Shown here one piece after another: positions 1-36,547 of a stretch of DNA of 36,547 nucleotides (within the stretch, counting starts at the first letter, position 1; each line of letters starts with the position of its first letter). The notes beneath the pieces were generated by a model. That model was not told the DNA's origin. It saw nothing but the letters and a program-made list of their open reading frames with translations, and did not search any database. This DNA comes from Spirochaetales bacterium. GTDB taxonomy: Bacteria; Spirochaetota; Spirochaetia; Sphaerochaetales; Sphaerochaetaceae. The stretch spans positions 1 through 36,547 of the forward strand of contig JAAYFO010000070.1 of NCBI GenBank assembly GCA_012728215.1. The letters run 5' to 3'. The translations under genes and the position numbers were made by a program.

Positions 1-5
1 GTGGG

Positions 6-34
6 TTGAAAAAAAGCATGGTTATCATTAGATT
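6..34 (+). promoter_or_regulatory. Promoter of rsmD, predicted leaderless
   Basis: TTGAAA at 6-11 and TAGATT at 29-34 are separated by 17 bases. The expected start point, seven bases after the last base of the -10, is position 41, the A of the rsmD ATG. No Shine-Dalgarno sequence precedes that ATG. Inferred from sequence only. Confidence 0.55.
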
Positions 35-40
35 ATTGCT

Positions 41-583
41 ATGCGAATAACCGGTGGAAAGTATAAGGGACGGAATGTGATCTGCCCGCCAGGTGTCATA
101 AGGCCTGCAATGGACATGATGAGGGAGTCATTGTTTGATATCCTTGGACCTTTGTATGGGCAAAGCTTTCTGGACCTTTTCACTGGGAGCGGGTGTGTCG
201 GCATAGAAGCCGCTTCCCGTGGTGCCGAGCCCGTGCACATTGTCGAACTGGATCGAGGAAAGCGTGCGACTATAGAGAAGAATATCAGTTTTGTGGAGTC
301 TGAAATAAGGCTTTTCATGAGCGATGTGTTTAGGTTTATCCCTACTGCAAAGATTCAATATGACATTGTATATGCAGATCCTCCATTTCCAATGGGAGGA
401 AAGCTAAGACTACTGACTGCGGTTGATCGGAAGGACATCGTAAAGCCAGGAGGTCAGTTCATAATTCATTATCCTTCAGAAGAACGTGAAGTATGGCCTG
501 ATGAGGTAGGAAGCTTTGTTTTCACTGATGAGCGTAAGTACGGAAGAAGCATGCTACGTTTCTATACCAAGAGAGAGAACTGA
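41..583 (+). CDS. rsmD: 16S rRNA (guanine966-N2)-methyltransferase RsmD
   Basis: This is a 180-aa SAM-dependent methyltransferase of the RsmD family, which methylates G966 of 16S rRNA in the assembled 30S particle. The N-terminus MRITGGKYKGR and the following RPAMDMMRESLF (residues 21-32) match the family opening. The SAM-binding motif I is DLFTGSGCVGIEAASRG (45-61), and the catalytic motif IV is DPPF (113-116). Its length is normal for the family. There is no ribosome-binding site before the ATG; a promoter ending six bases upstream suggests a leaderless message. The stop codon shares one base with the start of the thioesterase gene (TGATG), so the two are probably translated together, although no functional link is obvious. 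Confidence 0.93.
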   Translation: MRITGGKYKGRNVICPPGVIRPAMDMMRESLFDILGPLYGQSFLDLFTGSGCVGIEAASRGAEPVHIVELDRGKRATIEKNISFVESEIRLFMSDVFRFIPTAKIQYDIVYADPPFPMGGKLRLLTAVDRKDIVKPGGQFIIHYPSEEREVWPDEVGSFVFTDERKYGRSMLRFYTKREN

Positions 584-1401
584 TGACTATCGATGAGAAA
601 AATGTATTTCATGATACATATCTATGCACCAGCTTCAATGTGGACAAATACTACAATGCCTATCTCGAGTTCTTCTTTCAGCTTATTCAGGATGTGGCAG
701 GAAATCATTCATATCTTAGAAGCTGCTCAATTCCTCAGCTTCAGAAGGAAGGAAGAACCTGGGTCATCGTCAGAAGCGTTCTTGATATCTTCCGTTACCC
801 CAGTTGGCCAAGCTATGTGAAAGTTGAGACTTGGCCGATGCCTCCAAACAAATATAATGCACCGCGAGGAACTTATATTGATTCGGAACATGGAGAACGG
901 CTTGCCCAGTGCTTTTCAAACTGGTGCATTCTGGACCTTGAGCACAATCATAGACCTGTGAGGCCTGATTTTCTCTTTGACCGGCTTCCGGTAGTCAACA
1001 AGGATGCAGACCATCCAATGGAAAATCAAATTCCAAAAATTCCTTTTTTTGATGATGTTGAAGAAATGATGGTGCTGTCTGAATACAAGCCTCATCTTGT
1101 CAGCAGGGATGGTGATTATAATGGGCATATCAACAATATTGCCTATCTCAGATGGATTTTGGACAGCCTCCCTGAGGATTTTCTGGACAGCCATCTGGCT
1201 TGTCATGTCGATATCTCATGGCTGAAGGAGACTCATCTGGAAGATCAGATTACACTTCGTTCGGGCTCCTCTGATAAAAATGCCTTTTCCAGTGACGATG
1301 CTCTGATTCATTCTCAGATTCTCAGGTCTGAGGAAGATCGACAGGTTCCAGTCTGTGAAGCGACAATAAGATGGAAGAGGCGTGAAGCTCTTGGTATTTG
1401 A
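583..1401 (+). CDS. Acyl-ACP thioesterase (FatA/FatB type)
   Basis: This 272-aa cytoplasmic protein resembles bacterial acyl-ACP thioesterases, which hydrolyse acyl-acyl carrier protein to free fatty acid. The family has two hotdog domains. The first spans roughly residues 8-140. The second starts near residue 165 and carries DYNGHINNIAYLRW (178-191), corresponding to the family's conserved Asp-x-Asn-x-His catalytic segment: D178, N180 and H182 are present. The start overlaps the rsmD stop by one base, with a GAGAGA stretch just upstream as ribosome-binding site, so it should be co-transcribed with rsmD. It converges on the molybdenum-hydroxylase-like operon with only 31 bases between stops and no clear terminator. 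Substrate chain length cannot be read from the sequence. Confidence 0.85.
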   Translation: MTIDEKNVFHDTYLCTSFNVDKYYNAYLEFFFQLIQDVAGNHSYLRSCSIPQLQKEGRTWVIVRSVLDIFRYPSWPSYVKVETWPMPPNKYNAPRGTYIDSEHGERLAQCFSNWCILDLEHNHRPVRPDFLFDRLPVVNKDADHPMENQIPKIPFFDDVEEMMVLSEYKPHLVSRDGDYNGHINNIAYLRWILDSLPEDFLDSHLACHVDISWLKETHLEDQITLRSGSSDKNAFSSDDALIHSQILRSEEDRQVPVCEATIRWKRREALGI

Positions 1402-1432
1402 TAAGAACTTCATCTCTCACATTCTAAGGGTC

Positions 1433-2317
1433 TCAGCTTCGTGCAATGACTTTTGCGTTGAGATCGTAAAGATAGGATTCGAACATTCGTGATGCCTGTT
1501 CCACCTGAATTGGACGCAATGCCGGGTGTTCCATCCTTATCTCATTGACCAAAGCCTCGGTAAGCCTAATGATTCTCACTGGATTCATTGGAAGCACCAC
1601 GCCAGTGAGACTGGACTGGACTGCTTCCGACAGATGAAGTCCTATTGAAGGAAAATTAAAGCAGGCACGGGTCTCGGTTATGGAATTCTGAAGCAGTCTG
1701 CTTCGCATGGCGAATACCACGGAATAATCACTTTGAGTCATCGGTGATCCTGTTTCCTTGAAATAGAAGATTGAGTCCTTGTCTGCGTTTATATGCAGCC
1801 TGGTTATCAATGTGGATGGAGAAAGCACCAAAGAACCTGACTTGTCAAACATATTGTCAAGCTGTATCCATTTTGTAAGAGGCTTTTTTCCAACGATCCG
1901 ACATTCGATGTTTGCATCCAAAGTCATCATTATTGTCGTGAATGAGGTCTTTATCTTCTGAGTGCAGAGTGCTCCTCCGATTGTCGCCATCCGCCTGATC
2001 AATTGCGTGCTAGTAGCGTTCAGAGCGTTGCAGATATCCTTTGAAAAGAAGTTTCTGGCAATGGCAGTGACAGTCTGAATACTGGCCATTGAGCCGAATT
2101 CCACCGATGTGTCATTCCGAGTTATTCTTTTCAGTTCATCCATCTTGCCCAGTGATATGATGTTTATCGGGTTCTTGGAGGGGTAATTGACTTCCTTCGC
2201 CATAAGGTAAGTGCCTCCTGCCCAGAATAAAGCCTGAGGATGCTTCTGCTTGTAGTTTACGAGTTCTCCCATGCTTTCAGGAGAAAAGACAGTTGATGAC
2301 CTAAGATCTTCGTACAT
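1433..2317 (-). CDS. FAD-binding subunit of a molybdenum-hydroxylase-like complex
   Basis: This 294-aa protein resembles the FAD subunit (XdhB/CoxM type) of xanthine dehydrogenase-family enzymes, which passes electrons from the Fe-S subunit to NAD or another acceptor. FWAGGTYLMAKE, near residues 31-42, corresponds to the family's AGGTDL segment in the FAD-binding fold. RRMATIGGALCTQ, near 128-140, corresponds to the second FAD-contact motif (usually ATIGGNL). I chose the ATG at 2317 because an AGGAGG lies seven bases upstream; an in-frame upstream start would add 12 residues but lies deeper in the previous gene. It overlaps the end of the Fe-S subunit gene by 17 bases, implying translational coupling. 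It is the last gene of the operon. The substrate is unknown. Confidence 0.8.
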   Translation of the reverse strand: MYEDLRSSTVFSPESMGELVNYKQKHPQALFWAGGTYLMAKEVNYPSKNPINIISLGKMDELKRITRNDTSVEFGSMASIQTVTAIARNFFSKDICNALNATSTQLIRRMATIGGALCTQKIKTSFTTIMMTLDANIECRIVGKKPLTKWIQLDNMFDKSGSLVLSPSTLITRLHINADKDSIFYFKETGSPMTQSDYSVVFAMRSRLLQNSITETRACFNFPSIGLHLSEAVQSSLTGVVLPMNPVRIIRLTEALVNEIRMEHPALRPIQVEQASRMFESYLYDLNAKVIARS

Positions 2318-2858
2318 TTCTTTTCCTCCTGTAGTCAATGCATGTTGTGACAATCTTGACCAGTTCGCTGGACTGTGTGCAAGTGCAGGAGTTCAGACCA
2401 AGTTCTCTTATTATCAGCTTTTCTTCTTCGGTGCGGATGCCTTCCATATCACTTTCCCTGCGGACGCGGTTGAATTCCATTGGATTCGACAGTGTTGACT
2501 GGCTTCGCTCCAAGGTCTGGATCACTGATTCGATGATCAATGTCTTTGATGCATAGCATTGCCTGCATGGGGTGCATCCGATTTCCTTATATGCTCTGTC
2601 GATGTCTCTGTAGGCACGGGTTTTCTTGAAACTTTCAAAAGTCTGTATGACAGCACCTTGGAGCTTGAATGCAGGCACAAGGCAAGAAAGAACCGCCTGC
2701 CCATCCATAAGGACAACGCAGTTTCCACAATATGCACCCTTGCATAGCGACATCATTGATTCGACTTCCAGATCCTCAATCAGAATCTGCAGAAGTGGCT
2801 TGTCCGAGTTTGTGGAGAATGAATAGTTCTTTCCGTCTATGTTGCAATCAATATTCAT
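2301..2858 (-). CDS. [2Fe-2S] subunit of a molybdenum-hydroxylase-like complex
   Basis: This 185-aa protein matches the two-cluster iron-sulfur subunit (CoxS/XdhC type) of xanthine dehydrogenase-family enzymes. The plant-ferredoxin-type cluster ligands are C39, C44, C47 and C59, in the usual C-x4-C-x2-C-x11-C spacing. The second, helical domain shows C98-x2-C101 and then C158-x-C160. In typical members those two pairs are about 31 residues apart; here 56 residues separate them, an insertion of about 25 mostly charged residues (about 118-146). C95 lies close by. The usual GFC-TPGM and RCTGY wording is replaced by PCRQCYA and SCTCTQ. It lies between the FAD gene and the large subunit gene in a compact operon. 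Confidence 0.82.
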   Translation of the reverse strand: MNIDCNIDGKNYSFSTNSDKPLLQILIEDLEVESMMSLCKGAYCGNCVVLMDGQAVLSCLVPAFKLQGAVIQTFESFKKTRAYRDIDRAYKEIGCTPCRQCYASKTLIIESVIQTLERSQSTLSNPMEFNRVRRESDMEGIRTEEEKLIIRELGLNSCTCTQSSELVKIVTTCIDYRRKRNVRRS

Positions 2859-2873
2859 TTAATTTCCTGTTTT

Positions 2874-4814
2874 CTATTTCTGTAATTCAATCACTTCAAG
2901 CAGGTATTCGCTGCTGACTGGAAGTCTGATCTGCTCGACGTTTATAGCTTGACTGAGAGCGGATGTGAATGCAGCCTTGAGAGCTCCTTTGAGAGCTTGG
3001 TTGACAGATGATGCTTTCCCTTCCTTCTGGGCATGGAAGACAATGATGTTCTCCATTTCGGGATCCGGCTTTCCTCCCATTTCAGTGATGGTCGATTCTA
3101 TCACCCGTCTGATCTTGGCCTCCAGAATCGACTGGTTGTAGACTCGTTCAAAGTTGGCGTTGACCCAGCATTTGCGAACGACTGGGATGATCATGACAGG
3201 ATCGATTTCCAGTTCCATTACCACAGCAACCCAGACATGACTGTCGAACAGCGGAAGTCCTGAGCTGGCGGCTATTGATGGCTTGGCAACCAAAGGGAGC
3301 GGTTCCTTGAATCTTCTGGCATTGATGCTTTCGCATGCATCTAGAATCATTTCAGTGATGTTTCCTATGTTTCGGGAGAGCACATCTGGTCCTGAGTTCA
3401 CCAGGTCGGCGGAAAGAGGACTTTCAAACACTATATCTTCTTCGGAAATCTTCATCTTCTTTGCGATGATGTCGCTCCATATGTCATTGACATAGCTTTT
3501 CTGAGGAAAGCTTGTGTTGACAATCAGCTTGCCGTTGGAGTCCAGTGTTACCTTCACTGAATAATGGGAAAGGTCTTTGAAAGCTCTGGAAAAGCCATTT
3601 ATTCCAGGAGCGCATGCCAGTCCTATTCCACGGGCATAGTTCAGAAGAGAGTTCAGCTTGTTCTTTTTGCTCCGCTGTTGCTGAAATGCAAAGTACTTTC
3701 TCTGAAATCCTGAAGCTTCAGTGACTTCGCGAATGGATTGCTTCAGAAATTCATTGTCGTCAGTTGCAATCCTTTTTGAATATTCCTGGTTTTCTCCAAT
3801 GTGCTGAAGTCTCCATATAACCGGTGATGATCCGATTTCATTTGCTATCTTGGAAATCTGTGCTTCTGCAGAGCAAAGACAGTCAGGAAAACCGAGTGTT
3901 CCGTAGAAGGATGTTGGTACCTTGTTAGTGGCAATCAGGCTGACTTGAAGGCTGAGGTTCGGCACTGGATAGATTGGAATCAGCCCACATTGGAGATGGG
4001 ATGCTATTTCATCTCCAAAGAAGGGATAAGCTCCCAGTTCAGCACTGGCAAGAACCTTTTCGGCAACAATATTCCCTTCTTCATCAATTGCGGAGGTCCT
4101 GCTTATCAGCAGTTCAGGTCGGAATACAGGCAGTGCAGTGGTGATTTCCGCTGGGCAGTTGCCTTTCTTGGCTGCCATTGCAGCTATTACAGCCAGCATT
4201 GTCGGGTTCAGCAGATACTCATCCTTTGGAGAGTAATAGTTCTTCACATTGATTCTGACTTTTTCAGGTGCGATTCCCATTACCCTGGCGACAGCATTCT
4301 TTACATGAAATGGCCACTGTGTGGGGCACTCGATTGCGATAATCTCTCCAAGCAGATAGGCTTTCACCCGTAGAAGGAAGTGCGGATCGGTGCTCTGCTG
4401 TCCGAAATAATATATTCCGCTTACTTTTTTAAACTTGTCATCTTCCAGATACTTATCTGCTTCGCCCCAGCTTGTGTTATAGGCAGGAAGCTCTCTTGTG
4501 ACAGGTTCCTTCTGTTCGTATTCAATCTTCACGTCCTGAGCAAGAAGCTTTGCAGTTTCAGGATCGTAGCTGAATATCGCCATGATAGGCTGGCCTATGT
4601 ATTCCACTTCATCGGATACGAGGATTGGCTGCTTTTCTCCAACTACTGCAATCCAGTTGGAATCTTTGAAATCACTCCCATAAACCAGAATGACTTCCTC
4701 ATCGGTCTCTGGAACCTGGATGCTCTTGATGATGGCATGATCCACTGTGCTTCTGATGATTACGCCATTGAGCTTGTCTTGTCTGGGTTTGATTATGAAT
4801 TTGGATTCATCCAT
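2874..4814 (-). CDS. Molybdopterin-binding large subunit, divergent xanthine dehydrogenase-like
   Basis: This 646-aa protein resembles the molybdopterin-binding subunit of xanthine dehydrogenase/aldehyde oxidase enzymes. YIGQPIMAIFSYDPETAKLL, near residues 92-111, matches the GQPVA..A...A..A region of the N-terminal a/b hammerhead domain. The rest is clearly divergent. It is more than 100 residues shorter than usual family members, and I cannot find the glycine-rich GGGFGGK motif; YYSPKDEYLL stands in its place near 192-201. I also cannot find the C-terminal G-x-GE motif that carries the catalytic glutamate. It may therefore act on an unusual substrate or be non-catalytic. It is the first gene of its operon, has no Shine-Dalgarno site, and has a promoter placed for leaderless transcription. 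Confidence 0.72.
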   Translation of the reverse strand: MDESKFIIKPRQDKLNGVIIRSTVDHAIIKSIQVPETDEEVILVYGSDFKDSNWIAVVGEKQPILVSDEVEYIGQPIMAIFSYDPETAKLLAQDVKIEYEQKEPVTRELPAYNTSWGEADKYLEDDKFKKVSGIYYFGQQSTDPHFLLRVKAYLLGEIIAIECPTQWPFHVKNAVARVMGIAPEKVRINVKNYYSPKDEYLLNPTMLAVIAAMAAKKGNCPAEITTALPVFRPELLISRTSAIDEEGNIVAEKVLASAELGAYPFFGDEIASHLQCGLIPIYPVPNLSLQVSLIATNKVPTSFYGTLGFPDCLCSAEAQISKIANEIGSSPVIWRLQHIGENQEYSKRIATDDNEFLKQSIREVTEASGFQRKYFAFQQQRSKKNKLNSLLNYARGIGLACAPGINGFSRAFKDLSHYSVKVTLDSNGKLIVNTSFPQKSYVNDIWSDIIAKKMKISEEDIVFESPLSADLVNSGPDVLSRNIGNITEMILDACESINARRFKEPLPLVAKPSIAASSGLPLFDSHVWVAVVMELEIDPVMIIPVVRKCWVNANFERVYNQSILEAKIRRVIESTITEMGGKPDPEMENIIVFHAQKEGKASSVNQALKGALKAAFTSALSQAINVEQIRLPVSSEYLLEVIELQK

Positions 4815-4820
4815 GACAAG

Positions 4821-4849
4821 AGAATATCATCATTTTCTTCTCTCTTCAA
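4821..4849 (-). promoter_or_regulatory. Promoter of the xdh-like operon, predicted leaderless
   Basis: On the minus strand TTGAAG (4849-4844) and TATTCT (4826-4821) are 17 bases apart. Counting seven bases from the -10 places the start point at 4814, the first base of the ATG. It lies back to back with the ligA promoter in a 100-bp divergent gap. Confidence 0.5.
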
Positions 4850-4879
4850 TGAAAAACATGGAAAGACGATTTGAAACAA

Positions 4880-4908
4880 TGGAAAAGCGATTTAGTTAGG
4901 GATAGAAT
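4880..4908 (+). promoter_or_regulatory. Promoter of ligA, predicted leaderless
   Basis: TGGAAA (4880-4885) and TAGAAT (4903-4908) are 17 bases apart. The predicted start point is 4915, the A of the ligA ATG. The -35 is a modest match; the -10 is good. No ribosome-binding site is visible. Confidence 0.42.
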
Positions 4909-4914
4909 GAAGAC

Positions 4915-7044
4915 ATGGATACACCAATATCAAAACATATCGAAGAGCTCAGATCAGAACTCCAGAAATATCAGAAGGCATACTATGTAAAAAGCCGTCC
5001 TCTTGTCAGTGATATGGAGTATGACAGGCTGTTTGATGAGCTTGTGAATCTTGAGCATGAACACCCTGAATTTGCTGATCCCAATTCACCTACCACTCGG
5101 GTAGGCAGTGATCTGTCCAGTGATTTCCCAGAGTTTCATCATACCGTACCTGTTTTGAGCCTTGATAAGGCTTACTATAGCGAAGCGGTTCTATCATGGA
5201 TTGAAAAAAGCGAGGAGCGTGGCAAGAGGGAGTTGTCATTCGTCATAGAAGAGAAGATCGATGGAATCTCGATGGTTCTCTACTATGAAAAAGGGCAGCT
5301 TGTCCGTGCCGTGACCCGTGGGAACGGATTTGTCGGCAATGAAGTCACTGCGAATATCCGTACTCTTCATTCGGTGCCTCTTGTTCTTGCCGAACCAGTG
5401 GATATTGTGGTTCGTGGTGAGGTATATCTTGGCAAGGCTGAATTCCTTGAGATAAACAAGACACTGGAAGAGCCATATGCCAATCCGAGGAATCTGGCGG
5501 CAGGAACTGTCCGAAGACAGAAAAGCAGTGAAGCGGCGCAAGTTCCTCTGAATATATTCTGTTATGAAGGTTTCTGCAATGATGTCCACTTTGAAGATCA
5601 TATTCAGATTCTCAGCTACCTTAAGCATCTAGGACTGCGGACTGATCCCAACATAGGTTATTTCTGCAAGACAAGGGAGGAAGCTGTGTCCAAGCTTGAG
5701 AAAGCTGGATTGGATTTGATTCCCGGGGCGTTTGAGGATATTCCGGATTATATTGCCAGAAAGACCAAGGAACGGAGTTCGCTGTCATATGAAATCGATG
5801 GATTGGTCTGCAAGGTCAATGAAATAGCAGTGCGAAACGAATTCGGATACACAGGCCATCATCCACGTTGGGCAATTGCCTATAAGTTTGATCCACCACA
5901 GGCAGAGACTACAGTTCTTGGAATTGATGTTCAGGTTGGACGTACAGGAAGAGTCACTCCAGTGGCCCGTGTAAAGCCTGTTGCCCTGGGCGGTAGCACC
6001 ATAGCCAACATCACTCTCCATAACCAGGATTACATCGATCAGCTGGAACTGGCGATTGGAGATGTTGTTTCAATAAGCAAGCGTGGCGATGTGATTCCTG
6101 CAGTGGAAACGGTGATTGAGAAAAACGATTCAGGCAATACCACATGGCAGATGCCCTCGGTCTGTCCGTCATGCGGAACTGCCTTGGCCAAGATTGGAGC
6201 TCATCATTTCTGCCCAAACTACGATTGTCCAATGCAGGCAAAGGGGCGTATTGCATTTTTTGTCGGCAAGGGGCAGATGGATATCGAAGGATTCGGTCCT
6301 GAGACAGTGGCTTTTCTCTATGACAATGGCCATGTGAAGTCAATCGAGGACCTGTTCGACTTCGATTATTCGATTCTCAATGGTCTTCGTGGGTTTGCAG
6401 ATAAGAAAGTGGCAATCCTTAAAGATGGAATTGCCAATACCAGAAACACTCCATTTAGAAATGTTCTTACTGCCCTTGGGATTCCTGAATTCGGGCGCAA
6501 GGCGGTAGACAGCCTTTGCGACAATGGATTGGATACAATGCAGAAGATTCTGAATGTGGTGGATGAAAATGACAAAGAGACATTGATGAAAATCGACCAG
6601 ATAGGAGAGAAGACAGCGGAACTTCTGATTGATGGCTTCAAATCTCAACATATTCGTGATTTGATATGCAAACTTGAAGAAAAAGGTCTTCGTTTTGAGG
6701 ATGAGAAAAAAAGTGAGTTGTCTGCTCAGATTTTTGCAGGGCAGACATGGTGCATAACTGGATCATTTGATTCCTTTGCTTCCAGAGATTTGATTTCAAA
6801 GGTCATAAATGATCGTGGAGGCAAGACCGTATTTGCAGTATCATCAAAGACCTCGGTTCTTCTTGCCGGAAGTAATGCCGGAAGCAAGCTGGCCAAGGCC
6901 AAGGAGCTGGGAATACGGATTATGGAAGAAGCGGAGTTTCTCAAGCTTACCAAGGATGAGGATATAGCGACCGAGACCGTGCCTGAAGAAAAAGATTCCA
7001 AATCTGATGAATCCATTCAGCCGTCCTTGTTTGAGGAGGATTGA
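4915..7044 (+). CDS. ligA: NAD-dependent DNA ligase LigA
   Basis: This 709-aa enzyme seals single-strand nicks in DNA using NAD+ in replication and repair. The order of domains is classical: N-terminal Ia domain; adenylation domain with the KIDG motif, whose K114 is the AMP-accepting lysine; OB fold; a four-cysteine zinc site (C417, C420, C433, C438); helix-hairpin-helix repeats (about 455-610); and a C-terminal BRCT domain (about 617-690). A short acidic, serine-rich tail follows BRCT and ends in QPSLFEED, which resembles beta-clamp-binding peptides (QxxLF); that role is an inference. Start ATG 4915 fits the family N-terminus. It is followed two bases later by the ModE-like gene, so ligA, that regulator and pfk form one operon. 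Confidence 0.97.
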   Translation: MDTPISKHIEELRSELQKYQKAYYVKSRPLVSDMEYDRLFDELVNLEHEHPEFADPNSPTTRVGSDLSSDFPEFHHTVPVLSLDKAYYSEAVLSWIEKSEERGKRELSFVIEEKIDGISMVLYYEKGQLVRAVTRGNGFVGNEVTANIRTLHSVPLVLAEPVDIVVRGEVYLGKAEFLEINKTLEEPYANPRNLAAGTVRRQKSSEAAQVPLNIFCYEGFCNDVHFEDHIQILSYLKHLGLRTDPNIGYFCKTREEAVSKLEKAGLDLIPGAFEDIPDYIARKTKERSSLSYEIDGLVCKVNEIAVRNEFGYTGHHPRWAIAYKFDPPQAETTVLGIDVQVGRTGRVTPVARVKPVALGGSTIANITLHNQDYIDQLELAIGDVVSISKRGDVIPAVETVIEKNDSGNTTWQMPSVCPSCGTALAKIGAHHFCPNYDCPMQAKGRIAFFVGKGQMDIEGFGPETVAFLYDNGHVKSIEDLFDFDYSILNGLRGFADKKVAILKDGIANTRNTPFRNVLTALGIPEFGRKAVDSLCDNGLDTMQKILNVVDENDKETLMKIDQIGEKTAELLIDGFKSQHIRDLICKLEEKGLRFEDEKKSELSAQIFAGQTWCITGSFDSFASRDLISKVINDRGGKTVFAVSSKTSVLLAGSNAGSKLAKAKELGIRIMEEAEFLKLTKDEDIATETVPEEKDSKSDESIQPSLFEED

Positions 7045-7046
7045 CG

Positions 7047-7448
7047 ATGGAGATGAAGAACAGGATATACCTTCTGGACGGGGGAAGGAAGTTCATGGGA
7101 GTCGGGGTTTTCTGGCTTCTGAAGGAAATTGGGAAATGTGGTTCACTTAGACAGGCTGCGTTGAGTCTGGATATCTCGTATTCGAAGGCTTTCAGAATGA
7201 TCTTTGATCTTGAGAATGCCTTGGGAATGAAGGTCGTCGATCGTCATCGGGGAGGAATGTCCAGGGATGGTGCGGTTTTGACTGAGTTCGGAGAAAAGTT
7301 TATATTACTATATGAGGACTTCCAGAACAGATCTTCGGACTTGGTGACGGAGGTTTTCATGGAATTTTCCAAAGGCCTTGATAATCTCAAGAGCATCTGC
7401 GGGGTGAAACTGGACAGGGAGGTTTCGGATGAAGGAAAAAAAGTTTGA
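7047..7448 (+). CDS. ModE-type winged-helix regulator without a molybdate-binding domain
   Basis: This 133-aa protein consists almost entirely of a LysR-like winged helix of the ModE N-terminal type. GSLRQAALSLDISYSKAFRM, beginning near residue 35, is the helix-turn-helix. It is followed by the family's GG...GA.LTEFGEKF segment near residues 70-87 and a helical tail. ModE proteins of Escherichia coli carry two C-terminal molybdate-binding (Mop/TOBE) domains; none is present here. The ATG at 7047 is preferred because GAGGAGG (7033-7039) sits seven bases upstream; a TTG at 7041 is the other option. It lies between ligA and pfk and overlaps the pfk start by 20 bases. A molybdenum-hydroxylase-like operon lies about 2.2 kb away, making it a plausible but unproven target. 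Confidence 0.8.
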   Translation: MEMKNRIYLLDGGRKFMGVGVFWLLKEIGKCGSLRQAALSLDISYSKAFRMIFDLENALGMKVVDRHRGGMSRDGAVLTEFGEKFILLYEDFQNRSSDLVTEVFMEFSKGLDNLKSICGVKLDREVSDEGKKV

Positions 7449-8757
7449 CTTCACAATCAGAACACTTGGCAAAGCCAAGATTGTATCTCCAATTAAGATG
7501 AGCATGGAAGCAGGGGATGGCATTGCGGATTATGTCACAGAAGACGACCGGATTCTTTTTGATATAGATACTCTCACAACTGAGGCCGGACATGTCATTC
7601 CTGTCTGCGAGGATACCGTTGAGCTTGCAGGACCAAGGGAATACATCTATTTCAACCCTTCTCATGTTCATGCGGCAATATGCACTTGTGGCGGAATCTG
7701 CCCTGGCCTGAACAACGTCATTCGTGCTGTAGTCCGATGCCTGTGGTACAGATATGGTGTAAGAAGAATAAGTGGAATACGTTATGGTTATCAGGGACTT
7801 ATGCCTGACAGTCCATATCCATTCATGGATCTCAATCCCGATGTGGTTGATGATATTCAGGAACGCGGAGGAACAATCCTTGGCAGTGCCAGAGGAGCGG
7901 GTGACCGTGTTGTGGATATCGTGGATTCGCTGGAAAGGATGAATGTCAACATTCTGTTCGCCATCGGTGGAGACGGGACGCTCAGGGGTGCCAATGATAT
8001 CGGAGAAGAGATTCTTCGAAGAGGCCTTAAGATCAGTGTCATCGGAATTCCCAAGACAATTGACAACGATCTCTCGTTCATTCAGAAGTCATTCGGTTTT
8101 GATACTGCTGTTTCAATGGCTGTTCCAAGTGTAAGGGGTGCTCATACTGAAGCCAGAAACTCAATCAATGGAATAGGGCTTGTCAAAGTCATGGGACGTT
8201 CTTCCGGGTTCATTGCCGCAAGTACCTCATTGGCACAGAGCGATGTCAATTTCTGTCTGATTCCGGAGAATCCCTTTGATCTTTATGGAGACAATGGACT
8301 TCTGATACACTTGAAGAAACGCTTGATTGATCGGAATCATGCGGTGATTCTGGTTGCTGAGGGGGCTGGACAGGATCTGCTTCCGAAGACTGGAGAGAAG
8401 GATGCTTCAGGAAATGAGAAGTTGAGTGACATTGGAATATTCCTAAAGGAAGAAATCACAAAGTATTTCAAGCAGGAAGGAATTCCAAGCAGTGTGAAAT
8501 ACATCGACCCAAGTTATCTGATCAGGAGTGCCCCGGCAAATTCATATGACTCTATCTACTGTGCACGACTTGGTGCCCATGCCGTACATGCTGCCATGGC
8601 GGGCAAGACACAGGCCCTGATAAGCATGATTAATGACAGATTCGTAGAAATACCGATAAGTCTCGCTGTATCCAAGAGAAATATGGTGAATACCGAGGGA
8701 GCGCTTTGGCGTGATGTTCTGGAGAATACCAGGCAGCCTTCTTCGATGAAGAATTGA
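7429..8757 (+). CDS. pfk: 6-phosphofructokinase, long spirochaete-type
   Basis: This 442-aa protein is a phosphofructokinase, phosphorylating fructose 6-phosphate in glycolysis. Motifs are CGGICPGLNNVIR (87-99), GYQGL (120-124), GGDGT (180-184) and PKTIDND (208-214). An N-terminal extension of about 80 residues precedes the catalytic core. In this family glycine in GGDG usually marks ATP use and lysine in PKTIDND usually marks the pyrophosphate type; the mixed G/K signature occurs in the clade that includes trypanosome and some spirochaete enzymes, where ATP is the expected donor. So the donor is probably ATP but is not certain. The ATG at 7429 has AGGGAGG just upstream and lies inside the regulator gene. 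A terminator-like hairpin follows 53 bases after the stop. Confidence 0.9.
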   Translation: MKEKKFDFTIRTLGKAKIVSPIKMSMEAGDGIADYVTEDDRILFDIDTLTTEAGHVIPVCEDTVELAGPREYIYFNPSHVHAAICTCGGICPGLNNVIRAVVRCLWYRYGVRRISGIRYGYQGLMPDSPYPFMDLNPDVVDDIQERGGTILGSARGAGDRVVDIVDSLERMNVNILFAIGGDGTLRGANDIGEEILRRGLKISVIGIPKTIDNDLSFIQKSFGFDTAVSMAVPSVRGAHTEARNSINGIGLVKVMGRSSGFIAASTSLAQSDVNFCLIPENPFDLYGDNGLLIHLKKRLIDRNHAVILVAEGAGQDLLPKTGEKDASGNEKLSDIGIFLKEEITKYFKQEGIPSSVKYIDPSYLIRSAPANSYDSIYCARLGAHAVHAAMAGKTQALISMINDRFVEIPISLAVSKRNMVNTEGALWRDVLENTRQPSSMKN

Positions 8758-8810
8758 CAGTTGGAGAAGAGCCCATTGGCTGAGATTCCTTCTGATAGTT
8801 GAATGAAATG

Positions 8811-8845
8811 TCCAGTTTTCTTATTAATTTACTATTAAAACTGGA
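8811..8845 (+). terminator. Probable terminator after pfk
   Basis: TCCAGTTTT (8811-8819) pairs perfectly with AAAACTGGA (8837-8845) across a 17-base AT-rich loop, followed by TAATTTTGTC. The stem is good but the loop is large and the T run is interrupted. Confidence 0.5.
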
Positions 8846-9005
8846 TAATTTTGTCATATTTATGTATTGCTTGATTACGTTCTTTTTTTTTGCTTTTTTT
8901 GCTGTTTTTAAATTTGATATTAACCGTTTAGTTCAAGCCAGGTGATAGGTTTGAAAATATTCGTTGTTTTGTGAACCGGTTTTCTGCGATTGTTATCGAT
9001 ACCTA
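8846..9005. other. AT-rich gap between pfk terminator and small-RNA promoter
   Basis: No gene was found here. It holds T-rich tracts (8880-8910), a hairpin formed by TTCAAGCC (8932-8939) and GGTTTGAA (8948-8955) with one G-U pair, the palindrome AACCGGTT (8974-8981), and CGAT-N4-ATCG (8987-8998) just before the -35 of the next promoter. The last two could be operator sites for the downstream RNA, but nothing proves this. Confidence 0.4.
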
Positions 9006-9034
9006 TTGACGTTTTTTTATGGAAGTAGTATTTT
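9006..9034 (+). promoter_or_regulatory. Promoter of an orphan small RNA
   Basis: TTGACG (9006-9011) and TATTTT (9029-9034) have exactly 17 bases between them. The predicted start is 9041. No protein-coding gene in this direction follows; the next gene, recG, converges from the other strand. Confidence 0.6.
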
Positions 9035-9040
9035 ATGAGC

Positions 9041-9119
9041 ATAGAGAACGACATTTTTTTGTTTCTCTACCTCCTTTTGTTCCCCTAGGTTTGACCTCCT
9101 TTTCTCCTAGGGGTTTTTT
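9041..9119 (+). ncRNA. Candidate small RNA with two anti-Shine-Dalgarno motifs
   Basis: This predicted transcript of about 79 nt is bounded by a sigma-70-like promoter and a strong intrinsic terminator. Hairpin 1 is TAGAGAA (9042-9048) with TTCTCTA (9063-9069). Next comes a single-stranded linker with ACCTCCTTTT (CCTCC at 9070-9074). The terminator hairpin is CCCCTAGG/CCTAGGGG, whose 16-base loop repeats ACCTCCTTTT (CCTCC at 9095-9099). ACCTCCTTT is also the usual 3' end of bacterial 16S rRNA, so both segments would pair with GGAGG ribosome-binding sites. Small RNAs with C-rich loops that mask ribosome-binding sites are known in other bacteria (for example RsaE). An overlapping 17-codon ORF starts at 9035, but the predicted transcript begins after its ATG. 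Confidence 0.55.
9082..9119 (+). terminator. Intrinsic terminator of the small RNA
   Basis: An eight-base-pair GC-rich stem, CCCCTAGG (9082-9089) with CCTAGGGG (9106-9113), is followed by TTTTTT (9114-9119). The T run is on the plus-strand side only, so it terminates the plus-strand RNA and not recG. Confidence 0.85.
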
Positions 9120-9163
9120 ATGTTCTGATTCCACTACGGATTCCAGACGATGATTCTGAGAAG

Positions 9164-11227
9164 TCAATTCTGCATTGAGAAACCTTGGTGAGAACTGTCA
9201 AGTGACAGAACATTCTTGATTATTGCATGATCCGCCAGAAGAAGGCCGGGATCTGCTTTCAAAATCTTTTCCACTTCGCTGCGGGCTGTTTCTATCATTG
9301 CCAGATCCTTGGTCAGATCTCCATATCTAAGATTCAGGAAGCCTGACTGTTTCTTTCCTGCGATTTCACCTGGCCCCCTGATAATCAGGTCCTTTTCGGC
9401 AATTTCAAATCCGTCATTGGTATTCTTCATAGTTTTGAGTCGTAGCTTCGCATCTTCAGACAGGTCATCTGAAAATACGAGGAAACACCAGCTCTGAAGT
9501 GAACTTCGGCCAACTCGTCCTCGTAGTTGGTGAAGGGCTGCCAATCCAAACAACTCGGCATGTTCTATCACCATGCAAGTCGCATCGGCGACATCAATCC
9601 CTACCTCGACGACTGAAGTCGAGACCAGATAGCTTATTTTTCTATTTGCGAAATCCCTGAGAATATTCACCTTGGTCTCTTCATCAAGCCTGCTGTGAAT
9701 GAGAGCCGATGTCACTCCCGGGTAGATTCCTTTCAAATACTCATGCATGGTTGTGACATCCCTGATGGCATTGTCCGGATTTTCATCTATCCGAGGATAA
9801 ACGAAATAAGCCTGATGACCACGATTGAATTCGACCTGAATGGCCTGATACATATCGTTCCTGCGCTTGTCTGAGACAAGATGAGTGATGACAGGTATTC
9901 GTCCAGGTGGCATTGTCTTGATTGTCGAGACATTCAGATCTCCAAATACAGTAAGAGCTAGAGTACGAGGAATTGGGGTTGCGGTCATGAGAAGCACATC
10001 AGGAGTATGCCCCTTGGACATCAGAGCAAGACGCTGCTGGACTCCAAAACGGTGCTGTTCGTCAATAATGACGAATCTCAGATCCGAGAATATCACAGAC
10101 TTGGAAAACAGTGCATGAGTTCCAATCAGTATGTCGATTTCACCTGCCGCCAATGCAGACAGCAGTGGCTCTCTCTGCTTTGTGCCGACACTCCCGGTAA
10201 GGAATGAGACACGGATTCCTAACGGTTCCAAAAGTCGTGCGGCGTTCTCGGCATGCTGTCTGGCAAGAAGTTCGGTAGGTGCCATGAAAGCAACTTGTCC
10301 GCCATCATCTATCGCATGCAGCGCTGAAATCCAAGCTACCAATGTCTTTCCACTGCCTACGTCGCCTTGAAGCAATCTGTTCATTGAACTTGGCGAAGCC
10401 ATGTCCTGACGTATTTCATCAAGAGCCTTCTTCTGGTCTGAAGTCAGCTTAAAAGGAAGGCTTGCCACAAATCGCTTTTCCACTTCGCTTTCTTCAAGCT
10501 TGCCTCTTCTTCCAGGAGAGGAACTGTCTCGCCTGGTGGCAATCTGCTGATAGAAGAACTCGCTGAAGGCAAGAGTTCTTCTAGCCTTGGAAACCATTTC
10601 CAGTGAATCAGGGTTGTGTATCTGTCTGATTGCAGAATCGAAGCTCAGCAGATGATATTTCTCCATCAGAAACTGAGGAATCTCATCATCGAAATGGCGT
10701 ACTCTTGCCAGAATGTTCTTCACATCACGTCTGATGGCTTTCTGACCAAGGGTGCCGGAAAGAGGATAGATAGGAAGAATTCTTCCAAACTGTTCCGGTG
10801 GTTTCGATTCGCAAAATGGAATCACTTCGAACTGGCTGGATTGGAGTTCCCCAAAACTCTGTCCGATGGTAGCGTAAAGATAGAACTTTCGTCCTGGTTT
10901 GAGCACGTCCTTGAGGAAGTTTCTGTTGAAGCAAAGAAGTGAAAGGTTCCTTTCATAGTCTGGAGTGCTTACATCCGTCACAATGACCTTTAGAATGTGC
11001 TTTGCTCCAAAGAAAGATGAACCCTTGACTGCAATGAAAGTATTTACCAGGCCAGTCTCATCCTGATGACCTATTGGAATGATCTTTGATCTGTTTTCAT
11101 ATCCTCTGGGTGAAAGAGCCAGCAGATCTGAAAAAGAGTATACACCAAGACTGGAGTAGGATCTTATTGCCGCTTTTCCTACACCGGTGAGATTCGAGAC
11201 AGGTTCGCTCAGTTCTCTGATTAACAC
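9164..11227 (-). CDS. recG: ATP-dependent DNA helicase RecG
   Basis: This 687-aa protein is the RecG branch-migration helicase that rewinds stalled forks and processes recombination intermediates. An N-terminal wedge/OB domain (about 1-200) precedes the helicase core. Walker A is GDVGSGKT (288-295), the DExx box is DEQH (389-392), and TATPIPRTLALTVFGDL follows as motif III. QLRGRVGRS is motif VI, near residues 562-570. Its length is normal. The GTG start at 11227 is supported by a GAGGAG five bases upstream. It is the third gene after dnaE and the YggT-like gene, separated from the latter by 13 bases, and so part of that operon. No terminator is visible after its stop. Confidence 0.96.
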   Translation of the reverse strand: MLIRELSEPVSNLTGVGKAAIRSYSSLGVYSFSDLLALSPRGYENRSKIIPIGHQDETGLVNTFIAVKGSSFFGAKHILKVIVTDVSTPDYERNLSLLCFNRNFLKDVLKPGRKFYLYATIGQSFGELQSSQFEVIPFCESKPPEQFGRILPIYPLSGTLGQKAIRRDVKNILARVRHFDDEIPQFLMEKYHLLSFDSAIRQIHNPDSLEMVSKARRTLAFSEFFYQQIATRRDSSSPGRRGKLEESEVEKRFVASLPFKLTSDQKKALDEIRQDMASPSSMNRLLQGDVGSGKTLVAWISALHAIDDGGQVAFMAPTELLARQHAENAARLLEPLGIRVSFLTGSVGTKQREPLLSALAAGEIDILIGTHALFSKSVIFSDLRFVIIDEQHRFGVQQRLALMSKGHTPDVLLMTATPIPRTLALTVFGDLNVSTIKTMPPGRIPVITHLVSDKRRNDMYQAIQVEFNRGHQAYFVYPRIDENPDNAIRDVTTMHEYLKGIYPGVTSALIHSRLDEETKVNILRDFANRKISYLVSTSVVEVGIDVADATCMVIEHAELFGLAALHQLRGRVGRSSLQSWCFLVFSDDLSEDAKLRLKTMKNTNDGFEIAEKDLIIRGPGEIAGKKQSGFLNLRYGDLTKDLAMIETARSEVEKILKADPGLLLADHAIIKNVLSLDSSHQGFSMQN

Positions 11228-11240
11228 CCTTACTCCTCTG

Positions 11241-11840
11241 CTACAGGAAGATTCCGATAAGAACTCTGTTCAAAACGCTTCCAACTATCTCTATGACAAT
11301 GAATATTGCTAAAGTGGTCTGAAGCAGACGAAGGTCTGTGACACCCTTTCCTTTATAGAAAAGGTTATAAACCTTGAATACCAGGCCATTGAGCAGATTA
11401 TCAAACAGCTCTTTACGTTGCATTGACTTTGGATCGATTCTTCGTTCTATGCTGAGTCTGTAGATCAGAATGATAATCAGGACAATGTTGAGAAATGAAA
11501 AAACCGAAGTCCACACTGTATTGAAGAAGATTGTTATCACAGAACCTACTGTCAACTTGCCAGTGAGATAAAATAGCTTGAGAATGCTTTTCAGGATGTT
11601 CAGACAAACCAATGCCCACATAGGGGAGAAATCAAGTCTTCCCCCTTTGTAGAAAAGTTTCTTGAAAAATCCAAGGAAAGGATCGACGATTTTTCCCAAA
11701 AAGGCAATGAACCCTGTTCCAGTCTGGTTCTGTCCCAAAAAAGGTCCGGACAGAAAGATTCTGATGATCACCAGAAATGAGTATACTCCGATGATATCGG
11801 CTAGAAACGATGCTATGACTGCGAATGTCTGACTCATCAT
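11241..11840 (-). CDS. Tandem YggT-family membrane protein
   Basis: This 199-aa hydrophobic protein has about four membrane segments. The first half contains the YggT pattern: a transmembrane helix with IRIFLSGPF (about 26-34), DPFLGFFKKLFYKGGRLDFSP (about 53-73), then a second helix. The second half repeats the arrangement with VYNLFYKGKGVTDLRLLQTTL near 157-177, so it is a two-copy version of a domain usually about 90 residues long. YggT proteins are inner-membrane proteins often linked to division or osmotic tolerance; their biochemical role is unknown. An AAGGAG lies just ahead of two adjacent ATG codons (11840 and 11837). The gene starts seven bases after the dnaE stop and precedes recG. 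Confidence 0.75.
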   Translation of the reverse strand: MMSQTFAVIASFLADIIGVYSFLVIIRIFLSGPFLGQNQTGTGFIAFLGKIVDPFLGFFKKLFYKGGRLDFSPMWALVCLNILKSILKLFYLTGKLTVGSVITIFFNTVWTSVFSFLNIVLIIILIYRLSIERRIDPKSMQRKELFDNLLNGLVFKVYNLFYKGKGVTDLRLLQTTLAIFIVIEIVGSVLNRVLIGIFL

Positions 11841-11847
11841 TGTCTCC

Positions 11848-14800
11848 TTATTCGAACCATGCCCGACGCACAGTTTCGTTGTTATTCAGTTCATCCACCA
11901 ATGACATGTCATAGCGGACAGAGAAATTCGATGACAAGGCAAATGTCTTCTTGTTTTCAAGACATTTCATTGCCGGTTCCTGCCCGTCCTCTTCAGGGAA
12001 ATCCTGTCTGTCGTCCAGCTCCTCGTCAACCAGAACGATATGTGAAGCAAGAGGGCCATCATGTCGGATAAGCAAGTCAGATATTTCATTGAGCAGTTTC
12101 TTTGTGCACAGCTTTTTGCTGATTTCTATGTAGAAGTCATGCATTGAAAGCTTAAGCATTTCGTTGGGATCTCTGTAGAACTTGTCAACCGTCATTGAAA
12201 GCTGATCTCGGAACAAAGAGAATTTTCCCTGAAATCCATAGATTCCATCTACTTCAATGACCTGGCTCATGTTTTCCCAGACATCAGTGAACACGGTCAG
12301 ATCTGCAGTTCCGTTGAAGTCACTGACAGTGATCTTTGCCATCTTGGTGTTTCTCTTGGTGGTAAGCTCCTTGATTTCACGGACCATTCCTATGATGTTG
12401 GTCACCTTGTTTTCCTTGATTGTGGATTGGTCTGCCAGATTTATGTGTACACATCTGTCCCATGCTTCCTGATAAGTCTGAAGAGGATGGCCGGAGACGT
12501 AGAACCCAAGAAGATTCTTTTCCATTTCAAGTTTCTCCATGAATGAATAATCCTCCTGCACAATCATCTCAAACTGTGTCAGGCTCTCTTCATCATCATC
12601 TCCGAACAGCGACATCTGACCTGATTCCTTGGACTCGCGTTCCTCTTTTACGAATTTCACTGCATCTGGATAGTTGAACAGAAGGGTTTTTCGGTTATCT
12701 CCTGTGAAATCGAAGCATCCTGTGTTGATCAGGGCTTCAAGAGCTTTGGAGTTCAGCAGATGGCTGTCAGCTCTTTCAAGGAAGTCCATGAAACTCTTGA
12801 ATGGTCCATTGTTTTCTCTTTCCTTGATGATTGATTCGGAAGCTCCATCACCAAAACCCTTGATTCCGGACAGCCCATATATGATTTTCCCATCGACTAC
12901 TTTGAAATTCTTGAGTGAGTCATTGACCGAAGGAGGACACATTCTTATCCCCATCTTTCTTGTCATCGAAAGGTACTCTCCGAACTTGTCAGGATTGGTT
13001 GCTTCGTTTGTAAGGTTGGCAGCCATGAATTCTGCTGGATAATGAGCTTTAAGGTATGCTGTCTGATATGCAATCAGGGCATAGGCGACGGAATGGCTCT
13101 TGTTGAATCCATAACCTGCAAACGGTTCAAGCATAGTGAACAGATCTTCTGCATGATTTCTGTCTCGCCCAAGCTTGACCGCTCTGTCGATGAACTTCAC
13201 TTTTTCTTCTGCAAGTTTCTCGACTTTCTTCTTTCCCATGATCTTTCGAAGAATGTCTGCTTCGCCAAGGCTGTATCCTGCAATGATCTGTGCAACCTGC
13301 ATGACCTGTTCCTGATAGACGATGACGCCATATGTCTCATCAAGTATGTCTTTCAGTTCCGGGTCTGGATAGATAATCGGAATCTTCTTGTTCTTGCTAT
13401 CAATGTACTGCGGTATGAACTGTAACGGACCTGGCCGGTACAAGGCGTTCATAGCTACAAGCTCTTCAATCTTGGTGGGCTTGAGTGCTCGAAGATGTTT
13501 CTGCATTCCGGGGCTTTCAAACTGGAATACACAGGTCGTGTCGCCTTCACCGAACATCCTGTATGTCAGTGGGTCATCAATTGAGATGTTGTTTATGTCA
13601 AAATCAGGTGTATGGTTCTGCACCAGTCTTTCTGCGTTTCGTATCAATGTAAGAGTCTTGAGACCGAGAAAGTCCATCTTGACCAGGCCACAGTCCTCAA
13701 TCACATCCATTGTGTACTGGGTTGTGACGACGCCTGTCTTTGGGTCTCTGTAAAGAGGGACGTACTTTGTAAGGACATCCTGGCCGATTACGACACCAGC
13801 AGCATGCATCGAGATGTGCCGGTTCAGTCCCTGAAGTCTTCCTGCAACATCAAAAAGCTCTGCATATACTCCACCTTGGGCTTGCTTCTCGCGTAGTTCA
13901 GGGCTTAGCTCCAGTGCTCTGAAAATTGGTGGATCCTTGACCTTGGGGTTGTCCGGATCGCCTTCCGGTATGTATTTGCAGATTTCGTTGGATTCCGCAA
14001 ATGGGATATCCAGAACTCTGGCCACATCCTTGAGCACAGCCTTTGACTTGAGAGTTCCGAAAGTAGCTATCTGAGACACGCGGTCTCGCCCATACAGTTC
14101 GGTGACATGGTCTATTACACGTGATCGGTTCTCGAAGCAGAAGTCAATATCGAAATCAGGCATTGATATTCGTTCAGGATTGAGGAATCTTTCGAACATA
14201 AGTCCATATCCCATTGGCTCCACATCAGTGATGTCTATGCAGTAGGCTACAAGCGATCCAGCTCCAGATCCTCGTCCCGGTCCGACTGGAATGTCATGCT
14301 GCTTAGCCCAGTAGATGTAGTCTCTGACTATGAGGAAGTATCCTTCGAAATGCATTTTTATAATCACGCCAAGCTCATACTCCAGCCTATTGGTCAGAAC
14401 TTCGGTGATTTCAGAATATCTATGCTTGAGACCTTCGTGAGCCAGATGCTGAAGGTAATTGGCTTCGGTGTCGAAGCCTTCAGGTATTGGGAACCTAGGG
14501 AGCAGCGGTCCGGGGAATTTAATCTCAAGGTTGCATCTGGAAGCTATCTCAATTGTGTTTGAGATTGAATCCGGATAATCCGAGAACAAAGCGGCCATTT
14601 CATCGGGGCTCTTGAAATAGAACTCCTGAGTATCGAAACGCATTCTCTGCTCGTCAGCCTGCTTCTTTCCAGTTCCTATGCATAGCAGAACGTCGTGAGC
14701 ATTGGCATCGGATGCTTCAATGTAATGAATGTCATTCGTTGCCACTAATTTGATGTCATTTCGTCTGGCCATGTCTACAAGAAGAGGTAGAACCTGACGT

Positions 14801-15339
14801 TCTTCAGCAATCCCATGGTCCTGAATTTCTATGTAGTAACGATCTCCGAATACTTGTTTATACCAATCGATTGTTTTCTGAGCTTCATCTAGCTTTCCTC
14901 TAAGAAGAAGCTGGGGAAGCTGTCCTGCAAGGCAGGCACTCAGACAGATCAGTCCATCGCTGTGGGCTCGAAGGGTTTCATTGTCGATTCTTGGCTTGTA
15001 ATAGTATCCTTCGATATAGGCGATGGAATTGAGTTCCATCAAATTGTGGTAACCGCAGTCATTCATTGCGAGCAGAATGAGATGGAAGTACTTGGAGGAA
15101 GCGTCCCTGAGAGTTCTTCCTTCAGGTGAAATATAGAATTCGGTGCCGACAATCGGATTGATGTTGTTTGCCTTGCATTCATTATAGAATTTTACAGCTC
15201 CGAACATATTGCCATGGTCAGTCATTGCAAGACTGCTCATCCCGAATTCCTTTGCTTTTTTAATGTATTTCCCAATCGGAGCGGCGCCGTCGAGCAATGA
15301 ATAATCTGTATGGTTGTGCAGGTGAACGAATTCCGTCAT
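11848..15339 (-). CDS. dnaE: DNA polymerase III alpha subunit DnaE
   Basis: This 1163-aa protein is the replicative polymerase catalytic subunit. The PHP domain opens with HLHNHTDYSLLDGA (6-19). The palm has GPGRGSGAGSLVAY (353-366) and PDFDIDF (394-400), whose D397 and D399 correspond to the catalytic aspartates. The tau/beta-interacting region follows, and an OB-fold near residues 970-1050 contains VTNIIGMVREIKE. QMSLFGDD, near residue 907, resembles a clamp-binding motif (QMSLF), so clamp contact is likely there. The start at 15339 has GGAGG with four A residues before the ATG. Its own promoter lies within the hairpin region after argR. It leads the operon dnaE, yggT-like, recG. Confidence 0.97.
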   Translation of the reverse strand: MTEFVHLHNHTDYSLLDGAAPIGKYIKKAKEFGMSSLAMTDHGNMFGAVKFYNECKANNINPIVGTEFYISPEGRTLRDASSKYFHLILLAMNDCGYHNLMELNSIAYIEGYYYKPRIDNETLRAHSDGLICLSACLAGQLPQLLLRGKLDEAQKTIDWYKQVFGDRYYIEIQDHGIAEERQVLPLLVDMARRNDIKLVATNDIHYIEASDANAHDVLLCIGTGKKQADEQRMRFDTQEFYFKSPDEMAALFSDYPDSISNTIEIASRCNLEIKFPGPLLPRFPIPEGFDTEANYLQHLAHEGLKHRYSEITEVLTNRLEYELGVIIKMHFEGYFLIVRDYIYWAKQHDIPVGPGRGSGAGSLVAYCIDITDVEPMGYGLMFERFLNPERISMPDFDIDFCFENRSRVIDHVTELYGRDRVSQIATFGTLKSKAVLKDVARVLDIPFAESNEICKYIPEGDPDNPKVKDPPIFRALELSPELREKQAQGGVYAELFDVAGRLQGLNRHISMHAAGVVIGQDVLTKYVPLYRDPKTGVVTTQYTMDVIEDCGLVKMDFLGLKTLTLIRNAERLVQNHTPDFDINNISIDDPLTYRMFGEGDTTCVFQFESPGMQKHLRALKPTKIEELVAMNALYRPGPLQFIPQYIDSKNKKIPIIYPDPELKDILDETYGVIVYQEQVMQVAQIIAGYSLGEADILRKIMGKKKVEKLAEEKVKFIDRAVKLGRDRNHAEDLFTMLEPFAGYGFNKSHSVAYALIAYQTAYLKAHYPAEFMAANLTNEATNPDKFGEYLSMTRKMGIRMCPPSVNDSLKNFKVVDGKIIYGLSGIKGFGDGASESIIKERENNGPFKSFMDFLERADSHLLNSKALEALINTGCFDFTGDNRKTLLFNYPDAVKFVKEERESKESGQMSLFGDDDEESLTQFEMIVQEDYSFMEKLEMEKNLLGFYVSGHPLQTYQEAWDRCVHINLADQSTIKENKVTNIIGMVREIKELTTKRNTKMAKITVSDFNGTADLTVFTDVWENMSQVIEVDGIYGFQGKFSLFRDQLSMTVDKFYRDPNEMLKLSMHDFYIEISKKLCTKKLLNEISDLLIRHDGPLASHIVLVDEELDDRQDFPEEDGQEPAMKCLENKKTFALSSNFSVRYDMSLVDELNNNETVRRAWFE

Positions 15340-15364
15340 TTTTCCTCCGACATCAGTGTATCAT

Positions 15365-15393
15365 AAAATAAGCCTTTCCCAAATCCCAATCAA
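15365..15393 (-). promoter_or_regulatory. Promoter of the dnaE operon
   Basis: On the minus strand TTGATT (15393-15388) and TATTTT (15370-15365) are 17 bases apart. The start point should be near 15358, giving a leader of about 19 nt with GGAGG at 15349-15345. The -35 lies in the loop of the argR terminator hairpin and the -10 begins at its base. Confidence 0.55.
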
Positions 15394-15410
15394 GGGCGGA
15401 GGAAAGGCTT
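15370..15410 (-). terminator. Probable terminator after argR
   Basis: AAGCCTTTCC and GGAAAGGCTT (15370-15379 and 15401-15410) form a ten-base-pair stem. On the minus strand it is followed by ATTTTAT, which suits termination of argR. The same bases house the dnaE promoter. Confidence 0.6.
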
Positions 15411-15453
15411 TCTTCAAAACCCGGACAAATTGCCATTATTGGCGGTTGATCAG

Positions 15454-15924
15454 TTAATCCTTGATTTCTGGAATCCTTGTCTTGAAGCTTTCCAGCAGAT
15501 CTTCCTTGGTCATTCCTTCACGCAGGATGCAGAAGATTGTGTCATCACCAGCCAAGGTGCCGAGGATTTCCGGAAGGCTAAGTGTGTCCAGTGCAAAAGC
15601 GACGCTGTTGGCATGTCCGCTTCGTGTCTTTATCACTCCCATGTTTCCTGAGAATTCTATCGAGACGATGCCTCGTCTCACATCTTGGATGTAGCTTTTC
15701 TCGGATTCCGAGACGAGGTCGTTTTCAGGAAGGGCATAGTAGTATCCAGACCAGCCGTCAGATATCTTTCCGACTTTCAACATCTTCAGATCTCTGGAAA
15801 GAGTGGCTTGGGTGACTTCGAAGCCCTTTTCCTTCAAGAGACTGAGAAGTGCGTCCTGATTATCGATTCTGTTTGATTTGATGATTTCCTTGACCACCGA
15901 CAGTCTGTTGTAACGTTCCTTCAC
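15454..15924 (-). CDS. argR: Arginine repressor ArgR
   Basis: This 156-aa protein is the arginine-responsive regulator ArgR/AhrC. The N-terminal winged helix includes QATLSRDLKMLKV near residues 40-52. The C-terminal oligomerisation domain carries GHANSVAFALD and EILGTLAGDDTIFCI, whose GDD residues bind arginine in known members. The GTG at 15924 is the likely start because GGAGG lies six bases upstream; an in-frame ATG at 15963 would add 13 residues atypical of the family. The gene is monocistronic or read with the upstream secreted-protein operon, and has its own promoter. A palindrome over the promoter suggests self-repression. No arginine biosynthesis genes lie in the window. Confidence 0.92.
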   Translation of the reverse strand: MKERYNRLSVVKEIIKSNRIDNQDALLSLLKEKGFEVTQATLSRDLKMLKVGKISDGWSGYYYALPENDLVSESEKSYIQDVRRGIVSIEFSGNMGVIKTRSGHANSVAFALDTLSLPEILGTLAGDDTIFCILREGMTKEDLLESFKTRIPEIKD

Positions 15925-15975
15925 AATAAACCTCCATCTGTTGCATCTGATTACGAAAAACAACTATATATATAC

Positions 15976-16010
15976 TGTATAAATATACAATACATTCCTT
16001 CAAATTGCAA
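15976..16010 (-). promoter_or_regulatory. argR promoter with overlapping palindromic operator
   Basis: On the minus strand TTGCAA (16010-16005) and TATATT (15987-15982) are 17 bases apart. TGTATA-TT-TATACA (15989-15976) covers the -10. ArgR boxes in other bacteria are AT-rich palindromes (TGAAT-N4-ATTCA); this one is a related but imperfect match, so autoregulation is an inference. Confidence 0.45.
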
Positions 16011-16059
16011 TTGGATAAAACGTTGATGTTGCCCAGCGGTTTTTAATATCAAAGATTCG

Positions 16060-17298
16060 TCAGGTATTGGTTATGACAAAGAAGTACATGGTGGTGTAGT
16101 AGTTTCCGGCAGTCATCTTGGAAGTGTCCTGATTTGTCTGTAGAAAAGTCTTTATGTAGATTGGAAGAGAAGAGAGGGACCAGTTGCACGAATAGAGGAC
16201 TTGGCTTGTGGTTCCTGATACTACAGTGGCCGAGAGCGGAATAGGAATCTTGTAGATATATTGGTTGCCTCCGCTGTTTCCTAGCTTTGAGAACTGTGCA
16301 CCCTGATCTGAAGAATAGACACCATACCACATTGTATTTACAATGGACCGGGTTGCATATTCCGAGTTTTCCAGAATGAATCTGTATGGAGACGGAGATT
16401 CGTTGGACGGAGCCGTGTAGTTGGACACGGGTGAAAGATAGATGGAATACTTGTTCGTATAGGCGGTACTTTGACTAGGTGGAGTGGCGTTGTAGGCCTG
16501 GGTGACGAATTCGTTTCCCTCGAACATCAGATTGGCAACAGGAGAATAAGTCTGAGTGTCGGAAAGGTCGACGTTGAAGGTGTTTTCGGCATTCTGAATA
16601 TAGAAGGAGAACGATGAGCTTTGCTCGAACTCCGCCCCGTAGTATCCCTTTATCAGGATGTCCTCGGTCTTTCCATCGTAATCTGCTGTGAGGTTTACGT
16701 TGTAATACCCGCCTTCCAGGCTGCCTTCAGCGGGAATGGTACTTGAATCCAGGACAATGACGACCTGATAATGGTAGTAAGTCTTGCAATAGAAGAATTC
16801 TTTCAATATCCATCCATCAAATGCCCAGTAACTGCCCCATGTTGATTTCTTCATGGTGAAGTCAAGGCTGTCAGTGGATTTACTGGACGAAGCAAGAACC
16901 TGTGTCGGCAATGTCGCTGAATATGATGATTTTTTATTAGGCGTTTCCCACTTTATCTCATATACAGCGATGGAAAAATCTCTTGATGAAGTCAGGTTGC
17001 TTTCATGGATAAATGCAAGGTCGTCTGCAAATATGGAAACGGAGACTGCATTTTCCTTTGTGTTTATCATGCGAAACAGCTCGACCTGATTGTCTTGTGG
17101 AGTCCCTTGGAAGTCCGCCTGAATATCCGAAGCGGAGCAGACTTGCACTGAGGACATGTCGTAGGCGTAGTTTTCGTTGTTTACTGTAGTCTGGCTCAGA
17201 AGCCAGGTGCTCTTTTCGGATATCTCGACATTTCCTCCAGCAAGAAGAAGGAAGCAGGCCAGGTTGGAGATAATTAAGAATAAGGTGATTTTCTTCAT
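16060..17298 (-). CDS. Secreted beta-rich protein, left operon gene 4
   Basis: This 412-aa protein was not recognised. It starts with a signal peptide (residues 1-20, MKKITLFLIISNLACFLLLA), followed by about 390 residues rich in Ser, Thr, Tyr and Asn with alternating hydrophobic residues, as in beta-sandwich proteins. It ends in TAGNYYTTMYFFVITNT, the motif shared by most proteins of both operons. Start 17298 has GGAGA upstream; the preceding stop is one base away (TGACATG). It corresponds to gene 4 of the right operon: similar length (412 vs 423), and GYYGAEFEQSSSFSFYIQNA aligns with GLYESTAFQNSYAAFVVVPNA, each followed by a DL/DI-D segment. Probably the largest subunit of a secreted assembly; function unknown. 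Confidence 0.7.
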   Translation of the reverse strand: MKKITLFLIISNLACFLLLAGGNVEISEKSTWLLSQTTVNNENYAYDMSSVQVCSASDIQADFQGTPQDNQVELFRMINTKENAVSVSIFADDLAFIHESNLTSSRDFSIAVYEIKWETPNKKSSYSATLPTQVLASSSKSTDSLDFTMKKSTWGSYWAFDGWILKEFFYCKTYYHYQVVIVLDSSTIPAEGSLEGGYYNVNLTADYDGKTEDILIKGYYGAEFEQSSSFSFYIQNAENTFNVDLSDTQTYSPVANLMFEGNEFVTQAYNATPPSQSTAYTNKYSIYLSPVSNYTAPSNESPSPYRFILENSEYATRSIVNTMWYGVYSSDQGAQFSKLGNSGGNQYIYKIPIPLSATVVSGTTSQVLYSCNWSLSSLPIYIKTFLQTNQDTSKMTAGNYYTTMYFFVITNT

Positions 17299-17299
17299 G

Positions 17300-17848
17300 T
17301 CAGTTCTCCGTGGTGAATACAAACACTATCGTCGATGAATATGTTCCGGCGGTCAGATCCGATATTTCATTGGCACTTGCATTCATGCTTACATAAAATG
17401 CCTTGTTTGTAATTGCAAATGGAGGGACTGAACCCAGATCGGAAGAAGTTATGGTTATAAAGCCTGAATCTGCCGTGCTGTGGTATGCTGTCTTGAACTG
17501 ACCGGAATCCGAGTAGAACAGATCCAGTCGGTAGTCAACGTAACTTGAGGTATCGGTGGAATGGACAAGATAATCATGATAGACCTTCAAAGAGAAGGAA
17601 TTGTTGCAGAACAGGCTGTAGTTTCCTGCATGTATTCCTCTGACGTTTGCTGTGTCAGTGTTCTTCTTTGCTTCATTGCTTTCAACATCGAAGGGAAGCA
17701 GGTCTGTATTCAATGTCACTCTCATAGATGCGTTGGTGCCGATGTATCCGACGACGAGCCAGGAATAGGGTGAAGATGCGGTGCTCGTTGCAGGCAATGA
17801 TGAAACCGCCATGAGAATTACAAATAAAATCAAAATTGTCTTCTTCAT
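17300..17848 (-). CDS. Secreted beta-rich protein, left operon gene 3
   Basis: This 182-aa protein of unknown function has a signal peptide (MKKTILILFVILMAVSSLPATSTA) and a predicted beta-sandwich body. It aligns with gene 3 of the right operon: LVVGYIG versus LVVTGLVG after the signal peptide, DYRLDLFY versus DYELAVEY in the middle, and AGTYSSTIVFVF versus DGEYRSTVTFNF at the end. The start at 17848 is chosen because the signal peptide begins there; an upstream in-frame ATG would put about 19 polar residues ahead of it. It lies 10 bases after gene 2 with a weak ribosome-binding site. The two internal cysteines are absent except one near residue 81, so disulfides are unlikely to be a feature. 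Confidence 0.7.
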   Translation of the reverse strand: MKKTILILFVILMAVSSLPATSTASSPYSWLVVGYIGTNASMRVTLNTDLLPFDVESNEAKKNTDTANVRGIHAGNYSLFCNNSFSLKVYHDYLVHSTDTSSYVDYRLDLFYSDSGQFKTAYHSTADSGFITITSSDLGSVPPFAITNKAFYVSMNASANEISDLTAGTYSSTIVFVFTTEN

Positions 17849-17858
17849 AATGACCTGC

Positions 17859-18653
17859 CTAAGTTGCCTGGATGTGCACAGAAATAGTCGATTCATAATA
17901 CCCATTTGGCACTGCTGTCTGTGGACTGCTGCTATATACTATGTTGCCATTGCTTTCCTTGATTCCAAGAATCACATATGCACTTCCTGTCCTGTTCCAA
18001 TGATTGCATATGACAGGCTTCTGGCTCGGGTTTGAAATCAGAGCCCCGTTATTCGAAACTGTAGAGTTTGTCGACATGTCATATTTGATTTCAATTGTCT
18101 GATTTGTCTCAGCGGGAGTGAAGTCTGACTCAAGTGTCCAACTGAGAGTGTCGAATTGCTGTGAAGTTGAACCAATTGAGCTTACATGATCCGAATACGC
18201 ATATGTATAGTTGTTTATCTTGAAGCTCGGAGTGCTGAATGGGGTGCCGTCATATGAAATCGTATGGTTGCCGATCTTCGTCTCTTCGCAGACGAACTGA
18301 AGAGAATACGGGATTGCGTAAGCGCTGTCTTTCAGAACCAGTGGTCCGATAGTGAAGCTCAGATTCACCTGGCTGAACCTGTTTCCTGAAGCCACCCATG
18401 TGAACGCCTTGATTGTATTGGCACTTGCATTTCTTGCAGATGCCGGAAGTTCGGCATTGATTGTGTCTGAAAGATATATTCTGGAGTTGTTGAGCATTCT
18501 GATCTCATAAGCTTCCAAAGGCATTGCGCCGCTTTGACCACCTTGATATTTTACAGCTGTCAGAATCACTTCGGAACTTAATGTCTCGGAAGTGGCTGGC
18601 ATGGAAATCAAGAGAAGAATGAAAAACATTACAAGGAATAAGCGGACCTTCAT
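17859..18653 (-). CDS. Secreted beta-rich protein, left operon gene 2
   Basis: This 264-aa protein of unknown function begins with a signal peptide (MKVRLFLVMFFILLLISMPATS). Its body matches gene 2 of the right operon: F-x-W-x-x-x-x-x-F, then SFTIGPL here and SFTIGLL there, and later GALIS versus GSILIS after a beta-rich stretch. It ends in NGYYESTISVHIQAT, a form of the shared C-terminal motif. The ATG at 18653 overlaps the gene 1 stop as ATGA, with GGAGG ten bases upstream; an in-frame start 27 codons earlier would lie deep in gene 1 and place an Arg-rich stretch before the signal peptide, so it is rejected. Confidence 0.7.
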   Translation of the reverse strand: MKVRLFLVMFFILLLISMPATSETLSSEVILTAVKYQGGQSGAMPLEAYEIRMLNNSRIYLSDTINAELPASARNASANTIKAFTWVASGNRFSQVNLSFTIGPLVLKDSAYAIPYSLQFVCEETKIGNHTISYDGTPFSTPSFKINNYTYAYSDHVSSIGSTSQQFDTLSWTLESDFTPAETNQTIEIKYDMSTNSTVSNNGALISNPSQKPVICNHWNRTGSAYVILGIKESNGNIVYSSSPQTAVPNGYYESTISVHIQAT

Positions 18654-19198
18654 TGTACGATTTCCTCCACTGTGACCTGTCCTGTGTACTCTCCGGCGAT
18701 TGACTCTCCTACTGGAACACAGTACATGGAGCATATCTGTCTTGTTGTCTCAGGCTGTCCAAAGTTTGCATAAAGACCCAAACCATCGAATTGCACATAT
18801 CCTGCACCGAATTGGTTTGCAGTGGGGGTCACTGGTACTTCGATTCCGGATGATGACACTATCTTCATTCTATATGTCATGCAGTTGCTCGATGTATAGG
18901 TGGCTGGATTGGCTTCCTTGCATAGGTTGGTCCAACTTATTTTGTAGGAGATGCTTTCCAATGATTCATTGAAGACTATTTTCAGATAGCCGACAAGTGC
19001 TTCTGCGGCTTCTGAGTCTAGAGTCACCGTTGTTATGGTGTTTCCTTCTGAATCAGTGAAGACCGGACTGTGATATGAAGTTACGTTCACGGAATGAAAC
19101 ATTCCGTAAGTTCCCTGCGCCTGTGCGGCAACGGCGCTGGCGGAAGCTGTCATGGTACAGACGAGGATAAGTATGAGAATTGTTTTCTTCTGTACCAT
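18650..19198 (-). CDS. Secreted beta-rich protein, left operon gene 1
   Basis: This 182-aa protein of unknown function is the first gene of the left operon. It has a signal peptide with a good cleavage region after SAVAAQA (about residues 20-26). The body is beta-rich and has four cysteines, in two pairs near residues 93/106 and 155/160, which could form disulfides in the periplasm. The end is AGEYTGQVTVEEIVQ, matching the shared motif. It corresponds in position and length to right gene 1 (182 vs 176 aa), though sequence agreement is limited to the ISYKIS / ISFKIS region and general pattern. The start at 19198 has GGGAGG seven bases upstream. Confidence 0.7.
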   Translation of the reverse strand: MVQKKTILILILVCTMTASASAVAAQAQGTYGMFHSVNVTSYHSPVFTDSEGNTITTVTLDSEAAEALVGYLKIVFNESLESISYKISWTNLCKEANPATYTSSNCMTYRMKIVSSSGIEVPVTPTANQFGAGYVQFDGLGLYANFGQPETTRQICSMYCVPVGESIAGEYTGQVTVEEIVQ

Positions 19199-19227
19199 TG
19201 TTTTTCCTCCCTTCCATATTTCTTCAG

Positions 19228-19238
19228 TTGTGTCACAA
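19228..19238. promoter_or_regulatory. TTGTG-T-CACAA palindrome at the left operon start point
   Basis: TTGTGTCACAA forms an inverted repeat with one central base and covers the predicted left operon start (about 19235). Its core GTGTCACA recurs at 19791-19798 inside the spacer of the right operon promoter. A shared operator is plausible. Confidence 0.4.
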
Positions 19239-19241
19239 GTA

Positions 19242-19271
19242 ATTATAACCCCACAAGCAACTATGTTTCAA
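19242..19271 (-). promoter_or_regulatory. Promoter of the left secreted-protein operon
   Basis: On the minus strand TTGAAA (19271-19266) and a consensus TATAAT (19247-19242) are 18 bases apart. The predicted start is near 19235, giving a leader of about 37 nt before the gene 1 ATG. Confidence 0.6.
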
Positions 19272-19779
19272 GTTTTTTTTTGAATTTTCATTAACTATTT
19301 TTGTATTGTCATATTGAAGAAAGAGCTATGAAATCGCTAATTGCTTTTATTGTAATTAAAATCGCTACATATTTTTGCGTTTATGACAAATGAAAAAAAA
19401 CATATGCACTGAAGAAAAGGCGCTTGTGCTTTTCGGTTTTTTCAAATTATCATCATCTTTTTATTGCCTTCGCCCCGTTTCCCTCCACTTTTTTAATTAT
19501 GTTGATAAACTTGTGGCAAAACTTATCTTTTTGTTGAAAGGTATTTGGGGTTTGTTGTTGATATTTGAATTGGTTGATTGTCTTTTTCTGTTTTAATTTG
19601 ACATAACATAGCAATAAAAAATGAATAAATACAATTTTATCTTTGATTTTATGACAGTGATAGTTTGAATTCTTCAAAATATGTCAACAGTTTGACGAAT
19701 TAGTTTAATAATTTTAAATCTTTGAAAACAAAGAATTAAGAAAATTATTAAATCTTTTACTTTTTAAATATAAAAACTA

Positions 19780-19809
19780 TTGACTAATGGGTGTCACAGA
19801 ATATATATT
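19780..19809 (+). promoter_or_regulatory. Promoter of the right secreted-protein operon
   Basis: TTGACT (19780-19785) is followed by TATATA (19802-19807, spacing 16) or TATATT (19804-19809, spacing 18). GTGTCACA (19791-19798) lies within the spacer. The leader contains two copies of AGCTAG (19822 and 19829). Confidence 0.55.
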
Positions 19810-19845
19810 ACATATGACATAAGCTAGAAGCTAGGGTGGTCAGAG

Positions 19846-20376
19846 ATGAAGAGAATGTTTTTGATTGTGATGTTTTTATTCATCGGATTGACATGCGTTT
19901 TTTCTACTTTCAATATTCAGTTCACCTCTTCCGACAACCAATATACCACCATCCAGTTTACAGATTTCACCGCAGGGACAAGTGTGCTGTCCACTGATAC
20001 TATAAGAGATCTTGATACTTATCAGGGGGTGTTCTGGGTAAGAATTTCTACAACTTTGACGTCTTCAATCAGTTTCAAGATATCGGCAACTCCTTTCATT
20101 GGAGTAAACGATGCAAACTCCAAGCTTGCTTACTCTCTTAAGCTTAGCAGGGATTATCTGCCTTTGGTCGGCGATGCCTTTCAGACGATTTCTGTTGGAA
20201 CTGGTTCAAGTCTTTATGAATCATCAAGCATAGCAGTAGATCCAAACGACTATAATACCAACGGAACTCCCTTCATCTGTGTCTGCGGATATGCGAATCT
20301 CCCAAGCACTTCTCTTCAGGGAGCGACTACCGGCACTCATGTTTCCACCGTTTCGCTTCATTTGGTTGTGAATTGA
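19846..20376 (+). CDS. Secreted beta-rich protein, right operon gene 1
   Basis: This 176-aa protein of unknown function opens the right operon. Its signal peptide is MKRMFLIVMFLFIGLTCVFS. The rest is Ser/Thr-rich with alternating hydrophobic residues, and it ends in TGTHVSTVSLHLVVN, a variant of the shared C-terminal motif with His in place of Tyr. It has two cysteines close together (VCVCG-like, near residues 146-148). It corresponds to left gene 1 in position, length and an ISFKIS segment. An AGGGTGG stretch lies six bases before the ATG. Confidence 0.7.
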   Translation: MKRMFLIVMFLFIGLTCVFSTFNIQFTSSDNQYTTIQFTDFTAGTSVLSTDTIRDLDTYQGVFWVRISTTLTSSISFKISATPFIGVNDANSKLAYSLKLSRDYLPLVGDAFQTISVGTGSSLYESSSIAVDPNDYNTNGTPFICVCGYANLPSTSLQGATTGTHVSTVSLHLVVN

Positions 20377-20389
20377 CAAGGAGAAGATA

Positions 20390-21103
20390 ATGAAACATTT
20401 CATATTGATGATGATCATCATTCTTACCGTTCCTCTTCTTCCAGTCGTCTCGACAGTGACTACTGATGCTGCGCTCACAGTATCCGGGTACAAGAATGCA
20501 AGTGATACACCCACTTCAAGCGGTTCATACTCATTGCAGCTTCAGTCGTATCTGAATACAGCGATAGCGAACGAATCGGTCATAGTGCTGGATCCATCCA
20601 AGCATGCTACGGCAAGCTCGAGTGACAGCAAGTTCTTTTCCTGGACGATAGGCAGGACTTTTGACTCATCGGCATATTTTGACTTTCCTTCTTATAGCAA
20701 GAACACAACCATTGGAACATTGTCATTCACAATAGGCTTGCTTAAGGCTTCGTACAACGGATCGTACTATAATCCGGCCTATGATCTGACATTTGCCATA
20801 TCTAGTCAGGCCTCTTCTGTTGTCAAGGATTATTACTTGACAAGATACAAGTACACGCCTTCCCTGGTGAGCACCGGAGTTGTCAATCAATCTGTCCAGG
20901 CTGGAAAGAATCAGTCGTTCAGCGGTTCGGTGTTTTCCTATGATTTCAACATCACAAGATCAAGGAAGAACAATGCCACAGTGAACTATGACCTTGAAAT
21001 CGGCGGAAACGGATCGATCCTGATTTCATCTCTGCACAGCGATGTCCAGAATCTTCAACTTACATACACTGCCCCGGTGGTTGTGGAGTTTACCGTGCAA
21101 TAG
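20390..21103 (+). CDS. Secreted beta-rich protein, right operon gene 2
   Basis: This 237-aa protein of unknown function has a signal peptide (MKHFILMMIIILTVPLLPVVS) and a beta-rich body with no cysteines. It aligns with left gene 2 around F-S-W-T-I-G, then SFTIGLL and GSILIS. Its C-terminus is TAPVVVEFTVQ, in which the Gly-x-Tyr part of the shared motif is missing, so it is the most divergent end among the eight. AAGGAG lies six bases before the ATG, and the gap after gene 1 is 13 bases, so the genes are co-transcribed. Confidence 0.7.
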   Translation: MKHFILMMIIILTVPLLPVVSTVTTDAALTVSGYKNASDTPTSSGSYSLQLQSYLNTAIANESVIVLDPSKHATASSSDSKFFSWTIGRTFDSSAYFDFPSYSKNTTIGTLSFTIGLLKASYNGSYYNPAYDLTFAISSQASSVVKDYYLTRYKYTPSLVSTGVVNQSVQAGKNQSFSGSVFSYDFNITRSRKNNATVNYDLEIGGNGSILISSLHSDVQNLQLTYTAPVVVEFTVQ

Positions 21104-21114
21104 GAGGTGAGGAA

Positions 21115-21684
21115 ATGAAGATGCGATTGTTTTTTTTGATATCCGCCTTGATTCTCTTGATCATCATGTTCCCGTTGTCGGCATTGAGCAATTCTTCCAA
21201 CGACCTCGTAGTCACCGGTTTGGTAGGCAAGCTTCATTCTGTTTCAGTTTCCCAATTCGCCGATTCCATGCCGATAGATTTGGATTATTCGGTAAACAAC
21301 AACCTTCTCATCACGCCAACAGCCACTCCTGTGTCCGAACCGGGCCTTAAGATAGCCACCTGGTCGATGACGACGAACAGCCTGCCGGCAACCATGGTGA
21401 TAAGTCATGACCGCATCGTGAATACATTGAACAACACGATATCTTATGATTATGAACTTGCTGTGGAGTATCAGCTGGATTCCTCTGCAGCGAATGTGGT
21501 GCAGATTGCAATTGCCGGTAATCAGATCGAAATCCAGTTGAATGATGCGGGAGCTGGTCTGTATTCCGTTCAGGATGCCGGAATGTTCTTTCGTCTGTGC
21601 AAGGTAAATGGGATCATTGGCAGCAATCAGATTCAAGATGGTGAATATCGGTCCACCGTCACGTTTAATTTTATAGGCACATGA
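21115..21684 (+). CDS. Secreted beta-rich protein, right operon gene 3
   Basis: This 189-aa protein of unknown function has a signal peptide (about residues 1-24) and is the clear partner of left gene 3. LVVTGLVG matches LVVGYIG, ISYDYELAVEYQ matches SYVDYRLDLFYS, and DGEYRSTVTFNF matches AGTYSSTIVFVF. It is preceded by a strong AGGAGG eight bases before the ATG. It stops one base before gene 4 begins (TGATATG), the same tight junction seen between left genes 3 and 4, which suggests that the coupling predates the duplication. Confidence 0.72.
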   Translation: MKMRLFFLISALILLIIMFPLSALSNSSNDLVVTGLVGKLHSVSVSQFADSMPIDLDYSVNNNLLITPTATPVSEPGLKIATWSMTTNSLPATMVISHDRIVNTLNNTISYDYELAVEYQLDSSAANVVQIAIAGNQIEIQLNDAGAGLYSVQDAGMFFRLCKVNGIIGSNQIQDGEYRSTVTFNFIGT

Positions 21685-21685
21685 T

Positions 21686-22957
21686 ATGAAGAAAGGTCTT
21701 TTTGCTTTACTTTTAGTGATGATAGTCACAAGTGCGTTGTCTGCTGTTACGGTTTTTCAGACTGCAGAACAGGGAAACCAATGGGACCTGGCTTCGTCAT
21801 ACCCTGCTCCTTCTGTGGGAAGTTCATGGAATAACGGGTATGGAATCAACAATTTCATAGGGCTTGTCGGTGTTCGAAATCAGACACATCCAATCAAGTT
21901 CACAGTTTCTTCCAATTGCAAATTCGTCAGTTCTCAGGATCAGACTAAGTTCAGAGCTGTATCGCTGTATTTTGTTCCAAGATTTTCCACATCAGCGACT
22001 CTTGGCGGATCTCATACTTCATTCCTGAAGGAAATTTCCTATGATACTGCAAATCATACAGTGACTGTTTCTCAAAATCAGATGTCCAATCTGCCTTCAT
22101 TGACCGCTTCGGGATCGATTGAGCTTTACACCCCCATCACTGACTCCGCTCATTTTTATGACTATGGGAATGGCACCAGTGTGATTGGATCATATTGGCT
22201 TGATACGGTGTTGGTCATGCCGACTCTAAATGATGAAGAAAAGAAGCATATGGTGAAATCCTCTGATTACATTTTGACTGTCAATGTGAATTACGAATGT
22301 CTTGAGTCCGGCTGTCAGAATCCAGATCATTTTGGAGGCATTGTTCTTCTGTACAACGGATTGTATGAATCCACCGCTTTTCAGAATTCATATGCGGCTT
22401 TTGTAGTTGTCCCCAACGCCGATGCCAATTCGTTGGATATCGACGACATGGTCAACAACCAGACCCAAGTGCTGGTGGGGGAGTATCTTTATTCTTCCAA
22501 CTACCTGTACAATGATTCTGCATCTGTGATCAATGGAACCAAGATATTCGCATCGTCGTCCTCGTCGTATATTGATAATGCCGCTTCGACTTTCCGTCTG
22601 AAGAAGGAAGGAATAGTCAGTTCCGATACTGCATACAACAGCGTTCCATTGATTGTAACGACAAGAGATGATTCGGCGGTGGGAAGTGTCAAGACCGCGA
22701 CATACGATGGTACCGATTATTATTCTTCCAACGGGGACAGAAGGGTGAATCAGGGAGGGACGGGAACGTACACGACGCTGGCTTTCCCAAATGCCATTGC
22801 CGGAAATAGCGGTACCTTCATCGCTCAGACTGCAAAAATCTACGTATCTGTTCCTGCAACTGATCCTCTTACAGGGAACAATACGCTTTACTCAGCTACA
22901 GGCCTGCTGGCCGGTTCATATAAGGAAACGATCTACTTTCATATTGTTGTTGAATGA
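21686..22957 (+). CDS. Secreted beta-rich protein, right operon gene 4
   Basis: This 423-aa protein of unknown function has a short signal peptide (MKKGLFALLLVMIVTSALS). The body appears to hold two beta-rich halves, meeting near residues 225-250, and one cysteine pair within YECLESGCQN. It ends in LLAGSYKETIYFHIVVE, a textbook form of the shared motif. It is the partner of left gene 4 by order, length and the GLYESTAFQNSY-AAF region followed by LDIDDM. No ribosome-binding site separate from gene 3 is visible, so it is probably translated by re-initiation. No clear terminator follows. Confidence 0.72.
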   Translation: MKKGLFALLLVMIVTSALSAVTVFQTAEQGNQWDLASSYPAPSVGSSWNNGYGINNFIGLVGVRNQTHPIKFTVSSNCKFVSSQDQTKFRAVSLYFVPRFSTSATLGGSHTSFLKEISYDTANHTVTVSQNQMSNLPSLTASGSIELYTPITDSAHFYDYGNGTSVIGSYWLDTVLVMPTLNDEEKKHMVKSSDYILTVNVNYECLESGCQNPDHFGGIVLLYNGLYESTAFQNSYAAFVVVPNADANSLDIDDMVNNQTQVLVGEYLYSSNYLYNDSASVINGTKIFASSSSSYIDNAASTFRLKKEGIVSSDTAYNSVPLIVTTRDDSAVGSVKTATYDGTDYYSSNGDRRVNQGGTGTYTTLAFPNAIAGNSGTFIAQTAKIYVSVPATDPLTGNNTLYSATGLLAGSYKETIYFHIVVE

Positions 22958-22999
22958 AACATTCATTTCCACGGCATTGTTCTTGACTTTCATGGAATA

Positions 23000-23028
23000 T
23001 TGAATAAGCAATGTAGATAATGTATACT
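23000..23028 (+). promoter_or_regulatory. Promoter of the CorC-family gene
   Basis: TTGAAT (23000-23005) and TATACT (23023-23028) are 17 bases apart. The start should be near 23035. This lies after the in-frame ATG at 23020, so that ATG is not in the message. Confidence 0.5.
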
Positions 23029-23049
23029 GCCACGCATAGAGAGGTTTCC

Positions 23050-24297
23050 TTGCAAATAGCGATAATCATCATACTGCTGGTTCTTTCTGCGGCGTTCTCG
23101 GCTTCGGAAACCGCCTTTACTTCTCTTTCGATGATTCAGAAGAAGAGATTGGAGCAGGATAGAAGTGCCATGGGAAAGATGGCTTATGGAATATGCCACA
23201 AGCCAGATGCTTTGATCACTACTGTGCTGGTTGGAAACAATATCGTCAACATTGCAGAATCAGCCCTTGTTACATCATTTGTGATAGATTTGTTCGGTAA
23301 CGAATTTGTTGCGATTGCTACAGGAATCCTGACAGTCGTGATACTTATCTTTGGCGAGATATTTCCCAAGCAGTTTGCATTGAATCACAATATCGGCGTT
23401 GCAAAAGTGATGTCGTTTCCTCTTCGTTTCTTTCAGATCATCTTGTTTCCAGTGGTTTGGCTGTTTGTAAAAATCAGCAAGCTGTTCACTGCCTTGTTCT
23501 CCAAGCATAAGAGGGACAATGATCTGTCAGTCGATGCCTTGTTCGATGTGATTGACGTGGCCAAGGATGAAGGCGTTGTTGATTCGTATGAGCAGGATCT
23601 GGTACAGCGGGTTCTCCATTTCAACGAAACCAATGTAAAGGCGATAATGACTCATCGTACGGAAGTGTTTTCAGTTGAAGCAGGACAGACTGTACGGCAG
23701 GTTTTCCCTCAGATAGTGGAACGAGGGTATTCCAGAATTCCGGTATATCAGGATACTCATGAGAATATTGTTGGAGTTCTGCTGGTCAGAGACATTCAGA
23801 AATGCCTGATCAACGACCATTCGGATAGATTGGTTTCCGAATTGATGGTTACACCGGCTTTTATTCCTGAATCAATAAAAGTTGACGAGCTTTTCAGACA
23901 TTTCAAGAAGAACAAGCTTCAGATGGCTGTAGTATTGGATGAGTATGGTGGATTGTCCGGTGTGGTATCAATGGAAGATGTGACTGAGCAGCTGCTTGGG
24001 GAAATCTATGATGAATATGAGACTGGTATGGCAGAACGAATTGTTCCAAATCCAGTGGAAAAAGGTGTGTTCACTGTAATATGTGAAGTTTCTTTTCAGG
24101 AGTTTCTGGATGAATTCGGATTCAAATCTGAGAATACTGAAGGTTACAGCACTGTAGCTTCCTATATTCTTGACCAGGCAGGCTTCATCCCGAAGATCGG
24201 AACCGAAGTCTCGACACCGCTGGGAAAATTCACAGTCACTGGTATCAAGAGACATAAGCTTGAAAGGGCCGATTTCATACCTGTCTCGGTTGACTAA
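23050..24297 (+). CDS. CNNM/CBS/CorC-domain membrane protein (HlyC/CorC family)
   Basis: This 415-aa inner-membrane protein belongs to the family often annotated as hemolysin C or CorC, with proposed roles in divalent cation transport. The N-terminal CNNM domain (about 1-165) has [12 protein letters not shown] at its start and GEIFPK near 110. A pair of CBS domains follows (about 185-310), with [20 protein letters not shown] marking the second. A C-terminal CorC domain (about 330-405) completes it. I place the start at TTG 23050: AGAGAGG lies five bases upstream, and the upstream ATG at 23020 overlaps the predicted -10 box. It is followed by leuS 29 bases later, which has its own promoter. 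Confidence 0.88.
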
Positions 24298-24318
24298 AAG
24301 CTTATGGCTTTTTAGAAT
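24290..24318 (+). promoter_or_regulatory. Promoter of leuS, predicted leaderless or nearly so
   Basis: TTGACT (24290-24295) and TAGAAT (24313-24318) are 17 bases apart. The leuS ATG begins at 24327, eight bases after the -10, so the leader would be 0-3 nt. The -35 overlaps the stop codon of the preceding gene. The AAAAGC/GCTTTT hairpin in the spacer is probably incidental. Confidence 0.6.
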
Positions 24319-24326
24319 ACCAAGCT

Positions 24327-26843
24327 ATGAGCAAGTATCCCTTTAATGAAATTGAGAAGAAGTGGCAGAAATACTGGGAAGATAACCATGTATTCAGGAC
24401 TACTGAGGATTTGTCTTATCCTAAAGATAAGCGTAGATATGTTTTGGACATGTTCCCTTATCCGTCAGGAGCTGGTTTGCATGTAGGCCATCCTGAAGGC
24501 TATACTGCTACAGATATCTACTGCAGGTATCTGAGAATGAATGGCTACAACGTGCTCCATCCGATGGGTTTTGACTCATTCGGTCTTCCTGCTGAGAATT
24601 ATGCGATTCAGACAGGAACACACCCGAAGATCACTACAGAGAAGAACATCGATAATTTTATCCGTCAGATCAAGAGCCTTGGGTTCTCTTATGATTGGGA
24701 TCGCGAAGTGGATACCCACGATGTGGATTACTATCATTGGACACAGTGGATTTTTATTCAGTTGTTCAAGAAAGGTCTGGCTTATGAAGCCCTGATGCCG
24801 ATTAACTGGTGCCCGAACTGCAAAACCGGTCTTGCAAACGAAGAAGTCAAGGAAGGTCATTGCGAGCGTTGCGGCACTCAGGTGGAGCGTCGCAATATCA
24901 GGCAGTGGGTTCTGAAAATCACTGCATATGCAGATCGTCTGCTGGAAGACCTGGATAAGCTGGATTGGCCTGAGTCGGTCAAGCTTATGCAACGAAACTG
25001 GATTGGTCGAAGTGAAGGTGCTTCTGTCCTATTCCAGATTGATGGACTTGCAGATAAGCTGGAAGTGTTCACCACTAGATGTGATACATTGTTTGGCGCG
25101 ACATACATGGTGATTTCTCCTGAGCATCCTCTGCTTGAGCAGATCACTACAGAAGCAAACCGAGATAAAGTCCATGAGTATGTAGAGAATGCAGCGAAAA
25201 AGAGCGATCTGGATCGTACAGACCTTGCAAAGGAAAAAACGGGTGTGTTTTCTGGCCGTTATGCTATAAATCCAGTCACTGGAAAGAAGATTCCTATCTG
25301 GATAGCGGACTATGTGCTGATTTCATATGGAACCGGAGCTATCATGGCTGTTCCAGCTCATGACGACCGAGACTGGGAATTTGCCAAAAAGTTCAACCTT
25401 CCTATTGTTGAAGTGCTTAAGAGCGAAGTCGATGTTCAGCAGCAGCCGTGGACTGAGGACGGAATCCATGTTAACAGCGGTTTCCTTGATGGGCTGGACA
25501 AACAGGAAGCAATAGCCAAGATGCTCGTATGGCTGGAAGAGCAGGACTGTGGAAAGAAGATGGTGAACTACAAGCTCCGTGACTGGATATTCTCCAGACA
25601 GAGATACTGGGGTGAACCGATTCCACTTGTACATTGTCCTCATTGTGGAATTGTTCCGGTTCCAGATGATCAGCTTCCGTTGGAGCTTCCCGAGGTTCAG
25701 AATTATCAGCCGACCGGTACAGGGGAGAGCCCTCTGGCTGGAATCAATGAATGGGTCAATACCACCTGTCCTGTCTGTGGAGCGAAGGCCAGGAGAGAGA
25801 CCAATACAATGCCTCAATGGGCTGGTTCCTGCTGGTATTATCTTAGGTATCTTGATCCTCATAACAGCAAGGAATTCTGCAGCAAGGATAAGGAACAGTA
25901 CTGGATGCCTGTCGATCTCTATGTAGGAGGAGTGGAGCATGCTGTGCTTCATCTTCTATATGCCCGCTTCTGGCACAAAGTGCTTTTTGATCTTGGAATC
26001 GTATCTACGGACGAGCCTTTCCAGAGGTTGGTGAATCAGGGAATGATTACAAGCTATGCCTTCGAAAGAGCGAACAAGGTACTTGTGCCTGTTGACCAGG
26101 TTGAGGAAATCTCTCCTGACAATTTTGTTGACAAGCAGACTGGTGAAAAACTTGACAGAGTAGTCGCAAAGATGTCCAAGAGTCTCAAGAACGTCATCAA
26201 CCCAGACCAGATAGTCAATGAGTATGGTGCTGATTCGATGAGAATGTATGAGATGTTCATGGGACCGTTGCAGGTGTCCAAGCCTTGGGCGACCACTGGT
26301 CTTGTTGGAGTGTACCGCTTCCTAGACCGTATCTGGCGTCTTGGGGATGAACGCACCATAACCGATGAGCCTGCATCCAGCGAGATTCTTAAGGTGCTTC
26401 ACAAAACCATAAAGAAGGTTTCAGAGGATACCGAAAGCCTTAATTTCAACACTGCCATTTCTCAGATGATGGTTCTTGTGAATGAGATTTATCGTACTGA
26501 ATCACTGAACCGTGAGGTTTGGGAAACACTGATACTTCTGATTTCTCCATATGTTCCGCATCTGGCCGAGGAACTTTGGCAGAAGGCTGGACACACTGAG
26601 AGCCTGTTCAAGGCTCCATGGCCGAAATATGATGAAAAATTCATCATCGACGATGTGGTGCCTGTAGTGATTTCCGTCAATGGCAAAGTCAGATCGAAGA
26701 TCGATGTCCCGCGTGACATTGACAAGGACGAACTCCTTGCACTTGCCAGAAAGGATGAGAAGGTCTGCAAGTTCCTTGAAGGGAAGACGATTGTCAAGGA
26801 GATTGTTGTTCCAGCAAAGCTTGTGAATTTTGCAGTGAAGTAA
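24327..26843 (+). CDS. leuS: Leucyl-tRNA synthetase
   Basis: This 838-aa enzyme attaches leucine to tRNA-Leu. The class I HIGH motif is HVGH (52-55) inside [22 protein letters not shown]-like wording, and KMSKS is at 615-619. Between them are a zinc-ribbon-like CPNC...CERC cluster (about 158-178), the CP1 editing domain with its [14 protein letters not shown] segment (about 335-348), and a second CPHCG...CPVCG cluster. The C-terminal anticodon-binding and tail domain ends in VNFAVK. The length is usual for a bacterial LeuRS. There is no Shine-Dalgarno site; a strong promoter is placed so that the transcript begins at or next to the ATG. A good terminator follows. Confidence 0.97.
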
Positions 26844-26871
26844 CTCAATATCATGTAATGTTTCATTTGAT

Positions 26872-26908
26872 CAGACCTCTACCTGTTTGCAGTCGGGGGT
26901 CTGTTTTT
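26872..26908 (+). terminator. Terminator after leuS
   Basis: CAGACC (26872-26877) pairs with GGTCTG (26898-26903), followed by TTTTT (26904-26908). It lies 28 bases after the leuS stop. Confidence 0.75.
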
Positions 26909-26930
26909 CATATCTTAAATAATCAAATCA

Positions 26931-26939
26931 TGATATAAT
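26931..26939 (+). promoter_or_regulatory. Extended -10 promoter of the lipoprotein operon
   Basis: TGATATAAT gives an extended -10 with a consensus TATAAT (26934-26939). No good -35 lies 17 bases upstream, as expected for extended -10 promoters. The start should be near 26946, about 29 nt before the first ATG. Confidence 0.55.
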
Positions 26940-26974
26940 GACTCCATGAATTTGACCGTTAAGAGAGGTTTGAA

Positions 26975-27559
26975 ATGAAGAAGACATATTTGATTTTAGT
27001 TTGTCTGATTGTTGCAGTCTTTGCTTTTACCAGCTGTGCAACTGCCAAGGAAGAAATTGGCAAGACTCCTGTTTCCACTGTGCTTGGTAAAGATGGAACT
27101 CCTAGGCCGGAATGGGTGACTTCATCGTTCAAGAGTGAAGGTTTCCACTTCGAATCCGGATATGGAAAGATGAGTAACTTCAACAGCTCAAGGAAACGGG
27201 CAGAAACCGAATCAAAGAATGCCATTGCCGAATGGGTTTCAACAAGAGTGAAGGAAATTGTCTCCACTTATGTCAACGATGCCGGAAGTGGTGATAACCG
27301 TCAGGCTCTTGATGCCATGGAAACCATCAGCGTGCAGATAGCCGAGGCTACTCTCTCAGGAGTCTTCACCGAAGCGATCTGGGAAGATGCCGAAGGTGGA
27401 GTCTGGGCTTTGGTCGGAGTCCCTGTGGACTCCGTGAAGGCAGGATTTGCTACTGCCAAGACTGAAGTCGATCAGCTCTTCAAGCAGAATGACGCAGCGG
27501 CTGCCGCAAATGAAAAAATGCAGCAGGCAATTGATAAACTTCTGAAAAGTGATCTGTAG
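26975..27559 (+). CDS. LPP20-family lipoprotein
   Basis: This 194-aa protein has a lipoprotein signal (FTSC, C21) and then a domain like the LPP20 family. RPEWVTSSF near residues 44-52 and the Arg/Ala-rich helix with AETESKNAIAEWV near 75-87 fit that family, which includes outer-membrane lipoproteins and the flagellar protein FlgP. It is expected at the outer membrane's periplasmic face, although sorting in this organism is unknown. AGAGAGG lies six bases before the ATG. It leads four lipoprotein genes with gaps of 9, 5 and 5 bases, so they should form one operon. Confidence 0.72.
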   Translation: MKKTYLILVCLIVAVFAFTSCATAKEEIGKTPVSTVLGKDGTPRPEWVTSSFKSEGFHFESGYGKMSNFNSSRKRAETESKNAIAEWVSTRVKEIVSTYVNDAGSGDNRQALDAMETISVQIAEATLSGVFTEAIWEDAEGGVWALVGVPVDSVKAGFATAKTEVDQLFKQNDAAAAANEKMQQAIDKLLKSDL

Positions 27560-27568
27560 GTTCTGAAA

Positions 27569-28156
27569 ATGAGAAAGAGCATCATTATTGCTTGGATGGT
27601 CCTTGCTGTTCTTGTCATGTCTTCCTGCGCTTCCACAAGTGTCACCAGGCTGGCTTCTGACAAGGACATGGATCTTTCCGGATATTGGAATGACACTGAC
27701 ATCCGTCAGGTTGCCTCAAGCTTGGTTTCATCCTGCCTCGATGGGGATTGGATGAAGACATTTGCATTGAAGAAGCCCGTGGTGAGAGTTGGGAGAATCA
27801 TCAACAACTCCAGTGAGCACATTGATACTGCAATAATCTCACAGAAGATGGAGGAAGCTTTGATAAACAGCGGAAAGGTCTTATTCGTAGCTTCTGCTTC
27901 CACTATTGCAGATGTCCGTCAGGAACAGGCGGACCAGCAGTATTTTTCTGCTGATCCGGTGAAGCTTGCAGCTGAAAAGGGTGCCGACTGTCTTCTTCAG
28001 GGGTCTGTGAGGACGAATATCGATCAGATAGAGGGAAAAGCTGTCCGAACATACTATGTCAGTCTTGAATTGGTAAATGTTCAGACAGCTGAAAAGATAT
28101 GGGTCGGAAATGATACTGTCAAGAAGTACATTACTCGTCCTAAATATCGGTTCTAG
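27569..28156 (+). CDS. LpoB-like lipoprotein (peptidoglycan synthase activator family)
   Basis: This 195-aa lipoprotein has the lipobox MSSC (C20). Its body follows the LpoB family pattern: WNDTDIRQVASSLV (about 40-53), VVRVGRIINNSSEHIDT (71-87), then a fold with LAAEKGADCLLQGSVRT (about 131-147) and LELVNVQTAEKIWVG near 165-180. In Escherichia coli LpoB reaches from the outer membrane to activate PBP1b; whether this protein does so cannot be told here, since no PBP gene is present in the window. It lies between two LPP20-like lipoprotein genes. No strong ribosome-binding site is seen. Confidence 0.75.
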   Translation: MRKSIIIAWMVLAVLVMSSCASTSVTRLASDKDMDLSGYWNDTDIRQVASSLVSSCLDGDWMKTFALKKPVVRVGRIINNSSEHIDTAIISQKMEEALINSGKVLFVASASTIADVRQEQADQQYFSADPVKLAAEKGADCLLQGSVRTNIDQIEGKAVRTYYVSLELVNVQTAEKIWVGNDTVKKYITRPKYRF

Positions 28157-28161
28157 GAGAA

Positions 28162-29160
28162 ATGATGGGAAGAATTGCAGTAGTCGTCATCATTGCCTTG
28201 TCAATGGCTCTCTCCAGTTGTGCAACTACAGTGGGTAGGGAGCCTTCGTGGATTTTTGGAATCTATGATTCGGCACTACAGGATGAGAAATACATATGTT
28301 CTGTCGGTTCTGGAAAGACGAGACAGGATGCTGTGAATCAGGCATTGTCATTGATGGCTCAGAGCTTTTCTGTTTCAATCAAGTCTGTTCAGTCTCTGGT
28401 TTCCACCAGTTCGGCTTCTTCTGATCCGGCAGGAAACGACAGCTTTGCCGAGAGCTCGATACTGACGGAGGATAGTACTCTCACTTCCGATGTCGAAGAG
28501 GTCCTTGGCGTAGAGATCCATGATACATACAAGGATGCCGACGGCCTTTTCTGGGTGCGTGCCTGTCTTGATAAGGATAGAACCATGACACTGTATCAGG
28601 CAAAGGTTCTGGAGCTCGAAAAGGATATGAACTTGCTGATCAATGAAGCGAGACTTGATACTAATCCGCTTTCAAGCCTTTCACTGATGAACAAGGCCAG
28701 AATCAGATCGACTGCAATTGATAACTGCTATGATCAGATGCGGATGATAAGCAAGAATTCCTATTCCAGCAAGACGCCATTGGTTGATGCGGCAAGAAAG
28801 GAAATCCTTTCCAATATTTCATTCGACATCATAGTGAACTGTTCGGATGTGGCTGTGTCGGATATGGTATACACCTCGGTTTCGCAGATTCTCTCCGGGT
28901 TCGGGGTCAGGATTACCACAAATCCAGGCTCGTGCCGTATTGTTGTCGATTATCAGCTTTCTCCGTTGAAGATGGAAGGCTCTCCTTTCTCTTATTGTAC
29001 CTATGCGGTGGGCTACAGACTTTCATGTGATGGAGAGGATATCCTATCATGGCAGAAAAATGGAAGGGCAGCTGGAATAAGCGAGGCTTCCGCTTATAAT
29101 GAAGCGTTGAAGGAAAGCTTGAAAATGATGAATGAATCACTTTCCTCGGCGGAGCTCTGA
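28162..29160 (+). CDS. LPP20-like lipoprotein, long form
   Basis: This 332-aa lipoprotein has the lipobox LSSC (C20). The N-terminal part (about 25-150) resembles LPP20, with PSWIF near residue 29 and the helix TRQDAVNQALSLMAQSFSV, comparable with the first lipoprotein of the operon. A second part (about 210-320) contains a beta-alpha pattern with a ...DIIVNCSDVAVSDMVY segment and may be a distinct domain of unknown function. The first of two adjacent ATG codons (28162 and 28165) is listed; GGAGA (28156-28160) is closer to ideal spacing for the second. It is co-directional and closely spaced with the LpoB-like gene. Confidence 0.65.
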   Translation: MMGRIAVVVIIALSMALSSCATTVGREPSWIFGIYDSALQDEKYICSVGSGKTRQDAVNQALSLMAQSFSVSIKSVQSLVSTSSASSDPAGNDSFAESSILTEDSTLTSDVEEVLGVEIHDTYKDADGLFWVRACLDKDRTMTLYQAKVLELEKDMNLLINEARLDTNPLSSLSLMNKARIRSTAIDNCYDQMRMISKNSYSSKTPLVDAARKEILSNISFDIIVNCSDVAVSDMVYTSVSQILSGFGVRITTNPGSCRIVVDYQLSPLKMEGSPFSYCTYAVGYRLSCDGEDILSWQKNGRAAGISEASAYNEALKESLKMMNESLSSAEL

Positions 29161-29165
29161 CTGAT

Positions 29166-30494
29166 ATGAAGACAAAGTCAGGCTTCTCGATTCTTCTGCT
29201 GCTGTTGTCGGTAAGTTGCTTTGTCATGGTAGGCTGCACTTCGACACTGGATCTGAGTCAGGTGGTCGGAACATATCGAAAAGGTTATTTCGATGGTGCC
29301 ATACGTGCTTATGAATCCAGAAAGCAGGAGATTGTTTCGACTCAGGGAAGGATTGTGTTCGATCTTGATTATGGAATGCTTTCCATGATGGCTGGAGATT
29401 ATTCCACTTCCAATACCTACTTCACTGAAGCGGAGAATTTGATTTCTGCAAGCTATACGCAAAGCATAATGCAGAACATAGGATCCTATCTGCTAAATGA
29501 CAATACTGTCGAGTACGCCGGTGAGGACTATGAGGATATATATACCAATATTGTCAAATCCCTTAATTATCATAATCTTGGCCTGACAGAGGATGCGATG
29601 GTAGAGCTTCGGCGTTCCGCAGAGAAGCAGAGTCTCATGCAGTCAAGATATGATGAACAATGGAGCAAGGTAAAGAATTATGCAGACAGCAACGGCTATG
29701 ATGTCAATGTCAGGCATTATGACTATGGCTTCTCCATATCGGCATTGTCGAATTATCTGATGATGGTCTTCAGTCGAAGCATGAATGATTTCAACAGTTT
29801 CCAATTCGCATCCAAACAGATCAGACTTGCCTTTGAAACCCAAGGTGGAATCTACAATTTCAATTTTCCTTCATTTCTAGAAGAGGAACGGTTTGATATG
29901 CCCAAAGGCTTGGCACGGTTGAACCTGGTTGCATTCAGTGGCCTTGCCCCGGTGAAGGAGCAGGCCACTGAATTCATCGATATGCCAAATGGAGATATTG
30001 GAAAGCTGTCCTATCCGGTCATGACAGTCCGTCCTTCGAATGTGAGGTCGGTGAAATTTCTCGTTGATGGAAAGATGCAGACTGAAATGGATTTGCTGGA
30101 AAATATCGATCGAATAGTATTTGACACTTTCCGACCAAGACAGGAACTTGCAATTTCAAAGACCATAATGAGAAACTACGTGAAGAACTTTGCAACCCAA
30201 GTGTATGATGCGGCTGCGGCAGATAAAAAGGCTGACAAGAATGCTTCCAGTCTATGGACTGTCCTTGGATTGATCACCAGAGTTACAAATGTGATTTCCG
30301 AGCAAGCCGATGTGAGGTCGTCCCATTTCTTTCCATCAAAGGCGTGGGGTACAGGAATTGATGTTGCTTTAGGGCTTCATTCTGTTTCTATTCAGTTCTG
30401 CAGTTACAATGGCAATGTGCTTTTTCAGAAGGACACGGATATTGAAGTGAAGGAAGGACAGACGAATCTAGTGGATGCGTTCTGTCCGATCTGA
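29166..30494 (+). CDS. Lipoprotein with TPR-like helical repeats
   Basis: This 442-aa lipoprotein (VGC lipobox, C24) has a helical N-terminal half consistent with TPR-like repeats: YRKGYFDGAIRAYESRK, MMAGDYSTSNTYFTEAE and YHNLGLTEDAMVELRRSAEK (roughly residues 37-160). The C-terminal half is mixed alpha/beta. The pattern recalls the COG3014 family, whose genes sit beside lpoB in some gammaproteobacteria; I am moderately sure of that resemblance. It is the last gene of the operon. Its stop is two bases from that of the convergent YhhN gene, leaving no space for a terminator between them. Confidence 0.65.
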   Translation: MKTKSGFSILLLLLSVSCFVMVGCTSTLDLSQVVGTYRKGYFDGAIRAYESRKQEIVSTQGRIVFDLDYGMLSMMAGDYSTSNTYFTEAENLISASYTQSIMQNIGSYLLNDNTVEYAGEDYEDIYTNIVKSLNYHNLGLTEDAMVELRRSAEKQSLMQSRYDEQWSKVKNYADSNGYDVNVRHYDYGFSISALSNYLMMVFSRSMNDFNSFQFASKQIRLAFETQGGIYNFNFPSFLEEERFDMPKGLARLNLVAFSGLAPVKEQATEFIDMPNGDIGKLSYPVMTVRPSNVRSVKFLVDGKMQTEMDLLENIDRIVFDTFRPRQELAISKTIMRNYVKNFATQVYDAAAADKKADKNASSLWTVLGLITRVTNVISEQADVRSSHFFPSKAWGTGIDVALGLHSVSIQFCSYNGNVLFQKDTDIEVKEGQTNLVDAFCPI

Positions 30495-30496
30495 CG

Positions 30497-31180
30497 TTAA
30501 ATCTGAAGCAGAAGCACACCGAATACTATCAGCAACTGTGCGGCGGTATAGGTAATCATCACGGATTCACCTGGAATAATCTTCTGACCTGTCGCTCTGA
30601 TTCCAATCATTGAATCAGATAAGGCAAAAAGCAATCCTCCTGCAAGTGCCAGACTGGTACCCAAGGCACATCCTCCTGTGTAGGTGCTTGCTATGGCAGC
30701 AATCAGGAATATCAAAAAGAATCCATAAAGAATCATCTTGTCTGCCATTGGGTCATCTGTCTTGCTTAGTTTCCTCTTGACAAGAATGATGCATGGTATC
30801 ATTGCTGCTACGGCAATGAAGGCGGCAATCAGGGAGTGGTGTGAAATTTTCAGCTTGATGAAGAAGAATGCATAGAAGATATGTCCAATGAGGAAGCTCA
30901 GTACTCCCAAGGCGAATATCCTGGTCTTGTTTCTCCAGATCAGTCCAAGGTCACCCAGTGAATAGAGCACCATTGTGATGATTATTTCCCACTGGTTCTG
31001 AGGTGCAGGGGCATTGCTCTTCAAGGCATATAGATAGAACAGCAGCAGGCTGATCATCAGAAGAGGCTTTGTGAACAGCTCAAGTTTGCCACCTGCAAGG
31101 TATTTTAACTTGGTGCAGTTGATAATCGAAAGAATCACGTAGAGACTCAGAAAGATGATTGATGTAGCTGTAAATATCAT
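30497..31180 (-). CDS. YhhN/TMEM86-family membrane protein
   Basis: This 227-aa protein is strongly hydrophobic with about eight membrane segments. It matches the YhhN family by KPLLMISLLLFY (about 38-49), LYSLGDLGLI (71-80), GVLSFLIGHIFYAFFF (91-106), GLLFALSDSMIGI (about 182-194) and MITYTAAQLLIV near the end. Human members (TMEM86B) are lysoplasmalogenases that hydrolyse vinyl ether bonds; the bacterial role is less certain, and plasmalogen metabolism would fit an anaerobe. No Shine-Dalgarno sequence is seen; the promoter ends six bases before the ATG, opposite the clc promoter in a 95-bp gap. Confidence 0.8.
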   Translation of the reverse strand: MIFTATSIIFLSLYVILSIINCTKLKYLAGGKLELFTKPLLMISLLLFYLYALKSNAPAPQNQWEIIITMVLYSLGDLGLIWRNKTRIFALGVLSFLIGHIFYAFFFIKLKISHHSLIAAFIAVAAMIPCIILVKRKLSKTDDPMADKMILYGFFLIFLIAAIASTYTGGCALGTSLALAGGLLFALSDSMIGIRATGQKIIPGESVMITYTAAQLLIVFGVLLLQI

Positions 31181-31186
31181 GGTTCT

Positions 31187-31216
31187 ATCTTAAATGTAGT
31201 TTGCCATTCTTTTCAA
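31187..31216 (-). promoter_or_regulatory. Promoter of yhhN, predicted leaderless
   Basis: On the minus strand TTGAAA (31216-31211) and TAAGAT (31192-31187) are 18 bases apart. The predicted start is 31180, the first base of the ATG. Confidence 0.5.
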
Positions 31217-31239
31217 GTGTTCTTCTTTGAGCTTACGTC

Positions 31240-31268
31240 TTGAATTAGTTTTGAGTATTACATAAGAT
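31240..31268 (+). promoter_or_regulatory. Promoter of the CLC gene, predicted leaderless
   Basis: TTGAAT (31240-31245) and TAAGAT (31263-31268) are 17 bases apart. The predicted start is 31275, one base before the ATG. There is no ribosome-binding site. Confidence 0.5.
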
Positions 31269-31275
31269 TCCTTTC

Positions 31276-32538
31276 ATGGAACAAAGTGAAATCAGTTGGA
31301 AGCAGACCTTTAAAAACCAGACATTCTGGGTGTTCAGGTCTTTGCTTCTTGGCATTATTATCGGACCAGCGTGTTATCTCCTTTCTTATCTGATCGGTCT
31401 TGCAGGAACCGTGCGTGATTCCCATTGGTGGCTGATATTTGCCCTTCCATTGGCAGGAGCCTTCATTTCATGGGGATACAACAGGATAGACCCTGTGCTT
31501 CGCGAAAGCTCCGGCACGACTATGGAAATCATCAACTGGAATATCCGAAAGAGAACAAATCCCACCGAGAATCCAGATGCGCCTCAGAAGAGCATTTCTC
31601 CGTGGCTGGCTCCAGTGATACTCGTATCCACTTTGATAAGTCACATTTTTGGAGCATCCATCGGCAAGGAAGGTGCCGGAGTTCAGGTTGGGACCTCGAT
31701 TTCTTCATTTCTTGCCCGAACTGAAATGCGCCTGATGAAAAGCGATTCTTCCCAGGATATGGGAATCTGGCTATGCATAGGTTCCGGTGCCGCTTTCGGA
31801 GCACTTTTCAAGGCTCCTATCGCCGGTACGCTTTTTGGGATAATGGTGGCATCTCCCAACATTGCAAGATTTGATGCAATGCTTCCTTGTCTGGTTGGCA
31901 GTCTTGTGGCTTCCTTCATCTCGTCCTCTCTTAGTATAGGGACTCCATTTGTTTTAGGAGTGGTGGATCTGCCTTGGTCAATCAAGAATGCATTGATTGC
32001 CCTGTGCTTGGGTGTGGCGGCTGGTCTGCTTGCAAGGCTGTTCTTTGTTTGCAGCATGACTGCAAGAAAGCTCTCTTCCAGATTGCTTCCAAACCAATAT
32101 GTCCGAACGGTGGTCCTTTCTTTTGTGCTTGTTCTCTGCTTTGTCCTGATATATCTGGCTACCGGTAGTCTGGAATACTGCAGTTTGTCAGCATCTTTGA
32201 TGAACGACAGCAGGCCTTGGTCTTTTGTCATCAAGATTCTTCTCACTGTAATCTCACTGGCTGCTGGGTTTACCGGTGGCGAAGTTGTTCCGACTCTGGT
32301 GATAGGCGCTTCTGCCTTTCGTGCCCTTGGCCTGATAATCCCTCTTCCTCTGCCTACTCTGGCAGTCTTCGGTGCAATTGGAATGCTGAGTGGAGCGACC
32401 AATCTTCCACTGGTGTGCTTTGCACTTGGGTTGGAAGTTTTTGGATTCGCCAACTTTGAATATCTGTTCATCATATGCGTCATGTCATTCATCGTCAGCG
32501 GACGAGACAGCATTTATCCAAACCAGTTGAAGGCTTAG
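31276..32538 (+). CDS. CLC-family anion channel or antiporter
   Basis: This 420-aa membrane protein belongs to the CLC superfamily. GASIGKEGAGVQVG (126-139) is the GREGP-type selectivity motif with the gating glutamate E132. SSGTTMEIINW (78-88) replaces the usual GSGIP motif. TGGEVVPTLVIGA (333-345) replaces the usual GGIFxP. The last two variants are closer to the fluoride-exporting CLC-F branch than to chloride CLCs, so fluoride export is possible; I cannot confirm it. No fluoride (crcB) riboswitch is visible upstream. It has its own promoter facing that of yhhN and no Shine-Dalgarno site. Confidence 0.82.
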   Translation: MEQSEISWKQTFKNQTFWVFRSLLLGIIIGPACYLLSYLIGLAGTVRDSHWWLIFALPLAGAFISWGYNRIDPVLRESSGTTMEIINWNIRKRTNPTENPDAPQKSISPWLAPVILVSTLISHIFGASIGKEGAGVQVGTSISSFLARTEMRLMKSDSSQDMGIWLCIGSGAAFGALFKAPIAGTLFGIMVASPNIARFDAMLPCLVGSLVASFISSSLSIGTPFVLGVVDLPWSIKNALIALCLGVAAGLLARLFFVCSMTARKLSSRLLPNQYVRTVVLSFVLVLCFVLIYLATGSLEYCSLSASLMNDSRPWSFVIKILLTVISLAAGFTGGEVVPTLVIGASAFRALGLIIPLPLPTLAVFGAIGMLSGATNLPLVCFALGLEVFGFANFEYLFIICVMSFIVSGRDSIYPNQLKA

Positions 32539-32559
32539 TCTGACAGATTTGCGACTTTT

Positions 32560-32572
32560 GTGACCTTGTCAC
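32560..32572. promoter_or_regulatory. Short hairpin or operator between the CLC and rubredoxin genes
   Basis: GTGAC-CTT-GTCAC forms a perfect inverted repeat, 22 bases upstream of the likely -10 of the rubredoxin gene. The stem is too short for a convincing terminator, so it may be a regulator site. Confidence 0.3.
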
Positions 32573-32591
32573 TAGTATTTCTCACAGGATG

Positions 32592-32600
32592 TGATACGAT
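32592..32600 (+). promoter_or_regulatory. Likely extended -10 promoter of the rubredoxin gene
   Basis: TGATACGAT has the TG extension and TACGAT (32595-32600). No good -35 is found. The start would be near 32607, immediately before the AGGAGG at 32609. Confidence 0.35.
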
Positions 32601-32620
32601 GCTGAATCAGGAGGACTGCT

Positions 32621-33277
32621 GTGAAGTATGTATGTACTGTATGTGGATTTATATACGACGAAGCCAAAGGCGATCCTGATTCTGGAATAAAGGCTGGAAC
32701 CAAATGGACAGAGTTGCCAGATGACTGGAAGTGTCCGGTGTGTGGAGCATCGAAGGCTGAGTTCGAAGCTGAAATGCCAAAGGAAGCTTCAAGGCCTGTA
32801 CTGGCAGAGAGTGTATCTGAATCAGAACCAGCAGATGATTTCAAGGAATTGTCTATGTTGGAGAAGAGCGTTCTGTGTTCCAATCTTGCCAAAGGCTGTG
32901 AGAAGCAGTATAGGGCGGAGGAAGCAGAGCTGTTTCGTCAGCTGGCTGATTATTTTTGTAATGCGGAACCTGTTGTATCAATATCTCAGGACGATGGATT
33001 TGAAAAGATCCTTGCTCTGATAAATCAGAATCTGGAAGAAAACATCCCGAAGGCAAAGGATATTGCAGTTGAGCAAGGAGACAGAGGTGCCCTCAGGGCT
33101 TTGACCTGGTGTGGCAAGGCTACGACGATTCTCAAATCTCTGCTTAGCAGACGTGATGCTGCTGAAGAGTCAGGAATCTGGGTATGCACTATCTGTGGAT
33201 TTGTGTTTGTGGGAGAGGTTCCTCCTGCGCTTTGTCCAGTCTGCAAGGTTCCTAGTTGGAAGATGGAGGCGGTATGA
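32621..33277 (+). CDS. Double-rubredoxin protein with a degenerate rubrerythrin-like core
   Basis: This 218-aa protein has a full rubredoxin domain at the N-terminus (C5, C8, C38, C41). A helical middle domain (about 75-180) follows, and a short rubrerythrin-style rubredoxin domain closes it (C189, C192, C205, C208). The middle domain follows rubrerythrin's helix pattern, but the final helix, VEKAHE in the adjacent rubrerythrin, reads WCGKATT here, so the diiron ligands appear to be lost. It would then act as an electron carrier with two FeS4 sites, presumably passing electrons to the fused rubrerythrin encoded next to it. The GTG start is backed by AGGAGG six bases upstream. The stop overlaps the next start (ATGA). 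Confidence 0.75.
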
Positions 33278-34320
33278 ACAAGAAGTATGCAGTAAGGAAT
33301 ATCAGGCTTTGTACAAAGGACTGCCTTTGTCTGTATGTGTGTCCTACCGGAGCCACCGATACTGAAAACAGCATTATCGACAAGGACAAGTGCATTGGTT
33401 GCGGTGTCTGTGCCGAATCATGTCCTTCCAAGGCCATCAGCATGATGCCAGTGGAGCTTCCTCCACAGCAGAAGCATTCAGAACAGATGTCAAGTGCGAT
33501 GAACAAAGTGCTGTCAGCGAAGCTCGAATCAGAAAGGACTGCTTTGGCTATGAGTGGCAAGACAGCGGAAGCGGTTCGCAGATCGTGCAGAATCATGGCT
33601 GAGGATCTGATTCGTGAAGCAGGATTCATGCTTCCCCAGAGCAGCAATGCCCATGCTTTTTTGAAGGAGCTTGCAAGCAGTCCACATGGTAAGGATTTTC
33701 CAGTTGATGCTGTGAGAACACTTTTGGAAAAGCTGGAACAAAATGAAAACGAAATCAAATCAGATGAGGAGAAAAATAAAATGGCAAACAAATATGCAGG
33801 AACAAAGACAGAGAAGAATCTGCAGGATGCATTTGCCGGCGAGAGCCAGGCAAGAAACAAGTACACTTACTTTGCGAAGATAGCAGGTGAGGAAGGCTAC
33901 GATCAGATTGCGGAGATCTTTTTGAAGACAGCAAGGAACGAGCAGGAACATGCCCGTGTCTGGTTTCAGGAATTAGGCAATCTCGGCACCACATCAGATA
34001 ATCTGAAGGCTGCTGCAGATGGCGAGAACTATGAATGGACTGATATGTATGATCGTTTCGCAAAGGATGCTGAAGAAGAGGGCTTTGCCGGACTGGCTGC
34101 CAGATTCAGACGCGTGGCTGCAGTGGAGAAGGCCCATGAGGAACGCTATCGTGCTCTCCTGAACAATGTGGACATGCAGAAGGTGTTCGAGAAGAGCGAG
34201 GAAGTAATGTGGGAGTGCAGGATTTGTGGACATCTGGTAATTGGAAAGAAAGCTCCGATGGCCTGTCCGATCTGTGGCTACAAGCAAAGTTACTTCGAGG
34301 TCAGAAAGGAAAACTACTAG
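33274..34320 (+). CDS. Ferredoxin-rubrerythrin fusion protein
   Basis: This 348-aa ORF joins two proteins. Residues 1-60 form a two-cluster [4Fe-4S] ferredoxin: C40, C43, C46 and C50P in standard spacing, and C13, C17, C19 and C23P in a nonstandard C-x3-C-x-C-x3-C. A helical segment (about 70-165) follows. From residue 170 the sequence is a complete rubrerythrin: [29 protein letters not shown] and VEKAHEER carry the diiron ligands, and a C-terminal rubredoxin with CRICG and CPICG ends it. Rubrerythrin reduces hydrogen peroxide in anaerobes. An internal ATG at 33781, nine bases after GAGGAG (33766-33771), begins exactly where free-standing rubrerythrins begin, so a separate 179-aa product is likely as well. 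The start overlaps the previous gene as ATGA. Confidence 0.82.
33766..33771 (+). promoter_or_regulatory. Internal ribosome-binding site for the rubrerythrin part
   Basis: GAGGAG precedes an in-frame ATG at 33781 by nine bases. The protein from that ATG begins [13 protein letters not shown], as separate rubrerythrins do. Confidence 0.5.
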
Positions 34321-34355
34321 AATCATTAGTAATAAATTCTGACTTTTAATTCATT

Positions 34356-34400
34356 CAGACCATGTCTTGACTATGCCAAGGCCTGGTCTGATGTTTTTTT
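34356..34400 (+). terminator. Terminator after the rubrerythrin gene
   Basis: CAGACCA (34356-34362) pairs with TGGTCTG (34384-34390). An inner CTTG/CAAG stem lies between them. ATG and then TTTTTTT (34394-34400) follow. Confidence 0.8.
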
Positions 34401-34456
34401 ATTTGTTTATTGGTTTGTTGGTTTTTTTTTGAGAATTTGTGATAGACTATTCAGTA

Positions 34457-35104
34457 ATGAGAAGTGCATTCCTGATAATCATGCTTTCCCTTTTATCCTC
34501 GGCTTTTGCCTTTGCGGCACTTATGGCAGGGATTGATGTCGGACTAGCTCGGAATGTAACTGGCGAGCTTGCTTTTCAAAGTGGGGTGTCTCTTCAGACC
34601 AAGCGGCTTGATTTTTCAGCGACTTTTTCCAAGGAGAAAGCGCAATACTACATGCGTTATGACTTGGTATCACATCGGACCTTCAGATTGCAGGGAGATG
34701 CCTATCTTAATTCTTCCGCCGGTGCGGTTCTAGCGGCTTCGCTTGGGCAGAGTCTGCGAGGAAAAGTCGTCGGATTTGACTATCAAATTGGAGTTCAGAC
34801 ATCATTGATGCTCTTTCTTCCCGTTAATTTCAAGATACTTCTTTCTCCTTTTGTGAGATTTGTTCTCTGGATCAGCCCATTCAAGATGGCGGAATTCTAT
34901 ATTTCAGCTGGAACTGCCACGTTTGGGAAGCTCGATATTCAGATGTCTCCGGTTTTTTCCGCTGGATTCGGCTTTGATATTGATGATATCCGCCTTGTCG
35001 GTTCATTTTCAGTAGGGCTTTCTGAATTCTGGTGGGAGCAGGTGACAGTCAGCTTTGACAGAGTGTTCATCTCATTGATGGTTCGTATGGAAGACGCAGA
35101 ATGA
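34457..35104 (+). CDS. Probable outer-membrane beta-barrel protein
   Basis: This 215-aa protein starts with a signal peptide (MRSAFLIIMLSLLSSAFAFA). The mature part shows alternating hydrophobic and polar residues typical of beta strands: GIDVGLARNVTGELAF, then strands around LDFSATF, YYMRYDLV, GFDYQIGVQTSLML and IRLVGSFSVGL. I recognise no family. A GTG at 34439 would add six residues ahead of the signal peptide; the ATG is preferred because TAGACT (34443-34448) resembles a -10 placed for a near-leaderless start. No ribosome-binding site is visible. It overlaps nothing and lies one base before the lipoprotein phosphoesterase gene, so the two should share a transcript. Confidence 0.6.
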   Translation: MRSAFLIIMLSLLSSAFAFAALMAGIDVGLARNVTGELAFQSGVSLQTKRLDFSATFSKEKAQYYMRYDLVSHRTFRLQGDAYLNSSAGAVLAASLGQSLRGKVVGFDYQIGVQTSLMLFLPVNFKILLSPFVRFVLWISPFKMAEFYISAGTATFGKLDIQMSPVFSAGFGFDIDDIRLVGSFSVGLSEFWWEQVTVSFDRVFISLMVRMEDAE

Positions 35105-35105
35105 T

Positions 35106-36014
35106 ATGAAGAACCTGTTTTTGACAATTCTGGTCCTCATGCTTTTTTGCGGATGCTCGTTGAGTCTCCATCCAGAGTATAACGGGTCTTTTGTAAATGA
35201 CTATAGTCAGATGGCGAATGCCGAGACCATACCGGACGATGGAGTTGGCAATTTTTCGACCATGGTTGTGGCTGACTTGCATTTTGGAAGAAAAGACAGG
35301 GACTCCGATGTCTTTTATAAGTTTCCCGAGATCCAGAAATGGTATCGGAAAAACAAGGTTGACATTTCATATACCTTCTGTCTGGGCGATTCAAGTGATG
35401 ATTCGTTGAAGTCGGAGTTTGTTGAAGCCAAGGATTTTCTTGACAGCATAAGCGATGGAAGATTCCTTTCCGTATTGGGAAATCACGACATCAGAGAGAG
35501 CGGAAGGAATATTGCGCAGTCAGTTTTTGGAACGCCTGACTATTTCAGGATTGAAAGACACGGTATTTCTTTCTATTTTGTTGATAATTCAATGAGGACG
35601 CTTGGACATAGCCAGTTGAATGAACTGATATCGTCAATGAAGGCTGATAAAAATCCCAAGGTGGTGCTCACTCATTATCCGATTTATCCAGAGATTGAGG
35701 TCGTATATGGCTCGATGTATGACATGGATGAAGTCGCCACTTTGACAAGCTTGTTCTCTTCCTGCAATGTCCGGCTTGTCCTCTCAGCACATTATCACAG
35801 AAAAAACGTAATTTCTCAGTATTCGGATGACTGCACCGAACTGGTTCTCCGACCATGTCATGGGCGGACGGGAAATCATATCGATACAACACCTGCTTCA
35901 TGGTATATCCTTGAATTTGACATGGATAATGAAGAATGCAAAGTGATCTGGTTTTTTTTGGAAGAGGATATGGATTCTCCAAAATCAAAGGTGCTTGGAG
36001 TCTTCCCAATCTGA
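35106..36014 (+). CDS. Calcineurin-like metallophosphoesterase lipoprotein
   Basis: This 302-aa protein carries the calcineurin-like phosphoesterase motifs in order: D57-L-H59 (ADLHFG), G94-D95, GNHD (125-128), H190 in LTHYP, and H229-Y-H231 in place of the usual GHxH. These would bind two metal ions. The signal ends in LFCGC (C17), a plausible but imperfect lipobox, so it is probably anchored in the periplasm; a secreted soluble form is the alternative. Substrate is unknown: nucleotides, phospholipids or phosphoproteins are possible. The ATG follows the previous stop by one base, suggesting a two-gene operon with the barrel-like protein. Confidence 0.8.
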   Translation: MKNLFLTILVLMLFCGCSLSLHPEYNGSFVNDYSQMANAETIPDDGVGNFSTMVVADLHFGRKDRDSDVFYKFPEIQKWYRKNKVDISYTFCLGDSSDDSLKSEFVEAKDFLDSISDGRFLSVLGNHDIRESGRNIAQSVFGTPDYFRIERHGISFYFVDNSMRTLGHSQLNELISSMKADKNPKVVLTHYPIYPEIEVVYGSMYDMDEVATLTSLFSSCNVRLVLSAHYHRKNVISQYSDDCTELVLRPCHGRTGNHIDTTPASWYILEFDMDNEECKVIWFFLEEDMDSPKSKVLGVFPI

Positions 36015-36016
36015 TT

Positions 36017-36035
36017 TTGCCCACTGCAAGGGCAA
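36017..36035 (+). terminator. Weak hairpin after the phosphoesterase gene
   Basis: TTGCCC (36017-36022) pairs with GGGCAA (36030-36035) across a seven-base loop, beginning two bases after the stop codon. No T run follows, so its strength as a terminator is doubtful. Confidence 0.35.
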
Positions 36036-36095
36036 TGATTGAAGTTCTTGGCGTTATGAATCTGTGATGGTAAGAAAATGACGTTTCGTTTCTGG

Positions 36096-36124
36096 TAGAA
36101 AACATGATTGAACTTTGTTATAAT
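36096..36124 (+). promoter_or_regulatory. Promoter of parE, predicted leaderless
   Basis: TGTTATAAT gives an extended -10 with consensus TATAAT (36119-36124). TAGAAA (36096-36101) lies 17 bases upstream as a modest -35. The predicted start is 36131, the A of the ATG. Confidence 0.55.
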
Positions 36125-36130
36125 CAAGCT

Positions 36131-36547
36131 ATGGCAAAACAAAGAATAATGGCAACTGGATATGATGAAAGTGCAATCCAGACGCTGAGTTCGCTTGAAC
36201 ATATCAGGCTTCGCCCCGGCATGTATGTCGGACGGCTTGGTGATGGTGCTCATGTGGATGATGGAATCTATATATTGCTGAAGGAAATCATCGACAATGC
36301 GGTTGATGAGTTCACAATGCATTGTGGAAGCAGAATTAATATACAGATCAGGGACAACTGTGTTTCCGTCAGAGATTTTGGACGTGGCATTCCTTTTGGA
36401 AAGGTTGTCGACTGTGTTTCAGTGATAAATACAGGTGCGAAGTACAATACTGAGGTATTTCAGTTTTCAGTCGGTCTCAACGGGGTTGGAACCAAGGCTG
36501 TCAATGCATTGTCGTCGTTCTTCAGGGTCGTTTCCTATCGTGAAGGA
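36131..36547 (+). CDS. parE: Type IIA topoisomerase ATPase subunit, probably ParE (partial, 5' end)
   Basis: The first 139 residues of a GyrB/ParE ATPase subunit are present; the gene runs off the window. ATP-binding motifs are [10 protein letters not shown] (52-61, with the conserved Asn), RDFGRGIP (81-88) and [14 protein letters not shown] (115-128). [25 protein letters not shown] and [18 protein letters not shown] are closer to topoisomerase IV subunit B of the Bacteroidetes/spirochaete kind than to GyrB, so ParE is favoured. It would separate daughter chromosomes together with ParC, not seen here. It lacks a ribosome-binding site, and its promoter suggests a leaderless message. Confidence 0.82.

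Follow-up and report, generated by a model that had tools for sequence, protein, structure and literature searches.

A predicted small-RNA gene of spirochaetes that carries the anti-Shine–Dalgarno sequence twice

Results

A predicted small-RNA gene downstream of pfk

The window analyzed here is a 36,547-nt stretch of DNA from a Spirochaetales bacterium (contig JAAYFO010000070.1), in which 406 bases without a long open reading frame (ORF) separate pfk from a convergent recG ORF; no ORF of 100 aa lies in 8758–9163. An earlier note had placed in this gap an RNA of about 79 nt with no gene of its own, framed by a promoter with a 17-base spacer and an eight-base-pair terminator, and a letter-by-letter check bears these coordinates out. 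The features are as follows.

7429..8757, + strand: pfk (PF00365, Pfam), upstream neighbor of the small RNA
9006..9011, + strand: −35 hexamer TTGACG (letter-by-letter check; kept in congener L004 with an altered spacer)
9029..9034, + strand: −10 hexamer TATTTT, 17-nt spacer from the −35 hexamer
9041..9119, + strand: predicted small RNA, about 79 nt (fold and family-wide conservation)
9043..9068, + strand: 5' hairpin (fold), the sequence of which differs between genera
9069..9078, + strand: anti-Shine–Dalgarno (anti-SD) site 1, ACCTCCTTTT, predicted single-stranded linker
9082..9113, + strand: terminator stem-loop, 8 bp with a 16-nt loop (fold and letter check)
9082–9089 and 9106–9113, + strand: terminator stem arms CCCCTAGG and CCTAGGGG
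9090–9105, + strand: terminator loop TTTGACCTCCTTTTCT
9094..9103, + strand: anti-SD site 2, ACCTCCTTTT, inside the terminator loop
9114..9119, + strand: terminator T-run, T6
9164–11227, convergent with pfk: recG ORF (named by reading)

Transcription is predicted to start near 9041. The predicted fold of the 80-nt RNA has an energy of −22.2 kcal/mol (z −4.04), which none of 200 shuffles equaled, and in it site 1 is mostly unpaired and site 2 lies in the terminator loop, in keeping with the earlier note, which put one copy of the ten-base segment in a linker and the other in the terminator loop. The 10-mer has two copies in the 1.76-Mb genome assembly (212 contigs), both at 9041–9119, and none on the other strand, so that the genome holds no perfect complement of it. 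The repeat by itself is not striking, since a 10-mer repeat within 60 nt arose in 274 of 3000 dinucleotide shuffles of the intergenic stretch; two CCTCC arose in 60 of 3000 (2%). A second, weaker terminator-like hairpin lies at 8932–8955, between pfk and the small-RNA promoter, and is perhaps the pfk terminator. Elsewhere in the window, by reading, positions 16060–22957 encode exported-looking proteins on both strands, unlike the adjoining housekeeping genes, and positions 32621–34320 hold overlapping ORFs with rubredoxin-like and ferredoxin/rubrerythrin-like ends.

The repeated segment was said to equal the region of 16S rRNA that pairs with the Shine–Dalgarno (SD) sequence, and this proved correct. 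The 16S 3' end, recovered from 12 of the 17 genomes, was ACCTCCTT every time, in a search whose pattern itself demanded ACCTCCTT with up to 3 mismatches. Because the 16S rRNA of the relatives ends in this way, the RNA carries the ribosome's mRNA-reading sequence twice.

Conservation across the class

The exact tandem pattern occurs in 110 of the 139 family genomes, representing 15 of 22 genera, compared with 0 for a reversed control pattern, which indicates that the tandem motif is more than chance. Named records that share the anatomy include Sphaerochaeta, Pleomorphochaeta and Ornithospirochaeta. Phylum-wide, 12 of 296 genomes have the exact pattern, 11 from the same family and 1 from another family of the class. 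The profile R1, built from 43 members, matched 122 of the 139 family genomes (69 of the 75 good ones), usually in a single copy. Across the class it matched 165 of 394 genomes, of which 80 lie outside the family; some class genomes have two or three matches, and chance may account for the weakest ones (E near 1e-4). Nearly all of the 40 class regions that were fetched show, on inspection, a hairpin with a CTCC loop. Among these more distant loci are L219, which we take to be from Sediminispirochaeta smaragdinae, L240, presumably from Spirochaeta thermophila, and L215–L218, assumed to be from Treponema-like genomes.

By profile search, several family genomes, including congener G001 and several small genomes, do not have the gene. 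Ten loci with a close pfk homologue were found in RNA-less genomes; three end at or near the contig end, and the seven that are readable beyond pfk show no gene remnant by eye, the whole gene being absent rather than stripped of its motif. In the congener, other sequence follows pfk (locus L258) and the small-RNA gene is absent. Rfam gave no gathering-level match for the window, and no description of this RNA was found in the literature searched, which consisted mostly of open-licence rather than subscription papers. The locus belongs to a real, class-wide family of probable small RNAs that is absent from Rfam, and its promoter, its terminator and its conservation across the class support well the idea of a small RNA with duplicated anti-SD segments.

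What is kept and what varies

Members were compared as 100 non-identical cores (L198, L254, L196 and L204 were left out). For alignment, 64 spirochaete loci were picked by eye, with L045 left out of the MAFFT alignment A1; on it, RNAalifold called just 3 pairs, with the stem register shifted, and for this reason the model R1 is nearly a sequence profile, and the stems were compared by single-sequence folds. A hairpin surrounds site 2 in 98 of the 100 members, L250 and L242 being without a terminator loop there. The folds yielded 67 distinct terminator stem sequences. When arms were swapped between members, 66% of positions could still pair, compared with 100% for a member's own arms, a value that holds by construction because predicted pairs were taken. 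On these replaced stems the loop is constant, with CTCC in 98 of 98 and CCTCC in 90 of 98.

The earlier note had named the loss of both CCTCC segments from relatives that keep the hairpins as the case that would speak against its proposal; at least one CTCC site is present in each of the 100 members, a result that the motif-rich profile favors. Because the collection of members relied on the motif or on a motif-dominated profile, the invariance of the motif is partly built in. The exceptions are these: L250 has lost site 2 and kept site 1; L237, L253 and L242 have site 2 only; L189 and L193–L195 have UCUCC at site 2; and in L240 and L241 the sequence immediately before the profile match carries two hairpins in a row, both with a CCTCCTTT loop.

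Over 99 members, site 2 is predicted to be unpaired with a mean probability of 0.97 and site 1 with 0.70, site 1 falling below half in 17 of the 99 folds. The 32 nt upstream of site 1 have a moderate folding tendency (mean z −1.53, 100 members) and a variable sequence. A promoter with at least 10 of 12 matches was found in 18 of 96 members versus 1% of shuffles, and one with 9 of 12 in 36 of 96 versus 14%; its distance is near-constant within genera. Taken together, the stem, loop and promoter comparisons show that what is retained is the promoter, both anti-SD sites and a terminator as such, and that most other letters are free. In Sphaerochaeta-type members such as L063, L126 and L157, and unlike in most other genera, the predicted folds pair site 1 for the most part with the 5' region, an arrangement that could act as a switch.

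Genomic neighbors

The small-RNA gene often follows pfk: of the 93 loci with at least 700 nt of sequence, 51 have pfk upstream in the same orientation (median gap 274 nt). In other families it faces pgi. Of 91 loci, 24 have pgi no more than 900 nt downstream, 22 of them in convergent orientation, and Pfam confirmed pgi in L220. recG is downstream in just 2 of 91 loci, and in two Treponema-like loci, L215 and L217, the neighbor is an OmpA-family gene.

SD usage, Hfq and candidate targets

A detectable SD (−6 kcal/mol or better) precedes 78 of 130 sampled genes of this genome (about 60%) versus 24 of 116 decoys, and an anti-SD RNA would therefore have hundreds of possible partners. The suggestion that one RNA sorts leadered from leaderless messages finds no support in this analysis. 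Hfq (PF17209) was found in 0 of 61 genomes of relatives, and five control genomes were positive.

Could the RNA nevertheless act on particular messages? The earlier note had advised target prediction restricted to start regions. We collected start regions with a perfect 10-nt complement in the RNA-carrying family genomes, removed loci of RNA-less genomes, matches antisense to the small RNA, near-identical proteins and ORFs shorter than 60 aa, and obtained at least 74 proteins, mainly from two genera. Among the 74 listed, 12 are SBP_bac_1 and 11 BPD_transp_1, compared with 3 and 8 among 120 strong-SD genes drawn at random from those genomes (23 of 74 versus 11 of 120, p 1.3e-4, in a test made after the first matches were seen). 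With relatives removed, the count was 19 of 65 (p 5.7e-4), and among 81 strong-SD genes of the relative G076 there were 4 and 3. The excess over random genes stood, but that over neighboring strong-SD genes, operon mates included, did not reach significance (8 and 12 of 96; p 0.09), and permeases are likewise common in 12 RNA-less genomes, where BPD_transp_1 makes up 5 of 23 perfect-match genes. SBP_bac_1 is absent among the 25 of 37 families listed for these 23 proteins, which allows it at most one match; the p of 0.03 from the RNA-less contrast assumed zero. Given the neighbor comparison and the permeases of RNA-less genomes, the strong SDs of transporter genes may explain the excess, and sugar ABC-transporter messages are candidate targets in the sense of a lead, not a result.

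Other approaches were given up. Ranking by plain duplex energy was dropped because the best controls were as low as the best start regions (medians for the own sample, −20.95 kcal/mol for start regions versus −18.2 for coding controls). pfk ranked second as a target in the own sample, but the pfk starts of other genomes share no extended complementarity. Avoidance of the perfect complement, with 0 matches in this genome outside the RNA versus 12 control matches, supports no claim, as a similar shortfall is seen by eye in RNA-less genomes.

Discussion

A trans-acting RNA that probably masks SD sites

We think it probable that 9006–9119 is a stand-alone gene of an old spirochaete family that encodes a trans-acting, Hfq-free RNA masking SD sites. 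Transcription from a sigma-70-type promoter would yield an RNA of some 80 nt, terminated by the gene's own intrinsic terminator, in which the 16S-tail sequence ACCUCCUU(UU) is displayed twice, in a flexible linker and in the terminator loop. Either site, the two being equivalent seeds, may base-pair with the GGAGG region of a message and so deny the 30S subunit access; occlusion of the SD in this way would be the simplest mechanism. Masking of SD sites is probably what the RNA does, and the masking of GGAGG sites that had been proposed earlier is a plausible inference from its sequence. As the search found no gene for Hfq, the RNA would probably depend for pairing on its two exposed C-rich seeds, or else on a different chaperone. 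That it so often sits between pfk and pgi points to carbon flow, and the RNA perhaps restrains sugar-transporter messages. The anatomy of the gene, its conservation, the exchange of stems around a constant loop, the neighbors and the lack of Hfq are observed; transcription, pairing, repression and targets are deduced from them. Several observations weigh against the reading: this genome has no perfect complement of the 10-mer, pfk starts lack extended complementarity, site 1 is largely paired in some of the folds, and several family genomes lack the gene.

Might the element be nothing more than the pfk terminator, its loop conserved by chance? Its frequent position downstream of pfk on the same strand and its perfect intrinsic terminator would fit this, but site 1 lies outside the terminator and the RNA's own promoter is conserved. 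Moreover, the gene is present where pfk is on the other strand (L066, L243) or absent (L050, L117), and 40 of the 93 loci have no pfk within 2.5 kb upstream, some of them with shorter sequence than that. We regard this explanation as quite improbable. Plain coincidence, an AT-rich intergenic region with C-rich patches, deserves almost no credence: although two CCTCC do turn up in 2% of shuffles, the class-wide recurrence with replacement of the stems argues against it, and the contrast with the reversed control excludes it. It is also very improbable that the signal belongs to the minus strand, with AAAAGGAGGT as the ribosome-binding site of small minus-strand genes. That strand does present a strong SD, followed by ATG in some genera; however, a start codon comes 3–13 nt on in just 46 of 95 members, the median ORF has 12.5 codons, no peptide is shared among those listed, and the T-run and the promoter have plus-strand polarity.

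A different alternative retains the RNA and dispenses with target choice: as a mimic of the 16S tail, it might lower SD-led translation generally or occupy a factor of the 16S 3' end. The identity of the motif with the 16S tail is consistent with such a global brake, and the scarcity of conserved sequence outside the motif leaves little room for target choice; start regions also pair slightly better than coding controls, by the medians given above. On the other hand, most genomes have one copy of the gene, and having pfk and pgi as neighbors hints at a defined role, so we consider a global brake unlikely.

Returning to the masking of SD sites as the preferred reading, a mostly single-copy, class-wide RNA that shows a plain pairing site twice offers a test case for target finding without Hfq and for whether a bare 16S-tail mimic can be selective, and its position beside pfk and pgi suggests which physiological condition to vary first. 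The literature searched seems to contain little on trans-acting small RNAs from free-living and gut spirochaetes. As a speculation, and one that we ourselves hold to be doubtful, a class-wide, Hfq-free 16S-tail mimic between pfk and pgi might couple the glycolytic state to the translation of SD-led messages, above all those of sugar ABC transporters, and might have arisen convergently with, and independently of, the alphaproteobacterial multi-anti-SD RNAs.

Comparison with known RNAs

As in trans-acting anti-SD small RNAs generally, the gene has its own promoter and intrinsic terminator and a predicted exposed sequence complementary to the SD; it differs from the Hfq-dependent trans-acting RNAs in that PF17209 was found in none of the 61 genomes. 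RsaE/RoxS of Firmicutes has a C-rich single-stranded seed that is thought to mask SD sites. The parallel drawn with it in the earlier note holds for the working principle but not for kinship, as the structures differ and there is no Rfam match. SgrS, a small RNA near carbon metabolism, restrains sugar uptake; a possible logic alone is in common with it, with no sequence, structural or Hfq kinship apparent. The anti-hemB RNA model (RF02837) did not match the window RNA itself; its match in L240, at the tandem pair of CCTCC hairpins, scored 25 bits (E 0.086), below the curated gathering cut-off of 49.5. A Ysr141 match in L001 at 2666–2863 lies outside the small RNA and far below the cut-off of that model.

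The CcsR1–4 RNAs count among the alpha-r14 or 'cuckoo' RNAs of Alphaproteobacteria. SmelA075, SmelA099 and NfeR1, of the same group, have hypervariable stems topped by a constant anti-SD loop, more than one anti-SD site per RNA, and predicted targets that are mostly transport proteins (PMC3927594, PMC7143759). The spirochaete RNA likewise has a constant anti-SD loop on variable stems (67 stems, CTCC in 98 of 98). However, an alpha-r14 RNA has three or four hairpins, all with CCUCCUCCC in the loop, whereas in the spirochaete RNA ACCUCCUUUU occupies a linker and the terminator loop; where at least three hairpins define that group, the window RNA has a single terminator hairpin plus the linker site, and L240 and L241 have two hairpins. 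The phylum is another one, and there is no gathering-level match to a curated family model. AbcR1 and AbcR2 have two CU-rich anti-SD motifs in unpaired regions (PMC7143759), and so does the spirochaete RNA, but they differ from it in their three stem-loops, their tandem gene pair and their occurrence in Rhizobiales, and no Rfam match links them to it. The best reading is that the spirochaete RNA is built like the alpha-r14/'cuckoo' and AbcR RNAs and is not a member of them.

Follow-up and report, generated by a model that had tools for sequence, protein, structure and literature searches.

The question raised by this locus is what two back-to-back operons of secreted proteins build, and which machinery assembles their products. 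The window, a stretch of 36,547 nucleotides, is the whole of contig C117 in a 1.76 Mb genome (97% complete, 212 contigs), and public records place its relatives among the Sphaerochaetaceae and MAGs of rumen Spirochaetales. The two divergent operons run from 16060 to 19198 and from 19846 to 22957. Each codes for four beta-rich secreted proteins, here ranked 1 to 4 outward from the center. All eight frames are open and each carries a signal peptide, with mature-start lengths of 182/264/182/412 aa on the left and 176/237/189/423 aa on the right. Genes 3 and 4 meet at a TGA-N-ATG junction on both sides (TGACATG and TGATATG). Coordinates, lengths, and junctions agree with the first-pass annotation of this DNA. 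The features are as follows.

L4, 16060..17298, minus strand: rank-4 two-domain tip adhesin-like subunit, 412 aa
L3, 17300..17848, minus strand: rank-3 pilin-like subunit, 182 aa
L2, 17859..18653, minus strand: rank-2 pilin-like subunit, 264 aa
L1, 18650..19198, minus strand: rank-1 pilin-like subunit, 182 aa, presumed shaft; the left cassette starts with this gene
Promoter-like site of the left cassette, 19242..19271, minus strand: TTGAAA-18-TATAAT, 11/12, by consensus match alone
Promoter-like site of the right cassette, 19780..19809, plus strand: TTGACT-18-TATATT, 10/12, by consensus match alone
R1, 19846..20376, plus strand: rank-1 pilin-like subunit, 176 aa
R2, 20390..21103, plus strand: rank-2 pilin-like subunit, 237 aa
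R3, 21115..21684, plus strand: rank-3 pilin-like subunit, 189 aa
R4, 21686..22957, plus strand: rank-4 two-domain tip adhesin-like subunit, 423 aa

Concerning the suggestion that the two operons might be switched against each other, the divergent intergenic region holds only short AT-rich inverted repeats and no invertible element, no recombinase was seen, and each operon has its own promoter-like site. Searches of the eight proteins against Pfam and NCBIfam returned no family and no pilin family. MalM, T4 Spackle, and MOSP-associated entries gave weak matches below cut-off and were rejected. No relative was found among viral contigs searched with R4 or genome contigs searched with L4, and a PDB sequence search with the rank-3 and rank-4 profiles returned nothing.

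Pairwise SW comparison of the rank-matched proteins placed only L3/R3 clearly above shuffled sequences (z 8.9) and lacked the power to settle ranks 1, 2, and 4. L4 matched R2 (z 3.1) better than R4 (z 1.3), and this comparison alone would partly count against the rank matching on the annotation's own terms, under which a better match across ranks speaks against homology. Because only L3/R3 was established in this way, R3 was used to search 139 genomes from the same family, 32 of which gave matches at E values up to 0.1. Loci around the best matches displayed the same four-gene order, with products of about 180/220/200/430 aa, in many genomes. HMMs were built for each rank from the operons of other genomes, with the window left out and signal peptides removed, and these recovered both window operons at the matching rank: R1 at E 3e-9 and L1 at 1e-5, R2 at 2.5e-20 and L2 at 9e-19, R3 at 3.5e-41 and L3 at 2e-18, and R4 at 3e-69 and L4 at 4e-17. 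The best E value among shuffled and reversed decoys was 0.008. The rank-1 HMM scored L3 (1e-6) slightly above L1 (1e-5), because ranks 1-3 are themselves paralogous, and judged by these scores the homology of L1 to rank 1 is the least secure part of the rank matching. When searched in its own genome with a family rank-1 profile that includes L1 itself, L1 was found at E 1.1e-37. Comparison of the mature profiles between ranks gave matches of 96% for ranks 1 and 2, 96% for ranks 1 and 3, and 93% for rank 3 with the C-terminal half of rank 4, with reversed controls at 3% or less. The operon therefore represents a set of related domains, with an extra N-terminal domain in rank 4. These data uphold the proposed rank-by-rank homology, weakly for L1, and support the view that two versions of a four-subunit secreted structure have been kept.

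The mirror arrangement had been ascribed to an ancient inverted duplication of a complete operon, and a local event of this kind is not supported. Trees were built for rank 2, rank 3, rank 4, and the concatenation of these, and they share their broad topology. In them the right operon pairs with that of G024, a genome of the same genus, inside a clade spanning several genera. The left operon falls in a second clade with one operon apiece from G135, G127, and G131, and in the concatenated tree the two clades separate with support of 100/100. By this placement, the two operons are members of two old lineages spread over the Sphaerochaetaceae. The rank homology and the mirror orientation would both fit a recent inverted duplication in the lineage of the window genome, but the separate clades of the two operons already contradict this explanation, as does the occurrence of both lineages side by side in tandem in another genus (G135 and G127), and we regard it as extremely unlikely. 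In G010, three cassettes lie side by side, two in tandem and one convergent. The window, G024, G135, and G131 each have a gene for leucyl-tRNA synthetase close to the cassettes. Across the family, strong rank-4 matches are present in 57 of the 139 genomes (about 40%).

Pilin genes usually share one operon with a chaperone and an usher, although this is not strictly defining. The annotation had set the locus apart from known pilus clusters for the lack of an usher or chaperone, a distinction that does not survive at the level of the genome or the family. In four relatives (G013, G067, G047, and G072), the genes run in the order chaperone, usher, rank 2, rank 3, rank 4, and further pilins, so that the rank 2-3-4 genes directly follow the chaperone and usher; their rank-4 genes were identified at E 5e-26 to 2e-36 and their rank-3 genes at 1e-17 to 2e-20. 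The extra pilin-like genes of the G013, G067, and G047 loci have no equivalents in the window cassettes. The usher family PF00577, used as a query, matched only below its cut-off; three of these matches, in ORFs of 1100-1300 aa, adjoin rank-4 matches. The chaperones beside the rank genes of relatives exceed the PF00345 cut-off, and one of the ushers there exceeds that of PF00577.

The window genome itself also encodes both proteins, as a single pair of adjacent genes on a different contig from the cassettes. The chaperone (G000:C10:12690-13436) matches the family profile at E 2.9e-95 and PF00345 (PapD_N) at 31.9 bits against a cut-off of 23, and the chaperone profile finds EcpB in the PDB at E 3.5e-4. 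The usher (G000:C10:9480-12491) matches the family usher profile at E 4.1e-187 and would lie in the outer membrane. Searched alone against Pfam, this usher gave no hit and did not reach PF00577, whose cut-off is exceeded by the ushers of relatives L065 and L085. The operon linkage of pilins, chaperone, and usher is thus absent in the window genome and present in the four relatives. In the family survey, which included many incomplete MAGs, a chaperone was detected in 105/139 genomes and an usher in 104/139. An usher is present in 54 of the 57 genomes with strong rank 4 (Fisher p 3e-6, phylogeny ignored). In the three others, G118 (92% complete), G127 (63%), and G129 (73%), both chaperone and usher went undetected, and 50 genomes have a detected usher without a detectable rank 4. 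A profile search of the window genome revealed just two rank-1 and two rank-2 genes. G135 carries five rank-4 genes, none linked to its one usher.

Structural models of the right-hand proteins are consistent with this assignment. The best Foldseek matches of the R4 model (pLDDT 75.6) were CfaE-CfaB, SafDAA, and the CupB6 tip adhesin. In VIA-align, R4 residues 19-230 gave Z 8.6 to CfaE-CfaB and 8.5 to CsuA/B, residues 236-423 gave Z 6.6 to CfaE, and the R4 model gave Z 6.7 to CsuE. The AlphaFold2 model of R3 (pLDDT 78.6) matched chains of the cannula protein CanA best (Z 7.6 and 7.4), then Caf1 (6.6) and many pilins, all below 8, with TasA at 5.9; its Foldseek matches, none with E below 0.001, included bundling pili of Pyrobaculum. 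The models thus predict a pilin-like Ig-type fold for R4 and, more weakly, for R3. Chaperone-usher pilins usually end in a C-terminal signature, a Gly about 14 residues from the end followed by an alternating beta strand. In 64 of 80 proteins a Gly stands at or near position -14, with Y, F, or H two residues further on, and L1, L2, and R1 have the Gly at -14.

The R3 matches to CanA, TasA, and the Pyrobaculum pili raise the alternative that the cassettes form another donor-strand fiber (of the TasA, archaeal bundling pilus, or cannula type) that needs no usher, the chaperone-usher pair serving something else. This is highly improbable, given that R4 matches chaperone-usher pilins best, that the rank 2-3-4 genes stand in one run with chaperone and usher in four genomes, and that the window genome offers the usher no further rank-1 or rank-2 pilin genes. 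We consider it very likely that each of the two operons is a pilin cassette of a divergent Sphaerochaetaceae chaperone-usher pathway, and that one unlinked chaperone and usher serve both. On the gene content of this genome, the one distant pair most probably assembles both pilin sets, and G135, with several rank-4 genes to its single usher, is by gene content a further case of the same many-to-one principle.

The Csu pilus consists of CsuA/B, CsuA, CsuB, and the tip subunit CsuE, with chaperone CsuC and usher CsuD (PMC4654587). By analogy with Csu, the shaft subunit of each cassette is probably the product of gene 1, the minor, adaptor, or joining subunits those of genes 2 and 3, and gene 4 probably encodes a tip adhesin of two domains, with a pilin domain as its C-terminal half. 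All four subunits of a cassette would be exported by their signal peptides and held in the periplasm by the single PapD-like chaperone, which would pass them to the single usher encoded beside it; the usher would polymerize them by donor-strand exchange and secrete the fiber. The products of the two cassettes would either vie for this one usher or take turns on it, yielding two alternative pilus and adhesin types. Donor-strand exchange, the subunit roles, surface display, adhesion, and the sharing of one usher by both cassettes are what we infer from these comparisons.

Within the same pathway, the product might instead be an afimbrial coat, or fibrils that are thin or short, and rank 4 might sit elsewhere than at a tip. 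The major subunit of the cassettes is presumed, and the many additional pilin-like genes of three relatives have no counterpart in them, both of which would suit such a product; the anatomy nevertheless fits the four Csu subunits, with the two-domain protein last (PMC4654587), and we find the long-pilus form more persuasive and the short form rather unlikely. One or both cassettes could also be remnants that are not expressed or not assembled, as the strong divergence of one cassette in rank 1 might suggest. Eight open frames with signal peptides, a promoter-like site for each operon, and the persistence of both lineages across genera make decay very improbable, and we retain two working pilin cassettes as the preferred reading.

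Analysis of the usher sequences revealed an unusual N-terminus. Ushers of the Sphaerochaetaceae typically have one N-terminal transmembrane segment, and those of G013, G067, G047, and G072 have three to seven. Between this transmembrane part and the usher N-terminal domain lies a Pro/Glu-rich linker of about 110-250 residues, a region that in the ushers of other Spirochaetia families comprises 0 to about 60 residues, except in L088, where the start is uncertain. The multi-spanning N-termini cannot be signal peptides, while a cleaved signal peptide may be present in the single-spanning ushers. TonB and TonB-like proteins likewise have a single transmembrane anchor followed by a Pro/Glu-rich linker; this likeness extends to the usher N-terminus only, and the rest of the protein is an usher rather than a TonB C-terminal domain. 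The chaperone-usher pair usually stands immediately before a V-type ATPase operon: in 21 of the 34 loci examined, the usher gene is closely followed by recognizable V-type ATPase genes on the same strand; the G003 locus, cut by a contig end, would probably make this 22/34. The gap between usher and V-type ATPase genes is 6 bases in the window genome. One speculative reading, which we think quite unlikely, is that the anchor tethers the usher to the inner membrane, the linker spans the periplasm, and the conserved position of the usher at the head of the V-type ATPase operon reflects a functional tie, coupling assembly to the inner membrane or its ion gradient. To our knowledge, known ushers at the outer membrane need no energy source. 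An anchored usher makes the question of whether one usher bridges both membranes testable.

Like the window cassettes, Csu of Acinetobacter baumannii, an archaic (sigma) chaperone-usher pilus, has four subunits, the last a two-domain tip, together with a PapD-like chaperone and an usher, and the R4 model matches both CsuA/B and CsuE. Unlike Csu, the system of the window genome has its chaperone and usher encoded apart from its pilins, and the usher carries the N-terminal anchor and long linker. The archaic (sigma) class, which a 2015 paper lists for Proteobacteria, Cyanobacteria, and Deinococcus-Thermus only, has invariant cysteines in its pilin domain (PMC4654587), whereas the rank 1-3 alignments have no invariant cysteine column; the SCPU domain (PF05229) is also absent from all eight window proteins. 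The alternative pili (CFA/I and ECP) share with the pathway described here the CfaE-CfaB match, the best for R4 in Foldseek, and the EcpB match of the chaperone profile, but differ in operon layout and phylum and have no detectable sequence family match. Other Spirochaetia families have canonical pilin-chaperone-usher-adhesin operons with an SCPU domain in the adhesin, which suggests that the Sphaerochaetaceae system descends from an ordinary chaperone-usher system. In profile comparison without signal peptides, ranks 2-4 showed no significant match to the pilins of those families, and rank 1 showed a moderate one (68%, E 5e-5).

In the open-licence literature, whose coverage is incomplete, we found no account of such pili in Sphaerochaeta or any other spirochaete. 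The type of pathway is known; what appears to be undescribed is the spirochaete form, with its split layout and unusual usher. An unannotated gene family, carried by about 40% of the Sphaerochaetaceae genomes in the search, receives a proposed function, and the range of chaperone-usher pili is extended to the Spirochaetota. With as many as five unlinked rank-4 genes to a single usher, as in G135, the system suggests a modular adhesin repertoire.

Analysis of the pilin cassettes in other Sphaerochaetaceae genomes revealed that a cassette of genome G126 is bracketed by two hydrolase gene copies in direct orientation, apparently the same gene (L046:75-788 and L046:6779-7492), an arrangement that resembles the outcome of a duplication or insertion. 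One cassette of genome G135 carries an additional pilin-like gene (212 aa; L036:6315-6953) ahead of rank 1. In genome G118 (92% complete), neither a chaperone nor an usher was found, although it has a complete cassette (locus L044).

In the usher ORFs of four loci, between three and seven transmembrane segments are predicted at the start, followed by a long acidic linker and then the usher domain:

L060:10224-13589, usher ORF with multi-spanning start
L061:7507-11250, usher ORF with multi-spanning start
L062:5204-9127, usher ORF with multi-spanning start
L063:6682-10134, usher ORF with multi-spanning start

In G481, a genome from another family (L085:7552-9842), a chaperone gene, a pilin-like gene and a second chaperone gene precede a single usher.

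A V-type ATPase operon lies directly downstream of the chaperone and usher genes, in the same direction, in 21 or 22 of the 34 loci examined (the 22nd, cut by a contig end, is probable). The genome of the window has this arrangement, with the pair immediately 5' of the operon and in line with it (contig C10, L076:9381-13433), and the same order was found in most genera of Sphaerochaetaceae.
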